From Timaviella obliquedivisa GSE-PSE-MK23-08B (GTDB taxonomy: Bacteria; Cyanobacteriota; Cyanobacteriia; Elainellales; Elainellaceae): DNA of 64,000 bases. Within the stretch, counting starts at the first letter, position 1. Each line of letters starts with the position of its first letter. The stretch covers positions 186,001-250,000 of the forward strand of contig JAHHII010000001.1 in the NCBI GenBank assembly GCA_019358855.1, written 5' to 3'. Shown in pieces: positions 1 through 64,000 of this stretch. Position numbers and translations under genes: made by a program. The notes under the pieces were generated by a model that did not search any database, had not been told where the DNA came from, and saw nothing but the letters and a program-made list of their open reading frames with translations.

Positions 1-1277
1 GCGATGGGGCTGGTAGCGTGATTTGCGCAGGCACCTCTTTTGTCATGCGTCGCAGCGCCTTAGCCGCCGCTGGAGGCTTTGTCACCGACTCTCTTAGCGA
101 AGACTATTTTACTGGCATTCGCATTGCCGCTCAAGGCTATCGACTGATTTATCTCGACGAAAAACTTAGCGCTGGATTGGCTGCCGAAAATATTACTGCC
201 CATGCTATCCAACGCCTTCGTTGGGCAAGAGGCACGCTGCAAGCCTTCTTTATTAAAGCCAATCCTCTTACCATTCCAGGGCTCAACCTGGTGCAACGCT
301 TAGCGCATTTAGAAGGTTTACTGCACTGGTTTACCAGCATTTCTAGGATCGGGTTTTTACTGGTACCGTTAGCGTATTCTTTTTTTGGTGTCATTCCCAT
401 TCGAGCCAGTACTGCTGAAATTCTTTACTTTTTTCTACCCTATTACCTGGTGCAACTCTCGGTGTTTTCCTGGCTCAATCATCGATCGCGTTCTGCACTC
501 CTTTCAGATATTTATTCATTGGTGCTATGTTTTCCCTTGGCAGTAACGGTCATACGGGTAATGCTTAATCCGTTCTCACGAGGGTTTAAAGTAACGCCTA
601 AAGGGACGGCAAGCGATCGTTTTTCCTACAACTGGAGATTGGCTTTACCGCTGCTCATTCTCTTTGTTGCCTCTGCCATTAGCCTTTGGATTAACTTTGG
701 CAACTGCATGATTCAAGGCGGCTGGACAGAGGGCTACGATACTTCTTCTAAAGGGCTCGGCTTGGGCTGGATTTGGAGCATCTACAACCTGGTTATGATT
801 GGTACAGCGCTATTGATTCTGCTAGATGTACCCAGACCTAGCCCCTATGAATGGTTTGATCTGCGGCGGACGGTGCAACTTAACTTAGGCAATGCAACAT
901 TCTGGGGTGTTACTACCATGATTTCGGAAATTGGGGTGGAAGTTGCCCTAACTCAACCAGGTTTCCCGGAACTAGCAACAGAAAGCTTACCGCTTACTTT
1001 GGAAATTTTAGAACATGGTCTCTCTATCGCAGGACAGGTGATTCGCACTGACTTTAGTCACGAGTTTCCAACGGTGCGCGTCATATTTCAGCAACCCAAT
1101 TTAGAACAACAGCGACAATTAGTCAAAATACTATTTTGTCGTCCAGGTCAGTGGAAGCGGCGGCATACGCCTGGGGAGTTCCAGTCGATCTGGATTCTGT
1201 TTCGAGTGCTGTTACGTCCGCGTGTATTGTTCGATCGCCATGCTGATGTTAATGCAGTTTCGGTCGCGCAGATTTAA
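1..1277 (+). CDS. cellulose-synthase-like glycosyltransferase (GT2) with C-terminal PilZ-like domain, 5' end outside window
   Basis: This is the C-terminal part of a membrane-embedded processive beta-glycosyltransferase of the BcsA type. The frame is open through the first bases of the window, so the gene starts upstream and the valine codon at 18 is not the start. Visible are the acceptor-site ED in SEDYFTG, the QRLRW motif of processive GT2 enzymes, then about five hydrophobic membrane segments, and a last ~140 residues shaped like a PilZ domain. The PilZ signatures are eroded: RRTVQ stands where RxxxR is expected, and the later (D/N)xSxxG reads MISEIG. Family knowledge: PilZ normally binds cyclic-di-GMP and opens the active site. 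Polymer identity (cellulose or another glucan) cannot be decided from this half. Confidence 0.85.
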   Translation, partial: DGAGSVICAGTSFVMRRSALAAAGGFVTDSLSEDYFTGIRIAAQGYRLIYLDEKLSAGLAAENITAHAIQRLRWARGTLQAFFIKANPLTIPGLNLVQRLAHLEGLLHWFTSISRIGFLLVPLAYSFFGVIPIRASTAEILYFFLPYYLVQLSVFSWLNHRSRSALLSDIYSLVLCFPLAVTVIRVMLNPFSRGFKVTPKGTASDRFSYNWRLALPLLILFVASAISLWINFGNCMIQGGWTEGYDTSSKGLGLGWIWSIYNLVMIGTALLILLDVPRPSPYEWFDLRRTVQLNLGNATFWGVTTMISEIGVEVALTQPGFPELATESLPLTLEILEHGLSIAGQVIRTDFSHEFPTVRVIFQQPNLEQQRQLVKILFCRPGQWKRRHTPGEFQSIWILFRVLLRPRVLFDRHADVNAVSVAQI

Positions 1278-1283
1278 TAGTTG

Positions 1284-3185
1284 TTATTGCACTGCCATCT
1301 GCCGCGATCGCACTTCTAAATGAACTAACAGCGCATTCACATCTGCCGGGTTTACCCCGCCAATTCGAGTCGCCTGCCCAATGGTGAGAGGCTTGACCTT
1401 CGCCAGTTTTTCACGGGATTCCTTTGACAGGGTGAGGATGGCGGCATAGTCTAAATCAGCAGGCAAAGCCCGGTTAGCCTGACGCGCAACCTGGTCTATT
1501 TGGGCTTGTTGGCGCTGAATGTAGCCGGAGTATTTGATATCGATTTCTGCGCCTTCGCGCTCGGATTGAGTGAGAGACGGATTGCTAAGACGATAGCGAT
1601 CGAGATCAACGTAATGGAACCCAGGGCGACGCAGTAAATCGGCAAGGGTAACGGAGCCTTTGATCGTTTGCTGCGTATCCGCCGCAATTTGTTGCCCAAT
1701 GGGATCGTGTTCCTTGACGCGCATTTCGTGAAGACGCTCTTTTTCAGCAATAATGTTGGCTTGTTTGTGGGTAAAGAGTGACCAACGGCGATCGTCAATT
1801 AAGCCGACCTCACGCCCCAAGGTTGTTAAGCGTTGGTCAGCATTATCCGATCGCAACAGCAGCCGATATTCCGACCGAGAAGTCAGCATTCGATAAGGCT
1901 CTCGCAGGTCTTTAGTACAAAGATCATCTAGTAAAGTACCCAAGTAGCTATATTCACGGGGGAAGATGATCATTTCTTGTCCCTTAACCATTCGGGCAGC
2001 ATTGATCCCTGCAACTAGACCTTGTGCCGCTGCTTCTTCATAGCCTGTCGTGCCGTTGACTTGCCCTGAACAAAACAGCCCTTCTACCTTCTTTGTCATC
2101 AGGGTGGGATAGCACTGAGTAGCGGGCAGATAATCATACTCAACGGCGTAGGCAGGACGCAGCATCGTGCAGTTTTCTAAGCCGGGGAGCGATCGCAGCA
2201 TTTGCACTTGCAAGCGCTCTGGCAACCCAGTCGAGAAGCCTTGAATGTAAAGCTCTGGAATATCTCGTCCTTCTGGCTCAATAAAAATCTGGTGGGATTC
2301 TTTGTCAGCAAAGCGAACGATTTTATCTTCAATGCTGGGGCAATAGCGAGGGCCTTTAGAATCGACCCAGCCGCCATAGATGGGCGATAGGTGGAGGTTT
2401 TCGCGGATGAGCCGATGGGTTTCGGGGGTGGTGCGCGTGAGGTAACAGGGCATTTGTTCGCGCTCGACCCACACTTCGGGGTCGAAGCTAAACCAGCGCA
2501 CTTCGGCATCGCCGGGTTGGGGTTCGAGATGGGTGTAATCAAGCGATCGCCTGTCTACTCTCGCCGGGGTGCCAGTCTTCAGCCGCCCGGTTTCAAAACC
2601 CAAACGGTTTAAAGTTTCTGTCAGTTCAACAGCCGCAAACTCTCCAGCGCGTCCAGCAGGCATGGACTTATTGCCCACCCAAATAACGCCGCCCAGAAAT
2701 GTTCCCGTCGTTAAGATCACCGCTTTGCACTCAAACGCCACCCCAAAGTAGGTTTTAACGCCAATAATTTCCTCATTTTTACCCAATACCAGATCCGTCA
2801 CCATCCCTTCTCGGACGCTGAGGTTAGCTTGATTCTCGACAGTAGTTTTCATGACTGCCGCGTATTCCCGCTTGTCGGTCTGTGCCCGAAGCGCCCACAC
2901 GGCCGGACCGCGCGAAATATTCAGCACCCGCTTTTGCAGATAGGTACGGTCTGCCACTTTACCAATTTCGCCGCCTAGCGCATCGACTTCGTTGGTAAGC
3001 TGAGTTTTGGCAGGACCTCCTACGGCTGGGTTACAGGGCTGCCAGGCAATTTTATCCAAGTTAAGGGTCAGCAAAAGTGTCCGGCAGCCTAATCTTGCCG
3101 CTGCCAGGGCAGCTTCGCACCCAGCGTGTCCCGCGCCAACGACGACAATGTCAAAGGAGTCTTGAAAATCTACAGGGGATGTCAT
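1284..3185 (-). CDS. mnmG: tRNA uridine-5-carboxymethylaminomethyl modification enzyme MnmG (GidA)
   Basis: FAD-dependent enzyme that, with the GTPase MnmE, modifies U34 in the wobble position of several tRNAs; cytoplasmic. The N-terminus carries the Rossmann dinucleotide motif [10 protein letters not shown]. Family motifs follow, such as [10 protein letters not shown], and the C-terminal helical domain ends with [12 protein letters not shown]. From the ATG at 3185 the protein is 633 residues, normal for the family. An in-frame TTG/ATG further upstream (to 3239) would add 18 residues outside the conserved fold, so I prefer 3185. It is convergent with the glycosyltransferase, with only 6 bases between the stops. 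Identification is firm; the exact start is the only doubt. Confidence 0.96.
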
Positions 3186-3305
3186 GGCGGCTGGGGCTAC
3201 GGTGTCTCTCCTACAGATTTTAGCGTTAGCCATGAGCAATGCGATCGCCGCTTAATCGATTCCAGCAAGATTTAGGAAAAGAGGCAAAGCTTTTGGGATG
3301 TAAGC

Positions 3306-4070
3306 TCAAGCGATCGCATCGGGATCAATGCCCTGTTTCCTCAATGCTTCTGCTAAGCGATCGGCGCGTTGCCGTTCTGTCTCAGCACGCTGCCGCTCTG
3401 TCTCAGCACGCTGTCGTTCTATCTCAACCTGTTCTAATGCCCAAGGCAATAATCTCGCCTCAGCATCCCACCAGCGCAGCCAGTAGCCAAAACGCCCTTC
3501 TTTTTCACCACGCCAAGCGCCCAAAAATAGCTGTAGCTCTTCAAACCAGTGGAAGCCATTTTCATTAGGCTGCTCTAGAGTGTAATGACCAGATTGTAAG
3601 CGGTAGACTTCCAACAGTCCCGATTCTGGCTCAAACACAATATAGGTAGGCACCTGCAACACTTGTTCATAAAAGAACCACTTTCCGACAGGGGGAATTT
3701 GGCGAATAGAATATTCACCGCCATCTGTGGCAGAGAGAAATTCCATCACAATGCTGGGGATGTCTCCTTCTAGTTTTGGAGTGTAGGTTTTGCGATCGCT
3801 CTGGGGTTTAAGAACGCTGGAGACATAGAGCCAATCTGGGGCTTTAACAGCCAGTTCACCACCGACTGTGGCACATAATCCAAAATTGGTGGCGATTAAG
3901 TTTTCAGGTTGAACGCGCTGTGCGATTTCTAAGCTTTCACTCAAGGCTCCAGCAATCAAAGGTTGGGTTGTATTGTCCACAGGTAAATGATCAAGTTGAA
4001 AGTCGGCTGGGGGTTTTTCCCAGGAGATAACCAATTCGGGTCTTTTCTTAAGGGGGGGAGTGGCGACCAT
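3306..4070 (-). CDS. Uma2 family (DUF820) endonuclease-like protein
   Basis: Member of the Uma2/DUF820 family, a PD-(D/E)XK nuclease-fold group greatly expanded in cyanobacteria and of mostly unknown function. Seen: family-like segments APDWLYV and SIVMEFLSATDGGEY in the core, then a C-terminal charged coiled coil built of repeated ERQRAET units (three copies), ending RKQGIDPDAIA, a tail common in these proteins. An ATG at 4070 with GGAGG 8 bases upstream is preferred over the in-frame TTG at 4085; this gives 254 residues. It lies 32 bases after the histidine kinase gene and on the same strand, so it may be co-transcribed, though Uma2 genes are often inserted independently. Confidence 0.85.
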   Translation of the reverse strand: MVATPPLKKRPELVISWEKPPADFQLDHLPVDNTTQPLIAGALSESLEIAQRVQPENLIATNFGLCATVGGELAVKAPDWLYVSSVLKPQSDRKTYTPKLEGDIPSIVMEFLSATDGGEYSIRQIPPVGKWFFYEQVLQVPTYIVFEPESGLLEVYRLQSGHYTLEQPNENGFHWFEELQLFLGAWRGEKEGRFGYWLRWWDAEARLLPWALEQVEIERQRAETERQRAETERQRADRLAEALRKQGIDPDAIA

Positions 4071-4102
4071 CAGAGTGACCTCCAATTGAGAATGTTCTAA
4101 GT

Positions 4103-5254
4103 TTAGCGAGTTTCATGGTGCAAAGGAATTCTTATAATAAACTCCGCTCCTTGCCCCACAGATGATAGACATTCGAGAGTGCCCCTGTGGCGTTCGGTCA
4201 CAGTTTGGTAGGCGATCGCCAGCCCCATGCCTGTGCCCTTCCCAACTGGCTTTGTCGTGAAAAAGGGATCAAACAATCGTTTTTGGTCAGCTTCTGCGAT
4301 TCCCAAGCCATTGTCAACGAACCGAATAGTGGCATATTGAGCATCTGTCATTGAGGTAATGATACGAATAAAATTTTGTCGATCGCTTTGTGAATTTTCT
4401 AGCAAATCAACGTCCTGTCTTTGTTCGTCGAATGCATCAATAGCATTAACTAAAATGTTAACAAAGACTTGATTCATTTGTCCTGCATAGCATTCTACTA
4501 ACGGTAAATGCTCATACTCTCGGATGATCTCAATGGTTGAACGATGAGCTTGTGCTTTGAGACGATTTTCTAAAATCATCAGCGTACTCTCAATTCCCTC
4601 ATGAAGATCTACTGCTTTAAATTCAGATTCGTCCATGCGTGCAAAATTTCGCAGAGACAGAACAATTTTTTTGATGCGCTCGGTTCCCCGTCTCATGGAC
4701 TCCAGCAATTTTGGCAGGTCGTCTCGAAGAAAGTCTAGCTCAATGGCAGCAATGGTTTTAGTAATAATGAGTTCAGGATTAGGATAATAGGTTTGGTAAT
4801 GACCAATTAAACTGAGCAGACTGTGGAAATAGGCTTCGACATGGTTGATATTGCCGTAGACAAAACTGACAGGATTATTGATCTCATGAGCAATTCCAGC
4901 AACCAATTGCCCTAGGGAAGACATCTTTTCACTCTGAATCAGTTGCGATTGGGTGCGCTGAAGGTCATTCAAGGCTTGCTCTAAATTTTGTGCTTGCTGT
5001 TTAAGCTGTAATTCTGCGGCTTGGCGATCGCTTAGAGCTTGCTGTAACTGTTGCACCACTTGCTGAAGTTCGGCAGTGCGCTGTTCTAAAACATCCTGAG
5101 ATTCTCGTGATTCTTGAATAATTTGACGTAGAAAGGCTTCTTTTCTTTGATTGGTTGCATCTAGCTCACGACAAGTTGCCTCTGCCCGCTCTAATTTCTT
5201 TTGCAAAATTCGGTTTTCTTTCTCCAGTGCTGATAAATCGTGAGTACCAACCAT
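4103..5254 (-). CDS. histidine kinase without a built-in sensor domain
   Basis: Cytoplasmic sensor histidine kinase of 383 residues. Residues 1-110 are a long Gln/Glu-rich coiled coil with no PAS, GAF or membrane segment. The phosphoacceptor box follows (SLGQLVAGIAHEINNP, His at about 123), then the ATPase domain with the N box (NILVNAIDAF), G1 (DNGLGI) and G2 (GKGTGMGLAI). The H-box type matches cyanobacterial kinases of the HisKA 'HEINNP' group. It begins 12 bases after the stop of the FIST-domain gene, so the two are almost certainly one operon, and the FIST protein is the natural candidate for the missing sensor (inference). No response regulator gene is adjacent. Confidence 0.92.
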   Translation of the reverse strand: MVGTHDLSALEKENRILQKKLERAEATCRELDATNQRKEAFLRQIIQESRESQDVLEQRTAELQQVVQQLQQALSDRQAAELQLKQQAQNLEQALNDLQRTQSQLIQSEKMSSLGQLVAGIAHEINNPVSFVYGNINHVEAYFHSLLSLIGHYQTYYPNPELIITKTIAAIELDFLRDDLPKLLESMRRGTERIKKIVLSLRNFARMDESEFKAVDLHEGIESTLMILENRLKAQAHRSTIEIIREYEHLPLVECYAGQMNQVFVNILVNAIDAFDEQRQDVDLLENSQSDRQNFIRIITSMTDAQYATIRFVDNGLGIAEADQKRLFDPFFTTKPVGKGTGMGLAIAYQTVTERHRGTLECLSSVGQGAEFIIRIPLHHETR

Positions 5255-5266
5255 GTGCTTTTTCCC

Positions 5267-6415
5267 TCATCGGGTTCCAAAAATTAGAGTAATAAAGGTT
5301 TCATTATGATATTGAGTGTTGCCTGCTAGCTCAAACGGAGAGATTTCGCCATAAGTATAAAAACCACAGCTAGGTAACGGAGAAGATAAACAACTGTTGA
5401 CCAACTGGTATTCTTCCTGAATTTGCATTCCCAAGAGTTGCCGCCGACCCACACAGGAAAAGAATAAAGCTGCGCTAGGTTCTGTGCCAGGATAGCTGCC
5501 TAGAGCCTGTTGCATTGAGGTTTTGGCTGCCGTCAGAATTTCGGCGCGACTAGCTTCGGTAATTTGAACGATCGCCCTCTCCGGAACATCTCCAGCAAAC
5601 TTAATGCTGCCTTGTGCTAGATCATGAACTTCATGAGGTGCCCGCAAATAAAAATTTGCCGAATGATTATTGAATACAGCTAAAGGATATTCAGCAGAGG
5701 GCGGCAATCCGCCTAAATAGCGAGAATAGAAATCTAGAGCAGGTTTGTCATTGATTTCTTCGACCACATTTTGATGGCTCTTCGTCACTGTCCCCGCCTG
5801 CCCCACAGGCTGCCATCCACTCGCGACTCCGCAAGAGAGGTGCAAGTCTCCTGCAAACAGCAAAACGGGCACTGCGTCACTCAATACCTCAGTTTTAAAA
5901 AATTGGTAGGTTTGTCGTAGCCGCGACTGATCTCCGGTTAGTCCACCAAAAATGGGCACTTCGCCAAGCGCCAACTTTAACCCGTCTAGAATTAATGTGG
6001 CGCTAGTGGTCAGGCTTTCAGGGGTAGTTAGACACAATTTGGGAGGAAGGCTAAGGGTAGAACTGGCTTGTGCTACTGCTTGTTGGGTGGCAACACCCGG
6101 ATTTTTTGAAACTGCTCGTCCAATGCCAGCCCTAATTTCTAGAGCGTCGGCACAGAAGAGCATGAGGGTGAGGGAATCTTGCTGAAAGCCCATGAGAGAT
6201 GAGAGTTCGCCGTCGGTTGTGCCGCCGATCAGTTCGATTCCTGGCAATGCCTGGTCAATTTGATGCAGAATCAGCGAGTGGTCAAAATCGATCGCAGCAA
6301 ACAAGATTCCAGCTTGGGGCTTTAAGCCTGATAAGGTGCTGACACATTGCTCTAAAACTTCAGTGATAGCGGCAGGAGAATCTGGATCGTTGCTGTGCCC
6401 AACGGCGACTTTCAT
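5267..6415 (-). CDS. FIST (F-box intracellular signal transduction) sensory domain protein
   Basis: A 382-residue protein made of FIST N (about residues 30-215) and FIST C (about 220-365) domains and nothing else. FIST domains are described as small-molecule sensor modules, proposed to bind amino acids or their derivatives. Motifs seen include the N-terminal LIGGTTDGELSS and GGLTGDQ, and FSCVGRR in the C-terminal half. There is no signal peptide or membrane segment, so it is cytoplasmic. It is first in a minus-strand run with the sensor-less histidine kinase 12 bases downstream. The simplest reading is a split sensor-kinase system in which FIST supplies ligand binding. Confidence 0.9.
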   Translation of the reverse strand: MKVAVGHSNDPDSPAAITEVLEQCVSTLSGLKPQAGILFAAIDFDHSLILHQIDQALPGIELIGGTTDGELSSLMGFQQDSLTLMLFCADALEIRAGIGRAVSKNPGVATQQAVAQASSTLSLPPKLCLTTPESLTTSATLILDGLKLALGEVPIFGGLTGDQSRLRQTYQFFKTEVLSDAVPVLLFAGDLHLSCGVASGWQPVGQAGTVTKSHQNVVEEINDKPALDFYSRYLGGLPPSAEYPLAVFNNHSANFYLRAPHEVHDLAQGSIKFAGDVPERAIVQITEASRAEILTAAKTSMQQALGSYPGTEPSAALFFSCVGRRQLLGMQIQEEYQLVNSCLSSPLPSCGFYTYGEISPFELAGNTQYHNETFITLIFGTR

Positions 6416-6530
6416 GATTTTAAATAGGATTAATTAGGGGTAGGAGCGAAGACTTTAAGAGAAGCTAAGTAATTTAAGATTCCCTGAAAGTAAATCTTTC
6501 TCACAGAATTTTATCCAATAAGGTTCTTCT

Positions 6531-7262
6531 TTATTGATCTTTCAATATCCAATTCAATGCTTCCTCTACCCGCGTCGCTACTTCTCCTATTGGCATTATC
6601 GGACGTTGCACCATAACCACAGGAATTTCCATCTCTCTCGCTGCAATGATTTTGGCGTAAGTTGCCTCTCCACCGCTGTTCTTACTAACGATCGCCCCAA
6701 TGTTATAGTTCTGCAACAAAGCTCGTTCATCTGCGACGGCAAAAGGGCCTCTCTCCAATAAAATCTTGCCGTTGGGTACCCTTGCATCTGACGTAGGCGG
6801 GTCAATCATTCGCATTAAAAACCAACAGTCTAACCGCTGCGCAAAGGCTGATAGTTCCTGGCGACCAATGGTTAAAAATATTCGCTGTGCGGGTAAAACG
6901 GTGGCGGCAATGGCGTTACTTTCTACCTCAATCCAGCGATCGCCCGCAGTCTTTTCCCAAGCAGAACGAATTAGCATCAGGTGAGGAATTCCGACTTCTT
7001 TCGCAGCGATTGAGGCATTCCAGGTGATTTGTGCCGCGAAAGGGTGGGTGGCATCAACGAGAAGATGGATTTGGCGATCGCGCAAGTAATCTGCTAAGCC
7101 TGCTGCCCCGCCAAACCCTCCAATGCGGGTATTCCCGGGGGCTGAAGCGGTCTGGGTACGTCCGGCAAGGGAGGTGATGGTTTCGAGGTAGGGAATTTGT
7201 GCCGCTTGTTTTGCTAAAGCGACTGCATCGCCTGTGCCGCCGAGAATCAGAAGCCGTTTCAT
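6531..7262 (-). CDS. cobK: precorrin-6A reductase CobK/CbiJ
   Basis: Reduces precorrin-6A to dihydro-precorrin-6 (precorrin-6B) with NADPH (or the cobalt form in the anaerobic route) in corrin-ring synthesis for vitamin B12. The 243-residue length is typical. Seen: N-terminal GGTGDAVALA, SLAGRT, RIGGFGGAAGLADYL, the strongly conserved DATHPFAAQI, and C-terminal SKNSGGEATYAKI. The gene stands alone, with no other cobalamin genes nearby, as is common in cyanobacteria where the pathway is scattered. No cobalamin riboswitch was recognised upstream. Confidence 0.93.
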   Translation of the reverse strand: MKRLLILGGTGDAVALAKQAAQIPYLETITSLAGRTQTASAPGNTRIGGFGGAAGLADYLRDRQIHLLVDATHPFAAQITWNASIAAKEVGIPHLMLIRSAWEKTAGDRWIEVESNAIAATVLPAQRIFLTIGRQELSAFAQRLDCWFLMRMIDPPTSDARVPNGKILLERGPFAVADERALLQNYNIGAIVSKNSGGEATYAKIIAAREMEIPVVMVQRPIMPIGEVATRVEEALNWILKDQ

Positions 7263-7789
7263 TTTGCGTCCATGAAGCCTTTGAACAGAGCAACGATAGG
7301 TTTAATAGCCGGATGATCGATCGCTTCGTATGTAAGCTAGCTTTCTTTAAGAAGGCTCTTGGAAAACTTGCCATTTCGAGCTATCCCAACACCAAAATGC
7401 TTTCCGACCTTCTATCTCTAAACTGAATAACTATGTCAGAATTATCTCCCAAAATCTGGATAATCTTTGATGTTGGACTGTTGCCAATACGAAGATAGCT
7501 GAATGTCGTGGAGAGGTGAATGGCGCTCAGGAGCGAACCATCAGTCCAGCCAACGATACGAGAACTAGAAACTACCCACTACGATCGCCACAAGCCACAC
7601 CGATACTTCAAGACCACAGTACATTCCACTTTTTTATCCCAACAGCGATCGCATATTTATCCCATTTCTATTCTTTCTACTGATCGTAGAAACACACGAT
7701 TTTTATTACTAATTGTAATAAGGCAATCAACTCAGGACTGTTACTGCAACAAGTTCAGCACCCGATCGCGCTAAGGAAGGACGAGAACC
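7263..7789. other. 527-base stretch with no recognised gene
   Basis: Lies between the divergent-side end of cobK and the antitoxin stop. Several short open frames cross it, but none shows a recognisable domain or a convincing ribosome-binding site. It contains a HIP1 site and AT-rich runs near 7640-7740. No tRNA, CRISPR, riboswitch or strong terminator was recognised. It may hold the cobK promoter near 7270-7330. Confidence 0.4.
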
Positions 7790-8116
7790 TCAAGCTGTTC
7801 GCGCCGTTACATGTACTTTAATATCTACCTGGAGCCTTTTACGAAGAACAGTGAGAATAAGAGTCAGATTGTCCATCGTAGGATTACCCTTCAGAGACAG
7901 CATTCGATGGAGACTCTTACTCGGTTTAGATGTTTCAATTGAGAGTTCTTCAAAACCTACAGTTGTATTAATGAGATCTCTTAAAATAAGTCTTGCGGTT
8001 TCTGGCTCACCGTTGAGAAAAAGGGAAATGGCTTCATCCAGTAGAGCTATTGCAAATGCAGAATCTCTTTGAATCCGCGCATTAACTGTTTCTTCAAGGT
8101 CTCTTGTTAGTGCCAT
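7790..8116 (-). CDS. antitoxin of a RelE/HigB-type toxin-antitoxin pair (HTH addiction-module antidote)
   Basis: A 108-residue helix-turn-helix antidote protein expected to bind and neutralise the toxin encoded just upstream and to repress their promoter. The C-terminal half has the family pattern: GFEELSIETSKPSKSLHRML, then GNPTMDNL, the recognition helices of a Cro/C1-like HTH. The ATG at 8116 has AGAGG about 8 bases upstream; a second ATG at 8122 is closer to it. The toxin gene ends 13 bases before, giving the reversed order (toxin first) typical of HigBA-like modules. Transcription therefore has to come through or from the toxin gene, whose leader is now occupied by an insertion element. 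Confidence 0.88.
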   Translation of the reverse strand: MALTRDLEETVNARIQRDSAFAIALLDEAISLFLNGEPETARLILRDLINTTVGFEELSIETSKPSKSLHRMLSLKGNPTMDNLTLILTVLRKRLQVDIKVHVTARTA

Positions 8117-8129
8117 AATCATTGCCTCT

Positions 8130-8489
8130 TTACCTTTTCTTTTGTCTAACTTCTTTCTTCTCTTGATTACCAGCCTCTCTCTTTCGATTTTTGTACTCTT
8201 GGTAAAGTTTTTTGGCTTTCTCAATATCTGCTTGCTGTCCTTTTTTGGTACCACCTCCAAATAAGACGATGAGTTGCTTCCCATCCTGAGCTAGGTAAAT
8301 CCGATACCCTGGGCCCCAATTAATTCTATATTCGCCAATTTCATCAAGCCATTTAACATTTAATGTATTACCTAACTCTAAACGAGAGGTTGCGGCTGTT
8401 ACCTTCGCGGCGGCGATCGCATCTAGATTATCAAACCACTTTTGATAAGGGCTTGAACCGTCATCTCTGAGATATTCTTGAACCTTCAT
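8130..8489 (-). CDS. RelE/HigB-family toxin of a type II toxin-antitoxin pair
   Basis: A 119-residue protein of the 'addiction module killer' branch of the RelE/ParE fold; relatives are mostly mRNA interferases. Seen: MKVQEYLRDDGSSPYQKWFD start, WLDEIGEYRINWGPGYRIYL core and LIVLFGGGTKKGQQADIEKA, all typical of the family, with a basic tail. The family start corresponds to the ATG at 8489; the frame runs on for 26 more codons upstream only because it reads into the insertion element at 8494-8642. The element ends 4 bases before this ATG, no Shine-Dalgarno is left upstream, and the native promoter has been displaced. Whether the pair is still expressed is unclear. Confidence 0.88.
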   Translation of the reverse strand: MKVQEYLRDDGSSPYQKWFDNLDAIAAAKVTAATSRLELGNTLNVKWLDEIGEYRINWGPGYRIYLAQDGKQLIVLFGGGTKKGQQADIEKAKKLYQEYKNRKREAGNQEKKEVRQKKR

Positions 8490-8493
8490 GTTA

Positions 8494-8642
8494 GAGGATG
8501 TCTGAGAAGTATCAAAGATTCTTACACTTGCCCCTAAATCCCCCATTCTGGGGGACTTCCGAACCAATGCTCCTTCAAAGTCCCCCAGAATGGGGGATTT
8601 AGGGGGCGGATCGGAAGCAATCTAAACTTCTCAGACATCCTC
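8494..8642. mobile_element. 149-bp non-autonomous palindromic element (MITE-like), copy 1
   Basis: Bounded by 17-bp perfect terminal inverted repeats (GAGGATGTCTGAGAAGT at the left, its reverse complement at the right) and flanked on both sides by TTA (8491-8493 and 8643-8645), read as a 3-bp target duplication. Inside are two long arms reading CCCCTAAATCCCCCA and its complement around a loop. It has no coding capacity. Copies 2 (34204-34352) and 3 (48404-48552) share the core and the exact length. The TNA-type 3-bp duplication would fit mobilisation by an IS5-family-like transposase located elsewhere (inference). Confidence 0.85.
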
Positions 8643-8791
8643 TTAGAGATAAGAGTAACATATAAGTTACTTGCCATCTAAGCTCTATTTTTGACTGAAG
8701 AATTATTTTTTATGTATGGTTTCTTGATCACCCCTTCTTAATTAAGCCAAATACCTGAAGACCTTCAGAGACTTAGAAGAGTGATATAAAC

Positions 8792-9694
8792 CTATGCTTC
8801 GACTTGCTCCCCACGCAATTCCTCGATTAGCTTCTCTAACTGCTGACTGTCTGCCTGATAAACGGCGTTGCAGAAATGACAGATCGCCTCAGCCCCCTTA
8901 TCTTTGATGATCATGTCTTGCAGTTCTGCCTCACCCAAAATTTTGAGAGCACCCAAGACGCGATCGAAGTCGCAACCGCAGTGAAAGCGAAGAAGTTGGG
9001 TTTCGGGCAGAATGTTTAGCCCCATGTCGCCCATCAGTTCTTCAAAAATTTGGGGAAGGGTTTTACCCGCTTGCAACAGAGGCGTAAAGCCTGCCATGGT
9101 TGCCACCCGTGATTCTAGTAGCTCGACTAAGGCTTCGTCTCTAGCCGCTTTAGGCAAGACCTGGAGCAGGATGCCACCCGATGCTGTCACGCCTTCTGCC
9201 CCCACAAATACGCCAACTAACAGGGCTGAGGGCGTTTGCTCAGAACTGACCAGGTAGTGCGCTACATCCTCGCCAATTTCTCCAGAAACTAGCTCTACGG
9301 TGCTGGAATAAGGAAACTCAAAGCCCACATCTCGCACTACGTACAAGAATCCTTCCCCGATCGCCCCACCCACATCCAGTTTGCCTTTAGCATTGGGCGG
9401 CAGTTCAACTTCTGGGTGATCGACGTAGCCTCGCACAGTGCCATCTAGCCCTGCATCGACCATCACCCCACCGAGAGGACCATCGCCCCGAATGCGAAGG
9501 TTTACCCGCGATTCTGCCCGCTTCATACTAGAGACGAGCAGCAGCCCCGCAGTCATGGTTCGCCCTAATGCTGCGGTAGCAACATAAGAGAGGTTGTGTC
9601 GCTGTCTAGCTTCTTCGGTGAGCCGCGTAGTGATGACTCCAACCGCCCGAATGCCGCCGTCTGCTGCCATTGCCCGAATTAAATGATCTGCCAT
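8792..9694 (-). CDS. hslO: Hsp33 redox-regulated holdase chaperone
   Basis: Cytosolic chaperone activated by oxidation: four C-terminal cysteines release zinc, form disulfides, and the protein then binds unfolding clients. The cysteines are present as CGC (in FHCGCDFDRVL) and CHFC near the C-terminus, i.e. the CxC...CxxC zinc site. The N-terminal domain shows ALGRTMTAGLLL and RIRGDGPLGG. The ATG at 9694 is preferred (AGGG about 5 bases upstream), giving 300 residues; an upstream in-frame ATG adds five. Single gene, no operon partners. Confidence 0.95.
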   Translation of the reverse strand: MADHLIRAMAADGGIRAVGVITTRLTEEARQRHNLSYVATAALGRTMTAGLLLVSSMKRAESRVNLRIRGDGPLGGVMVDAGLDGTVRGYVDHPEVELPPNAKGKLDVGGAIGEGFLYVVRDVGFEFPYSSTVELVSGEIGEDVAHYLVSSEQTPSALLVGVFVGAEGVTASGGILLQVLPKAARDEALVELLESRVATMAGFTPLLQAGKTLPQIFEELMGDMGLNILPETQLLRFHCGCDFDRVLGALKILGEAELQDMIIKDKGAEAICHFCNAVYQADSQQLEKLIEELRGEQVEA

Positions 9695-9907
9695 GCCGAC
9701 CCTATACATTTCTTTACAGTTTAGTCCTCTATTGTAAAGCGATCGCCCTCTTCTCAGCAGCTTCTCAGGAATATTTCAGCCAACAGAAATAGCCTGAAGA
9801 AAGTCTTTAGACTAATTGAGAGTTGAGCGAGTTTAAGGGTAGATTGCTGAAGCTTTCTGATTTAAAGGCTGCCTGATTTAAAAAACCTCAGACAAGGATC
9901 AACAGAA

Positions 9908-10240
9908 ATGGATGAGTATTACAAGCCAGAACATTTAGCGCACTTTAGCAAAATTTCGGAGGGACAGCCGGAACTAGCAGAAAAGTTTTTTGCTTACTAT
10001 GGAGCAGTGTTTGCCGATGGAGCACTGTCTATGCGAGAGAAGGCGCTGATTGCGCTGGCGGTATCTCATACAGTGCAGTGCCCTTATTGCATTGAGGCAT
10101 ACAGCAAGGAGTGCTTGCAGCAGGGATCTGACTTGGAACAAATGACTGAGGCGGTTCATGTAGCAACGGCGATTCGGGGCGGATCTTCCCTGGTGCATGG
10201 GATGCAGATGATTGATCAGGTTAAAAAGTTAGGGATGTAG
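9908..10240 (+). CDS. AhpD/carboxymuconolactone-decarboxylase-like protein associated with arsenosugar synthesis
   Basis: A 110-residue alpha-helical protein of the AhpD-like fold with the CxxC dyad (CPYC) followed by a third cysteine (AYSKEC), the classic peroxidase-like active-site pattern. Proteins of this type are commonly encoded immediately before the radical-SAM enzyme ArsS and are annotated as arsenosugar-biosynthesis-associated; arsS indeed starts 32 bases downstream. Its exact role is not established; a redox or thiol function is inferred from the CxxC site. Confidence 0.88.
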   Translation: MDEYYKPEHLAHFSKISEGQPELAEKFFAYYGAVFADGALSMREKALIALAVSHTVQCPYCIEAYSKECLQQGSDLEQMTEAVHVATAIRGGSSLVHGMQMIDQVKKLGM

Positions 10241-10272
10241 TTCGGTCACAAAAGAGCGGAGAAAGTTTGGGA

Positions 10273-11451
10273 ATGTTTGAAGCAACACAGGCGGAAGAAA
10301 TGGCTGAAAAAGTAACTAAAGCATTAAATTTGAGCAGCGTGACAGCAGGGGCAAAGCCAACAACTTCGTTACATCAACGCCGATCGCCCCTAGCCTCCCC
10401 GAAGTACGAGATTGATACGCTCAATGCGATCGATTTATCTTACACGCCTCACAATGGCGACTTTGCCACCGCGATCGCCCATCATGGTTTTGAAAGCTTT
10501 CAGCCTGTCGCGTTGGAAATTTTTCAAATTAACATTGGCAAACTTTGCAACATGACTTGCCGCCATTGCCATGTGGATGCTGGACCCGATCGCAAGGAAA
10601 ACATGGATCGAGACACCATCGACGCTTGTTTGCGGGCACTCGATCAGACGACTGCTCACACGGTAGATATCACGGGCGGTGCGCCTGAACTGAATCCCCA
10701 TTTCTGCTACTTGGTCGATCAATGTGTGGCGCGGGGCAAGCAGGTAATCGATCGCTGTAATCTCACAGTGCTGTTATTACCGACGATGCAAGACCTGCCG
10801 GAATGGTTTGCAGAACGCGGCGTAGAGGTCGTGTGTTCGTTGCCCCACTATCGCAAGTTGAACACCGACACTCAGCGGGGCGATGGCACATTTGAGAAAT
10901 CGATTGAAGCCCTGAAACGGCTAAATGCAGCGGGCTATGGCAAGGGTAATCCGCAGCAGCGGCTGACCTTGATGTCAAATCCGGTGGGGGCTTTTCTTGC
11001 CGGGAACCAAAGCAAGATGCAGCAAGAATGGCAGGCAGGACTGGAGAAAAATTACGGTGTGACGTTCGATCGCCTGATTGCGCTCAATAATATGCCCATC
11101 TCTCGGTTTTTAGAATGGCTGGAGCAGTCGAATAACTTGCAAGGCTATATGGAACGTCTGGTCAATGCATTTAACCCTGGCACCATTGAGGGAGTCATGT
11201 GTCGGAACACGCTATCGGTTTCTTGGGATGGACGGTTGTTCGACTGTGACTTTAACCAAATGTTAGATCTGGAGGTGCAACAGCCTGAAGGACAACAGCC
11301 CGCCCGTCCCCACATTCGAGACTTTAGCCTGGAGCAATTAGCTCAGCGGCAAATTAAGGTGGGGCGGCATTGTTTTGGCTGTACTGGCGGGGCGGGGAGT
11401 TCGTGTGGAGGAGCGATCTCTTCGAGAGACCCACAAGGGGGCGACCAGTAG
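10273..11451 (+). CDS. arsS: radical SAM protein ArsS, arsenosugar biosynthesis
   Basis: Radical S-adenosylmethionine enzyme of about 392 residues. The [4Fe-4S] site CNMTCRHC (Cys 92, 96, 99) is followed by DAGPDR and the TGGAPEL motif of the SAM fold. The C-terminal DUF3641-type region carries a second set of cysteines (MCRN, FDCDFNQML, HCFGCTGGAGSSCGG), probably further Fe-S ligands. ArsS is known to modify dimethylated arsenic on the route to dimethylarsinoyl sugars. A TTG at 10267 is an alternative start; the ATG at 10273 is chosen with GGAG upstream. ArsM methyltransferase, its usual partner, is not in the window. Confidence 0.9.
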   Translation: MFEATQAEEMAEKVTKALNLSSVTAGAKPTTSLHQRRSPLASPKYEIDTLNAIDLSYTPHNGDFATAIAHHGFESFQPVALEIFQINIGKLCNMTCRHCHVDAGPDRKENMDRDTIDACLRALDQTTAHTVDITGGAPELNPHFCYLVDQCVARGKQVIDRCNLTVLLLPTMQDLPEWFAERGVEVVCSLPHYRKLNTDTQRGDGTFEKSIEALKRLNAAGYGKGNPQQRLTLMSNPVGAFLAGNQSKMQQEWQAGLEKNYGVTFDRLIALNNMPISRFLEWLEQSNNLQGYMERLVNAFNPGTIEGVMCRNTLSVSWDGRLFDCDFNQMLDLEVQQPEGQQPARPHIRDFSLEQLAQRQIKVGRHCFGCTGGAGSSCGGAISSRDPQGGDQ

Positions 11452-11464
11452 CGTTTTTTTCAGA

Positions 11465-11968
11465 CTATCGGTTGGGCAGCAAGTGCTTCACGGCGACAAA
11501 TCCTAACCCAAATGCTGTTAACACGACAATTAAAACAGTCAGAAAAATTCCCATATTGCCCAGGTTTTTACATTGTTTTTGAGTGCTCTGGGGGCGGCTG
11601 GGTTCTTCGGTGAAGAGTTTATTAGGCAAGGAATTGCTTTCTAGCGGCAGATGATTCTGGGGCGATAAATCGCTCTTTGACTGGGCTGATAGATCGGCGA
11701 TCGCCTGGTTCAACCCGTTTTCAGGCAGTGTCGTAAAATCAACAATTTGTTGCAGATTAAACGATGCTTGCACCACTCGTTCAACCTCTTGGCGAATCAT
11801 TTGATTCTGGTGAACGATCTGTTGATTGCGGTTATTGAGAGATTCGATCATGGCACGGGTCGCTTGCAGTTCTGTCGCCAGTTCTTTGTAAACAGAAATG
11901 GGCACAGAAGGAGCGCTAGATAGGTTGGGCTGACTCGGCGCAAAATCGGAGTTGGGTTTAGATTTCAT
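11465..11968 (-). CDS. hypothetical protein with coiled coil and C-terminal membrane anchor
   Basis: Not recognised. The 167 residues begin with a Ser/Pro-rich stretch, continue with a probable coiled coil (about residues 30-80, rich in Gln, Asn and Glu), a polar linker, and end with one hydrophobic segment (MGIFLTVLIVVLTAFGLGFV) and a short basic tail. It is therefore probably a tail-anchored membrane protein with a cytoplasmic coiled coil. The ATG at 11968 is preferred to the TTG at 11989. It converges with arsS, stop codons 13 bases apart. No functional claim is made. Confidence 0.65.
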   Translation of the reverse strand: MKSKPNSDFAPSQPNLSSAPSVPISVYKELATELQATRAMIESLNNRNQQIVHQNQMIRQEVERVVQASFNLQQIVDFTTLPENGLNQAIADLSAQSKSDLSPQNHLPLESNSLPNKLFTEEPSRPQSTQKQCKNLGNMGIFLTVLIVVLTAFGLGFVAVKHLLPNR

Positions 11969-12145
11969 TGCTTTGCAAAAAGGAATCAATGATGGACAGG
12001 ACTTGAAACCGTGGAATGACCATGCATCATAGTTGAATTCGTGGCAACTGACACTGCTTCCCTAAAAAATTTCATTAGCATATATGAAAGCCTATCCAGA
12101 TAGCATTCTGATTTCTGCAAAACCACCCTTCCTAAAAACCCTTCT

Positions 12146-12916
12146 ATGAACCTCCTGACCTATACACTCCACCTGATTGGCTCTGGCGCAACCGCCTACG
12201 TTATGGGTCGCAATATGCGCGATCGCCAAACCCGACCAGATTTATTAGCAGGGCTGCAAATGGCTGAATCGGGTTCTGTACCCTTTTTAGAGGCGCTGAG
12301 CCAACGGGCGATCGCTGAGGGCGATTTATGGCTAGCCGACCAACTGAAGACTCACGCCCAAGACGAGCAGCGGCACGGACAAATTTTTGCCCACGGGCTA
12401 AAGCAACTCAACAAACAGGTGATTGACTTCAAAGCAACTGCGGAAAAAAAGGCGGACAGCAAGCCAGATGAACGCCGCCGCAGCCCATTCTTTGATGCTT
12501 ACTATCAAGGCTACGACAAAGCCAGCCTTGCCCCTGATCAAATTGATTGGCTAGTATTCTTTGGCAGTACTCATATCCTGGAACTGGATGCCTGTAAGGA
12601 TTTTGTCCGCATGGCAAACGCCTTGCCTGATGATGATTTAGCAAGCATCAACCTTAAAAAAGGGATGTTGAGCATTGCTGAAGACGAGAAGGGACACGCG
12701 GCGTATTTGCTGGAGGCGATGCATCGACGGTTGCCTGCTGGGGCTGTGATGAATTTAGTGGATCAATGGCGATCGCGTAAGGTCGATGCCATGATGGCGA
12801 TGGTTCGGAGCTTGCTTCAAAAGGGCGGCAATTTCCCTTCGTTGACACAAGATGGCGTACCTAGTGAAATGTCTGATGGCTTGTCGGATAGCCCAATGGA
12901 GCAGATGGCGGCTTAA
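12146..12916 (+). CDS. ferritin-like diiron-domain protein
   Basis: A 256-residue helical protein of the ferritin-like superfamily. The metal-site pattern is visible as two helices with E/DExxH-type motifs: QDEQRHGQIF at about residues 74-83 and AEDEKGHAAYL near 180, with further acidic residues (QMAESGS, HILELDA) placed as expected for a diiron centre. The C-terminal tail is Ser/Met-rich and probably disordered. It may be an oxygenase/oxidase-type or iron-handling protein; the exact activity is not known. It is followed 27 bases later by the GT39 gene on the same strand. Confidence 0.75.
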   Translation: MNLLTYTLHLIGSGATAYVMGRNMRDRQTRPDLLAGLQMAESGSVPFLEALSQRAIAEGDLWLADQLKTHAQDEQRHGQIFAHGLKQLNKQVIDFKATAEKKADSKPDERRRSPFFDAYYQGYDKASLAPDQIDWLVFFGSTHILELDACKDFVRMANALPDDDLASINLKKGMLSIAEDEKGHAAYLLEAMHRRLPAGAVMNLVDQWRSRKVDAMMAMVRSLLQKGGNFPSLTQDGVPSEMSDGLSDSPMEQMAA

Positions 12917-12943
12917 AATATCCCCATCTCAATCACTTCCCCT

Positions 12944-14581
12944 ATGACCGACCAGCCCTTGGGCAAAATGAAGCCCCCCGACCCCAGCGCCTCGACCGAT
13001 CGCTTAACCATTCTCGCCTTGACTGTAGTGGCGATCGCGCTCTTTACCATCAACTTGGGCGACGTTCCTCTCCGCGACTGGGATGAAGGGCTGGTGGCAC
13101 AGGTTGCCCGCGAAATTTGGCAGGCTCCAGCGGGTTCTCTCACCTGGCTCTATCCCACCATCTGGGGTGAGCCTTATCTGAACAAGCCGCCCTTGGTGCA
13201 TGGATTAGTGGCGATCGCTTATTCTCTGGGCGGCGTTAACGAATGGACAGCCCGCCTTCCTGGTGCCCTGTTGACCGCTTGCTCAGTGCCGTTGCTTTAC
13301 GCCATCGGACGCGAACTTTTCTATCAGCGTTTACCAGCAGCACTTGCTGCATTGGTGTATCTGACTTCGTTGCCCGTGGTGCGAAATGGACGGCTGGCAA
13401 TGTTAGACGGCGCAGTGCTGTGCTTTGTGATGGTGATGATGCTGTGCGCTGTGCGAAGTCGGCGAGATTATCGCTATGCGTGGGGTATGGGGCTAGGACT
13501 GGCGCTAATTGCCTTGACAAAAGGGGTGATGATGGCGATCGTGATGGGGGCGATCGCCATGACTTTCCTGCTGTGGGATACGCCCCGATTGCTGACTCTG
13601 CCCTACTTTTGGTTTGGTATTGTGCTGGGCAGTTTACCCGCTACCCTCTGGTATGGGGCGCAGTGGGTTCATTATGGGCAACTTTTGGGCAATAACTTAT
13701 TCAATCAATCGTTTCAGCGCATTTGGGCAGATGTAGAAAATAATCGAGGCGCACCCTGGTATTACCTTTTAGAAATGCTGAAGTTTGGAGTGCCGTGGAT
13801 TCTATTTCTACCGTTAAGTGGTCGGCTAGCCTGGGTCAACCGAGATTTGAGTTGGGCAAAGTTGGCGATCGCTTGGGCTGGAGTTTACTTTGTGGCTATC
13901 TCGCTCATGGTGACCAAGCTGCCCTGGTACATTTTGCCTCTTTATCCAGCGTTGGCACTGCTTACTGGCGCTCAACTTGCTGCCCTTTGGCGACGCGGAC
14001 AGCACGCTAGCATTCCACAGTTTTCTCCTAAGCCGTACTCTCCAGTTTGGGTGGGCTGGTTTGCGGGGTTGGCGCTAGCGGCGATCGTAGGAGTAGCGTA
14101 TTTCAGCGGACAGCAGTTTACCGAACTCGACTTGCAGCTTGTGTTGGCAGCTTTTGCGCTCACGATGCTGGTGACAGCCGTTTTAATGGCAAGACAAAAT
14201 CCACAGTTTATTGCGGTGTTGCTGTGGGGAACTTATCTATCGCTATTGTTGTTGATGGCTTCTAATAATTGGGTTTGGGAATTAGCAGAGCATTATTCGG
14301 TCAAACCTGTTGCCGCAATCGTTCAGCGCTTTGTTCCTAAGAACGAATCCGTATACACATCGTTTCCTGATGGTCGACCGTCACTAAGTTTCTACAGCGA
14401 TCGCCCTGTGATTCCTGCTTCTCAACAAAAGCTGAGGCGAATTTGGAAGAGGGAAGCACAGCCTTATTTACTGTTGAACAAAGAGGCGATCGCATCTCTA
14501 AAGCTGAAAGAAAGTCGAGTTCTGGGTAAAGCTGAAGGATGGATGTTAGTGACGAAAATTGGAAAGGGACAACTGAAGTGA
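12944..14581 (+). CDS. GT39/ArnT-like membrane glycosyltransferase
   Basis: Integral membrane glycosyltransferase of the PMT/ArnT group, which transfers a sugar from a polyprenyl phosphate donor to lipid or protein on the outer face of the membrane. Seen: the first external loop with the family catalytic pattern RDWDEGLVAQVAREI, then YLNKPPL, followed by about ten hydrophobic segments and a soluble C-terminal domain of ~120 residues. The length (545) fits. Acceptor and sugar cannot be read from sequence. Confidence 0.88.
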   Translation: MTDQPLGKMKPPDPSASTDRLTILALTVVAIALFTINLGDVPLRDWDEGLVAQVAREIWQAPAGSLTWLYPTIWGEPYLNKPPLVHGLVAIAYSLGGVNEWTARLPGALLTACSVPLLYAIGRELFYQRLPAALAALVYLTSLPVVRNGRLAMLDGAVLCFVMVMMLCAVRSRRDYRYAWGMGLGLALIALTKGVMMAIVMGAIAMTFLLWDTPRLLTLPYFWFGIVLGSLPATLWYGAQWVHYGQLLGNNLFNQSFQRIWADVENNRGAPWYYLLEMLKFGVPWILFLPLSGRLAWVNRDLSWAKLAIAWAGVYFVAISLMVTKLPWYILPLYPALALLTGAQLAALWRRGQHASIPQFSPKPYSPVWVGWFAGLALAAIVGVAYFSGQQFTELDLQLVLAAFALTMLVTAVLMARQNPQFIAVLLWGTYLSLLLLMASNNWVWELAEHYSVKPVAAIVQRFVPKNESVYTSFPDGRPSLSFYSDRPVIPASQQKLRRIWKREAQPYLLLNKEAIASLKLKESRVLGKAEGWMLVTKIGKGQLK

Positions 14582-14606
14582 CCCTGGAATCATCAAGCTT
14601 TAGTAA

Positions 14607-15032
14607 TCATTCCTCGTTTTCATCCAAGTGTTCTGCGACTGCTTGGTAAAGACTCAAAACATGGTGATCTTGAAGTTGATAAAAGACGTGACGACCTTGC
14701 TTTCGGTAGCGCACTAGCCGCAGAGAACGCAGGGTTTTAAGTTGATGGGAAACCGCAGATTCGCTCAGTCCGATCGCCCCTGCCAAATCACCCACACACC
14801 ATTCTTGCCTTGCCAACAGTGAAAGCAATCGCAGACGGTTTGCATCAGCCATTAGCGCAAAAAACTCTGCCATCCGCTGCGCCTTTTCAGGAGATAACAG
14901 TTCCTGCTGTACTTGCTGTATTTTCTCAGCATTGATAACGTGAGGCGAATCACAGATCTCTAGAGCGATCGCCTCAGTACTACCAGTACTACCAGCATTA
15001 GAAACTATTTTAGGAACGGCAGAGCTTGTCAT
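14607..15032 (-). CDS. smtB: ArsR/SmtB-family metal-sensing repressor, SmtB-like
   Basis: Winged-helix repressor of 141 residues. The HTH ([21 protein letters not shown]) and the C-terminal helix [17 protein letters not shown] match SmtB closely: the Asp, His, His and Glu that form the alpha-5 zinc sites of SmtB are all present. A Cys-containing N-terminal arm (CDSPHVI) and the ECVGD-like EWCVGD segment are also as in SmtB relatives. By family knowledge, zinc binding releases it from DNA and allows metallothionein expression. It is encoded 24 bases after smtA on the same strand, so it is probably co-transcribed with it from the operator at 15265-15297. Confidence 0.92.
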
Positions 15033-15056
15033 TAATTACCCCTTAAATAGAACGGT

Positions 15057-15224
15057 TTAAGCATCACAGCCACAGCCAGTATGACCGCAGCCTTGACCAT
15101 TAGTGTGACCAGTAGCACAAGCATCACAGCAATAGGGCTTACTATCTTTCATGACAGCATCAGCTAAGGAAACGATGCACAGGCAAGAGTCGCAAGCACA
15201 TTTCATTTGAGTTACGGTAGCCAT
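15057..15224 (-). CDS. smtA: cyanobacterial metallothionein SmtA
   Basis: A 55-residue cysteine-rich protein: MKCACDSCLCIV near the N-terminus, KPYCCDACATGH in the middle and GCGHTGCGC at the end, giving nine to ten cysteines plus histidines in the same order as known SmtA. It binds zinc and cadmium in a four-metal cluster and buffers excess metal. The ATG is at 15224 and the TAA at 15057-15059. No strong Shine-Dalgarno is visible. Located directly upstream of smtB in the same direction, unlike the divergent arrangement of the classic Synechococcus smt locus. Confidence 0.95.
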   Translation of the reverse strand: MATVTQMKCACDSCLCIVSLADAVMKDSKPYCCDACATGHTNGQGCGHTGCGCDA

Positions 15225-15264
15225 AATTATGTTTCTGTTTGGAGGTCTCCATCATCCTAACACA

Positions 15265-15297
15265 TGAACACACATTCAGATATATGAACTTAATTCA
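15265..15297 (-). promoter_or_regulatory. probable SmtB operator upstream of smtA
   Basis: Two inverted repeats of the TGAA...TTCA type lie side by side: TGAACACACATTCA (15265-15278, 6-base spacer) and TGAACTTAATTCA (15285-15297, 5-base spacer). The first resembles the known smt operator half-site arrangement, including the GATAT that follows. They sit about 40-75 bases before the smtA start, where a repressor would block the promoter. Confidence 0.7.
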
Positions 15298-15314
15298 TTT
15301 CTACGCCTAACGTC

Positions 15315-15346
15315 AAAGCCTCTGACTCCTGAGAATCAAAGGCTTT
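15315..15346 (-). terminator. hairpin downstream of tRNA-Gly
   Basis: AAAGCCTCTGA pairs with TCAAAGGCTTT (11 bp, one G-T-type mismatch) around a 10-base loop, immediately 3' of the minus-strand tRNA. The T tail is short, so it is a plausible but not textbook intrinsic terminator. Confidence 0.55.
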
Positions 15347-15354
15347 AAAGTGGA

Positions 15355-15426
15355 AGCGGGTGATGGGATTCGAACCCACGACATCAACCTTGGCAAGGTT
15401 GCGCTCTACCACTGAGCTACACCCGC
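15355..15426 (-). tRNA. tRNA-Gly (anticodon GCC)
   Basis: The minus strand folds as a complete cloverleaf: acceptor GCGGGTG paired with CACCCGC, D-arm GCTC...GAGC, anticodon loop TTGCCAA with anticodon GCC, and T-arm with GGTTCGAATCC. Length is 72 bases including the discriminator. The 3' CCA does not appear to be encoded directly (sequence continues TCC). Confidence 0.97.
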
Positions 15427-15559
15427 AGAATTTGCGCATCTCCTATGCTGCCAGACTTATGAACCGCTGTCAACTCCCAACCTTTATTTAATCTATGCTG
15501 CTATTGAGGATTCACTCAGAAGTGCGCCAGTTGTAGGCGATCGCACCTTCTCAACTGGC

Positions 15560-16135
15560 TTAGCTCTCAGCAGTGTCGGGGGTAGGCAACGCACTTCTGA
15601 GCGAATTCGGTAGAGTTTGCGGAGTCGTTCCACCTCCTCCATTTAGCGCGGTGCTAGCAGCATTGACCTGCCTCATCAAAGTTGCCATTTCGATCGCGCT
15701 CATGGCATATTCCCAGCCCAAATTGCTCTTAATGCCCGCCCGCTCTAGCGCCTGCTGCATGGTATCAGTGGTCAACACGCCAAACACGACTGGAATACCC
15801 GTTTGAAAACCTGCGGCAGCAATGCCCTTAGACACCTCAGCCGATACATACTCAAAGTGCGGCGTAGAACCTCGGATAACGGCTCCTAAGCAAATCACAG
15901 CATCATAGCGGTGCGACAGAGCAAGCTGTCGTGCCATCAATGGAATCTCAAAGCATCCAGGCACCCACGCATAATCAACCTGAGTCCCATGAGGGTCAGG
16001 ATCAATGCCGTGGCGCTTCAAACAATCTTGGCAGCCTTCTAACAGTTTTCCCGTCACCAGGTCGTTAAACCGACCAATGACAATGGCAAACCGCAAAGAC
16101 TCGGTATGGGTGAATGTCCCTTCAAAAACAGCCAT
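15560..16135 (-). CDS. ribH: 6,7-dimethyl-8-ribityllumazine synthase
   Basis: Condenses 5-amino-6-ribitylaminouracil with dihydroxybutanone phosphate, the penultimate step of riboflavin synthesis. Seen: [39 protein letters not shown] (with the catalytic-site His in PHFEY), and [19 protein letters not shown]. At 191 residues it is longer than the ~155-160 of typical RibH because of a Ser/Thr/Pro-rich C-terminal tail. psbZ lies upstream on the same strand, a pairing often seen in cyanobacteria. Confidence 0.96.
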
Positions 16136-16280
16136 TGCTTACTCACTACTCAATAAAATTGGGCAGGAACACACTCAGCTTTGTCCCTGCCTTAGTATCT
16201 TATACAGATTTGATATCGCTTGTTTGATGGTCTGGCAGAGCGTTTTCGTTAAACTGCCTGAGATTCAGACCAATCTTAGG

Positions 16281-16469
16281 CTAAACCACAAAGTAATTCA
16301 GACCACCGACCAGCAGCACCAAAACGATCCATAGCCCAGAGCCTAAATAAAGTAGCCGTTTAGACTGATCCCAGTTTTGGGGAGAGGCATAAGCCACAGG
16401 CACCGCAACAACCATGACAAAAGAGATGAACACTAAGCCCGCGAGGGCGATTTGAAACAAAATAGACAT
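16281..16469 (-). CDS. psbZ: photosystem II reaction centre protein PsbZ (Ycf9)
   Basis: A 62-residue protein with two membrane helices ([16 protein letters not shown]... and ...[21 protein letters not shown]), the expected size and pattern of PsbZ, which stabilises the photosystem II core and its antenna contacts in the thylakoid. The true start is the ATG at 16469 with GGGAGG 6 bases upstream; the frame extends further but without conserved sequence. Presence of this gene identifies the organism as an oxygenic phototroph. Confidence 0.95.
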
Positions 16470-16702
16470 GACTGTCCTCCCAATTACAGCAAGCGAATCG
16501 TTACAGCAAGGAGATGGGGGCAAGGAAGCCTGCATCCGCGATCGTCCCTGAGTAGTAAGCTATCAGAAATTGCCCCCTCACGGAACAATGATAAGTTCTA
16601 CACAGTCTTCATCTTTGTGAGCGACTGTGCTGCGGTACTATTTATGCGACTCTTGAACTGTCGTTAGTCTACGAAAAACCCCTCTGGCTTGCGTATACCG
16701 CC

Positions 16703-18331
16703 ATGTCTGCCCCAACTTCGCAAAATTTAGCCCCCGATCGCTTCCTAGCTGCCATTGATGTGGGGACAAATTCTATCCACATGGTAGTGGTGAAAATTCA
16801 GCCGAGCATTCCAGCCTTCACCATCATCGCCAAAGAAAAATCGACGGTGCGCCTGGGCGATCGCGATCCAGAGACCGGACTGCTGACCTTAGAAGCAATG
16901 GCTCGGGCGATCGCAACTCTCCGGCGCTGCCAGGAAATTGCCGCTCGCATGAACGCTGAAGCCATTGTGGCAGTCGCGACTAGTGCAGTCCGAGAAGCCC
17001 CGAATGGACGCACGTTTTTGGCACAAATTGAGACAGAACTTGGTCTGACGATCAACCTGATTTCGGGACAAGAGGAAGCGCGGCGGATTTACTTAGGCGT
17101 GCTGTCAGGGATGGAACTACAAAACCAGCCCCACGTCATGATTGATATTGGCGGTGGTTCGACTGAGCTAATTTTGGGAAATGGAGAAGAGCCGCGATCG
17201 TTGAGCAGTACCAAAGTTGGGGCTGTAAGACTGAGCGCCGAGTTGGTTAAAACTGACCCCATTAGCAATAGCGAGTTTACCTATTTGCAAGTCTATGTCA
17301 AAGGAATGCTGGAGCGGGCGATCGAAGAAATTCAAGCCAACCTGAAGCCCGGAGAAAAACCGCGTATGATCGGCACCTCTGGCACGATTGAAACTTTGGC
17401 AGTCATCCATGCCCGCGAAAAGCTGGGAATCGTGCCCGCGCCGCTAAATGGCTACCAGTTTAGCCTCAAAGATTTACGAGAGATTGTTAATCGGTTGCGT
17501 AAGCTTAACTATGCTGAACGTTCTGCCGTTCCTGGCATGTCAGAGCGCCGTTCCGAGATTATTGTCGCGGGGGCTGTGATTTTGCAGGAGACTATGACGC
17601 TGTTAGGAATAGAGAATATTACAATTTGCGAACGCTCACTCCGCGAAGGGGTCGTAGTCGATTGGATGTTAACCCATGGGTTAATCGAGGATCGGCTGCG
17701 TTTTCAAAGTTCTATTCGGCAGAGAAGCGTTTTAAGGATTGCCCAAAAGTATGGGGTTAATTTAGAGCACAGCGAGAGAGTGGCAGCTTTTGCGGTTGAC
17801 CTGTTTGATCAGACAAAAGGGGGTTTTCACGGGTGGGCAACGGAGGAGCGAGAACTTCTGTGGGCAAGCGCCATTCTGCATAACTGTGGGCACTTTATCA
17901 GCCACTCTGCTCACCACAAGCATTCCTACTACCTGATCCGCAACAGCGATTTGCTGGGCTATACCGAAGTAGAGGTAGAAACCATTGCCAATCTGGCTCG
18001 GTATCACCGCAAGAGCGATCCAAAAAAGAAGCACGATACTTACCGTAGCATTAGCAGTAAGCGGTATCGGCAAGTGGTCGAGCAACTGCATCCTCTGCTG
18101 CGATTAGCCGTGGCAATGGATCGCCGACAAATTGGGGCGATCGCCAAAGTTCATATTGATTTTCAACCCTCTTTGCAACAGGTTAATCTTCATCTCAAGC
18201 CTGCCCATCCTGAAGATGATTGTGCCCTAGAGCTTTGGAGTTTGGGTTATCAAAAAAGTAGCTTTGAACGGGCATTTAGGGTGAATTTGGTTATGGAGTT
18301 GGCAGGTCGGAAATTGGTGAATGGAAATTAG
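16703..18331 (+). CDS. ppx: exopolyphosphatase / guanosine pentaphosphatase (Ppx/GppA family)
   Basis: Actin/hexokinase-fold phosphatase that releases phosphate from inorganic polyphosphate and may also hydrolyse pppGpp. The N-terminal half has AAIDVGTNSIHMVV and DIGGGSTEL (phosphate-binding loops) plus MIGTSGTIETLA. The C-terminal half is an HD-like helical domain (HSERVAAFAVDLF, ASAILHNCGHFISHSAHHKH), as in long Ppx proteins. Full length, 542 residues. Followed 83 bases later by the PEP-synthase-like gene on the same strand; a 7-bp inverted repeat (CAGAATA...TATTCTG, 18360-18380) lies between them without a T run. Confidence 0.94.
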   Translation: MSAPTSQNLAPDRFLAAIDVGTNSIHMVVVKIQPSIPAFTIIAKEKSTVRLGDRDPETGLLTLEAMARAIATLRRCQEIAARMNAEAIVAVATSAVREAPNGRTFLAQIETELGLTINLISGQEEARRIYLGVLSGMELQNQPHVMIDIGGGSTELILGNGEEPRSLSSTKVGAVRLSAELVKTDPISNSEFTYLQVYVKGMLERAIEEIQANLKPGEKPRMIGTSGTIETLAVIHAREKLGIVPAPLNGYQFSLKDLREIVNRLRKLNYAERSAVPGMSERRSEIIVAGAVILQETMTLLGIENITICERSLREGVVVDWMLTHGLIEDRLRFQSSIRQRSVLRIAQKYGVNLEHSERVAAFAVDLFDQTKGGFHGWATEERELLWASAILHNCGHFISHSAHHKHSYYLIRNSDLLGYTEVEVETIANLARYHRKSDPKKKHDTYRSISSKRYRQVVEQLHPLLRLAVAMDRRQIGAIAKVHIDFQPSLQQVNLHLKPAHPEDDCALELWSLGYQKSSFERAFRVNLVMELAGRKLVNGN

Positions 18332-18414
18332 GAAACTAAAGGAAAAGGCGATCGTGGGGCAGAATACTTAACATATTCTGGATAACTGTAGAATAATCAA
18401 TAACCCGATGCCTC

Positions 18415-20760
18415 ATGCCTGTGGATGCTTTCTATCGGTTTGACCAGATTCAGCCTGCCTGCCGCAAATGGGTAGGTGACAAGTCATATTATCTAGGATT
18501 ATTGGCGCAACAGGGCTGTCCCATTCTTCCAGGGTTTGTGATCTCTGCCAAAATGCTCCAAAAATTTCTGGAGCAAATTCAGTGGACAGAGCCGCTGTTC
18601 TCAGATTTTCCCAACTCTTCGCTATACCTAGATGTTGAGAATTATCAACAGTTGCAGGCGATCGCCCAACGCATTCGCCAAGCCATTCAAAGCACACCCC
18701 TTCCTGAATCCTGGCTGACTGAGGTAGAAACTGCGACTGAGAGTTGGCAGTCTGCCAGTCTCATTCTGCGTCCTTCTTTGTCCCTGTCGGCAAAGCTTGA
18801 CCCGACTCTCAGCACCCGGACAGGAGGGCTAATGGCATCCCAAGTCTGTTGGTCGAATCGAGAAGCGATCGCCAACAGCATTAAACGAGTTTGGTCAGAG
18901 TTATTTCGTGCCAAAAGCTTGTTCTACTGGCAGCGATTAGGCATTCAAATCCAGCAGGTGCATTTAGCGGTTTTGGTGCAGCCGCTGGGGGCAGCGATCG
19001 CTTCTGGCGAGGTACGTCTTTTTGAGCAATCTTTAGAAATTCGGGCAGTTTGGGGTTTGGGTAAAGCCCTGGTCAATGGGGAAGTCAGCCCGACAACATA
19101 TACGGTTCAAAATACGGTTCAAGAACAAACTGAACTGCCTCTTTATGACTCAGGTCAGCAAAACTTTGCCTACTGCATCTTAGATCTAAGCGCCAGATCA
19201 AATGCAAGCGACAGTGATGAACAAGCGCAACCCCTTCAAACGGTGCCTCTGGAGCTAGCCCAGCAAACGCGATCGCCTCTCAATCATGAACAGATTCAGC
19301 AAATCATTACTCTGACTCAAACGGCAGCAGCGGTTTTAAAAATGCCTGTAGAGCTAGAGTGGACGCTTGTTAAGCTAGCATCAGACACTCAGCCCATCCT
19401 TTACATTACCCAGGCCATTCCTCAATTTAAAGTGCCCCATCCAGCGCACGGGGCAAAGTCTAAAATGCAGCCTCTCTACGGATTGGCAGCGGCACCCGGA
19501 CGGGTAACGGCGATCGCTTGGGTAATTGAGCCAACTGCCCTCCTACCAGCCCATCTGCCCGCAGGCGTGGTTCTAGTGACTCAAATGCTCTCGCCCGACT
19601 GGTTGCTGTACTTGAGGCAGGTCGCTGGCGTGATTGCAGAACAGGGTGGCATGACCAGCCATGCTGCTATTGTGGCGCGGGAAATGGGCATTCCAGCAGT
19701 GCTAGGAATAGCAGGCGCAACGCGGCTCATTCGATCGGGCGACGCAGTCGAGGTGGATGGCGATCGGGGGGAAGTTCACCTGGTTGATTGGGCGACCCTT
19801 GAACCAGGTAGCCTGAAACGAATAAGCACTGCCTTACCGAGTCCAGCAAAACCCTCGGCGGCAATTAAGACGCAGCGCGATCGCCCCACCCACATTATGC
19901 TTACCCTCAGCCAGCCTGAAGCGATCGCGCAATCCGTCGCTTTGCCCGTAGATGGCATCGGCTTACTACGCTCCGAACTGATGCTATTGGAAGCGCTCGA
20001 TCGCCAGCATCCTAAACTTTGGCTAGAGCAGGGACGAAAACACGAGCTAATCGATCGCATTGCCCACCAAATTCGATCCTTCGCCGAAGCCTTTAATCCG
20101 CGTCCTGTGTTTTATCGCTCCCTCGATTTACGTTCTCACGAGTTTTCGACTTTAGTGGGTCAAGAGCCTTTAGAGCAATATCCCATGCTGGGACTGCGGG
20201 GAACCTTAAGCTATCAACGCACCCCCGCTCAATTTGAGGTGGAGCTATTAGCATTGCGACAAGTCCAGCAATGGGGCTATGGAAATGTTCAGTTGTTGCT
20301 GCCCTTTGTGCGAACTGTGGAAGAATTTGTCTTCTGCCGTCAAATGGTGGAGCGTGTAGGGCTAACCGAGAATCCTGGTTTTCAACTGTGGATTATGGCG
20401 GAAGTGCCCTCTGTTTTGATGCTGCTGCCCGACTATGTAGCAGCAGGCGTTCAGGGGATTGCCATTGGTAGCAATGACCTGACGCAACTGATGTTAGGGG
20501 TCGATCGAGAGCATTCAGGAATGGCGATCGCCTTTGACCAACATCACCCCGCGATGATGCGCACGTTTCAGCAATTAATTACGGGCGCACAGCAGGCAGG
20601 CATTCCTTGCACGCTCTGCGGACAGGCTGCAAGCCAGTACCCAGAAATGATTGAGGCATTAGTGAATTGGGGAATTACGGCTATTTCGGTGAGTCCTGGT
20701 GAGGTAGAGCAGGTACAGGAGGCGATCGCTCGTGCCAGTTTTACAAAATTGGGGCACTGA
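18415..20760 (+). CDS. phosphoenolpyruvate synthase-like protein with degenerate ATP-grasp half
   Basis: 781 residues with the three-domain order of PEP synthase (ATP-grasp, phosphohistidine, PEP/pyruvate barrel). The swivelling domain is intact ([18 protein letters not shown], catalytic His present). So is the barrel: [30 protein letters not shown] and the terminal LCGQAAS cysteine site. The N-terminal half is not: where PEP synthase has VRSSATAEDLPDASFAGQ this protein has [16 protein letters not shown], and the closing VQAR motif reads TQAIPQ. So PEP/pyruvate binding looks plausible while ATP binding looks doubtful. Metabolic PEP synthesis should not be assumed. The 3' end overlaps lipB by 20 bases, convergently. 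Confidence 0.8.
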
Positions 20761-21484
20761 TCCCGCTCATTTCTACCCAACGCATCTTCACTTTAAAGAC
20801 CTCCGCAAACGCCCCTAAAACCTGTTGTTGCACCTCTGCCAACTGAATCCCTGGCACAAACTCCACAAGGCTGCCTACCGACCTATCACCAATGCCACAG
20901 GGCACAATTTGTTGGAACCCTGACAAATCAGGACAGACATTTAACGCAAAGCCATGCATCGTGATCCAGCGACTCACCTTAATGCCGATCGCCGCGACCT
21001 TGCGTCCTTCCACCCAAACTCCGGTTAACCCAGCAATTCGTTCCCCCTTAAGGCTATAAGTCGCCATCACTCGAATCAAGACTTCTTCAAGCTGCCGCAA
21101 ATACCAATGCAAATCCTGTTGGTAGTAGCGCAAGTTCAAAATGGGATAGCCCACAATTTGCCCCGGACAGTGATAAGTGACTTCACCGCCTCGCTCGGTG
21201 CGACAAAGCAAGTGAGAACTTTGCGCTGGGTCAAACTTAAGAAACTCCAAACTCGAACCTTGACCCAGCGTATAAACAGGAGGATGTTCCAGAAGAATCA
21301 AAATATCTTCAAGACTATTGTCCTCTCGTCGCGCAGCCACTAGCGATCGCTGCCATTGCCAAGCCACAGAGTAGGGAACCACGCCAGGGGTGTAGAAGTG
21401 ACAGTGACGAAAAGGCAAAATAAAGTACGACGCACGATCGCTAAGTATACCTAGTTTTTCAACAGGAGAACAAGCGGGATTCAA
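20741..21484 (-). CDS. lipB: octanoyl-ACP:protein N-octanoyltransferase LipB
   Basis: Transfers octanoate from acyl carrier protein to lipoyl domains of 2-oxoacid dehydrogenases and glycine cleavage H protein, the first step of endogenous lipoate synthesis. Seen: [31 protein letters not shown] (the RGG...HGPGQ motif in cyanobacterial form), [21 protein letters not shown] and VPCGIGDR with the catalytic Cys and the partner Lys (GIKVSRW). The start is unclear: the frame opens with TTG at 21484, and other TTG codons such as 21418 are possible; no ATG fits the fold. Confidence 0.93.
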
Positions 21485-21624
21485 CCGAAGTTTGCGTTAG
21501 AACTAGTATGTTCAAATCAAGAATTATCACATCCTGCAAAAGATTTTAAATGTCCCTGTCGTACAGAATACAAAGTGCTAGGGTTGAGAGGTATCACCCA
21601 TATTTTTAGCGAGGGAAGCTCATT

Positions 21625-22272
21625 ATGAAGCTTGTTATCCAGGGCAAAAATATCGAGATCACCGAGGCAATCCGAGACCATGTGCATCAAAAAATTGAGA
21701 AGGCTGTCAATCATTTTCAAGCAATTACGACCGAGGTCGATGTTCACTTATCTGTTGCCCGGAACCCCAGGATAAATCCCCAGCAAATTGCTGAAGTCAC
21801 CATCTACGCTAACGGAGCCGTCGTGCGGGCTGAAGAGGGTTCTGACAACCTTTATGCCAGTATCGACCTCGTTGCCGATAAGATTGCTCGGCAATTGCGC
21901 AAGTACAAAGAGAAACGCCACGAGCAAACTCACACTTCTATTAAAGTGGTCGAGACCATTGAAGAAGAAGTTCCCTCATTAGTAAGCCCCTCATTGGTCA
22001 GCGATCGCGAGCCAGAACTACCCGGCACAGCGATTCGCACCAAGTACTTCTCAATGCCGCCAATGACCATTGAGGAAGCGCAAGAGCAACTCGAACTGGT
22101 GGGACATGATTTCTACATGTTCCGCAATGCGGCAACAGGCGAGATTAACGTCATTTATGAACGAAACCATGGGGGCTACGGTGTGATCCAGCCTCGCAAC
22201 AATAACGGGCACACCAACGGCAAGTTTGCTGAAATTGCCCATCGTAAGCCCATAGAATCTCAAAAACCCTAG
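21625..22272 (+). CDS. hpf: ribosome hibernation promoting factor, long form (LrtA)
   Basis: A 215-residue long-form HPF; cyanobacterial members are known as LrtA (light-repressed transcript). The N-terminal domain ([20 protein letters not shown] to YKEKR) binds the decoding centre, and the C-terminal domain ([42 protein letters not shown], residues ~137-185) drives dimerisation of 70S into 100S particles. It accumulates when cells are dark or starved. A terminator-like hairpin follows at 22298-22342. Confidence 0.95.
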
Positions 22273-22297
22273 TGGCTTGCTAGTCTTCCTTGCACTT

Positions 22298-22354
22298 CGC
22301 CCAGCGTCTCTGCGTTACTTCAGCACAGGCGATCGCTGGGCGTTATTTAATTTT
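22298..22354 (+). terminator. probable intrinsic terminator after lrtA/hpf
   Basis: CGCCCAGCG (22298-22306) pairs with CGCTGGGCG (22334-22342) over a 27-base loop and is followed by TTATTTAATTTTA. It lies 25 bases after the hpf stop and just before the GvpF/L start. Confidence 0.55.
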
Positions 22355-22359
22355 ATCTT

Positions 22360-23019
22360 GTGTATACCTACGCTTTTCTCTCCACTATTCCATCTACCCT
22401 ACCTGAGGGAATTTTTAGCTCACTCCAAATTGTTGCTATCCATGATTTAGCGGCTTTGGTAGAGCCAGATTTAGCGGCTGACTCGTTGCAGCAAGACGAT
22501 CAGCAGTTGGTGCAGTCAGTCCTGTCTCACGATCGCGTTATTCGAGAACTTTTTGAACAAACAACAGTTCTACCGCTACGGTTTGGCACCTGTTTTGTGT
22601 CACGTCAAGGCTTGCTAGAGCATTTGCAAGCGAATCGTGCAGAATATTTAACTAAATTAGAAGAGCTAGAAGGTAAGGCAGAGTATGTCCTTAAGCTAAA
22701 GCCGATCGCCTTCCCTGAAACAGAGATTGGGTCAACCGTTAAGGGAAAAGATTATTTCTTAGCTAAGAAGCAGATCTATCAGGCTCAAGCAGCATGGCAG
22801 TTAGAGCAGCAGCAAGAGCTAGAGGACTTGTTTGAGGCGATCGCTCAGCAGTACCGCTGGGTACGAGGTGAGCCGGATGATGGCATTGAGCGAATTTACA
22901 TGCTAGGCGATCGGCAATCGGAACCGTTGTTGCCGACCTCGTTCAAAACCTGGCAACTCCAGTCGGCTCACGAAGATCTTAGGCTAGGAAACCCTCTGCC
23001 CCCTTACCATTTTATGTGA
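22360..23019 (+). CDS. GvpF/GvpL-family gas vesicle protein, orphan
   Basis: A 219-residue member of the GvpL/GvpF family, minor gas-vesicle components needed for assembly. Seen: N-terminal YTYAFL, the strongly conserved VLPLRFGTCF, and a C-terminal helix plus C-terminal domain of the usual length. It opens with GTG and lacks an obvious Shine-Dalgarno. No gvpA, gvpC, gvpN or other gvp gene is anywhere in the window, so it is either a stray paralogue of a cluster elsewhere or a protein with another task; orphan copies occur in cyanobacteria. Confidence 0.85.
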   Translation: MYTYAFLSTIPSTLPEGIFSSLQIVAIHDLAALVEPDLAADSLQQDDQQLVQSVLSHDRVIRELFEQTTVLPLRFGTCFVSRQGLLEHLQANRAEYLTKLEELEGKAEYVLKLKPIAFPETEIGSTVKGKDYFLAKKQIYQAQAAWQLEQQQELEDLFEAIAQQYRWVRGEPDDGIERIYMLGDRQSEPLLPTSFKTWQLQSAHEDLRLGNPLPPYHFM

Positions 23020-23067
23020 AGATTTGAGCCTAGGAGTGCCAAGATCTGGAGAAACTAGAGATTGGGC

Positions 23068-23976
23068 TTAAGCGAACGTAAAGTCTGATGCAGACAGGGT
23101 GTTAGCGCGCACCTTAAATAAAATGGCGAGTTCGTCATTCCCCACAGAAATAACGGTGTTAGCGCCACGTTGCTCACGGGTTAGATTCCGAAAGGTCAAG
23201 CCATTTCCCAAGCCCAGACGATCTTGTCCATCTTTGAACTGGCGAATTTGATCCCGACCGCTCCCCGTAGCCAGAACTAAGATATCTCGTCCGCTGCCGC
23301 CATTCATAAAGTCGGCACCCGCACCCCCGATCAGCAAATCGTCGCCCGCATTGCCAAAGAGAGTATCTTGACCGTCGCCACCGTCCAATTCATCGTTGTC
23401 TGTGCCGCCTACCAAAATGTCATTGCCGCCTCTGCCTATCAACGTGTCTCGCCCTTTGCCGCCGTCCAAGATGTCATTGCCGCTGCTGCTATCGCTATCT
23501 CCTGAGAGTTCATCATCACCATCGCCGCCGTAAAGTTGGTCGTTGCCGCTGCTGCCAAAGAGTTGATCCGCATCACCCTCTCCAAAAATGCGATCGTCAC
23601 CACTTTCACCACTGATGCGGTCTTCGTCATTACCTCCATAAAGGCGATCGTTGCCATCACCCCCGAAAATATCATCATCGCCATCTTCACCTCGAATATC
23701 GTCGTCATCGCTACCACCGCTCAAGTCATCGTCGCCATCACCTCCAAAAATGTCGTCGTCGCCACTGCTGCTCACCACCGTATCATCGCCCCTACCCGCA
23801 TTAACCCTATCGTCGCCACCTCGCGGATCAATGCGATCGTCGCCTCCAAAAGCATCAATCACATCGTCGCCTCTGGTTCCCCGAATCGCCTCACTACGAT
23901 TACTTCCTTTAATTTTTTTGCCATCGCCATCATCAAAAAGATCATCAAACAAACCTTTGGCAATCCGCATTTTCAA
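23068..23976 (-). CDS. calcium-binding RTX-repeat (hemolysin-type) protein
   Basis: 302 residues, of which about 40-230 are back-to-back nonapeptide repeats of the form GGDGDDxxx / GGxGNDxLxGG, forming a Ca2+-binding parallel beta-roll. The C-terminal 80 residues (DILVLATGSGRDQIRQFKDGQDRLGL...) are the RTX-associated tail typical of proteins exported by type I secretion. There is no N-terminal signal peptide, as expected for that route. The very Asp/Gly-rich repeats create long mirror-image open frames on the other strand. No enzymatic domain is present; a surface or extracellular matrix role is inferred. Confidence 0.88.
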   Translation of the reverse strand: MKMRIAKGLFDDLFDDGDGKKIKGSNRSEAIRGTRGDDVIDAFGGDDRIDPRGGDDRVNAGRGDDTVVSSSGDDDIFGGDGDDDLSGGSDDDDIRGEDGDDDIFGGDGNDRLYGGNDEDRISGESGDDRIFGEGDADQLFGSSGNDQLYGGDGDDELSGDSDSSSGNDILDGGKGRDTLIGRGGNDILVGGTDNDELDGGDGQDTLFGNAGDDLLIGGAGADFMNGGSGRDILVLATGSGRDQIRQFKDGQDRLGLGNGLTFRNLTREQRGANTVISVGNDELAILFKVRANTLSASDFTFA

Positions 23977-24187
23977 TCCCCTTCTTAACAGTGTTCACGC
24001 TGTAGCTGTTCTCGACACATCCTGATGCAGACGCACATAGACGCACTGTTTCTTGAAAAGTTCCCTTACTCCATATCTTTTAACCTACAGGCAAAGTCAT
24101 TGGTCACCTACTCCAAGTGTTCCCAATCGTTTACGATCGCCATACCTGCTTTTGTAAATACTCTCTAACAAACAATTAATTATCTAT

Positions 24188-26098
24188 ATGGTTATCTCTG
24201 CTCCCTACGGCTCTTGGAAATCTCCGATCACGTCTGACTTAATCGTGACAGGAAGTATTCGGTTGGGTGAAATTCGGTTGGAGGGCGAAACCGTTTATTG
24301 GAGCGAGGGTAGACCCACAGAAGGCGGCAGGAACGTGGTGGTGAGACGAACTCCCGATGGGCAAATCACCGATCTAACGCCCGCCCCATTCAATGCCCGA
24401 ACTCGGGTGCATGAGTATGGCGGCGGCGCTTTCAATGTGTTTAATGAGACACTTTACTTTTCTAACTTTGCCGATCAGCGGCTTTATCGGGCGATCGGTG
24501 AGCCGGAACCTATTACGCCAGAAGCCAAGTTACGTTATGCCGATGTGATTGAAGATAGCCATCGATCGCGCCTCATTTGTATCTGTGAAGATCATACGGG
24601 TGGCGATGAGCCTGTTAATAAAATTGTGGCAATCTCTGCTTCTTCGTCTATCCAGATTCTAGTATCCGGCAATGACTTTTACGCTTCCCCGCGCCTCAGC
24701 CCGGATGGTTCTCAGTTGGCTTGGATCACTTGGAATCACCCGAACATGCCGTGGGATGGCACAGAACTTTGGGTCGCACCTGTGCAAACTGATGGTTCGT
24801 TGGCAGAAGCACAGCTTGTAGCCGGTGGACTGACAGAATCGATCTTTCAGCCCGAATGGTCGCCTGATGGGGTTTTGTACTTTGTTAGCGATCGCACCGA
24901 CTGGTGGAATCTTTATCGCTGGAAGAATGGAGCGATCGTTCCCCTTTGCCCTAAAGCCGCAGAATTTGGTTTACCTCAATGGGTTTTTGCCATGACAACC
25001 TACGGGTTTGAATCTGCCGAAAGCCTGATTTGCACTTATGTAGAAGACGGCATTCAGCATTTGGCGCGGTTTCATACTCAAACGTTAGAACTAAGTGAAA
25101 TTGAAACCCCTTACTCCAGTATTAGCGGCTTGCAAGTTGTGCCCGGATTTGCTGCATTTGCAGGCGGCTCGGCAACCGAACCAGGGGCGATCGCTCTCCT
25201 CAATCTGACTACGGGCAGCCTTGAAGAAATCCGTCGCTCTAGCGAAATTGCCATCGATCCAGCCTATCTCTCTGTTCCTCAAATGCTAGAATTTCCGACT
25301 GAAAACGGTCTAACGTCATACGGATTTTACTACCCACCTAAAAATCAAGACTTTATAGCACCCACTGATGAACGTCCGCTGCTGCTCGTCAAAAGTCACG
25401 GTGGTCCCACCGCAGCGACCTCTGCCACGTTCAATCCAGGAATTCAATATTGGACAAGTCGAGGAATTGCCGTACTCGATGTTAATTACGGTGGCAGTAC
25501 AGGCTATGGCAGATCTTATCGTGAACGACTAAAAGGACAGTGGGGCATCGTCGATGTGAATGATTGTGTGAACGGAGCAAAATACCTGGTTGCACAAGGA
25601 TTAGTCGATGGCGATCGCCTTTGCATTGACGGTGGTAGTGCAGGCGGGTATACCACATTAGCGGCTCTAACATTCCGGGATGTATTCAAGGCAGGAGCCA
25701 GTTTTTACGGCATTAGTGACCCCGCTGCATTAGCTACTGATACTCACAAGTTTGAGTCGCGGTATTTGGATGGATTGATTGGAGTTTATCCAGCCGAGGC
25801 AGAGTTATATAGAGCGCGATCGCCCATTTACGCCGTTGATCAACTCTCTTGCCCCGTCATCTTTTTCCAAGGCGATGAAGATAAAATTGTGCCGCCCAAT
25901 CAGGCAGAAATGATGGTGGAAGCGTTGAAAGCTAAGGGCTTACCTGTGGCGTATGTGCTGTATGAAGGGGAGCAACACGGGTTTCGTAAAGCCGAGAACA
26001 TTAAGCGAACGTTAGATGGAGAACTTTATTTTTACGCGCAGGTCTTTGGGTTTGAATTGGCGGATGAAGTGGAGAGGGTGGCGATCGAGAATTTGTAG
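24188..26098 (+). CDS. S9 family serine peptidase (acylaminoacyl/dipeptidyl peptidase type)
   Basis: 636-residue peptidase with an N-terminal beta-propeller (WD40/TolB-like blades, e.g. [30 protein letters not shown]) and a C-terminal alpha/beta hydrolase. The catalytic triad can be placed: Ser 484 in GGSAGGY, Asp 565 in GDEDKIV, His 597 in EQHGFR. It removes acylated residues or dipeptides from small peptides in the cytoplasm; there is no signal peptide. Single gene. Confidence 0.94.
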
Positions 26099-26414
26099 AG
26101 TTTAGGGAAGGTTACAGAAGCAGATGCCATGTCTAGCTCTGCCTTAAATCATTTGCTGACGAGGAATACTGAGCTATGTCAATTCCAAAAAGAAATTAGA
26201 GCTCCACGCACTGACGCAACTTCACAATGGAAGAAGTTAGATCTACTGGTGAATGCTTATGCTTATTAAACATCTAATTTCTTAGGAGGCTTCTGGCTTG
26301 CGGATTGGGTGGTTCTTGAAGGTTATTTGTCTGCGCTTAGAAGTAAGATATATGAGGTGTTGAGTTTCATAGCTATAATTAAGAGCTAAACGAGTCGTCA
26401 TTACTAGGAAATAG
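26099..26414. other. 316-base intergenic region upstream of the reverse transcriptase
   Basis: AT-rich and without HIP1 sites. It contains one 46-codon open frame (26129-26269, listed separately) and about 145 bases of non-coding sequence directly before the reverse transcriptase. Several defence reverse transcriptases use a non-coding RNA encoded next to them, so this is the place to look for one. I see only short inverted repeats (TAGCT...AGCTA near 26371-26390), no convincing structure. Confidence 0.4.
26129..26269 (+). CDS. possible 46-residue ORF upstream of the reverse transcriptase
   Basis: ATG at 26129 to TAA at 26267-26269. The product (MSSSALNHLLTRNTELCQ... ending QWKKLDLLVNAYAY) matches nothing I recognise and no clear Shine-Dalgarno precedes it. 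It may be a small real gene, a gene remnant, or chance. It is listed because it has the same orientation and atypical composition as the reverse transcriptase 145 bases downstream. Confidence 0.25.
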   Translation: MSSSALNHLLTRNTELCQFQKEIRAPRTDATSQWKKLDLLVNAYAY

Positions 26415-27992
26415 ATGGATAGGAGAGATTTGATTGCTAGAGGTTACTTTCCTAGAGAACTCCCTCCACCATTTAAAACCAGCTCACTTGCTCACTTTGT
26501 AGTCTCTAACATTTCCTTACAACTAACTTCTAGAACTAATTCAAAACTTTACATACATAGCCATGTAAGATATGGCTCTTTGAGAAGAAAGTTAAGCATT
26601 CCAAATCCAGCTTTTTTTGTACAGATAGCCAAAGTTATAGATAATAATTGGAATGACATTAAATTAATAACTCAAAAATCTAATTTCTCGAAGAGCAAAC
26701 CTGTCCACACACCACATCCAAAGCGTAATCGCTCAATTTCACCTTTACTTGATTTTCCTGATCTTCCTAAGGAAAGAGCTAAGAATAGAGCAATTGGTCG
26801 ATATGCTTTACAGACAGATATTTCACAGTTTTATCAGTCTATTTATACGCATAGTATTCCTTGGGCTATACACGGAAAAGAAATTGCAAAAAGCCAAAGA
26901 AATGATCCCTCTTTACTTGGAAATCAACTCGATAAATTAGTTCGTAATAGCCAAGATAGTCAGACGATAGGTATTCCTATTAGCCCTGACACGTCGCTAA
27001 TTATCGCTGAATTAATACTTTGTACTTTAGATTTAGAGCTAGAAAGACGAATTTCAAGCTCATGTTTACATCCATATAGAGGTTTTCGCTACAGCGACGA
27101 TTATGAATTTGTTTTTCTAACTCGTTCAGAAGCAGAGACAGCTTTAAGCCATCTTCAGAAGATTTTGTCAGCTTTTGAACTAACTCTTAACCCTAACAAA
27201 ACTAGAATTGTCGAGTTACCCTGCTCTTTGGACGCTACTTGGGTTTTAGAATTATCTGATTATAAGTTTAGCAATAGTAAGCTTGCTCAAATGCAGGATA
27301 TTATTCGCTATTTTGATCGCGCTTTTCAAATTTCTAAGGAGTTTCCTCAAGAGCCAGTGCTTAAGTATGCGATTGCAAGAATTGAAAATTTTCATGAACT
27401 TCATCAGGATAATTGGTCATTGCTCGAAAGTTTGCTATTGCAGTCAGTAACAATTGAATCAAGTACTTTACGCGATGCCTTATCAATATTTCAGAATAGT
27501 CAAATTAAAAATTACCCAGTTGACCTAGACTCACTCGAAAAAAATCTTAATCTGCAAGTTCTTCAACATGCTCCGCTCGGACATAGCAGTGAAGTGGCTT
27601 GGGCTATATGGTCAATAATTGTATTCAAACTGTCTATCTACGAAGAAGCCAGTCAAGCAATTTCTGACATGGAGGATTCTATTGTTGCAATTTTAGCGTT
27701 GGATGCACAACAGCGAGGGAGAATCCCAAAAGGGTTAGTTACCAGGCAATGGGAACAGTTTTTAACAGAAGACGAGCTTTATGGAAATCAATGGCTTTTT
27801 TCATACGAAGCAAATCGACAAGGATATCTATCTACTGGGTATGATCACGTCTCCAGAGATCCTTGGTTTTCCCAATTAAAGCAAGGCAAAGTTACGTTTT
27901 ACGACAGGGCAACACCACTCTTTATTCCGCCTGGAGAAACTAGTGGTCCGTCTGGTGAGATTGAGGCATTCGGTATAAATTCTAAAAGGTAA
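26415..27992 (+). CDS. reverse transcriptase of the Abi / Unknown-Group (defence-associated) class
   Basis: 525-residue RNA-directed DNA polymerase. Palm motifs are clear: motif A QTDISQFYQSIYTHSIPWAIHGK (Asp 135), motif B GIPISPDTSLIIAE (183-199), motif C RYSDDYEF (YSDD, 226-229), motif D LNPNKTR. The YTHSIPWA and GIPIxPDTS forms are characteristic of the Abi-like/UG reverse transcriptases linked to phage defence, not of group II introns or retrons. Residues ~300-500 are predicted helical and lack a known enzymatic domain, like the alpha-helical repeat tail of that class; no maturase or integrase is present. The gene is AT-rich relative to neighbours. An MntA/HepT pair follows within 100 bases. 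I cannot assign a DRT/UG number. Confidence 0.9.
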   Translation: MDRRDLIARGYFPRELPPPFKTSSLAHFVVSNISLQLTSRTNSKLYIHSHVRYGSLRRKLSIPNPAFFVQIAKVIDNNWNDIKLITQKSNFSKSKPVHTPHPKRNRSISPLLDFPDLPKERAKNRAIGRYALQTDISQFYQSIYTHSIPWAIHGKEIAKSQRNDPSLLGNQLDKLVRNSQDSQTIGIPISPDTSLIIAELILCTLDLELERRISSSCLHPYRGFRYSDDYEFVFLTRSEAETALSHLQKILSAFELTLNPNKTRIVELPCSLDATWVLELSDYKFSNSKLAQMQDIIRYFDRAFQISKEFPQEPVLKYAIARIENFHELHQDNWSLLESLLLQSVTIESSTLRDALSIFQNSQIKNYPVDLDSLEKNLNLQVLQHAPLGHSSEVAWAIWSIIVFKLSIYEEASQAISDMEDSIVAILALDAQQRGRIPKGLVTRQWEQFLTEDELYGNQWLFSYEANRQGYLSTGYDHVSRDPWFSQLKQGKVTFYDRATPLFIPPGETSGPSGEIEAFGINSKR

Positions 27993-28030
27993 TTGGTTCG
28001 ACGTGGCGATGAGATTTATGAATCTTAGGC

Positions 28031-28068
28031 GCGATCGCCACTCAAAACAGATAAGCATGGAAAGATTG
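28031..28068. repeat. 38-bp direct repeat, left copy
   Basis: Starts with the HIP1 octamer and continues CCACTCAAAACAGATAAGC...; matches 28795-28832 at 35 of 38 positions. The two copies are 764 bases apart and bracket the mntA-hepT pair. Confidence 0.85.
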
Positions 28069-28088
28069 TCATGAAGTGAGGAGGCTAA

Positions 28089-28400
28089 ATGAAAACCGCG
28101 ATCGCCTTACCAATTGATCAAATTGAGAAATTCTGTCAACACTGGCAAATTATAGAACTCTCCCTCTTTGGTTCTGTCTTGCGGGACGACTTTCATGCAG
28201 ACAGCGATATCGATTTCCTCGTTGCCTTTGCTCCTACAGCCAACTGGGGTCTGCTTGATCACGCCCAAATGCAGGAAGAACTCGAAATCCTGCTAGGCAG
28301 ACCCGTTGATTTAATCAGTAAACGGGCGATCGAGCGCAGTTCCAATTGGATTCGTCGTCAAGCAATTCTCTCTACCGCCCAACCTATCTATGTCGAATAG
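28089..28400 (+). CDS. mntA: MntA-type nucleotidyltransferase antitoxin
   Basis: A 103-residue minimal nucleotidyltransferase with the signature FGSVLRDDFHADSDIDFLV (GSxxR...SDxD), intact for catalysis. Family knowledge: MntA neutralises the HEPN RNase HepT by AMPylating (oligo-adenylating) a tyrosine near its active site. The stop overlaps the start of the HEPN gene by 11 bases, the usual arrangement. Direct 38-bp repeats flank the pair. Confidence 0.93.
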   Translation: MKTAIALPIDQIEKFCQHWQIIELSLFGSVLRDDFHADSDIDFLVAFAPTANWGLLDHAQMQEELEILLGRPVDLISKRAIERSSNWIRRQAILSTAQPIYVE

Positions 28401-28743
28401 CCGCGATCGTGCTTCCTTACTCGACATTTCTAGAGCCGCTCAGAAAATCCTGCGATACAAGTCGGGCATGGATAAAGCAACATTCTTGAGCGATGACAAA
28501 ACCCAGTCTGCGATCGTGTTCCAACTTTTGATTATTGGTGAAGCGGTGAAACGCGTTTCCTCGGAACTGCGATCGCAATATCCAGAGATTCCTTGGTCAC
28601 TCATTGCCAGAATGCGAGACAACTTGATTCATCGATATGATGACATCGACCTAGATGAAGTTTGGAAAACCTCAGAGGAAGACATTCCAACACTGCTGAC
28701 TGCTTTAGAACCTCTACTAACACAGGAAGAATTGACCGAATAG
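28390..28743 (+). CDS. hepT: HepT-type HEPN RNase toxin
   Basis: A 117-residue helical HEPN-domain protein. The catalytic Rx4-6H motif is present as RDNLIHRYDDID, with the tyrosine directly after the His that is the AMPylation target in MntA/HepT systems. The N-terminal helix SLLDISRAAQKILRYKSG is typical (family members begin DILxAxxxIxxY). Expected to cut RNA when freed from MntA, giving abortive protection or plasmid-style maintenance. Confidence 0.92.
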   Translation: MSNSRDRASLLDISRAAQKILRYKSGMDKATFLSDDKTQSAIVFQLLIIGEAVKRVSSELRSQYPEIPWSLIARMRDNLIHRYDDIDLDEVWKTSEEDIPTLLTALEPLLTQEELTE

Positions 28744-28794
28744 CAGAGCGATCGCCTTGTTCCTTACAAAGCAAGGATTCACTCGTTAGCTCAT

Positions 28795-28832
28795 GCGATC
28801 GCCACTCAAAACACATAATCATGGAAGGATTG
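28795..28832. repeat. 38-bp direct repeat, right copy
   Basis: Near-identical to 28031-28068 (three mismatches). It begins 51 bases after the hepT stop; outside the 38 bases the similarity stops. Confidence 0.85.
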
Positions 28833-28942
28833 GGGCGATCGCTCTTGAAACCAGAGCTTTTGAAGTCGTTGACGAGACTCTTGCGGCTACCTTGCCTTCA
28901 GCTAGGATATGATCAAGTAACTTCTGATCAGGAGTCTTTACT

Positions 28943-29320
28943 ATGGCAGCAACACCCAACCAGAATCTAGAGATCATTCGGACAGAACGCGGATTGACGA
29001 TCGCAAATACACGCATCAGTATCTACAACGTCATGGATTTTCTGAAGGCTCAGTATCCACCCAAGCTCATTCGGGAGCGCTTCAATCTCACCGATGCCCA
29101 GATTAATGCCGCCTTGGCTTACATTGAGGTGAATCGCACTCAAGTAGAAGCTGAATATCAAGAAGCCCTACGCACTAGAGAAGAGATTCATCAGTATTGG
29201 GAAGAACGAAACCGTGAACACTTTGCTCAACTCATGACAAAACCGCACAAACCAGAGCAAGAGGCGCTCTGGGCAAAACTTGAGGAACAGAAGGCGGGGC
29301 GTGTTTCAATAAAAGCATGA
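28943..29320 (+). CDS. DUF433 domain protein, probable antitoxin
   Basis: 125 residues with the DUF433 HTH-like domain in the first 70 (IANTRISIYNVMDFL, PKLIRERFNLTDAQINAALAYIE), followed by a charged helical extension. DUF433 proteins are usually encoded right before a DUF5615 PIN-like protein and behave as antitoxins in that pairing. Here the stop codon overlaps the start of the partner by four bases (ATGA). No direct functional evidence beyond family and context. Confidence 0.85.
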   Translation: MAATPNQNLEIIRTERGLTIANTRISIYNVMDFLKAQYPPKLIRERFNLTDAQINAALAYIEVNRTQVEAEYQEALRTREEIHQYWEERNREHFAQLMTKPHKPEQEALWAKLEEQKAGRVSIKA

Positions 29321-29709
29321 ATTTTCTGGTTGACTACAATCTAGATGGTTACGCTGCTGTCTTATTTGGCATCTTGATGCAACGCGGTTGGCTTGAGTTT
29401 TTTCCCATCCAGTTCGTTACTTTTAGAGACGTTGGACTACCGATGGATATTGACGATCGCGCGGTCTGGAATTACGCTCAAGCAAATCAAATGATGATTC
29501 TCACCGCAAACCGCAACATGAAGGGCGAGGATTCCTTAGAGCAAGTGATGCGTGAAGAAAATGGCTCGGCTTCGTTTCCCATCATTACAGTTGCAGATCT
29601 GACTCGTCTTGACGAGACGGAATATCGAGAACGATGTGTTGACCGTCTTGTTGAAATCGTGCTGGAACTTGAGAATTATATGGGGGTCGGTCGGCTTTTC
29701 ATTCCATAG
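29317..29709 (+). CDS. DUF5615 PIN-like protein, probable toxin
   Basis: 130 residues of the DUF5615/Mut7-C-like PIN fold: N-terminal FLVDYNLDG with an acidic residue where PIN nucleases bind metal, MDIDDRAVWNYAQ, and MILTANRNMKGEDSL. Translation is probably coupled to the upstream DUF433 gene. An RNase role is inferred from the fold; residues after ADLTRLD are less typical. Confidence 0.8.
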   Translation: MNFLVDYNLDGYAAVLFGILMQRGWLEFFPIQFVTFRDVGLPMDIDDRAVWNYAQANQMMILTANRNMKGEDSLEQVMREENGSASFPIITVADLTRLDETEYRERCVDRLVEIVLELENYMGVGRLFIP

Positions 29710-29844
29710 ATGATCAACAACTGAAATCTTTAGTGAGGCAAGCAGTTTCAACCAAAGTCAGCGAGTTTTACTGAATAGCCAAGCGATCGCCTTTCACAAA
29801 CCGTTGTACCGTAAATGTAAGGATTCTCTTACTTCAACATCTCC

Positions 29845-30696
29845 ATGCCTCCAGCCATTACTCTCCAAAATGTCCACAAGGTCTATAACGACAGAGTTGT
29901 TGTGAATGATCTGACGCTGACGATCGCCCCCGGAGAAGTTTTTGGTCTGTTAGGGCCCAACGGAGCAGGCAAATCTACCACTATTCGGATGTTGACGACT
30001 TTGACGCAGCCGACTCAAGGCGAAATTGTCGTAGCAGGCTATGACGTGGTGCGGCAACCTTATGGAGTTAAGCAACAGATTGGAGTCGTGTTGCAACAGA
30101 CCAGCGTTGATCTGGATCTGACCGTTTGGGAAAATATGGAATTCCACGGGCGAATGCATCATTTGCCTAATCCCTATCGGCAAAAGGAAATCGATCGCTG
30201 GCTCGACTATGTAGAACTAGGCGATCGCCGCAAAGATTTGGTCAAAACTCTTTCTGGCGGCATGAAACGTCGTCTCCAAATAGCTAGAGCGCTTCTGCAT
30301 CGTCCTAAAATCTTGTTTCTTGATGAACCAACAGTCGGGCTTGATCCGCAAACTCGTCGCCGCCTGTGGGAAATTATTCGCGGCTTAAACCAGCAGGGTA
30401 TGACGATTTTACTAACGACGCATTACATGGAAGAAGTGGAGTATTTGTGCGATCGCATTGGTATTTTAGATGACGGTACTCTTATTGAAATAGGCACGCT
30501 CGATCAACTCCGCAGTAAGCACGGTGAGGGATTGGTGATGAAGCAAGAGGGCGATCGCTGGCAGTACCAATTTTTCCCAACGCTGCTTGAGGCAAAAACT
30601 CATCTAGAAGAGCAACCTGACAAAACGGGCATGATGATTCGTCCTTCTAATTTAGAAGACATTTTTGTAGAGTTGACTGGGCGAAACTTAGATTAG
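29845..30696 (+). CDS. ABC transporter ATP-binding protein, ABC-2/drug-export type
   Basis: 283-residue cytoplasmic ATPase. Walker A GPNGAGKST, Q-loop region VVLQQTSVD, signature LSGGMKRRLQIARALLH, Walker B KILFLDEPTVGLDP and the H-loop TTHYMEE are all intact. The C-terminal extension of about 65 residues matches DrrA/CcmA-like exporters. No ABC-2 permease gene is next to it, which is unusual; the partner must be elsewhere. scpB follows on the same strand after about 58 bases. Confidence 0.9.
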   Translation: MPPAITLQNVHKVYNDRVVVNDLTLTIAPGEVFGLLGPNGAGKSTTIRMLTTLTQPTQGEIVVAGYDVVRQPYGVKQQIGVVLQQTSVDLDLTVWENMEFHGRMHHLPNPYRQKEIDRWLDYVELGDRRKDLVKTLSGGMKRRLQIARALLHRPKILFLDEPTVGLDPQTRRRLWEIIRGLNQQGMTILLTTHYMEEVEYLCDRIGILDDGTLIEIGTLDQLRSKHGEGLVMKQEGDRWQYQFFPTLLEAKTHLEEQPDKTGMMIRPSNLEDIFVELTGRNLD

Positions 30697-30754
30697 GCAG
30701 AAAGTTCGCTATACTCTCTAGTCATTCTTGTTGTACGCGCTCCAGTTACCCTCA

Positions 30755-31354
30755 ATGTCATCGCTTGCTAGTCAAATTGAAGCCATTCTTTATCTCAAAG
30801 CACAGCCTCTGCCGATTCCCAAAATCGCTGAGTACGCGCGATCGGATCGAGATGCTGTAGAAGCAGGTTTGATTGAACTGATGGCGAGTTATGCCGAGCG
30901 GGACAGTGCGTTGGAAGTGGTGGAAACTTCGGAAGGCTACTGTTTACAGCTTCGGGAGTCGTTTCATAGTTTGGTGCAGACGTTGATTCCGGTGGATTTG
31001 GGAGTGGGCGCATTGCGAACGTTGGCGGCGATCGCTCTCACAGGTTCTATGAGCCAAACTGATTTGATTGAGTTACGGGGATCAGGGGCTTATGATCACG
31101 TGAAAGAGTTGGTCGAGCTAGGGTTTGTTCGCAAGAAACGGCAGACAGAAGGGCGATCGTATTGGCTCCAAGTATCAGATAAGTTTTACCAATATTTTCA
31201 AGTAGATAAGCTGCCTCAGCCCTCTAAGCTACCTGTCGGCAACTCGCCTCAATCTCAGTCGCTTCAGCCGGATGAAGCTCAGATGGAGCTTGAGATTATG
31301 GAATCATCTGACGAAGTTTTAGATGAATCAGGAGATGCGTTGGACGAGAATTGA
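30755..31354 (+). CDS. scpB: SMC-ScpA-ScpB complex subunit ScpB
   Basis: Winged-helix kleisin-associated subunit of condensin needed for chromosome compaction and segregation. Seen: IEAILYLKAQPLPIPKIAEY and the second winged helix TLAAIALTGSMSQTDLIELRGSGAYDHVKELVELGFVRKK. A Ser/Glu/Asp-rich C-terminal tail is probably disordered. ATG at 30755 (199 residues) is preferred over an upstream TTG. It converges with the phosphatase gene (11 bases between). Confidence 0.92.
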   Translation: MSSLASQIEAILYLKAQPLPIPKIAEYARSDRDAVEAGLIELMASYAERDSALEVVETSEGYCLQLRESFHSLVQTLIPVDLGVGALRTLAAIALTGSMSQTDLIELRGSGAYDHVKELVELGFVRKKRQTEGRSYWLQVSDKFYQYFQVDKLPQPSKLPVGNSPQSQSLQPDEAQMELEIMESSDEVLDESGDALDEN

Positions 31355-31365
31355 AGAGCGCTCCG

Positions 31366-32262
31366 TTACGTTATCAGCACAGCTTCTTGGAGACGCGATC
31401 GCAACTTCTCAACATAGTGAGGCCATCCCACCACAATAGACTGCTGATGTGCCAGGGTTTTAGCGTCAATGCTATCGGGGGTAAACTTCAACGGATTGCC
31501 CTCCAAATCACAGCAAACCAAGCCCGCTGCCTGCGCCAAGGCTAATGGGCCCACCGTATCCCAAAGCTTGACTCGCCCGTTGAGGTAAACATACAGTCCC
31601 GCGTGTCCTCGAATCACCTGCAAAACCTTCAACCCAAAGCTGCCCATACTATCAAACTGCGCTTCTGGGATGACCTGGTTAATAGCGGCACCATATCGAG
31701 ATTGATCTTTATAGCCAATCAGCATCGGACAGCAGGTGTTGGAGAGGTCAGGGCGAGTGGGAATCAGGGGTACGGGAGGGGAATCGCCTTCTAGCTGAAA
31801 TAGTCCTATTTCTTGACCGCCATAAACTAATTGATCGAATGCTGGCGCATAGACCCAACCCGCAGTTGGCATATGGGCTTCTAGTGTACCGACCATCACC
31901 GAGTAATGGGGCTTGCCATGGATAAAATCATCTGTGCCATCGATCGGGTCAATAAACCATAGACGACGGTTGCTTTCATGGCTGTTTTCTTGAGAAAAAC
32001 AAAACTGCTGCCAGGACTGATCGTTTTCTTCGCTAATCACCCCATCTTGCCAAAATAACTGGTTTAGCCCAGTTGTCAGTTGCATGTCTAAAGCGCGATC
32101 GACGTTAGTCACGTAATCATTTAGCCCTTTTTCGTAGACCTGGAATTTCTCAGTCGCCATTTGCAACGCCTGTTGACCGCACTGGCGCATCAACAGACCA
32201 ATCACTTGGAGTTCGTGGGGAGAGAGGGAGGGCATGGCAGATTTAGAGATTCGCTTGGACAC
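31366..32262 (-). CDS. inositol monophosphatase-family phosphatase (CysQ-like)
   Basis: 298-residue Mg2+-dependent, lithium-sensitive-type phosphatase. Metal-binding motifs are present: the first-site acidic residues EENDQ, the signature DPIDGTDDFIHGKPHYSVMVG and the C-terminal WDTVGPLALAQAAG. In cyanobacteria this type usually acts on 3'-phosphoadenosine 5'-phosphate or sugar phosphates; substrate cannot be fixed from sequence. Confidence 0.88.
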   Translation of the reverse strand: MSKRISKSAMPSLSPHELQVIGLLMRQCGQQALQMATEKFQVYEKGLNDYVTNVDRALDMQLTTGLNQLFWQDGVISEENDQSWQQFCFSQENSHESNRRLWFIDPIDGTDDFIHGKPHYSVMVGTLEAHMPTAGWVYAPAFDQLVYGGQEIGLFQLEGDSPPVPLIPTRPDLSNTCCPMLIGYKDQSRYGAAINQVIPEAQFDSMGSFGLKVLQVIRGHAGLYVYLNGRVKLWDTVGPLALAQAAGLVCCDLEGNPLKFTPDSIDAKTLAHQQSIVVGWPHYVEKLRSRLQEAVLIT

Positions 32263-32408
32263 ATTCTAGGATGGCACGGGCGATCGCTTCTGCCATTAGT
32301 TTTGTATATTTAAGGCTTAATGTTTAAGACTCGATATTTAGGGACAGACAACAACGCCGGATCTTCAGCGCCCTTAATATCAGCGCCCGTAATAAATTAA
32401 CTGCGAAG

Positions 32409-32435
32409 AAAAAAACCTCCTGGTTTACCAGGAGG
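32409..32435 (-). terminator. intrinsic terminator (minus strand)
   Basis: CCTCCTGG (32416-32423) pairs with CCAGGAGG (32428-32435) around a 4-base loop; on the minus strand it is followed by TTTTTTT (complement of 32409-32415). A strong Rho-independent terminator by shape. Confidence 0.85.
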
Positions 32436-32489
32436 CTGCAATCAGGATGCATCTACCGCTCTCTTAATGCAGCAGAGTGGAGAGAGCTT
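32409..32489 (-). ncRNA. candidate small RNA with intrinsic terminator
   Basis: On the minus strand, a possible -10 hexamer TAAACT (32501-32496) is followed by a 7-bp stem GCTCTCT/AGAGAGC (32487-32481 with 32464-32458), a TGCA...TGCA element, and a perfect 8-bp hairpin CCTCCTGG-TAAA-CCAGGAGG ending in seven T. No minus-strand gene lies upstream within 1.8 kb that this terminator could serve, which suggests an ~80-base independent transcript. The -35 region is weak. Not matched to Yfr1 or Yfr2 motifs by eye. Confidence 0.45.
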
Positions 32490-32563
32490 CGGGAAAGTTT
32501 AGAAAAGAAAATCTGAAAAATCTCTACGATAATGACGGCAGATCTTTCAAATGCAGAACCGCC

Positions 32564-32911
32564 ATGACGCTAATTTTCCACATTACCCCACGATCGCAAT
32601 GGGAGTCTGCCCAAGCGATCGGCAGTTATCGGGGCGACACGCTGGATACTGAAGGGTTTATTCATTGCTCGAAGCTGGAGCAAGTGGTACGGGTGGCGAA
32701 TTGGTGTTATGCAGGGCAGACGGGTTTGGTATTGCTGAGTATTGCGATCGCCCGTTTGCAAGCCCAACTTCGCTACGAAACTGTCGATGGCGAAGAGTTT
32801 CCTCATCTTTACGGAGCGTTAAACCTGGATGCAGTCGTTCAGGTGATAAACTTTGAGCCAGATCCAGCAGGATTTGCATTGCCCCCAGAACTCGTGAAGG
32901 AAGACCGATGA
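32564..32911 (+). CDS. DUF952 domain protein
   Basis: 115-residue DUF952 protein (structurally related to ADP-ribosyltransferase-like folds; function unknown). Seen: LIFHITPRSQWESAQAIGSY, DTLDTEGFIHCSKLEQV (typical TEGFIHCS) and FPHLYGALNLDAVVQV. The ATG at 32564 is chosen; the frame's earlier part lacks conservation. The stop overlaps the start of the solute-binding protein gene by four bases (ATGA), implying translational coupling. Confidence 0.88.
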   Translation: MTLIFHITPRSQWESAQAIGSYRGDTLDTEGFIHCSKLEQVVRVANWCYAGQTGLVLLSIAIARLQAQLRYETVDGEEFPHLYGALNLDAVVQVINFEPDPAGFALPPELVKEDR

Positions 32912-34170
32912 TCAGTGGATTAAAGCAATGGCTGATGGGAATCTGCTGGGTCTGCTGCTTAGTTTTTCTCACCGCCTGTCAACCTGCTGTCACGTCTACT
33001 AGCGGCATTGTTCACCTCACTCTGTGGCAGGGCGTTAACCCACCGCCTAACCGAGATATTCTGCAAAAGCTGGTGGAGAAGTTTAATCAACGCCATCCTG
33101 ATATTCAGGTTGAGTCGCTGTATGTGGGGCAGGGTGATCAGCAAATGCCCAAAATTTTGGCGGCAGTGGTAGGCAATGCGCCGCCCAATCTTCTATGGTT
33201 TGCGCCGACGATCACAGGACAGTTGGTTGAGCTAGATGCCATTAAACCCTTAGAAGAATGGTTAGCGACGACTCAGGTTAAAGATCAGATTGACCCAGTT
33301 CTGTTTGAAACTATGCAATGGGAAGAGCGAACTTGGTCGGTGCCGTTTGGGGTTAATAACGTTGGGATTTTTTACCGTCCTAGTTTATTTAAAGCGGCAG
33401 GAGTGACTCAATTACCCCAGACCTGGGAAGAATTGCGGCAAGTTGCCCGCCAACTGACGATCGCCAATCAACAGCACGGCATGATCCTCCCGCTGGGCAA
33501 AGGCGAATGGACGGTGTTTACCTGGCTGCCGTTTATGTGGAGTGGCGGCGGTGAATTGATGAGTGAGGGATCTGTCCAGATTTCTAATCCTGGGGCGATC
33601 GCTGCCCTTCAGCTTTGGCAAGACTTGCTGACCGATGGGTCTGCCGTTCTTTCTCAGCCAGAACGGGGCTACGAGCTAGATGATTTTTTGGCTGGCAAAG
33701 TTGCCATGCAGCTTACAGGGCCTTGGACGCTGGGGCAACTGCAAGCTACTGATGTTGACTACGCGGTTATGCCGATTCCTGCCGATGCCCGACCTGCCAC
33801 TAGCATTGGCGGCGAAAACTTATTTGTGTTCAAAACTACGCCCGCCGAAGAACAAGCGTCTCTGGTGTTTGCAGAGTATGTGCTCAGTGAGGAATTTCAA
33901 ACTGAATGGGCGATCGGCACAGGCTATTTGCCGGTTAACCTGAATGCCCGAAAAAGCGCAGCCTACCGAGAGTTTGCCCAACAGCAGCCAGCGGTAGACG
34001 TGTTTTTGAAACAGGCAGAATTTGGGCGATCGCGTCCCATTTTCCCTGGCTACAGTCGCATTTCAGAAAATTTAGGACGGGCGATCGAAGCCGTGTTGTT
34101 GCAAAAAAATACGCCCGAAGCCGCCCTCCAAACCTCCCAAAAGCGCCTGGAGCTAAGCCTAACACCTTGA
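32908..34170 (+). CDS. ABC transporter extracellular solute-binding lipoprotein (family 1, sugar type)
   Basis: 420 residues with a lipoprotein signal peptide: hydrophobic WLMGICWVCCLVFLTAC with lipobox LTAC, so it is anchored outside the plasma membrane. The mature part is a family-1 (UgpB/MalE-like) periplasmic binding protein: LTLWQGVNPPPN, WFAPTITGQLVEL, VPFGVNNVGIFYRPSLFKAAG, GKVAMQLTGPWTLG. It probably binds a sugar or glycerol-phosphate compound. No permease or ATPase is adjacent. Element copy 2 begins 34 bases after the stop. Confidence 0.9.
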   Translation: MISGLKQWLMGICWVCCLVFLTACQPAVTSTSGIVHLTLWQGVNPPPNRDILQKLVEKFNQRHPDIQVESLYVGQGDQQMPKILAAVVGNAPPNLLWFAPTITGQLVELDAIKPLEEWLATTQVKDQIDPVLFETMQWEERTWSVPFGVNNVGIFYRPSLFKAAGVTQLPQTWEELRQVARQLTIANQQHGMILPLGKGEWTVFTWLPFMWSGGGELMSEGSVQISNPGAIAALQLWQDLLTDGSAVLSQPERGYELDDFLAGKVAMQLTGPWTLGQLQATDVDYAVMPIPADARPATSIGGENLFVFKTTPAEEQASLVFAEYVLSEEFQTEWAIGTGYLPVNLNARKSAAYREFAQQQPAVDVFLKQAEFGRSRPIFPGYSRISENLGRAIEAVLLQKNTPEAALQTSQKRLELSLTP

Positions 34171-34203
34171 TGATCGGCGAAGAGGCAGAATTAGAACCCC
34201 TAA

Positions 34204-34352
34204 GAGGATGTCTGAAAAGTTGAGATTACTAGCCGATCTGCCCTAAATCCCCCAAAATGGGGGATTTCCGAACCAATTCTGCTTCAAAGTCCCCCAAAAT
34301 GGGGGATTTAGGGGGCGAGTGTAAGAATTTTTGATGCTTCTCAGACATCCTT
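34204..34352. mobile_element. 149-bp non-autonomous palindromic element (MITE-like), copy 2
   Basis: Terminal repeats GAGGATGTCTGAAAAGT and AAGGATGTCTGAGAAGC (complement of the right end) match at 14 of 17 positions and belong to the same family as copy 1. TAA flanks both sides (34201-34203, 34353-34355). The core CCCTAAATCCCCCA...TGGGGGATTTAGGG palindrome is shared. Its right end forms the last base of the TolC-like gene's stop codon. Confidence 0.85.
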
Positions 34353-36268
34353 TAAGGCGTTTCAGACAAATTACCATCTGGCAAATTGCTGACAAATCGC
34401 TGAAGTTGAGCCAGAGAACGGTTGTAGTCTAAAATTGCCCCCAGGTTATTAACGCGCGATCGCGTTAAAGCCGTTTGCTGTTGAATCACGTCTGTCTGAG
34501 TTCCTACTCCTGCTTGGAAGCGCAGTCGGGCAAGGCGAAGTGCCTCTTCAGCGCTTTGAACAGCTAGGGTTGTAGTCTGGATGTTTTCAGAACTGGCTTG
34601 CAAAATAGAGTAAGATTGCTCAACCTGAAACCGAATCTGGTCGCGGGCGGTCACAAATTGAGATTCGGCGATCGCAATATTTGCCTCCTGCTGCCTTGCC
34701 TGTGCCCGAGCAGCGCCACCATCAAACAAATTAATACTGGCATTCAACGCTACAGAGGCATTATTAAAAAAGCCCTTACCCTCTGTAGAAAACTCAGAGC
34801 TTTCATTGCTGCTAGAGAGCAAGTTTGCTACCCCATAGGTGGCAGTTGCCCCAATCTGAGGGCCCAACTGACCCAACGCATTGCGCCGCCGCTGTTCACC
34901 AATATCTCGTTGGACAAGCTGTTGCTCTAGCTCTGCACGGTTCTTGAACGCCGTGACCACACTCTGCTCTAAGCTAAGTTCCCAACTGCCTGCGGCTGCC
35001 ACTTCATCGGCAGCAGTAATATCAGTCGCTTGTGCCAAACTCAGACGCTGTGCTAAGGTTCGTCGAGCTACTTCCTGGCTGCTAAGTTGCTGAGTCAGGT
35101 CTTGCCGAGCATTAGCAGCATCAACTTCCGCTTGCAGCACATCAAACCGGGTACCCACTCCGGCACGTTCTAAAGCTTGGGCATCTCTAAGACTTTGTAG
35201 TGCCTCGCTGAGGGCTGCCTGGAAAATTTCCACCTGCTGATCAGCTTCCTGAAGATCGTAGTAGCTTGTGGAGACATCTAAAACCAGTTGCTTAGTCTCG
35301 ACCTCCACTGCCAACTCTCGGAAACGCACGGTTCCCTCAGCGGCGCGGATGGAAGAAGAACGCTGCCCTGAGGTAAAAATGTTATAGTCCGCTTGTAAGC
35401 CCGTTTGCAAGTTTAGACTGGTCGTGGTGTCTCGACTGCTATTGCCCGTCGCCACACCTTGAACATTGCGATCGGAGTCCAGTCCCTCTTGAGCAGAGCC
35501 AGTTAGGTTTGAGGTGGCACTGAGGGTAGGAAAATTAGCTGCCTGAACTTCGCGCAGGGCATCTCTTGATTGTGATAGTTCTAGCCGGGTCTGTTGCAGA
35601 GTCGGGCTGTTGCGAACCGCTAGTTCGATCGCTTGCTGCAACGTGATCGGCTGGCTCTCTGATATTGTCACCTCTTCGGGAGTGGTGGGAAAATTCAGTG
35701 GGTTAGGGCTAGGGTTGAGGTTTTCAGGTGCCCTATTGGCATTTTTTCGACGATTCCCTGGCGCAGCAGGAGCGCTAGGCACTGAGTCTTCTTGACCTGA
35801 TGAGGGCAAAGGCGCAGACTCAGTGGGTGCAGCAGAAGGCACTGGCGTTAGAGGCTCGGTAGGAACTACAAGCGAAGGGGCTGGATCAGTCGTTGCCGGA
35901 GGCACCGGAGCAGAAGTTGCCGGAGGTTTTGGGCTAGATCCCTGCCCTGTAGAAGGCTGATCGGGAGTTGGCAGGGGCGCAGAGGGAGTCTCTGGCGTGG
36001 AGGGTTGTGCAGGGGTCGCGGGTTGCGCCAGTTGGTCAGGGCGCTGGGACGCTGGAGAAGATGGCTCGGGCGCTGGAGGTGCCGCCTGAACTAATGTAAG
36101 TTCAGCAAGGCGCTGTTGCCTCGCTTCTGACGGCGTTGGGCTTTCTTGAGCCTCGGTACGACCTTGAAGGCTGGGAGCAGATTCAGCCCGCGCTGGATCG
36201 ATCTTCACCAAACCTACGGCGAACATGGCACTTACGCTTAGAGCAATCAGAGAATTATAAGGTTGCAT
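34352..36268 (-). CDS. TolC-family outer membrane efflux protein with long proline-rich N-terminus
   Basis: 638 residues. A signal peptide (SLIALSVSAMFAVGLVKIDPARA) is followed by ~170 residues rich in Pro, Ser, Ala and Gln, then two outer-membrane-efflux repeats: TLQQAIELAVRNSPTLQQTRLELSQSRD and the second copy with NASINLFDGGAARAQARQQEANIAIAESQF. It is the tunnel protein for type I secretion or drug efflux; RTX proteins in this window are possible clients (inference). The Pro-rich stretch is longer than in enteric TolC but common in cyanobacterial homologues. The stop codon abuts element copy 2; without the insertion the reading would still end, at TAG. Confidence 0.9.
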   Translation of the reverse strand: MQPYNSLIALSVSAMFAVGLVKIDPARAESAPSLQGRTEAQESPTPSEARQQRLAELTLVQAAPPAPEPSSPASQRPDQLAQPATPAQPSTPETPSAPLPTPDQPSTGQGSSPKPPATSAPVPPATTDPAPSLVVPTEPLTPVPSAAPTESAPLPSSGQEDSVPSAPAAPGNRRKNANRAPENLNPSPNPLNFPTTPEEVTISESQPITLQQAIELAVRNSPTLQQTRLELSQSRDALREVQAANFPTLSATSNLTGSAQEGLDSDRNVQGVATGNSSRDTTTSLNLQTGLQADYNIFTSGQRSSSIRAAEGTVRFRELAVEVETKQLVLDVSTSYYDLQEADQQVEIFQAALSEALQSLRDAQALERAGVGTRFDVLQAEVDAANARQDLTQQLSSQEVARRTLAQRLSLAQATDITAADEVAAAGSWELSLEQSVVTAFKNRAELEQQLVQRDIGEQRRRNALGQLGPQIGATATYGVANLLSSSNESSEFSTEGKGFFNNASVALNASINLFDGGAARAQARQQEANIAIAESQFVTARDQIRFQVEQSYSILQASSENIQTTTLAVQSAEEALRLARLRFQAGVGTQTDVIQQQTALTRSRVNNLGAILDYNRSLAQLQRFVSNLPDGNLSETP

Positions 36269-36740
36269 ACTTTAGCCCTTGCAGTCCAGAAAAGCGCAAA
36301 ATAGAGGGAAACAGTCTTCATGAAGAATACTGTTTGATAGATTACTTGGCAATTATCCCCTGTCAGGGAGAGATCGTGCGATCGAGTGTGAATCATTGCT
36401 CCAGGTCAGCATCCAATATCTTGAAATATCTTGAAGAAAATTCAGTTATTCAGCAGCGTTTGCTTTTTGAACCTTGTTAGATTGTTGTTTGTTAGATTGT
36501 TGTCCCTAAAGATGAGCTTTTCCATGTTCTTGTTCCTATACGCTCTTTGGAGAGCCTAAACAGGGAAAGACAAAAACTTTTAGCCGATCGCCTGTTCCTC
36601 CTGCCTCTTTGCAGTAAAATAACCCCGTGAGAAGCGCTATAAAAACTTCATTGAATTTTTTTGACATCGCCCTGCCGACATAACCATGTCGCGTTTTTGG
36701 GGTTGTTATCCCTGCAATTAATGTAACCCCCTGCCGAATC
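36269..36740. other. 472-base divergent intergenic region between the TolC-like gene and serA
   Basis: Probably holds promoters for both genes. Seen: a 15-bp perfect tandem duplication at 36474-36503, a palindrome CTTCATGAAG near 36317, a TTGACA hexamer near 36660 and a GGGGTTGTTATCCC-like inverted segment before serA. Two short frames cross it without recognisable content. Confidence 0.5.
36474..36503. repeat. 15-bp perfect tandem duplication
   Basis: TTGTTAGATTGTTGT occurs twice head to tail (36474-36488 and 36489-36503) in the intergenic region upstream of serA. Confidence 0.9.
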
Positions 36741-38327
36741 ATGCCAAAGGTTTTAGTTTCCGATCCCGTTGACCAAGTAGGAATTGATATTCTGTCCCAA
36801 GTTGCCCAGGTTGATGTAAAAACCAGCCTTTCCCCTGAACAATTGCTACAAATCATTCCTGATTACGATGCCTTGATGATTCGCTCAGGCACGCGCGTCA
36901 CCCAGGCGGTGATCGATGCAGGTAAGCAGCTTCGGATTATTGGACGGGCGGGCGTTGGCGTTGATAACGTTGATGTCCCGGCTGCGACCCGTCGGGGTAT
37001 TTTGGTGGTCAATTCGCCTGAAGGCAACACGGTTGCTGCTGCTGAACATGCGATCGCCATGATGCTTGCTCTGTCTCGCCATATTCCTGACGCGAACCAC
37101 TCTGTTAAAAGCGGCAAGTGGGATCGGAAAAGTTTTACGGGCGTTGAGGTTTATAAGAAAACCATTGGTATTGTCGGTCTTGGCAAGATTGGGGCGCACG
37201 TCGCAGGCATTGCGCGATCGATGGGAATGCGACTGCTGGCTTATGATCCCTTCCTTTCGAGTGAACGTGCTGAGCAGTTGGGCTGTCAATTGGTAGAACT
37301 AGACTTTCTGTTTAGGGAGGCAGACTATATTACTTTGCACTTGCCCAAAACTCCAGAGACGTTTCACCTCATTGATGCGATCGCCCTCGAAAAAATGAAG
37401 CCCAATGTGCGCATCATCAACTGTGCCCGTGGCGGCATTATAGATGAAGCAGCGTTAGCAGAAGCTTTGCAGCAAGGCAGAATTGGCGGTGCCGCATTAG
37501 ACGTATACGAAGAAGAGCCTTTAGGAGAATCGGCGCTGCGAGGACTGGGTAAAGATCTGATTCTGACACCGCACTTAGGCGCATCGACTGAAGAAGCCCA
37601 GGCAAATGTGGCGATCGACGTTGCCGAACAAATCCGTGATGTCATCCTCGGCTTACCTGCGCGATCGGCAGTCAACATTCCTGGTCTGCGCCCCGACCTG
37701 ATGGAAAAACTGCGCCCCTACCTACAACTCGCAGAAACGTTAGGTAATTTAGTCAGCCAGCTTGCCGGAGGTCGCATTGAGTCGCTAACAGTGAAGCTAC
37801 AAGGCGAACTTGCCACCAATGAAAGCCAGCCTGTCGTCGTTGCTGCCCTTAAAGGTCTGCTGTCCCATGCCTTGCAAGAGCGAGTCAACTATGTCAACGC
37901 CAGCATTGAAGCCAAAGATCGCGGCATTCGGGTTATAGAAACACGGGATGCTTCGGTGAAAGATTACACGGGCTCCCTTTACCTATCAGCAAAAGGATCC
38001 TTAGGCGAGCATTCTGTCTCAGGTGCAATTTTGGGCGACAAAGAAATCCGCATCACCAGCATCAATGACTTCCCAGTCAATGTGCCACCTAATCGCTATA
38101 TGCTGTTCACGCTGCACCGCGATATGCCTGGAATCATTGGTAAAATTGGCTCTTTCTTGGGCAGCTTCAATGTCAACATCGCCAGTATGCAAGTGGGGCG
38201 CAAAATCCTTAGAGGTGATGCTGTGATGGTCTTGAGCATTGACGATCCCCTGCCCGAAGGCATTCTGTCTGAGATCACCAAGGTGCCAGGAATTCGGGAA
38301 GCCTACGCGGTGACGTTGGCGGAATAG
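36741..38327 (+). CDS. serA: D-3-phosphoglycerate dehydrogenase
   Basis: Oxidises 3-phosphoglycerate to phosphohydroxypyruvate with NAD+, the first step of the phosphorylated serine pathway. Long form of 528 residues: catalytic/NAD domain (GRAGVGVDNVD, GIVGLGKIGAHVA, CARGGIIDE, LTPHLGASTEEAQ with the catalytic His), the intervening ASB domain, and a C-terminal ACT domain (MLFTLHRDMPGIIGKIGSFLG) that usually mediates serine feedback. All parts intact. Confidence 0.96.
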   Translation: MPKVLVSDPVDQVGIDILSQVAQVDVKTSLSPEQLLQIIPDYDALMIRSGTRVTQAVIDAGKQLRIIGRAGVGVDNVDVPAATRRGILVVNSPEGNTVAAAEHAIAMMLALSRHIPDANHSVKSGKWDRKSFTGVEVYKKTIGIVGLGKIGAHVAGIARSMGMRLLAYDPFLSSERAEQLGCQLVELDFLFREADYITLHLPKTPETFHLIDAIALEKMKPNVRIINCARGGIIDEAALAEALQQGRIGGAALDVYEEEPLGESALRGLGKDLILTPHLGASTEEAQANVAIDVAEQIRDVILGLPARSAVNIPGLRPDLMEKLRPYLQLAETLGNLVSQLAGGRIESLTVKLQGELATNESQPVVVAALKGLLSHALQERVNYVNASIEAKDRGIRVIETRDASVKDYTGSLYLSAKGSLGEHSVSGAILGDKEIRITSINDFPVNVPPNRYMLFTLHRDMPGIIGKIGSFLGSFNVNIASMQVGRKILRGDAVMVLSIDDPLPEGILSEITKVPGIREAYAVTLAE

Positions 38328-38523
38328 GAATAGTTGGGAATTGCAGAAAGTCTGATCCCAGTTTTACAACCTCACCAAAATCCTTTTTCCCAGGGAAAGG
38401 AGCCTTAAACTCTGGTTTCTCTTTCTTGGAAAAAATTTGGAGATAAATAAGCCTCAGTAACTGCAAGCCAACAATTGCAATCCAAACCTCTGGCTTGAGA
38501 GTCAAACGGTTCGCATACCCCAT
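38275..38523 (-). CDS. possible 82-residue protein, unknown
   Basis: Opens with ATG at 38523; the product (MGYANRLTLKPEVWIAIVGL...) has a hydrophobic N-terminal third and a basic middle. Its 3' 53 bases overlap the end of serA in the opposite direction. No family recognised and no clear Shine-Dalgarno. It could be a small real gene, a transposase remnant or chance. Apart from this the 38328-38610 interval shows nothing. Confidence 0.3.
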   Translation of the reverse strand: MGYANRLTLKPEVWIAIVGLQLLRLIYLQIFSKKEKPEFKAPFPGKKDFGEVVKLGSDFLQFPTIPIPPTSPRRLPEFLAPW

Positions 38524-38610
38524 CTGCCGGGAGCGGAATCGTTGGATCTGACCCGCTTACATGGCTTAGTCACCTGAAGGGGTTTTTCACATAGTTTAAG
38601 AGCGTTAACC

Positions 38611-40440
38611 ATGCCTCAAATAACTCAAACAACAAGAATTATTCAGCTCGATGAAAGGTCTGACACTGTCGATACAGCACCCGTGCTTTCTGCTAACGGT
38701 CGGTACTTGGCATTTGCCTACGGTTTGGGTAATTTAGTCCCCAACGATCCCGCAGGAGAAGGATCAGACATATTTTTGCTCGACTTAGTGACTAAGCAAA
38801 TCCAACTGGTATCAGTCTCTTCTCAAGGGGCTAATGGCAATCGCTTTGCCTTCTTTGACTCCCTCAGCATTTCCGGTGATGGGCGCTATGTTGCCTTTGC
38901 CTCCGATGCTGATAATTTGGTGCCTAATGATGGGAATGGGGAAACAGATGTCTTTGTGCGGGATATTCTGAGCGGTACGACGATTTTGGCTTCGGTTAGT
39001 TCAAACGGGAGCCAACTTGCTGCCAATACACGGGATTTTAATCTTAGACCTGCAATTTCTGCGAACGGGCAGTTTGTGGTGTTTCAATCTCAAGCCAATA
39101 ATCTTGTCCCAAATGATACCAATAATGATGATCAAGATATTTTTGTTCGAGATTTGGGGGCAGGAACAACGACTCGCGTTTCCGTTAATTCTCTCGGCGA
39201 ACAATCAAAACCTTGGAACGTTATAGCTTCAGCCGACTCTCGGACTCCTTCGATTTCAGGGGACGGTAGATTTGTGGCATTTGAATCAAACGCCATTAAC
39301 CTCGATCGCCGCGATACTGGAGCCAATAACTTTGATATCTTCGTACACGATCGCCAAACGTCTCAAACTCGGCAAGTTTCAGTCAATTCTCAAGGATCTG
39401 TGGCAGTTGGAGAAAGTTCTAAAGAAACTTCAATTGGATTCTCAAAGACGAGTTGGTCGAGCAATGCAGTGATTTCAGCAAATGGTCGCTATGTGGTGTT
39501 TCAGTCGGGTGCGACCAACCTTATCCCCAGCGATAACAACGATCGCGTGGATGTCTTTCGCCATGATCTACAAACGGGTGAAACAGGATTGGTTTCGGTG
39601 GGGTTGAACGGAAGCTTGGCAAATGCAGGCAGCAGTATTGGCCTTAGTGGAAATGGAGCAATTTCCAGCGATGGGCGCTATGTCGTCTTTCAATCGTTAG
39701 CCAATAATTTAGTTTCTAATGACACAAACAATGCCCTGGATGTATTCCTTCGTGACATGGTAACGGGCACCACTGAACGAATATCCGTTAATTCCAGTGG
39801 GCAGGAGGCAGTGGGGGGGATGCCTACGACTGTATCTGGCGACGGCACAATTTCTGATGACGGACGCTACATTGCCTTTTTATCTCAAAGCGCCAACCTG
39901 GTAGACGATGCGTTTGCCCCCTTTAGTGTGGGCATTTATCTGCGCGATCGCTCCTTCACTGGCAATTCTGGCGGGAGTCCTAGCGGCGGTAACCCTGGAG
40001 GCAATTTAGACTCAGGGAAAAGTTTGATCGGCAACGCTCGTAGAAATCGCTTGGTTGGCGGCAAGGGCAATGATTCTCTCAGCGGTTTGGGTGGCAGCGA
40101 TCGCTTGATTGGCGGAGCCGGGAATGATCAGTTGTTGGGTGGAGCAGGACGCGACCAATTTATCTACAATCGCCTCTCCGATCGCCAAGACACCATTTTA
40201 GATTTCACACCCCGACAAGACAAAATCGTCCTGACCGGGTTACTCGATCGCACAGTGCGCGGTGGATATTCAGGGGGTAATGCAATCACCAAGGGTTATG
40301 TCAAGTTTCAACAAATTGGGAACGACACTCAAATTGATATTGACCGCAATGGTAAAAAATCTGGTGGGCTCACACCCCTAGTGGTTATCAGCGATATGTC
40401 GATCGCCAGCCTGAAGCAGCCTAATAACTTTGTGTTTTGA
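38611..40440 (+). CDS. beta-propeller (TolB/WD40-like PD40 repeats) protein with C-terminal RTX calcium-binding domain
   Basis: 609 residues. Residues ~1-450 are about seven repeats of the form SxDGRYVAFxSxAxNLVxxDxNxxxDVFxxDxxTGxTxxVSV, a beta-propeller of PD40 type. A Gly/Ser-rich linker (GNSGGSPSGGNPGGN) leads to RTX nonapeptides (GGKGNDSLSG, GGAGNDQLLGGAGRDQF) and a serralysin-like tail ending in hydrophobic NNFVF, the signature of type I secretion. There is no N-terminal signal peptide. Probably secreted or surface-bound; no enzymatic residues seen. Confidence 0.85.
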   Translation: MPQITQTTRIIQLDERSDTVDTAPVLSANGRYLAFAYGLGNLVPNDPAGEGSDIFLLDLVTKQIQLVSVSSQGANGNRFAFFDSLSISGDGRYVAFASDADNLVPNDGNGETDVFVRDILSGTTILASVSSNGSQLAANTRDFNLRPAISANGQFVVFQSQANNLVPNDTNNDDQDIFVRDLGAGTTTRVSVNSLGEQSKPWNVIASADSRTPSISGDGRFVAFESNAINLDRRDTGANNFDIFVHDRQTSQTRQVSVNSQGSVAVGESSKETSIGFSKTSWSSNAVISANGRYVVFQSGATNLIPSDNNDRVDVFRHDLQTGETGLVSVGLNGSLANAGSSIGLSGNGAISSDGRYVVFQSLANNLVSNDTNNALDVFLRDMVTGTTERISVNSSGQEAVGGMPTTVSGDGTISDDGRYIAFLSQSANLVDDAFAPFSVGIYLRDRSFTGNSGGSPSGGNPGGNLDSGKSLIGNARRNRLVGGKGNDSLSGLGGSDRLIGGAGNDQLLGGAGRDQFIYNRLSDRQDTILDFTPRQDKIVLTGLLDRTVRGGYSGGNAITKGYVKFQQIGNDTQIDIDRNGKKSGGLTPLVVISDMSIASLKQPNNFVF

Positions 40441-40488
40441 TCAGAATCTGCATAGAATCTGGAGAGAAATAAGTAGTGAAGGAGAACT

Positions 40489-41379
40489 TTGGTAAGTAGC
40501 TGGTGGGAAATTCAGATTATTGCTGATCCAACGGCAGAAGACTTGCTCTTTTGGCGGCTCGAGGATTTTGGGTGTAAGGGTACGTCTTGTGAGCAAAAGG
40601 GACACGCTTGTCTCGTGCAGGCATATTTGCCTCAGTTCAAGGCGCAACAGTTAGACTTAGCAGCTTTGGCACTGCGGCTACGGCAAGATGCGTTGTGTGC
40701 TGAGATGACTGCTCCTGTAGTGCAATGGCGGTTAATTGACGAAGAAGATTGGTCAAGTAGTTGGAAGGCACATTGGCATCCTCAAGAAATTGGCGATCGC
40801 TTCCTCATCAACCCTGCCTGGATACCTGCGCCCCTTCAAACCGATCGCCTGATCATTACCCTTGATCCCGGCGTGGCATTCGGCACAGGTGCCCATGCCA
40901 CCACCCAACTTTGCCTAGAGTCGTTAGAAATGCGCTTCAGCGAACCCCTGCCCGATGCAATCATTGCTGACATTGGCTGTGGTTCTGGCATTCTTTCGGT
41001 GGGAGCGTTGCTGCTGGGCGCAAAGCACGCCTATGCAGTAGATACTGACCCACTGGCAGTGAATGCAACCCGCGAGAACCGGGAGATGAATCACATTGCG
41101 GACGATCGCCTTACGGTAGCAGAAGGGAGCCTGCAAAAAATGATTGAGCTTCTGCCCTGCCCGGTTGATGGCTTCGTTTGCAACATTTTGGCAGAGGTCA
41201 TTCTAGATTTGATCCCCGATCTGGATAAGATTGCTAAACCTACAACCTGGGGCGTTCTCAGTGGCATCCTGCTCGATCAAGTCAAACCGATCGCCAATAC
41301 CCTAGAGCAGCACGGCTGGATTGTTGCAACCTTGTGGCGGAAGCAGGATTGGTGTTGCCTAAACATCCGCCGTTCTTAA
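40489..41379 (+). CDS. prmA: ribosomal protein L11 methyltransferase
   Basis: SAM-dependent enzyme that trimethylates ribosomal protein L11. Seen: [20 protein letters not shown], the SAM motif [34 protein letters not shown] and [11 protein letters not shown]. The start is TTG at 40489, supported by GGAGAA 4-8 bases upstream (40481-40486); no ATG fits the conserved N-terminus (SWWEIQI). 296 residues, normal. Confidence 0.95.
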
Positions 41380-41395
41380 GGCTTAAGTTGACAGG

Positions 41396-42787
41396 CTAGT
41401 TTCCGGCAATCCCTTCGGCACGGGCTGCGTGCTGCACGGCTGCCGATACTGCTGATGCGACCCGCTCATCAAACACGGACGGGACAATATGTTCAGGATC
41501 GAGTTCAGAGGTTCTGACTAAAGACGCGATCGCCATCGCCGCTTCTAAATACATGGTCATCGTCATGGCTTTTGCCCGACAGTCCAACGCCCCCCGAAAA
41601 ATGCCAGGAAACGCCAGAACATTATTAATTTGGTTAGGATAATCGCTGCGCCCCGTTGCCATGACTGCCACAATATCGGTAATTAACTCTGGCTGAATTT
41701 CGGGAATAGGATTTGCCATCGCAAACACAATCGGGTCTTTTCCCATTGATTTAACCATTTCAACCGTGACTACGCCCGGCGCACTCACGCCCAAAAATAC
41801 ATCGGCTCCCGTCATTGCCCCCGCCAAAGATCCACTTTGAGCGACGGCAAACTCTAGCTTCTGAGGGTTCAAATCCTTCCGGCTGGTTGATAGAATGCCC
41901 CGCGAGTCACACATTAAAATCTTTGTTACGCCCGCTTTACGCAGCAGCCGAGCGATCGCTACTCCTGCTGCCCCCGCACCATTGATAACAATTCGCACCT
42001 CCTCCAACGACTTCTTGACCACCTTCAAGGCATTAAACAAAGCCGCCAAACTCACGATCGCCGTTCCATGCTGGTCATCATGAAAAATTGGAATATCGAG
42101 TTCTTTCTGTAACCGCGCCTCAATTTCAAAACAACGCGGGGCGCTAATATCTTCTAAATTCACGCCGCCAAAAACAGGAGACAGATTCTTGACCGCTTCT
42201 ACGATGGCATCCGTGTCCTGCGTTGCTAAACAAATGGGAAAAGCATCAATCCCAGCAAACGCCTTAAACAGCATAGCTTTGCCTTCCATGACGGGGAGCG
42301 CCGCTTCGGGGCCCAAATTGCCCAAACCCAGGACTGCACTACCATCCGTGACGATCGCCACCATATTGCCCTTAATCGTCAGGTCATACACGCGCTCAGG
42401 GTTTTCGGCGATCGCGGTGCAAATTCTACCTACGCCCGGAGTATACGCCATTGCTAAATCTTCCTGATTATTCAGCGCCAGCTTCCCCTCAACTCGAATT
42501 TTGCCACCTTTGTGCAAGCTAAAAGTGCGGTCGTAAACGCTCAACACCTTCACTTCTTCAACTGCCTTCACCGCCGCCACAATCGTATCGGCATGGTCGC
42601 TACTGGAGGCATCTACGGTAATATCTCGAACTAAAATTTTGCGAGTGCGCTCCACCAAATCAATCTGCCCGATGTTGCCCCCCGCTGTGGCGATCGCTTG
42701 GGCGACACTCGCCAACATGCCTGACTGGTGGGGCAGTTGAAACCGAATTGTCAAACTGTAGCTAGGATTGGGTGTCAGATTGACCAT
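41396..42787 (-). CDS. NAD(P)-dependent malic enzyme with N-terminal ACT domain
   Basis: Oxidatively decarboxylates malate to pyruvate, supplying NAD(P)H and CO2. 463 residues: N-terminal ACT domain (SLTIRFQLPHQSGMLASVAQAI..., ~1-80), malic N-terminal domain (AYTPGVGRICTAIAENP, VTDGSAVLGLGNLGPEAALPVMEGKAMLFK with the catalytic Lys, FEIEARLQ, FHDDQHGTAIV), and an NAD-binding domain (VINGAGAAGVAIARLL). Lacks the phosphotransacetylase tail of the long bacterial form. The ACT domain suggests amino-acid feedback. Divergent from the SRPBCC gene with 129 bases between starts. Confidence 0.93.
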   Translation of the reverse strand: MVNLTPNPSYSLTIRFQLPHQSGMLASVAQAIATAGGNIGQIDLVERTRKILVRDITVDASSSDHADTIVAAVKAVEEVKVLSVYDRTFSLHKGGKIRVEGKLALNNQEDLAMAYTPGVGRICTAIAENPERVYDLTIKGNMVAIVTDGSAVLGLGNLGPEAALPVMEGKAMLFKAFAGIDAFPICLATQDTDAIVEAVKNLSPVFGGVNLEDISAPRCFEIEARLQKELDIPIFHDDQHGTAIVSLAALFNALKVVKKSLEEVRIVINGAGAAGVAIARLLRKAGVTKILMCDSRGILSTSRKDLNPQKLEFAVAQSGSLAGAMTGADVFLGVSAPGVVTVEMVKSMGKDPIVFAMANPIPEIQPELITDIVAVMATGRSDYPNQINNVLAFPGIFRGALDCRAKAMTMTMYLEAAMAIASLVRTSELDPEHIVPSVFDERVASAVSAAVQHAARAEGIAGN

Positions 42788-42916
42788 AGTTGTGCAGCCG
42801 TGCTCCCTCGGATAAAAAAATACTTTGGACAGCCTACAATCTTACTGCCTCCCGGAAATGCAGCTTACACAACAATATCAACCTATCTCCAGATCAGCCT
42901 GTCTCAAGGTTCTGCT

Positions 42917-43360
42917 ATGCCCAGCCTTTACACGCAAATTGAAATTAATGCCCCTAAAGCTACGGTCTGGCGATCGCTCATCCAAAAAGAAGCCTGGCTT
43001 TACTGGAACACCTTCCTCTACGATCGCAACCCTAGCCAGCCTTTTGTCCAAGGTCAAACCGTCCAGCTTTCTCTACGCCGTCTCCGGGAAGAAACCGAAA
43101 CTGAATTTCAGCCCCAGGTAACGTTGCTAATTCCAGAGGTTTGCTTGCGTTGGGTGACGATCGCGCCTGGTTTTCGCAGCGAACACATTTTTGAGCTTCA
43201 GGACGTTGACCGCGATCGGACTAAATATATTCACCAAGAGCATTTTTCTGGTGCAATGACACTGCTGTTCCTACCGTTTCTGCGCCAAGATGAACAGCAA
43301 GGTTTAAGACGAATGGCAAGAAACCTTAAAAATTATGTAGAAGCCCCTCAGAGCAGATGA
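42917..43360 (+). CDS. SRPBCC (START-like) family protein
   Basis: 147 residues of the SRPBCC/polyketide-cyclase helix-grip fold that binds hydrophobic ligands: LYTQIEINAPKATVWRSLIQKEAWLYWNTF and the C-terminal helix DEQQGLRRMARNLKNYVE. The ATG at 42917 marks the start of the conserved fold; the frame extends upstream into the malic enzyme promoter and beginning. Ligand unknown. Confidence 0.82.
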   Translation: MPSLYTQIEINAPKATVWRSLIQKEAWLYWNTFLYDRNPSQPFVQGQTVQLSLRRLREETETEFQPQVTLLIPEVCLRWVTIAPGFRSEHIFELQDVDRDRTKYIHQEHFSGAMTLLFLPFLRQDEQQGLRRMARNLKNYVEAPQSR

Positions 43361-43368
43361 TCACTCTT

Positions 43369-44280
43369 TCAACGCCGCCTCTCACGTCGCAATTCGCTCA
43401 AGTAGTTTCCTGGATCTTGTGCCACCCAGCCCAAGTTTGAGTTCGTTCTCACTTCAAATTCCAAGCGAGAACTAGAGTTCTGCGCCGCTGCCGCCACAGT
43501 TCCTAGCTTGTCGCCTTGCTTCACCTTTTGCCCCGCCTGTACCACTACCTCTCCTAACAGGGCATAGCGCGTTTGGAAGCCCTGCTCATGGTTAACCACT
43601 ACCAGTTTGCCGTTATACTCCCTCTGCACCCCAGCAAACGCCACTGTTCCGTCACCCACTGCCAACACCGAAGTACCCGCAGCAGCTTCTAGCATCACGC
43701 CGTTGCTGTAGTCCACCTCACTGTTGGGTGAGTCAAGCTGCCAGCCAAAGTTCATCAAAATTTGAGCGGTTGCAGGCAAGGGATAACCCTTCAAAGGGCT
43801 GCTTGCAGTAGTATTACCCACGCTTTGATTAGGCGACCAATTAACACCCGGAATAAAGACCACTCTGGGCGAAGCTTGACAGCCATTGACCTCAAACAGC
43901 AAGTCGGCACGAACGTTGTAGGTTCGTGCCACATCTCGCCAAGTTTGCCCCGAAGGAACTTCGACCCGAATGCCATTGTAGGGAGGGATGGAAATCTCGG
44001 TGCCAATGGGCAGGCTGCCATCGCGCAAAACAGGGTTTAGACCAATGAGCGTGGCTGACAGGAGGTTGTAGCGCTGGGCAATGCTGGCTAGGGTTTCGCC
44101 AGAAGCGATTTTGTGACGAGTCAGACGCGATAAGGCGGCAGTAGGGCAAGTGGAAGCACTGGGCTGAGCAGAAGTGCCACCAGAACTGGGCTGAGCGATC
44201 GCCCTCAGCGGAGACACGATCGCCCAACCCATGATCAGAGCTAGCGAAACTAAGGGAAGGGAGCGAGGAAAAGGCATCAT
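43369..44280 (-). CDS. LysM-M23 protein with inactive metallopeptidase (LytM) domain
   Basis: 303 residues from the ATG at 44280: signal peptide (RSLPLVSLALIMGWAIVSPLRAIA), two LysM-like peptidoglycan-binding modules (HKIASGETLASIAQRYNLL, VPSGQTWRDVARTYNV), and a C-terminal M23/LytM fold. All zinc/catalytic positions are changed: HxGID reads SNGVM, the TxYxHL histidine is Leu (TRYALL), and HLHFEV reads RLEFEV. The fold is well kept (GTSVLAVGDGTVAFAG, GKLVVVNH). By analogy with NlpD/EnvC it probably activates an amidase instead of cutting peptidoglycan (inference). A GTG at 44355 is an alternative start. Confidence 0.87.
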   Translation of the reverse strand: MMPFPRSLPLVSLALIMGWAIVSPLRAIAQPSSGGTSAQPSASTCPTAALSRLTRHKIASGETLASIAQRYNLLSATLIGLNPVLRDGSLPIGTEISIPPYNGIRVEVPSGQTWRDVARTYNVRADLLFEVNGCQASPRVVFIPGVNWSPNQSVGNTTASSPLKGYPLPATAQILMNFGWQLDSPNSEVDYSNGVMLEAAAGTSVLAVGDGTVAFAGVQREYNGKLVVVNHEQGFQTRYALLGEVVVQAGQKVKQGDKLGTVAAAAQNSSSRLEFEVRTNSNLGWVAQDPGNYLSELRRERRR

Positions 44281-44620
44281 AGCGATTTTTCTACAAACGT
44301 TTAACAAGTTCTGAGCAAGCCGGAGGTTGCTCCTTTTTAACAAAGCTGGTTTCACAAAGCTGGTTTCACAAAGCTATGTGAAATGCGATTTAACAGTAGG
44401 ATTTAGTTTTAGTTACAGTAGAAGTAGAGCTTTTCTAACCCGATCTATTCTCTTCTAGCTGACGCACGACTTCCCTGTAGAAGTTCCATTTTAATGAAGA
44501 ATATCAGCGTTCGTTTTAGCGAAATGGGTCGTTAACCGTATACTAAAGCCATCTCTGCCCATCAACATGCGGACAGAATTTTTCTTCCTCTCATAACATC
44601 GCACTCCCTTACTAAAACCT
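44281..44620. other. 340-base divergent intergenic region between the LysM-M23 gene and the HtrA protease
   Basis: AT-rich and presumably carries both promoters. It contains a 14-bp tandem repeat (44341-44368). No RNA gene, riboswitch or clear terminator recognised. Confidence 0.45.
44341..44368. repeat. 14-bp tandem repeat
   Basis: CAAAGCTGGTTTCA occurs twice perfectly (44341-44354, 44355-44368), followed by a partial third unit CAAAGCT. Confidence 0.9.
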
Positions 44621-45832
44621 ATGGGCTTTTCATTGAAGCAAGCTGGCATTTACGCAGCCTTTCTGGCATTGGGCGGGGGCGTTGGCTGGGCAGGTAGCCA
44701 ATCAATGCGATCGCCTCAAATGTCGCCTGTTGCATCAACACCCGCCGAATCGCCGAGCTACCGTCCGGTTCAAACCACCTCCATGCCACCGCTTGCCGCC
44801 CCTACTACTCCTACTAGCAACAATTTTATTGCGGCAGCGGTCAAAAAAGTGGGTGCAGCAGTGGTTCGCATTGACTCCTCTCGTACTGTGAGTCAACTGC
44901 CTGACTCGTTCCAAAATCCGCTTTTAGATCGTTTCTTTGGGCAAGACTTTGAGCCACCCCCAGATAATGTTGAACAAGGCACGGGCTCAGGATTTATTAT
45001 TAGTGCCGATGGTCGATTGATTACCAATGCCCATGTGGTGCAGGGAGCGGATACGGTTACCGTGACCTTGAAAGATGGGCGCACGTTTAAAGGCAGAGTT
45101 TTGGGGGCTGACCCAGTTACGGATGTGGCGGCGGTTAAAATTGATGGCACCGCCCTACCAACCATAGTGTTGGGGAACTCGGCAAACCTGATCCCTGGAG
45201 AATGGGCGATCGCCATTGGCAACCCGCTTGGCTTAGACAATACGGTCACGGCTGGCATTATTAGTGCCATTGGTCGCTCTAGCTCAGAAGTCGGCATTGC
45301 CGATCGTCGGGTTCGCTTCATTCAAACCGATGCAGCCATTAACCCCGGCAACTCAGGCGGTCCCTTGCTCAATGATCAGGGCGAGGTGATTGGGATTAAC
45401 ACTGCCATTCGTGCCAATGCTCAGGGTTTAGGCTTTGCCATTCCCATTGAAACAGGGCAACGCATCGCCCAACAGCTTTTTGAGACGGGCAAAGCTGAAC
45501 ATCCCTATCTGGGCGTTCAAATGATGGATTTGACAGCAGAGGCGCGCGATCGGCTGAAGCAAGATCCAAGTATCAAGTTCTCAGTCACTGCCGATCGCGG
45601 TGTCCTTGTCATTCAAGCGATCGCCAATGCACCTGCTGCGATGGCAGGCATCCGCTCAGGAGACGTAATTTTAAAGGTCAATAACGTTGAAATTAACGCT
45701 GCCTCAGAGGTTCAAGACCAAATTGAGAAAACTCGCATTGGCGAGACTGTGGCGATCGAAGTTCAGCGCGGCAACGATAAAAAGATTATTCAGGTTAAGC
45801 CGATCGCTTATCCGGCTGACCAAGCAAGATAA
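44621..45832 (+). CDS. HtrA/DegP-type serine protease with PDZ domain (HhoA/HhoB/HtrA group)
   Basis: 403 residues. An N-terminal hydrophobic segment (AGIYAAFLALGGGVGWAG) is a signal/anchor, so the enzyme works in the periplasm or lumen. The trypsin-like triad is complete: His 138 (NAHVV), Asp 168 (VTDVAAVKI), Ser 245 (GNSGGPL). One PDZ domain follows (GVLVIQAIANAPAAMAGIRSGDVILKVN). It degrades misfolded or damaged envelope proteins and is important in light and heat stress in cyanobacteria. The particular paralogue cannot be told. Confidence 0.95.
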   Translation: MGFSLKQAGIYAAFLALGGGVGWAGSQSMRSPQMSPVASTPAESPSYRPVQTTSMPPLAAPTTPTSNNFIAAAVKKVGAAVVRIDSSRTVSQLPDSFQNPLLDRFFGQDFEPPPDNVEQGTGSGFIISADGRLITNAHVVQGADTVTVTLKDGRTFKGRVLGADPVTDVAAVKIDGTALPTIVLGNSANLIPGEWAIAIGNPLGLDNTVTAGIISAIGRSSSEVGIADRRVRFIQTDAAINPGNSGGPLLNDQGEVIGINTAIRANAQGLGFAIPIETGQRIAQQLFETGKAEHPYLGVQMMDLTAEARDRLKQDPSIKFSVTADRGVLVIQAIANAPAAMAGIRSGDVILKVNNVEINAASEVQDQIEKTRIGETVAIEVQRGNDKKIIQVKPIAYPADQAR

Positions 45833-45863
45833 GCAAGTAGCCCTCTGTTTTCAGCGCTAGTCC

Positions 45864-46229
45864 TTACCCTTCGTCAAAATTCTCGTTAGGTTCAATGCTT
45901 AAAGAGATAGAGCTGCGCACGCTTGCCTCTAGCTCCATGCGTTGCTCCATCCGCCGAAGGAAGTAGCCCGTCATCATGGCAGAAGCCAGCAAACCTGCCA
46001 AATTCTCGCGATCGGTCGTAATTTGGACATTGAAAACTTCTGAAGGCAGAACGCCCACTAACCCCTGTACGTTTTGAGAAATAATTTGCTTAATCTCCGG
46101 GCTAACTGACTTAGCAACCCGTGCCAGAACCTCTGGAGACTGGTGCTGAAGGTATTTCAACAACTGGTTTGCCTGACTTTCTTCAGCATCTTCACCGAAG
46201 AAATCAAAGTTGTCAGGGTTAAATACCAT
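45864..46229 (-). CDS. DUF760 family protein
   Basis: 121-residue DUF760 protein, a family shared by cyanobacteria and plastids and of unknown function. Seen: LLKYLQHQSPEVLARVAKSVSPEIKQIISQNVQGLVGVLPSEVFNVQI and LASAMMTGYFLRRMEQRMELE, both family hallmarks. Soluble, helical. Converges with the HtrA gene. Confidence 0.88.
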   Translation of the reverse strand: MVFNPDNFDFFGEDAEESQANQLLKYLQHQSPEVLARVAKSVSPEIKQIISQNVQGLVGVLPSEVFNVQITTDRENLAGLLASAMMTGYFLRRMEQRMELEASVRSSISLSIEPNENFDEG

Positions 46230-46472
46230 AGCAGCCCCTAGTTCCTAATGTTCTCAACAATTGCTTCAAATTCTTCACCATTGTTACATCATGCCTGCGA
46301 ATGTGACCACTCGATATTCCACTTTCTTTGAAGAGAAGTTCAATAACAGGGCTTGGAATACTAACAGCGCCTCAACTTTTCTGTTATCTTCACTCACGGG
46401 CATTGATTTCCCAACTTGCGCCCCAACTGCGCTATAACTTCGTAAGTTAAAGTCTTGCAACTCGTGCAACTC

Positions 46473-47174
46473 ATGTCCGATCGCCCCAACACTCGTGAAA
46501 ACCGCGATGTTTCGCTTATCAAGTCTGCTCCCTTCTTTGCAGACCTGAACGATGCCTCCATAGATCAAGCCACCGCCCATGCGGTGATTCGCAGCCATCC
46601 TGCAAATCAGGTGATCTTGCTGGAGAATGATTGGGGTAGCTCGGTCTACTTCATTTTGGAAGGCTGGGTGAAAATTCGCACCTATAACTTAGACGGCAAA
46701 GAAGTCACGCTTAATATTCTAGGGAAAGGCGAAGTTTTTGGTGAAATGGCTCCTCTCGATGAAGCCCCTCGCTCTACCGATGTCATGACTCTGGTACCCA
46801 CCATTATTGCCAACGTTCCTGCCCAAGACTTTGTTCACCTCTTGAGCATTGAGGCACAGGCAGGCATTCGGTTGGCGAAGCTAATGGCACGAAGGCTGCG
46901 TCAGGTCAATCGGCGGCTGCGCTTGCGCGAGTCGGATAGTACGTCGCGGGTGGCAGATGTGCTGTTGTTTTTGGCAGATGGACAGGGCATTCATGGGGAT
47001 CAGGGCATTGAAATTCCTAACTTGCCCCACCGCGAACTAAGTAGTCTCAGTGGCTTGGCGCGGGAAACCGTCACACGGGTGCTGAGCAAACTAGAGAAGA
47101 AGGGTTTAATCCAAAGAAATCAAGATATTCTATGCATTCCCAGTGCGGCTGCCCTAGAAAAGATCATGGTTTAG
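46473..47174 (+). CDS. Crp/Fnr-family transcriptional regulator
   Basis: 233 residues: an N-terminal cyclic-nucleotide-binding beta-barrel (PANQVILLENDWGSSVYFILEGWVKI, GKGEVFGEMAPLDEAPRSTDV) and a C-terminal HTH (LPHRELSSLSGLARETVTRVLSKLEKKGLI). It is not NtcA: the recognition helix and barrel differ. The barrel keeps a GE...RS(T) pattern close to the cAMP-binding type, so nucleotide binding is possible. The ATG at 46473 is chosen over an upstream TTG. Confidence 0.9.
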   Translation: MSDRPNTRENRDVSLIKSAPFFADLNDASIDQATAHAVIRSHPANQVILLENDWGSSVYFILEGWVKIRTYNLDGKEVTLNILGKGEVFGEMAPLDEAPRSTDVMTLVPTIIANVPAQDFVHLLSIEAQAGIRLAKLMARRLRQVNRRLRLRESDSTSRVADVLLFLADGQGIHGDQGIEIPNLPHRELSSLSGLARETVTRVLSKLEKKGLIQRNQDILCIPSAAALEKIMV

Positions 47175-47178
47175 CTTT

Positions 47179-47214
47179 AGGATTTTTGATTTTGCTTGAG
47201 GATTTTTGATTTTG
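47179..47214. repeat. 20-bp period direct repeat
   Basis: AGGATTTTTGATTTTG occurs at 47179-47194 and 47199-47214, just after the Crp-family gene; T-rich and possibly part of its 3' end signals. Confidence 0.8.
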
Positions 47215-47319
47215 TATGATGTAGATTTTTGTACGACGTAGGTATAGATACAAATAGATGGAGACCTGGGCATTATGGAGTAGCCCAGAGGAAATTCATA
47301 GAAGAGCGAGAATGACTCC

Positions 47320-47592
47320 ATGTTCCCTATAGTCGTCCATGAAGCAACTGTTCGCGTGTTTAACTACTATTTTGAAGGACAAATTTGCCAAGGCATGTGC
47401 TGCTTTAGGAAATTTTATAGGCTTGTAAACACCTTCAGCCGACGCGATCGCTCTCAAGCCTGTACTACAGCCCAAGCTCTGAGCCATGAAGAAGAGCAAG
47501 CCGTGATTACAGCATCCGACCAATTCTATAAAGTTTGGCTTGAAATCCGCTCTTCTGTTGAATCTGAAGAAGGATCGGTGTTAGACAGCTAA
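47320..47592 (+). CDS. conserved small protein of unknown function
   Basis: 90 residues (MFPIVVHEATVRVFNYYFEGQIC...). The composition is protein-like: basic, aromatic N-terminal half and acidic C-terminal tail, with segments FRKFYRLVNTF and KVWLEIRSS that look like a small conserved cyanobacterial family. No named domain. It overlaps the end of urtE by 12 bases, convergently. Confidence 0.55.
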   Translation: MFPIVVHEATVRVFNYYFEGQICQGMCCFRKFYRLVNTFSRRDRSQACTTAQALSHEEEQAVITASDQFYKVWLEIRSSVESEEGSVLDS

Positions 47593-48333
47593 GAAACGCT
47601 GAATCACTTCATTGCTGAGTTCATGAGTTGCCCCCGAAGCCACAATGCCGCCTTTTTGCATGGCGTAATACCAATCGGCTTGCCGCACAAAGTGCAGGTG
47701 CTGTTCTACTAACAGAACTGAAATGCCAGTCGTTGCGACAATTTTTCGTACGGCAGATTCAATATCTAAAATAATAGAAGGTTGAATTCCTTCGGTCGGC
47801 TCATCTAAAACCAAGAGTTGCGGCTTACCCATCAGGGCACGAGCGATCGCCAATTGCTGCTGCTGCCCCCCGCTCAAGTCGCCGCCCATCCGTGACAACA
47901 TCGTCTCGAGGACAGGGAATAGCTCAAAAATTTCGTCGGGAACGACCTGCGTATTGTGAGGGCGATCGGCTCTAGCTTCATAGCCCAACAGCAGATTCTC
48001 TTTGACCGTTAAGCGGGGAATCACCTCACGACCCTGAGGAACATAACCAATGCCAATGCGAGCCCGTTGGTCGGGGCGCTTGGCTAGAATTCCTTGCCCA
48101 TTAAACACCAAATTGCCACTACGGGGTTTCAGCAAACCCATGATAGTTTTGAGCAGAGTGGTTTTCCCTACGCCATTTCGCCCAATTAGGCAGACCATTT
48201 TCCCTTTCGGTACGCTTAAATCAACATTACGAAGAATATGGCTTTCGCCGTAATAAACATTTAGCCCCGATACTTGCAGCATAGAGGCAGTATCAGCAGG
48301 AGAAGTCAGGGTGACAGAATTAAGTTGGGTCAT
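47581..48333 (-). CDS. urtE: urea ABC transporter ATP-binding protein UrtE
   Basis: 250-residue branched-chain-type (LivF-like) ATPase: Walker A GRNGVGKTTLL, signature LSGGQQQQLAIARALM, Walker B LLVLDEPTEGIQPSI. Hydrolyses ATP for urea import together with UrtD. It is the last gene of the urt cluster and is separated from urtD by a 219-base gap that contains element copy 3, so its transcription may be weakened or changed. Confidence 0.94.
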   Translation of the reverse strand: MTQLNSVTLTSPADTASMLQVSGLNVYYGESHILRNVDLSVPKGKMVCLIGRNGVGKTTLLKTIMGLLKPRSGNLVFNGQGILAKRPDQRARIGIGYVPQGREVIPRLTVKENLLLGYEARADRPHNTQVVPDEIFELFPVLETMLSRMGGDLSGGQQQQLAIARALMGKPQLLVLDEPTEGIQPSIILDIESAVRKIVATTGISVLLVEQHLHFVRQADWYYAMQKGGIVASGATHELSNEVIQRFLAV

Positions 48334-48403
48334 GGTGGAGTAGAAAGAAGATGAGAACGATTTTTAAGGGGATCATTTTTGAGGAACTCTTTAATGACGC
48401 TTA

Positions 48404-48552
48404 GGGAGTTGCAATTAAATAACGCTCCGAACCGCCCCCTAAATCCCCCATTTTGGGGGACTTCCGAACCTTTCAAAGTCCCCCAAAATGGGGGATTTAG
48501 GGGGCTGAAAAGTCAATGCATTTCACTGGTGTTTTATTTTCACGCAACTCCC
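48404..48552. mobile_element. 149-bp non-autonomous palindromic element (MITE-like), copy 3, different termini
   Basis: Same core as copies 1 and 2 (CCCCCTAAATCCCCCATTTT... and its complement), same total length, but the ends are GGGAGTTGC (9-bp perfect inverted repeat, then AT-rich). TTA flanks both sides (48401-48403 and 48553-48555). The right-hand TTA is the urtD stop codon on the minus strand. Lies inside the urt operon. Confidence 0.85.
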
Positions 48553-49326
48553 TTAGTTTAAAATCATTACCTCTTCATGTCCCGCCTCCTGTCCCAAATA
48601 CACCTCAATGACTCGGGGATCGACCTGAACCTTGTCGAATGCCCCTTCGCACAGCACAGATCCTTGGTGCAAAACCGTGACCGAACCTTGGGCAATTTGG
48701 CGGACAAACTCCATATCATGTTCAATCACAATGACAGAGTGACTTTCGGCAAGTGAAAGAAGTAGCTCGCCTGTCTTTTCGGTTTCTTCATCCGTGAGTC
48801 CAGCGACAGGTTCGTCTACGAGTAACAAATCAGGAGATTGAGCCACCAACATCCCAATTTCTAACCATTGCTTTTCGCCATGGGAAAGAAGATTTGCCGA
48901 CAGGTCAGATTTATGAGTTAAACCAATAGTTTGCAATAATCCAGATACCGTACGACGCTCGGCAGAGGGAACGGGTTTAAACAAGCTGCTAAACACGTCT
49001 TTTTTACGGTTGCAGGCAAGCTCCAAATTTTCGCGAGGAGTCAAGTTAAGATAAACGCGGGGAGTTTGAAACTTTCGCCCCACACCCATCCGGGCAATTT
49101 CGTGTTCAGAGCGCGATCGCAAGTTCCGCCCTTTAAATAACACTCTACCCTGAGTTGGCTTTGTCTTACCTGTAATGATATCTAGAAAAGTCGTCTTACC
49201 GGCTCCGTTAGGGCCAATAATGACCCTAAGTTCCCCTGTATCCAAACTAAAGTTCAAATTATTGAGCGCCTTGAATCCATCAAAGCTGACCGTCAAATTT
49301 TCAATCTCTAAGATTTTCTGGCTCAT
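48553..49326 (-). CDS. urtD: urea ABC transporter ATP-binding protein UrtD
   Basis: 257-residue LivG-like ATPase: Walker A GPNGAGKTTFLD, signature LSHGEKQWLEIGML (the H-for-G variant usual in UrtD/LivG), Walker B LLLVDEPVAGLTDEE. Starts 3 bases after the urtC stop. Its TAA stop is the target duplication of element copy 3. Confidence 0.95.
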   Translation of the reverse strand: MSQKILEIENLTVSFDGFKALNNLNFSLDTGELRVIIGPNGAGKTTFLDIITGKTKPTQGRVLFKGRNLRSRSEHEIARMGVGRKFQTPRVYLNLTPRENLELACNRKKDVFSSLFKPVPSAERRTVSGLLQTIGLTHKSDLSANLLSHGEKQWLEIGMLVAQSPDLLLVDEPVAGLTDEETEKTGELLLSLAESHSVIVIEHDMEFVRQIAQGSVTVLHQGSVLCEGAFDKVQVDPRVIEVYLGQEAGHEEVMILN

Positions 49327-49329
49327 GGT

Positions 49330-50502
49330 CTAGTCCTTGAATTGACTGCGTTCATACTGGGTTTCGGGATCTTCTTCAAGGCTGGGATAGGTAACTGCTT
49401 GACGCTGTCCCTTAAGGAACTTGAACGCATTAGCACCCTCAGTTCGGAACCAGCCTAAAATGCCATTGGGCAGAAACATCACCACGACCAAGAACAACCC
49501 GCCCTGAAAGAATAACCAGATATCGGGAAATTTAATGCTCAAAAGGCTCTTAGCAAAGTTAACCACTAATGCTCCTAGAATGGCTCCGACCAGCGTTGCT
49601 CGTCCGCCCACTGCGACCCAAATCACCATTTCAATGGAAAAAGCAATGTTCATGGTTCCAGGCGAGATGATGCCAGTTTGAATGGTGTACAGTGCGCCGG
49701 ATATGCCCGCCAGTGCTCCAGAAATCGCAAATACCAGCACCTTAAAGCCCGTAGGATTGTAGCCTGTGAACCTTAGCCTAGGTTCGTCATCGCGGATTGC
49801 CACTAGCAGCCGTCCGAAGCGCCCACTGGTCAACCAACGACATAAGCCATAAGCCAACACTAACAAAACGATGGTGGCGACGTAAAAATAGTATTGAGGA
49901 ACAAACTTATTAACGTCGTACCCTAGCAAAGTTTTAAAGTCGGTTAACCCGTTGGTGCCGTTGAACATCTTAAGCTGACCATTAAAGAAATTAAAGAAGA
50001 TAATGGTGGTCGCCTGAGTCAAAATTGAGAAATAAACGCCTCGAATTCGATTACGAAAAATTAGGTAGCCCAGAACTCCTGCCACGATTCCGGGCACCAG
50101 AAAAATGGCTAATGCAGTAAAGGGAAAAGAGGCGAAAGGTGCCCAAAACCAAGGTAGTTTTTCGACTCCATACAAAGACATGAATTCGGGCAGCGGACTG
50201 CCAGCGCTTGCTGGAATCTGCATCTTCAGATGCATGGCTAGAGCGTAACCGCCTAAGGTGAAGAGGACACCATGCCCTAAGCTGAGTAGCCCGGTGTAGC
50301 CCCAAATTAAGTCAATGCCCAACGCTACGATCGCCAATGCCAAAAACCGTCCCATTGAGTTAAGCCAAAACCCTGGCAATACTCGCGGCACAACAATGAT
50401 AAAGAATAGGGCGATCGCCGCGACAATGGCGACTTCAACCCAAGGCGATCGCGCCTTCGTTTCACTAATACTGCGGCGCACCTCGGCTAGCTGCACAGAC
50501 AT
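49330..50502 (-). CDS. urtC: urea ABC transporter permease UrtC
   Basis: 390-residue LivM-type permease with about ten membrane helices. Hallmarks: LIWGYTGLLSLGHGVLFTLGGYA, RDDEPRLRFTGYNPTGFK and GRATLVGAILGALVVN. The N-terminal ~25 residues and the C-terminal ~40 are cytoplasmic. It pairs with UrtB to form the urea channel. Confidence 0.95.
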   Translation of the reverse strand: MSVQLAEVRRSISETKARSPWVEVAIVAAIALFFIIVVPRVLPGFWLNSMGRFLALAIVALGIDLIWGYTGLLSLGHGVLFTLGGYALAMHLKMQIPASAGSPLPEFMSLYGVEKLPWFWAPFASFPFTALAIFLVPGIVAGVLGYLIFRNRIRGVYFSILTQATTIIFFNFFNGQLKMFNGTNGLTDFKTLLGYDVNKFVPQYYFYVATIVLLVLAYGLCRWLTSGRFGRLLVAIRDDEPRLRFTGYNPTGFKVLVFAISGALAGISGALYTIQTGIISPGTMNIAFSIEMVIWVAVGGRATLVGAILGALVVNFAKSLLSIKFPDIWLFFQGGLFLVVVMFLPNGILGWFRTEGANAFKFLKGQRQAVTYPSLEEDPETQYERSQFKD

Positions 50503-50532
50503 GATGATAGTTCCTTAATAACGAGTTTGGAT

Positions 50533-51753
50533 TTAAGCATCTACCGATCGCCCCTTTTGGGGGAACAGTCCAGCCGGACGGAATTGGAGAAATACTACAA
50601 TCAAGACAAACACCAGAACGGTTGCCATGCTGGTATCGCCAAAGAAAGTAAAAAAGTCAGAAATGGGCGCAAATTGGCTGGTCAACGGCACCAAAATTTT
50701 TGCGCCAATCACATAGTTCAGAACACCGATCGTCATCGCGCCGACAATCGCACCCACCAGTTTACCAACGCCACCCACGACGACCACCATGAATGTGTTG
50801 ACGATGTAAACCTGCCCTGTGTTAGGCCCTACCGATCCCAGTAGGCTAACGGCGCATCCTGCTACACCTGCCAACCCCGAACCGATGGCAAACGTTAGAG
50901 CATCTACCTTTTCAGTAGAAATTCCCAGGCAAGCACTCATTGTTCGGTTTTGAGTGACCGATCGAATGCGAAGTCCCCAAGGCGATCGCTGTAAGAACTG
51001 ATAAATGCCTAGCACGCATATTACCGTCAGCACCATGATAAACATGCGGGTATAGGGCAACTGGAAATTACCCATTGGCAACCCTCCTCGCAGCCATGCA
51101 GGAGCGGTAACATCAACGTTCTGCGCCCCAAACCATGGCTTAGTCACTGCCAGTTTGTAGGTGCTGCTGAGGATAGAGCCTACTACCAGAGAGATGGCGG
51201 CTGAGAGGGGAAGCAGAAGCGCAATCGCCCCTTTACGGATGCGATCGAAGTCACGACGCTGTTTGAGCAAAGCCATGCCACCCAAAAACAGCAGGCAAAA
51301 CACAACCATTCCAGCAACCATTACCCAACTAACGCTGCGCACAAACTGTTGCAAAATCAGGCTAACGCCCCAAGTTGCCAACAAAGTTTCTAGAGGTCGC
51401 CCATACAAATAGCGAATAACCCCTCGCTCTAGAATTAAACCCATCAGCGCTCCGACCAGAAACGCCGCAATGAGGGCAAAGAAAATGTAGCTGCCAAAAA
51501 CATACTCCCCTACTCCAGGCAGTTGTTTGAAGGGCTTAAAAATATTTTGAACCACAAAGGTTGTGTAAGCGCCAAGCATCATTAGCTCGCCGTGAGCCAT
51601 GTTGATCACGCCCATTAATCCAAAAACAATTGCCAGCCCTAACGCTGACAAAAGCAGGATCGAGCCAATGCTCAAGCCGCTGAAAATGCCATCTAAAATA
51701 CTGGGTAACAAAAGTCTCTCCCTGGTTAACGCCCTGATCCAAGCATAGTTCAT
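50533..51753 (-). CDS. urtB: urea ABC transporter permease UrtB
   Basis: 406-residue LivH-type permease: FGLMGVINMAHGELMMLGAYTTFV, ATWGVSLILQQFVR, RTMSACLGISTEKVDALTFAIGSGLAG and VVVGGVGKLVGAIVGAM are typical of UrtB. Longer than LivH through an internal loop, as usual in UrtB. It starts 300 bases after urtA, leaving room for an intergenic hairpin. Confidence 0.95.
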   Translation of the reverse strand: MNYAWIRALTRERLLLPSILDGIFSGLSIGSILLLSALGLAIVFGLMGVINMAHGELMMLGAYTTFVVQNIFKPFKQLPGVGEYVFGSYIFFALIAAFLVGALMGLILERGVIRYLYGRPLETLLATWGVSLILQQFVRSVSWVMVAGMVVFCLLFLGGMALLKQRRDFDRIRKGAIALLLPLSAAISLVVGSILSSTYKLAVTKPWFGAQNVDVTAPAWLRGGLPMGNFQLPYTRMFIMVLTVICVLGIYQFLQRSPWGLRIRSVTQNRTMSACLGISTEKVDALTFAIGSGLAGVAGCAVSLLGSVGPNTGQVYIVNTFMVVVVGGVGKLVGAIVGAMTIGVLNYVIGAKILVPLTSQFAPISDFFTFFGDTSMATVLVFVLIVVFLQFRPAGLFPQKGRSVDA

Positions 51754-52053
51754 CCCGAGGTACTCATTCTGTGTAAAAAGCTTCTGAAGTCATTCTGAGC
51801 GATCGGCTCCTCACATTTCCAACCTCTGGCAGACGAAAGGAAAAACGCAATTCTTTGCCCATTCATCCGACTCAAGATTTTTCAAAACTTTTGGGCTAGT
51901 CGATCTGAAGTCACAACGTATCTCAAATAGTGTCACAGAACCAAAATATTGCGGTTTAATTTGCTCTACCCAGAGTAGCGGTCGTAATTCTAAAGCTGTT
52001 CTTAGAACAGCCCTAACTCTGTTCAAAGTCAAAGGCTGTCCTAGTAAATCGTT
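51754..52053 (-). other. 300-base urtA-urtB intergenic region with hairpin
   Basis: No gene is convincing here. On the minus strand GCTGTTC (52011-52005) pairs with GAACAGC (52001-51995) around TAA, about 43 bases after the urtA stop; the following sequence is TTTAGAATT. Such hairpins between a binding-protein gene and its permeases often stabilise the upstream mRNA or terminate part of the transcripts. Confidence 0.45.
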
Positions 52054-53388
52054 CTAGATTTTGTATTTACCTGCCGTTTCACCGCTCTTCACATCGGTCT
52101 TTGTCCAGTCGCAAGTAAAGCCCTTGGTTTCTGTGACAAATTGGTTCCAAGGAATTGGATCAACAGGCTGAGGAGTCGAGTAGACAATCTCAAACTGACC
52201 ATCGTCTCTTACTTCCCCAATCCGCACTGTCTTAGAGATGTGGTGGTTATTGTTCATCTTTACAGGACCTTCAGGCGCATCAAAGGCTTGCCCATAAGCT
52301 GCTGCCCGCACTTTTTCTAAGTCGGTAGGAGAACCTGCACCGCCCGCTTTCTCAACCGCTTGTTTCCAAATGTTGACCGAAATGTATCCGGCTTCCATGG
52401 GATCGTTGGTAACGCGATCGTCGCCGTACATTTTCTTGAACGACTCCACGTACTTCTTATTCTCAGGACTGTCTACAGTCATGAAGTAGTTCCAAGCGGC
52501 ATAGTGCCCTTTCAAAAACTCAACGCCGATCGCCTTCACTTCTTCTTCAGCAATACTGACCGACATCACCGGATACTTGTCAGGCCCTAAGCCTGCACCC
52601 TGCATTTGCTTAAAGAACGCTACGTTGCTGTCACCATTGAGCGTGTTATAAATCACGCCGCCATTGGGCAGAATGCTCTTAATTTTGGCAATAATCGGCG
52701 CTACCTCGACACCTCCCAAAGGCAAATAATCTTCGCCTACAGTTTTGCCTCCCTTCGCTGCTAACTGCGCTTTGATAATAGTGTTGGCAGTCCGAGGGAA
52801 CACATAGTCGGAACCTACTAAATAGAAGTTCTTGCCTTTATTGTCCAGCAACCAATCTACAGAAGGTTCAATTTGTTGGTTAGGCGCTGCGCCTGTGTAA
52901 AAGATGTTTTTAGAACACTCTTGTCCTTCATACTGCACTGGGTAGTAAAGCATGTGGTTCTTTTCTTCAAACACGGGCAAAACTGCTTTACGGCTAGCCG
53001 AAGTCCAGCAGCCAAAGATCACCACAACTTGGTCTTGCTCAATCAATTTCTTCGCTTTTTCGGCAAAAGTAGGCCAGTCAGAAGCGCCATCTTCTTGAAT
53101 CGCCTCAATTTTTTTACCACCCACACCACCAGCAGCGTTAATTTCTTCGATCGCTAGCAACGTAGAATCCACCACGCTCTTTTCGCTAATCGCCATCGTG
53201 CCGCTTAAAGAATGCAGCACTCCCACCTTAATGGTGTCTCCGCTGGCGGCAGCCGGTGCTGCATTTGAGCCGCTAGATGCAACGGTTTCTCCACTGGGCG
53301 CTGGGGCACAACTTTTCAACAGCAAGCTAGTGCCTAGGGCTGCAGAACCATAAATCAAAAACTTACGACGATTTAATGGGCTTGACAT
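52054..53388 (-). CDS. urtA: urea-binding lipoprotein UrtA
   Basis: 444-residue periplasmic urea receptor of the short-chain amide/urea type. The N-terminus has a Tat-like RRKFL followed by a hydrophobic stretch and lipobox LLKSC, so it is likely exported folded and lipid-anchored. Hallmarks: IKVGVLHSLSGTMAISE, NPGGVGGKKIEA-like INAAGGVGGKKI, FGCWTSASRKAVLPVFE, LLYYPVQYEGQECS and KTVRIGEVRDDGQF. AGGAG lies 12 bases before the ATG. First gene after an NtcA-type promoter. Confidence 0.96.
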   Translation of the reverse strand: MSSPLNRRKFLIYGSAALGTSLLLKSCAPAPSGETVASSGSNAAPAAASGDTIKVGVLHSLSGTMAISEKSVVDSTLLAIEEINAAGGVGGKKIEAIQEDGASDWPTFAEKAKKLIEQDQVVVIFGCWTSASRKAVLPVFEEKNHMLYYPVQYEGQECSKNIFYTGAAPNQQIEPSVDWLLDNKGKNFYLVGSDYVFPRTANTIIKAQLAAKGGKTVGEDYLPLGGVEVAPIIAKIKSILPNGGVIYNTLNGDSNVAFFKQMQGAGLGPDKYPVMSVSIAEEEVKAIGVEFLKGHYAAWNYFMTVDSPENKKYVESFKKMYGDDRVTNDPMEAGYISVNIWKQAVEKAGGAGSPTDLEKVRAAAYGQAFDAPEGPVKMNNNHHISKTVRIGEVRDDGQFEIVYSTPQPVDPIPWNQFVTETKGFTCDWTKTDVKSGETAGKYKI

Positions 53389-53446
53389 TTTTAATTCACC
53401 ACTCCTCTCGGATAGCGCCTAATACATAAAAGTTAAACTAACCGTG

Positions 53447-53489
53447 ATGTTAGGGCTGAGGATGAACTCATAAGTGTATAGTAAGATAC
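53447..53489 (-). promoter_or_regulatory. NtcA-activated promoter of urtA
   Basis: GTA-N8-TAC (53476-53489; palindromic) is followed on the minus strand, after exactly 23 bases, by the -10 hexamer TAACAT (53452-53447), i.e. GTAN8TAC-N20-24-TAN3T, the canonical class of NtcA-activated promoter. It lies about 60-100 bases before the urtA start. NtcA senses 2-oxoglutarate and activates nitrogen-scavenging genes. Confidence 0.88.
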
Positions 53490-53576
53490 ATTTATGCCTT
53501 TGAGTTTGTTGAAAAATTTAAATTTTAGTAAACATTACATCTGTAGATTGATGTTCTTGCTGGAAAGTTAAGGTAA

Positions 53577-54185
53577 TCAAGTCTTTGGGTTACCAGCGTG
53601 CAGCCGAATGAAATCAATGATTTGATTGAGCCCCTGCATAGTTTTGAGGTTAGTAAAGATAAATAACTTATCTCCTCTCATTTTTTGAGAATCATGTTTC
53701 ATGATGCCTAGGTCTGCACCGACTAGAGGTGCCAAGTCAATTTTGTTAATGATAAGCAAGTCCGATTTTGTAATGCCGGGGCCGCCTTTACGAGGAATTT
53801 TATCCCCTGCGGCAACATCAATGACGTAGATCGTTAGATCGACCAACTCTGGACTGAAAGTAGAGGCAAGGTTATCACCGCCACTCTCCACAAAAACTAG
53901 ATCGAGAGTAGTAAACTTTCGCTCTAATTGTTCGATCGCCACTAAATTAATTGAGGCATCTTCTCGAATTGCCGTATGAGGGCAACCTCCCGTTTCCACT
54001 CCAACAATGCGATCGCCATCCAACGCTCCATGCCGCACTAAAAACTGCGCATCTTCCTGGGTATAGATATCATTAGTGACGACAGCAATGTCAAACTCGT
54101 CTCGCATCGCTTTGCAAAGTGCCTCAACTAACGCTGTTTTGCCTGAACCGACAGGCCCGGCAATCCCAACTCGAAATGGACTCAT
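53577..54185 (-). CDS. ureG: urease accessory GTPase UreG
   Basis: SIMIBI-class GTPase that delivers nickel to apo-urease with UreE, UreF and UreD/H. P-loop [14 protein letters not shown], then the metal-binding CPH ([13 protein letters not shown]), [15 protein letters not shown], and NKIDL for guanine recognition. The ATG at 54185 has GGAGG 6 bases upstream and is preferred to the TTG at 54197; 202 residues, normal. Confidence 0.96.
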
Positions 54186-54215
54186 GCCTTCCTCCAAGAT
54201 TATTCCAAAGTTTTA

Positions 54216-54962
54216 TTAGCTGCGAAACAACCGGGAATAAAGCGTTTCATGTTGCATACTGGCGATCGCCAGTCCCCAGCCACAGTTCTTTAGATTATCA
54301 TCATTAGCGTTCATTGCAGTTATAGCCGTCTGTTCTAAAACTGGGTAAAGATTAAGTAACAACTGTTGCCCTTGGGTTTGCCCCAGCGGAACTAAACGAA
54401 CTCCCGCATTCGCCAGATTTGAAGCCCAGCTATACAAATAACCGAGGACGGCTGTTTGTGGATCAATCTGCCAATGATGAGCCGCGATCGCAAACGCTAC
54501 TGTAAAGTTACAGTTCTCTCCGCAGTCTGTAATAGTGGGTTGTAATGTGGGCTGAAGATCAATTAATAAACGAGTTAGCGATCGCCCCATTTGCCAACTT
54601 TGTCGCCGCATTTCTTCTGTTTCTCGAAACGCCGAAAGCCAGTTGTTCCAGTGCTTTAGCCGATCGCGATCGCCATTCTCCACACAGACATAAGCCCTGA
54701 GTAAAACGATCGCTTCAACTGAAATCGCCCCATACTTTAGCTCTTGTTGCAACCAATCCTCTAGCGTTGCCAAATCTTCAACCTTACCGTTCTGCACCAA
54801 AGTTTCAATGCCTTCCGAGTAGCTGTAAGCCCCAACGGGTAAAGCTGGACTGACAAATTGTAAAAGTGCTAAGAGCGCGCTCTTCGAGATACCCGCAAGG
54901 GGTCGCCCATTTTCTATATTTGTTTGCATATCTAAATTACTAATGGTCATGGCTTTGAGCAT
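54216..54962 (-). CDS. ureF: urease accessory protein UreF
   Basis: Helical protein that bridges UreG and apo-urease and checks nickel loading. Seen: LLALLQFVSPALPVGAYSYSEGIETLVQNG (a strong UreF hallmark), MRRQSWQMGRSL and LGYLYSWASNLANAGVRLVPLGQTQGQQLL. Start overlaps the end of ureE by 23 bases if the first ATG is used; internal ATGs at 54950 or further in are possible. Confidence 0.95.
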   Translation of the reverse strand: MLKAMTISNLDMQTNIENGRPLAGISKSALLALLQFVSPALPVGAYSYSEGIETLVQNGKVEDLATLEDWLQQELKYGAISVEAIVLLRAYVCVENGDRDRLKHWNNWLSAFRETEEMRRQSWQMGRSLTRLLIDLQPTLQPTITDCGENCNFTVAFAIAAHHWQIDPQTAVLGYLYSWASNLANAGVRLVPLGQTQGQQLLLNLYPVLEQTAITAMNANDDNLKNCGWGLAIASMQHETLYSRLFRS

Positions 54963-55386
54963 GACTATATGCTCCCGTCTCTGGTTGAAATGGCAAAATC
55001 TCTTCTATCACTTGCGCTCCCAATTGCTCTAGCATAGATTTAAGAACTGAATCAGGCGAGAGTCGTAAATGAGTTGCAGTAACTTCTAGGGGAACATGAC
55101 GATTGCCAAGATGGTAGGCGGCTTTGAGCAATTCTAGGGGCGTTTTGGCGGTCACAGTGATGACAGGTTCAGGCTTGGCGATAATCTGCACCAGTTCGCC
55201 CGATTCTGCTTTAAGTAAATCATTGTGATGAAGAACCGTTCCTCTGGGTAGTTGTAAGGAAAAAGATTGACCGTCAGACTCGAAATGATGGCGCGATCGC
55301 ACTCGATCTTCGGCGGTGAGTGCCAGTGTAAAGCTGATTTTTTCAGTTACATTTGGTGGTATTTTTTGAGTCAAAATCATGTTCAT
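54940..55386 (-). CDS. ureE: urease accessory nickel metallochaperone UreE
   Basis: 148 residues: N-terminal peptide-binding-like domain (LALTAEDRVRSRHHFESDGQSFSLQLPRGTVL) and C-terminal metal-binding domain with YHLGNRHVPLEV and a His-rich tail (SHAQSHDH). Brings Ni2+ to UreG. It heads the ureEFG unit; the structural genes ureABC and ureD are not in the window. A ribbon-helix-helix antitoxin remnant overlaps its 5' end. Confidence 0.93.
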   Translation of the reverse strand: MNMILTQKIPPNVTEKISFTLALTAEDRVRSRHHFESDGQSFSLQLPRGTVLHHNDLLKAESGELVQIIAKPEPVITVTAKTPLELLKAAYHLGNRHVPLEVTATHLRLSPDSVLKSMLEQLGAQVIEEILPFQPETGAYSHAQSHDH

Positions 55387-55624
55387 TTGAATTCGTTAAC
55401 TTAGCAAAAACAGCTTGTTCTTCTTCTTCTGTTGCAAAGTCTTCTGCATCTGCTTCAATGATTCCTTGGCGGATTTCCTCCATCTGCCACTGATGCATTT
55501 CCAGGTAAAAATTAATGCTTCATTGAGATACATAGCTTCTATCGCGCTCCATCCCAGCGGCGATCGCTTCCAGTGCCGATCGCTTCTCACTGTCAATCCG
55601 AAAGGTGATGTTTTCCTTCGCCAT
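55343..55624 (-). pseudogene. ribbon-helix-helix (CopG/ParD-like) antitoxin, frameshifted remnant
   Basis: From ATG 55624 the frame reads MAKENITFRIDSEKRSALEA...RSYVSQ and hits TGA at codon 35 (55522-55520). Beyond it the same frame gives INFYLEMHQWQMEEIRQGI...DFATEEEEQAVFAKL, an obvious RHH antitoxin continuation. The missing middle, LNEA, is found in the next frame, so a T insertion and a nearby A deletion have broken a normal RSYVLNEAINFYL. No ParE-type toxin gene follows; ureE starts inside the remnant. Probably non-functional. Confidence 0.85.
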
Positions 55625-55701
55625 ATCCTCGACCTAATCTACAAGACTTTAATCTTTATTATGCCTTGCAGCGCAATACGCGAGAAGATTCAGATGCATT
55701 T

Positions 55702-55893
55702 TTATTTAGCCCGTTGCTTTGCCCGCTGAACTTCGGGTAACTTATCGAGATCTTCAAGTGAGTTTAACTTGGGTCTAGGATCAGCATGAAAGCGATCGAC
55801 CAATGCGTAAAACCCTTCTTGATCTTCTGGGTGAGAGATTACGTAAGCTCGTAAGTCAGCTTGGCTCATTGCTTCAAAGTTTAGTTGGCTCAT
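55702..55893 (-). CDS. DUF6887 family small protein
   Basis: 63 residues (MSQLNFEAMSQADLRAYVIS...). The pattern ...LRAYVISHPEDQEGFYALVDRF followed by a charged tail matches the small cyanobacterial DUF6887 type as I recall it. Acidic and probably helical. Its start overlaps the stop of the DUF6888-like gene by four bases, so the two are translated together. Function unknown; the compact pairing looks like a toxin-antitoxin or regulatory couple. Confidence 0.7.
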   Translation of the reverse strand: MSQLNFEAMSQADLRAYVISHPEDQEGFYALVDRFHADPRPKLNSLEDLDKLPEVQRAKQRAK

Positions 55894-56078
55894 AGGAATA
55901 AAGGATTTCCATTAGGGAGTATTTCTGCTTGAGTCTCTTCACCAGCCAATATATAAATGTTACCTGTTCGCTCGTCCAGGCGCACTACATAAATGGGTAA
56001 AAGCAGTCCAGTTAATTGTTGACAGATACGAAAACACGTTAGCGCTTGGGCTAAAGTTGGCAAAGGCGGGTTTTTCAT
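55890..56078 (-). CDS. DUF6888 family small protein
   Basis: 62 residues: MKNPPLPTLAQALTCFRICQQLTGLL, then YVVRLDERTGNIYILAGEETQAEILPNGNPLFL. The segment RxDExTGNIYILAGEE...PNGN is the recognisable core. Commonly found in tandem with DUF6887 in cyanobacteria. Unknown function. Confidence 0.7.
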   Translation of the reverse strand: MKNPPLPTLAQALTCFRICQQLTGLLLPIYVVRLDERTGNIYILAGEETQAEILPNGNPLFL

Positions 56079-56242
56079 TCAATTATGCACCACAAAGACT
56101 CCGAATACATTAGCCCAGAAACCTTACTCGCTGCTAGATTGAGTCGGTGCCAGGTAACGGATCGCTGAAAGGAAGGGAATTAACGTGAAAGAGAAGTGTT
56201 TACAAGCTTTGAAAAATGGCTAGGACTGTGATGCGCTACAGT

Positions 56243-58702
56243 TCACAAGTCTTTGTGCAAGAGAAGAGAACAACACAAAACTCTACATAATGCACCTAAT
56301 GCATCCAAAGTCGGAACCATTCCTTGGGAGGTCAAAAAAGATGGGTTGATTTGTTCATAACTGAGCCACTCATTGTTTCTTCTCCAGCCAACGCGATCGC
56401 CAAACTCTTCCCAGATTTCGTCTTCAGGATCTTCGCCGTCTAGCTTACCACCACAAGCCACATAGATATCCTTCTGCACACTAAACCCAAAGTGACCCTT
56501 ACTGAAATCAACCCATAGCTTATCGATCGCCCTCAACTCCTCACAAGGAAAATTCAAAAGTTCCTCTGACGTGAAGTGTTGCCCCACCTCCTTACCTACC
56601 GTTGTAATCATCAACCTGTAGGTTTCCTCATCTGCCTCTTTCCACTGCTGCCCAGTCAGCAATACCTCTAACTTCTGATACCGTGAGTCTTGCACCGTTT
56701 GTTTCAACGCTGTCAATTCCCGCTCTACATCTGCCTTCAGTTGAGAATCCACCTGCTTACTCGTCGCCTGCAAACAAGTATAGGCAAGATCTGTTGCGCC
56801 AAGGCTCATTGCTTTTCTGATCAGCGTCGAGGGTTTCTTAATTTGCGCCGCATATAGCAAAATTGTTTGCCTCCACCAGTCATCGGCAAAGTACTTGTAC
56901 AGTAGTTGTTCCTGGTTTTGTTGCGCAATTTGTGTTGCTGCCAAATATTCTTGAAAACTCAGGTGGGCAAATTCGTATTCTTCTTCCCGCTTCACCAGCA
57001 GTTCGCTAATCTGTTCCACCTGCTCTAGAAACTCGGTTGCCTCAACGGTTTCTGCTTGAGCTTGCAAATATTGCGCCAACAGTTGCAGTAGGTCATGGCG
57101 CTCTAGCCGTTCTTGCCGCTGTTTCATCATCTCTAGCGCCAGCATTTGTAAAATCACCTGTGCCTCGCATTGAGTCAACAACGTTTCTAGCTTGCGGGCA
57201 TTAGGACGATCTTTGAGTTGCAACCGACAAATTTCCTCATACAGGTTGACGCAGCGCTTCGGTAAGTCTGCACCCGGATACTGCCGATGAAACCGCAGCA
57301 TCATATTCAGTAGCAGTGGATTTTTTGCCAAATCACGAAGCTGAAGTTCCTTTCGGTCTTCAATTTGTGCCAACAATTCAGTTGTGGCTTGCAGGGCTAG
57401 TTGGCGCACACTGGGGGTATCACGCCCTCCGTGGTTATAGCGCTCTTGGCACAAATACCAGCGTTCTACAAAATCTTTGCGCTGGTCGGCATTAAACTCT
57501 TGCACCCACAGTAAGGTGTCCAGTTCCAAACGTTCCCCCGTCTGCTCTTTATAAGCTTTGGGACGCGAAGTGACAATAAATACTGATTTTGGGTATTGCT
57601 GCATTTGCTGATTGATCCACTCTGACACTGCTGGACGTTGCAGCTTTGCCACCTCATCAAAACCATCTAACATCACGAGCATTTTCCCAGATCTAAGCTT
57701 TGCCTGTACCCAAGCAGTCGGTAAGGCATCGCCATCTGGCAGGTTAGCAGCATGATGAGTAGCAATCAGTTCAGGCAAACTCGGTGGCTCTGGTTGCGTC
57801 AACAACTCTCGATGTTTTCGCAGCGGCAAAAACACCGGAATACGAGGCGGCACATCATAGCGACTCTGCTGTCGAGAACTGTAAATGTAGGCAATATGCT
57901 TGAGCAATGTCGTTTTACCATAACCACCCCACGCCAAAACCACCAGTTGCCGACAGTTCCGTACCGTATCTGCTCGTGCTAAAAAATCCCAAATACTGAG
58001 TCCATTAGACAGGCAGCGTTCCAGATCAGAGGGAGTAAATCCGGGAAACATGGCGCTGGTGGATAGCGCTAAGGGCACAAACACCTCTTCAAGCAGAGTT
58101 GTAAAAATGCCTTCTTGCTGAGGGATGCCTTCCGATCGCATATCTTCAACGGCATAGCGTTGGCTGTCTAGATATCGCTCCTCAATCTCTTGATCGGATA
58201 ATCCTTCAGGTTGGCTTGGTTTGGGTAAGCTCGATAGAGATTTGTTAGCAGGTAAAAGCAAGTTAACTGCTGCTAGAATTCCTTGGGCAATGTCATACAA
58301 AGCTTCAGCTTGATTGCTCCAACAGGTCACAGGAACCAAGTCTTTCGGATAGGCTTGCAGCGTATTGTAAATCGATTGTTTCCACAAACAAGGCTCTAGT
58401 AAAACAGGAATTACACAGGCTTCTCCTGCTTCGTGACGCTCCATTGCGCGAGGATATTCCACCTTCATGCAAAAGTCTGAACTTAAAAAGTTGGGGCTAA
58501 TCAGTAGCAGAATAATGTCGGCAGCGTTAAGGCGATCGTCAATAACATTTGCCCATTGGCTACCCGCAGGAATTTGGCGATCGCACCAAGTCACCGCTAT
58601 TTGCTGATGTTCCAGAATCTTCAATTGTTTTGCTAACTGATTTCGCAACTCTTCATCAGCATGAGCATAGGAAAAAAAGATACCGATCGGCTGTTCTGCC
58701 AT
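56243..58702 (-). CDS. TIR-NACHT-GUN4 protein (NLR-like STAND receptor)
   Basis: 819 residues in three parts (numbering from ATG 58702; GAGG lies upstream). TIR domain 1-148: IGIFFSYAHADEELRNQL, LLISPNFLSSDFCMKVEY, with Glu 82 at the place of the NADase glutamate, and ERHEAGEACVIPVLL. NACHT NTPase about 245-600: P-loop WGGYGKTTLLK (Lys 263), Walker B LVMLDGFDEV, sensor FIVTSRP, and the winged-helix end FAHLSFQEYLAA. GUN4 domain about 675-800: LLTGQQWKEADEETYRLM, LLNFPCEELRAIDKLWVDFSKGHFGFSVQK, FGDRVGWRRNNEWLSY. GUN4 binds chlorophyll/bilin precursors. Likely an immune-type sensor; activity is inferred. Confidence 0.92.
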   Translation of the reverse strand: MAEQPIGIFFSYAHADEELRNQLAKQLKILEHQQIAVTWCDRQIPAGSQWANVIDDRLNAADIILLLISPNFLSSDFCMKVEYPRAMERHEAGEACVIPVLLEPCLWKQSIYNTLQAYPKDLVPVTCWSNQAEALYDIAQGILAAVNLLLPANKSLSSLPKPSQPEGLSDQEIEERYLDSQRYAVEDMRSEGIPQQEGIFTTLLEEVFVPLALSTSAMFPGFTPSDLERCLSNGLSIWDFLARADTVRNCRQLVVLAWGGYGKTTLLKHIAYIYSSRQQSRYDVPPRIPVFLPLRKHRELLTQPEPPSLPELIATHHAANLPDGDALPTAWVQAKLRSGKMLVMLDGFDEVAKLQRPAVSEWINQQMQQYPKSVFIVTSRPKAYKEQTGERLELDTLLWVQEFNADQRKDFVERWYLCQERYNHGGRDTPSVRQLALQATTELLAQIEDRKELQLRDLAKNPLLLNMMLRFHRQYPGADLPKRCVNLYEEICRLQLKDRPNARKLETLLTQCEAQVILQMLALEMMKQRQERLERHDLLQLLAQYLQAQAETVEATEFLEQVEQISELLVKREEEYEFAHLSFQEYLAATQIAQQNQEQLLYKYFADDWWRQTILLYAAQIKKPSTLIRKAMSLGATDLAYTCLQATSKQVDSQLKADVERELTALKQTVQDSRYQKLEVLLTGQQWKEADEETYRLMITTVGKEVGQHFTSEELLNFPCEELRAIDKLWVDFSKGHFGFSVQKDIYVACGGKLDGEDPEDEIWEEFGDRVGWRRNNEWLSYEQINPSFLTSQGMVPTLDALGALCRVLCCSLLLHKDL

Positions 58703-58750
58703 TCTCAACCTCGTTTTGCGATCGCCCCATCTAAATCAATAAAACTAAAC

Positions 58751-58788
58751 AAAAAAGAGAGGCTGTAGGACTATCCCACAACCTCTCT
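58751..58788 (-). terminator. intrinsic terminator of clpC
   Basis: AGAGAGG (58756-58762) pairs with CCTCTCT (58782-58788) and the stem continues with TGT/ACA; on the minus strand a run of six T follows. It lies 20 bases after the clpC stop. Confidence 0.88.
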
Positions 58789-58807
58789 CACATAATCAAT
58801 CTACAAA

Positions 58808-61285
58808 CTATTCAACTGCCTGTGGCAACAACTCTCGCGTTTGCTCAGAGATGATGTTAACCACACCATCATCATTGACATCTACCATCGCAGTAGTGCC
58901 ATTCTTGACGCGACCTGCCAGCATTTCCTCAGCCAGAGAATCCTCTAACAGGCGCATAATGGCTCTGCGCAACGGACGTGCTCCGTAGCTGGGGTTGTAT
59001 CCTTCTTCAATTAAACGATCCATAAAGCGATCGCTGACTTCTAAGGTAATGCCCTGCTCCAGTAGGCGACCAAAGATCTCCTTCAGAAGAATATTGGCGA
59101 TGAGCTTGATCTCTTCCTTCTTCAATTGACGGAAGACAATAATCTCATCTAGACGGTTCAAGAACTCAGGACGGAAGTACTGTTTCAGTTCCTCGTTAAC
59201 CAAAGAACGAATCCGGTTGTAGTTCGCTTCATCGACCGTATCAGTCGAGAAGTCGAAGCCCAATCCACCGCCGCCTTTCTCAATCACCTTAGAACCAATG
59301 TTCGAGGTCATGATTAGCATCGTGTTCTTGAAGTCTACGGTGCGTCCCTTGGCATCGGTCAGGCGACCATCTTCCAAGATTTGCAACAGCATATTGAACA
59401 CGTCGGGGTGCGCCTTTTCAATTTCGTCAAACAGAATGACGGTATAAGGACGACGACGAACTGCCTCGGTCAACTGACCGCCTTCGTTGTAGCCGACGTA
59501 GCCTGGAGGTGAACCAATCAGCTTAGAAACCGTGTGGCGCTCCATGAATTCCGACATATCAAGCCGGATCATGGCATCTTCGGCACCGAAGAAGTAAGCG
59601 GCTAAGGTTTTAGCTAGCTCAGTTTTACCCACTCCTGTTGGTCCAGAGAAGATGAAGCTGGCGATCGGGCGATCGGGACTCTTCAGACCCACTCTGGCAC
59701 GACGAATAGCGCGGGAAATTGCCTTAACAGCTTCTTCCTGACCCACCATCCGGGTGTGCAGCGTGTCTTCCATGTGCAGAAGTTTCTCGGACTCAGACTC
59801 GGTAAGTTTGTTGACCGGAATTCCTGTCCAGGAAGCAACGATATGAGCAATATCTTCTTCGCCCACGATGGGAGAAGCAGAATCTTCACCGTCGGCGGCT
59901 TCAGTTTTTTTGTTCTGAGCGATCGCCCGAATTTCTGCCTTAATTTCCATTTCTCGATCGCGTAGTTCACCTGCGCGGTCGAAGTCTTGGGAACGAACAG
60001 CATCGTCTTTGTCTTTGAGGACTTGGCGCAGTTCTTTGTCTAGCTCTTTGGCTGCTGGGGGCAATTGAGAGTTGAGTAAACGAACGCGCGAACCTGCCTC
60101 ATCCATTAAATCGATCGCCTTGTCGGGCAAGAAGCGATCGGCAATATAGCGATCAGATAGCTTGGCGGCTGCCTCTAATGCCTCGTCGGAAATTTTGAGC
60201 TTGTGGTGCTGTTCATAGCGATCGCGCAAGCCATGTAAAATCTCGATCGTTTCGGGTACGGTAGGTTCGCCCACCATGACGGGTTGAAAACGACGTTCTA
60301 GGGCGGCATCTCGTTCAATGTGTTTGCGATACTCGTCTAGAGTGGTTGCGCCAATACATTGCAGTTCGCCCCGTGCCAACGCAGGTTTGAGGATGTTAGC
60401 CGCATCGATCGCGCCTTCAGCAGCGCCTGCACCAATGAGCGTGTGTACTTCGTCAATGACTAGAATGACGTTCCCAGCTTGACGAATTTCGTCCATGATC
60501 TTCTTGAGGCGTTCCTCAAATTCGCCGCGATACTTGGTGCCCGCGACTAGAAGACCAATATCTAGGGTGACTACGCGCTTGTCTTCCAAGATATCGGGGA
60601 TATCGTTGGTGCAAATGCGCTGTGCCAAACCTTCAGCGATCGCCGTCTTACCAACCCCTGGTTCTCCAATAAGAACGGGATTATTTTTAGTCCGACGACC
60701 AAGGATTTGGATCACCCGCTCAATTTCTTTCTGGCGACCAACAACCGGATCAAGTTTGCCGTCGGCTGCCATCTGAGTCAGGTTAGAACCAAACTCATCC
60801 AATGTTGGGGTTTTTGTGCGACCAGAGCCACCGCCAGGAGCGACCTCGGCTGTTTCTCCCAACATCCGAATTACTTGAGTTCTAACCTTCGAGAGGTCAA
60901 CGCCCAAGTTTTCCAGTACTCGTGCCGCAACGCCTTCGCCCTCTCTAATTAAGCCAAGGAGGAGATGTTCGGTACCAATGTAGTTGTGTCCGAGCTGACG
61001 AGCTTCTTCTAGAGACAGCTCTAGAACTCGTTTTGCGCGAGGAGTAAACGGAATTTCTACAGCTACGAAGCCGGAACCCCGACCGATGATCTTCTCAACC
61101 TCAATCCGAGCGTCTTTGAGATTAACGCCCATAGATTTGAGGACTTTGGCGGCGACGCCTGTTCCTTCTCCTATCAGACCCAGGAGGATCTGCTCTGTAC
61201 CCACAAAATTATGTCCCAGGCGACGTGCCTCTTCCTGGGCAAGCATAATCACCTTAATGGCTTTTTCTGTGAAGCGTTCAAACAT
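58808..61285 (-). CDS. clpC: ATP-dependent Clp protease ATPase subunit ClpC
   Basis: 825-residue Hsp100 unfoldase that feeds substrates to ClpP; essential in cyanobacteria and plastids. Two Clp_N repeats (residues ~3-150), AAA-1 with [15 protein letters not shown] and [15 protein letters not shown], the UVR motif ([19 protein letters not shown]) that marks ClpC, AAA-2 with [15 protein letters not shown] and [14 protein letters not shown], and the C-terminal ClpB_D2-small domain. The IGF/VGF-type loop is in the NYNRI...GGGLGFDF region, consistent with ClpP docking. AGAAGGAA precedes the ATG. Confidence 0.97.
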
Positions 61286-61559
61286 GGCGTTCCTTCTAAG
61301 TACCTGGTGCGTGCCGTTGCAATGATTTTAGCATAGGCAAATCGCCCAACAGCTATAAGAAAGCGGTTAGTAACGGGTAGTAATTACCGAAGCGCTGTTA
61401 GCAGGCCTTAGAAAAACTACATTCACTGAATTAAGAGTGCTTGAGAGGGGTCTAAGAAGTTTGAGTTTGAGACTCGGAGCCATTCACAGACTTCCGGCTG
61501 GGCTGTTAACTCCCGACAAAAGATTTTTGTAAAAAACTGGTCAAATGTCAAGCTTTATA

Positions 61560-62132
61560 CTAATTATGTTGCAAACTCCATCCGTTTTTTTGGAGACGAT
61601 CGCCAGTTTCCTGTTCCCATTCTTCTAACTTCTGCTCAAACTCAGAACGCTGTATTCCTTTTCGCCATAAGATTAGAGCATTTTCTTCAGGGTTTTGATA
61701 ATATTTTTTGCGCTCCCCCACTGCCTCAAATCCAAACTTTTTGTACAGAGCGATCGCTCCTAAGTTAGAAACCCGTACTTCCAGAGTTGCCCACTCTAAC
61801 CCGCGCCTCCAAGCTGCCCTTAAGAGTGCCTGAAGCATTACCGATCCCCAGCCTTGTCGCTGAAAGGTGGGATCGATCGCCAATGTCGTAATATGAGCCT
61901 CATCCAGAATTGCCCAGACGCATCCCACTCCCAAAATCGGCTGCGAGATCGCTGACCCAGGAGGTGTCTGGGGCAAGATCGTCTGCCGCAGGATCAAAAG
62001 GTCACTGTTAGGGCTATCCATTTCCCGCCGATACCCCTCAATCGTCCACATTCCTCCCAAACTGCGCCGATCTAGCTCAACTACCGCCTCTAACTGATCT
62101 GGCTCTAATGCCTTCAACTCCAAAACTTTCAT
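61560..62132 (-). CDS. rimI: ribosomal-protein-alanine N-acetyltransferase RimI
   Basis: GNAT-fold acetyltransferase, 190 residues; acetylates the N-terminal alanine of ribosomal protein S18 and some other proteins. Seen: VVELDRRSLGGMWTIEGYRREM, AHITTLAIDPTFQRQGWGSVMLQALLRAAWRRG (acetyl-CoA P-loop QRQGWG) and LEVRVSNLGAIALYKKFGFEAVGERKKYYQNPEENALIL. The tail after LW is longer than in E. coli RimI. Divergent from lysA. Confidence 0.92.
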   Translation of the reverse strand: MKVLELKALEPDQLEAVVELDRRSLGGMWTIEGYRREMDSPNSDLLILRQTILPQTPPGSAISQPILGVGCVWAILDEAHITTLAIDPTFQRQGWGSVMLQALLRAAWRRGLEWATLEVRVSNLGAIALYKKFGFEAVGERKKYYQNPEENALILWRKGIQRSEFEQKLEEWEQETGDRLQKNGWSLQHN

Positions 62133-62263
62133 GAAATTCTAAAGTCAATTCAAAATATCTGACGTTTGCACACAGCCCTAGATTGTACACTGGTAACTTA
62201 TTGGCAGTTGGGCAATGCTCTAGAGCCAAAGCAAAGCTAAGTTTTTAAGGATTAAGAACGCGA

Positions 62264-63655
62264 ATGGTATCGACTCCTGCAAGAGAGTGGGTGAACTCAG
62301 GTCGTCAGTACCTGCCCACTCCCACTATGCCCAACCCTTCCCCGAATCAACACCTTCTGCCGCTAACGGCTCAGGTTAATAGCCAAGACCATTTAGAAGT
62401 GGGTGGCTGTGATGTGCCCGAACTGGCTCAACGCTTCGGCACCCCTCTCTATATCTTGGACGAGGATACTTTGCGAACCGCTTGTCGGCAGTATCGGCAA
62501 GCTTTCCAGCGTTACTATCCGGGTGAATCTTTAGTGATCTATGCCTCTAAAGCTTGGAACTGCTTGGCAGTCTGCGCGATCGCTGCGAGTGAAGGCTTAG
62601 GCATTGACGTGGTTTCTGAAGGCGAACTTCACACCGCATTGCAGGCAGGAATTAAGCCTGAGCTAACTTACCTGCACGGTAATAACAAGTCAGTCGATGA
62701 GCTACAACTGGCGATCGCCTCAAATTGCACGATTGTAGTTGATAACTGGCTAGAGCTAAAAACATTAGTGGAATTGGTAGAGCGTCCCGTTCGCATCATG
62801 CTACGCCTCACTCCTGGAATTGAGTGCCACACCCACGAATACATTCGCACTGGACATTTAGATAGTAAGTTCGGCTTTGACCCCGATCAACTGGAGCAAG
62901 TCTTCGCGTTTGTTAGCCAGCAGCCTTACTTAAATTGCATTGGACTTCATGCTCACATTGGCTCCCAAATCTTTGAGTTGCAACCTCATCAAGACTTGGC
63001 AGGTGTGATGGTGCAATGGTTCAAAAAAGCGGCTGAATACGGGCTGCCTATGCGAGAACTAGATATTGGTGGCGGGCTAGGAATCTGCTACACCGAAGCC
63101 GACGATCCACCCAGCATTGACGATTGGGCTAAAGTAATTTGCGAAAACATTGTCAAAGCTTGTCAAGAACAAAACGTTCCTTTGCCCAAAATTATTGCTG
63201 AACCAGGGCGATCGCTGATCGGCTCATCTTGTGTTACGGCGTACCGTGTCGGTAGCCAAAAAGTAGTTCCTGGCATCCGGACTTACGTCACTGTTGATGG
63301 TGGTATGTCCGATAATCCGCGTCCGATTACGTATCAAGCTGTTTGTCGGGCAGTTGTGGCAAATCAAATGTCGGCAGAGGCAACAGAGACAGTGGCGATC
63401 GCCGGAAAACACTGCGAATCAGGCGATATTGTCATTAAAGAAGCCAATCTTCCGCCTACACAGCCTGGAGATATCCTCGTCGTCTTAGCGACCGGAGCAT
63501 ACAATTACAGCATGGCTTCTAACTACAATCGTTTGCCTCGTCCGGCAGCCGTTTTAGTTCAAGCAGGTGAGGCAAATGTTATCATTCAGCGAGAAAATTA
63601 CCAAGATTTAATGCGGCACGATCGCTTGCCCGATCATCTGCTTGAAAAAGGGTGA
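62264..63655 (+). CDS. lysA: diaminopimelate decarboxylase
   Basis: PLP-dependent enzyme that makes L-lysine from meso-diaminopimelate. Seen: TPLYILDEDTLRTACRQY, the PLP lysine in LVIYASKAWNCLAV, HGNNKSVDELQLAI, LHAHIGSQIFEL, ELDIGGGLGICY, AEPGRSLIGSS, and GKHCESGDIV with GAYNYSMASNYN at the C-terminus, all active-site elements. 463 residues with a short non-conserved N-terminal extension; the internal ATG of MPNPSP may be the true start. Followed by cdaA, a gene order common in cyanobacteria. Confidence 0.96.
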   Translation: MVSTPAREWVNSGRQYLPTPTMPNPSPNQHLLPLTAQVNSQDHLEVGGCDVPELAQRFGTPLYILDEDTLRTACRQYRQAFQRYYPGESLVIYASKAWNCLAVCAIAASEGLGIDVVSEGELHTALQAGIKPELTYLHGNNKSVDELQLAIASNCTIVVDNWLELKTLVELVERPVRIMLRLTPGIECHTHEYIRTGHLDSKFGFDPDQLEQVFAFVSQQPYLNCIGLHAHIGSQIFELQPHQDLAGVMVQWFKKAAEYGLPMRELDIGGGLGICYTEADDPPSIDDWAKVICENIVKACQEQNVPLPKIIAEPGRSLIGSSCVTAYRVGSQKVVPGIRTYVTVDGGMSDNPRPITYQAVCRAVVANQMSAEATETVAIAGKHCESGDIVIKEANLPPTQPGDILVVLATGAYNYSMASNYNRLPRPAAVLVQAGEANVIIQRENYQDLMRHDRLPDHLLEKG

Positions 63656-63712
63656 AGAATCGCCGATCTTCGCTTCGCCTTTCAGTAGCACGAGTAATCC
63701 AGAGTCTACCAA

Positions 63713-64000
63713 ATGTCATCTCTGAGGGAGCAATTGCAGGCACCACTTCAATGGGCTTTATCCTGGATGTATCAAGCCATTGACCTTCATTCTGTTTTTC
63801 TGCGTGCAGTTGACATTGGACTAGTGCTGGTGTTGACCTATATTATTCTGGTCATTATTGGCGAGCGACGAACGCTCTGGATGGTGCGCGGCTTAATTGT
63901 CATGATGCTGGCGCTGGCACTGAGTCGAGCATTTAAACTAGAACTGCTGACGTTTGTCCTAGAGATGCTGGTGATTGGCTCAGCGGTGGCAATGGCGTTG
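63713..64000 (+). CDS. cdaA: diadenylate cyclase CdaA, 5' part (runs past the window)
   Basis: 96 codons are inside the window, from ATG 63713 (MSSLREQLQAPLQWALSW...). Three hydrophobic segments follow (LVLVLTYIILVIIGE, GLIVMMLALALS, VLEMLVIGSAVAMAL), the arrangement of the CdaA N-terminal membrane region, and the position after lysA matches the lysA-cdaA order of many cyanobacteria. The catalytic DisA_N domain would follow beyond the window, so the call is partly contextual. Confidence 0.7.
   Translation, partial: MSSLREQLQAPLQWALSWMYQAIDLHSVFLRAVDIGLVLVLTYIILVIIGERRTLWMVRGLIVMMLALALSRAFKLELLTFVLEMLVIGSAVAMAL

Follow-up and report, generated by a model that had tools for sequence, protein, structure and literature searches.

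Introduction

What does a GUN4 domain do at the C-terminal end of a protein built like an NLR immune receptor? This question is raised by a gene of the cyanobacterium Timaviella obliquedivisa GSE-PSE-MK23-08B, located in a stretch of 64,000 nucleotides (contig JAHHII010000001.1, positions 186,001 to 250,000) that was analysed as a whole and is called here the window; coordinates below are those of the window unless another locus is named. Fusions of GUN4 to TIR, kinase, caspase and other domains have been described in conflict systems, in cyanobacteria only (Kaur et al. 2020, PMC7159879; Davison 2005, cited there). The accessible parts of these accounts regard GUN4 as a sensor of tetrapyrroles and mention neither a variable tail, nor a 3' element, nor a RAYT partner. 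The preliminary description of the gene at 56243-58702, made from the sequence alone, took the same direction and proposed an NLR-like receptor whose ligand could be a tetrapyrrole.

Domain architecture and gene neighbourhood

The gene is a real one: an uninterrupted open reading frame of 819 amino acids (P0001, 56243..58702) starts with an ATG at 58702 and stops at 56243-56245, on the minus strand, a point left unsaid at first. Pfam searches for the three announced domains, TIR_2, NACHT and GUN4, recovered all of them above the curated cut-offs. The TIR_2 domain covers residues 8-128 (58319..58681, minus strand; 3.6e-16), and this part of the protein is also matched by the ThsB1 model of PADLOC (9.6e-46). 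In an alignment to the TIR of Cat1, Glu82 (codon 58457-58459) falls on the SDWCxxE glutamate. The earlier statement that this residue is placed for NADase activity is therefore borne out, and an activity of the NADase type, which goes with such an SxxC...E stretch, can be predicted. The match to ThsB recalls the Thoeris system, but the TIR is here fused to NACHT-GUN4 and a ThsA-like gene is absent among the neighbours, which are clpC and urease and urea transport genes (named by eye from the sequence).

The NACHT domain extends over residues 260-415 (57458..57925, minus strand; 1.1e-14). As first described, it combines a Walker A motif with its Lys-Thr pair (AWGGYGKT, residues 257-264, 57911-57934) and an acidic Walker B motif (DGFDE, residues 346-350, 57653-57667), both features of STAND/NACHT proteins. 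The alanine that opens the Walker A motif had been singled out as an oddity. It is in fact the rule in the family, being found in 55 of the 63 readable members, and is therefore no sign of decay; the Walker B motif reads DGFDE or DGLDE in 71/77 members. Single-sequence AlphaFold predictions of the whole protein and of its GUN4 end gave no usable model (pLDDT 47 and 37). An N-terminal effector, a NACHT with Walker A and B motifs and a C-terminal sensor-like part are shared with the bacterial NLR-like NACHT (STAND) defence proteins. In contrast to these, the window protein ends in a GUN4 fold that bears a hypervariable tail and not in LRR, TPR or WD40 repeats, and its defence role is putative. 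The architecture, the TIR effector and the intact-looking NACHT of the receptor proposed initially are thus supported by the sequence, but its tetrapyrrole ligand is not, as detailed below.

The gene is preceded by clpC in the same orientation. It is suggested to form a separate transcription unit, because a terminator-like hairpin of 16 pairs with a T tract lies between the two genes (58755..58789, minus strand). Among relatives, clpC and the TIR part adjoin each other in one MAG (L056) but in none of the stretches read around other family members; in this sister MAG, which belongs to the genus of the window, synteny with the window gene is lost after residue 95, on a low-coverage and possibly chimeric contig. 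Other genes on the plus strand of the window deserve mention. Positions 26415-27992 encode a reverse transcriptase of 525 amino acids, matched by the PADLOC models Drt6 (7.3e-177) and Drt4 (6.7e-170), which is likely a defence-associated enzyme and lies some 28 kb away from the gene of P0001. Right after it, an NTP_transf_2 nucleotidyltransferase and a HepT-like RNase are found in a toxin-antitoxin arrangement of the MntA/HepT type (28089-28743), and a DUF433 and DUF5615 pair at 28943-29709 is probably another toxin-antitoxin module.

A constant NACHT core with exchanged ends

Using the full protein as query, a match was found at E<=1e-100 in 79 of the 390 genomes of the class. Nearly all matches align only from about residue 172, where the conserved pre-NACHT/NACHT core begins (57926..58189, minus strand), and the N-terminal modules that precede it differ. 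Most members display by eye a short, hydrophobic, membrane-like N-terminus resembling two helices. A TIR N-terminus was seen in three proteins only: that of the window, G011, which matches it at 66% over residues 4-669, and G131, whose TIR is a different one. At the other end, some relatives (L028-L035) carry the NACHT core with a C-terminus other than GUN4, and several of these have long Asp/Arg-rich or repetitive ends resembling the variable domains of the formylglycine-enzyme-like type. Since the N-termini differ and some C-termini are not GUN4, these alignments indicate that the NACHT stays constant while effector and sensor are swapped around it, a pattern known from NLR-like proteins. 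The genome of the window contains a second NACHT-GUN4 gene (contig C6, L185 3351-5614), with a hydrophobic N-terminus, a G/T-rich tail and the 3' element described below, which a frame change splits after about residue 530. A plasmid collection yielded only distant NACHT matches and no copy of the element, and no relative was found in IMG/VR.

The GUN4 end and the tetrapyrrole question

The GUN4-like domain, derived from a chlorophyll-regulating protein, occupies residues 671-802 (56297..56692, minus strand) and is recognised by its Pfam profile at 4.2e-33. It is nevertheless not the full domain announced by the preliminary description: the match spans only profile positions 4-128 of 141, as compared with 2-141 in true GUN4 orthologues, and ends before the LxNxLR helix. 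The unmatched end, positions 129-141, is this tetrapyrrole-binding helix. In the alignment to Synechocystis GUN4 (1y6i), GHLP ends at position 208 and is directly followed by the LxNxLR motif, L209-N211-L213-R214, Asn211 included; in the window gene, the codons after G-M-V-P read TLDALGALC and the motif is absent. The same holds for the fusion genes that bear the conserved 3' element, 0/69 of which have the motif and which display instead a variable sequence from SyGUN4 position 209 on. All 28 true GUN4 genes that were fetched keep [ST]NQLRG and are devoid of the element.

These observations weigh on the reading in which Mg-protoporphyrin or a bilin, bound by GUN4, gates the TIR. A GUN4 fold detected at 4e-33 is in its favour, as is the published suggestion that GUN4 fusions are tetrapyrrole sensors (PMC7159879), but the helix that would hold the ligand has given way to random-looking sequence, here and in all 69 fusions, and GUN4 paralogues without the bilin Asn have been reported (PMC10156173). 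In Chlamydomonas GUN4 the Asn of the motif is required for bilin binding (PMC10156173), and in Arabidopsis R211 is important for porphyrin binding (PMC8967248); by comparison of the motifs, R211 is probably the Arg of LxNxLR. Some weak porphyrin binding by the GUN4-like domain may persist, because CrGUN4 retains porphyrin binding when it carries the N219G mutation (PMC10156173). A tetrapyrrole as the ligand of this receptor is, on balance, improbable. As a side observation, the PADLOC model PD-T4-6 (phage-defence kinase) matches residues 601-798 of P0001, the GUN4 end, at 2.7e-34; for this reason, kinase-GUN4 proteins seem to be covered by the model, which may miscall GUN4 fusions.

A hypervariable insert at the site of the ligand helix

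Directly after the G-M-V-P codons, in place of SyGUN4 L209 onward, the window gene carries a hypervariable G/T-rich insert of 43 nt (56269..56311, minus strand). The same organization is observed in the fusion genes at large, in which G[HEM][LF]P is followed by a stretch that defies alignment among relatives and then by the conserved element. This tail was found on NACHT, Ser/Thr kinase, caspase, TIR, FGE-sulfatase-like (FGS) and KAP-NTPase fusions of GUN4. In the 63 genes that could be anchored, the insert length ranges from 14 to 212 nt with a median of 49, the few longest values possibly including anchoring errors since the G-x-x-P anchor was chosen automatically, and its residue modulo 3 is distributed as 21/21/21. 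The base composition of these inserts is G.395, T.312, A.181 and C.113, and G+T makes up a median fraction of 0.78, as opposed to 0.53 over the 150 nt that precede them (n=57; Wilcoxon test, p=1.3e-10). Close relatives make the extent of the variation immediately visible. Among 12 pairs from one genus, which share sequences and are not independent, identity is 0.80-0.90 upstream and 0.74-0.91 in the element, but 0.25 in the insert, as compared with 0.24 for shuffled sequences; one of these pairs (L125/L130) consists of syntenic orthologues that remain at 88% identity over several kb. Two further details concern the stretch itself. Within the window insert, a short motif occurs twice (TGCATTA GG TGCATTA), a repeat that may record how the insert arose. 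The contigs of two relatives (L088, L090) break in the G/T-rich stretch or next to it, perhaps because variants are mixed there, or simply because such a sequence is difficult to assemble.

Hypervariable 3' ends of conflict-system sensor genes are also produced by diversity-generating retroelements (DGRs), and cyanobacterial DGR variable proteins with GUN4-like domains have been reported (PMC7517822). The tails differ from DGR products in that their length is free and the frame indifferent, as opposed to substitutions at template adenines, and in that neither a DGR reverse transcriptase nor a template was found. A search of the genome with the window insert, allowing up to 3 mismatches, returned only the insert itself, and the only reverse transcriptase detected there (RVT_1, E<=1e-3) is the DRT6/DRT4-type protein encoded in the window; a DGR therefore does not fit, and the probability that one makes these tails is very small indeed.

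A conserved 3' DNA element with stops in all frames

The insert is bounded downstream by a conserved DNA element of about 34 nt, CTCTTCTCTTGCACAAAGACTTGTGAACTGTAGC (56235..56268, minus strand), which overlaps the stop of the gene and contains stops in more than one frame; its consensus across the fusion genes is CTCTTCTCTCGCatcgAGACTTGTgAACTGTAGC. A second conserved box, TTTCAGCGATCCGTTACCTGGCACC, is located at 56146..56170 on the same strand, and at RAYT-bearing loci it stands beside the 3' end of the convergent RAYT gene. The protein endings LLSHRDL, LFSRAETCEL and LAQRLVNCSTSQ, dissimilar at first sight, are the three frames of one element DNA, and the element is read in frame 0, 1 or 2 in 25, 23 and 21 of 69 genes, respectively. 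Its stops are found at +23 in 63/69 genes, at +30 in 61/69 and at +37/+40/+46 in 58/69. When 60 genomes were searched at a tolerance of 2 mismatches, the element gave 49 matches in 27 genomes and the reversed pattern a single one. Thirty of these matches were fetched: GUN4 lies directly upstream in 27, two begin no more than 60 nt from the end of a contig, and the remaining one (L106) retains just the final portion of the gene end. Two elements are present in the genome of the window. The hairpin of the element is short and shows no convincing covariation, and GTAG occurs in many copies. Consensus folding of the downstream region as RNA revealed no structure, and an Rfam search of the gene end returned sub-threshold chance matches only.

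Low-complexity G/T-rich stretches and a frame that is not conserved could simply be the mark of a neutral, slippage-prone gene end devoid of function. Such an end would hardly be expected to be followed by an element that is conserved across cyanobacterial families in all frames, to hold unrelated inserts even where the flanks are 80-90% identical, or to occur, among the genes examined, on GUN4 fusions only. This explanation is consequently considered highly improbable.

A RAYT-like transposase at the end of the GUN4 genes

At many GUN4-fusion loci, a Y1 transposase gene (PF01797, 1.6e-17) is found directly downstream in convergent orientation. At the loci of relatives, its product has the HUH and Tyr motifs (NHVH, YIHxNP) and is RAYT-like; RAYTs are known to cleave single-stranded DNA and to join it again, and what they do for the host is an open question (PMC6006769, PMC3116915). 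The association is tight: 30 of the 32 distinct best-scoring copies are convergent to a GUN4 gene that ends 135-465 nt away, and the remaining two are no more than 200 nt away from the end of a contig. In a second sample, GUN4 was the neighbour of all six copies above 65% identity and of one of the two at 57-59%, as compared with 0/12 for the sister-clade Y1 transposases, at 42-47% identity. This sister clade (L190-L201) comes from one other family of the class, with several copies per genome in some cases; it has a conserved 3' flank of its own, which ends in CATCACGGATGCC, and GUN4 is absent from its surroundings. The GUN4-associated clade usually counts one RAYT per genome, and fragments of the RAYT gene remain at further GUN4 loci. 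A Y1 HUH protein, mostly in single copy, beside a conserved DNA element is also the hallmark of RAYT/TnpA-REP systems and REPtrons (PMC6006769, PMC3116915), but the present element is restricted to the 3' ends of GUN4 fusions, whereas REPtrons involve scattered extragenic palindromes with a GTAG foot.

The tail could then be the work of a site-specific selfish element, composed of the RAYT and a 3' region of about 130 nt and harboured at GUN4 3' ends, the inserts being scars left by repeated excision or insertion and of no benefit to the host. The relationship of the RAYT family to IS200 transposases, the convergence with GUN4 in every case where the contig extends far enough and the relics at other GUN4 genes are all compatible with such an origin. 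It accounts poorly, however, for the persistence of the element, with its sequence conserved, in genomes without RAYT, for the usual single copy per genome, and for stops in three frames, which look like an accommodation of the host gene. Moreover, no conserved sequence, and hence no second end, was found on the 5' side of the RAYT. A selfish origin is thus unlikely, if by no means negligible. A two-ended insertion sequence had also been considered and was dropped because this 5' flank is not conserved.

In the genome of the window and in that of its sister, the element is present but no RAYT of the GUN4-associated clade was found, and the DNA downstream of the window gene yielded no RAYT relic. 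The RAYT is therefore either not needed, acting from another family, or lost. Its absence from element-bearing genomes is the main weakness of a model in which it would be the agent of tail variation.

A proposed conflict sensor with a diversified tail

The reading that we favour, with a probability of roughly 0.6, is that GUN4 serves as a scaffold for a hypervariable tail in a conflict sensor of the STAND (NACHT) type, and that this tail is diversified at the DNA level. It draws on features read directly in the sequence: the domains and their conserved motifs, the hypervariability, the indifference to frame, the element and its association with RAYT. The GUN4-like fold would no longer be a canonical tetrapyrrole receptor and would display the variable C-terminal tail at the site of the old ligand helix. 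By analogy with NLR-like proteins, we expect the binding of a target by the GUN4-plus-tail end to switch the NACHT, whose oligomerisation would bring the TIR domains together; these could then cleave NAD+ or produce a nucleotide signal, leading to growth arrest or death in a presumed anti-phage response.

As to the tail itself, the DNA between the last conserved GUN4 codons and the 3' element would give way to novel G/T-rich sequence of unrestricted length. The element would supply stop codons in all three frames, so that any reading frame would be tolerated. The RAYT-like HUH single-strand nuclease is a candidate actor, in cis or in trans: it may open one strand at the element, where an untemplated G/T-rich addition would be followed by rejoining, a sequence of events that fits the form of the data. 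More tentatively, with chances that we place a little below even, cyanobacteria would possess a dedicated diversification system free of reverse transcriptase, in which a RAYT-like HUH nuclease acting at the element swaps the ends of GUN4 sensors for untemplated G/T-rich sequence and thereby arms kinase, caspase, TIR and NACHT effectors. Such a replacement can be likened to junctional diversity in immune receptor genes, the stops in three frames making every product translatable.

The variable tail and its element look like a so far undescribed way to diversify bacterial sensors; searches of the open-access literature returned no description of variable tails on GUN4 fusions, and an earlier account in subscription papers or preprints is possible. 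The novelty resides in this tail system, as a TIR-NACHT-GUN4 protein alone would only vary a known kind. If this reading is true, the GUN4 fusions, so far interpreted as tetrapyrrole sensors, would add a second scaffold for hypervariable sensors in bacteria to the C-type lectin fold of the DGRs, and the RAYTs would be given a concrete candidate function in their hosts.
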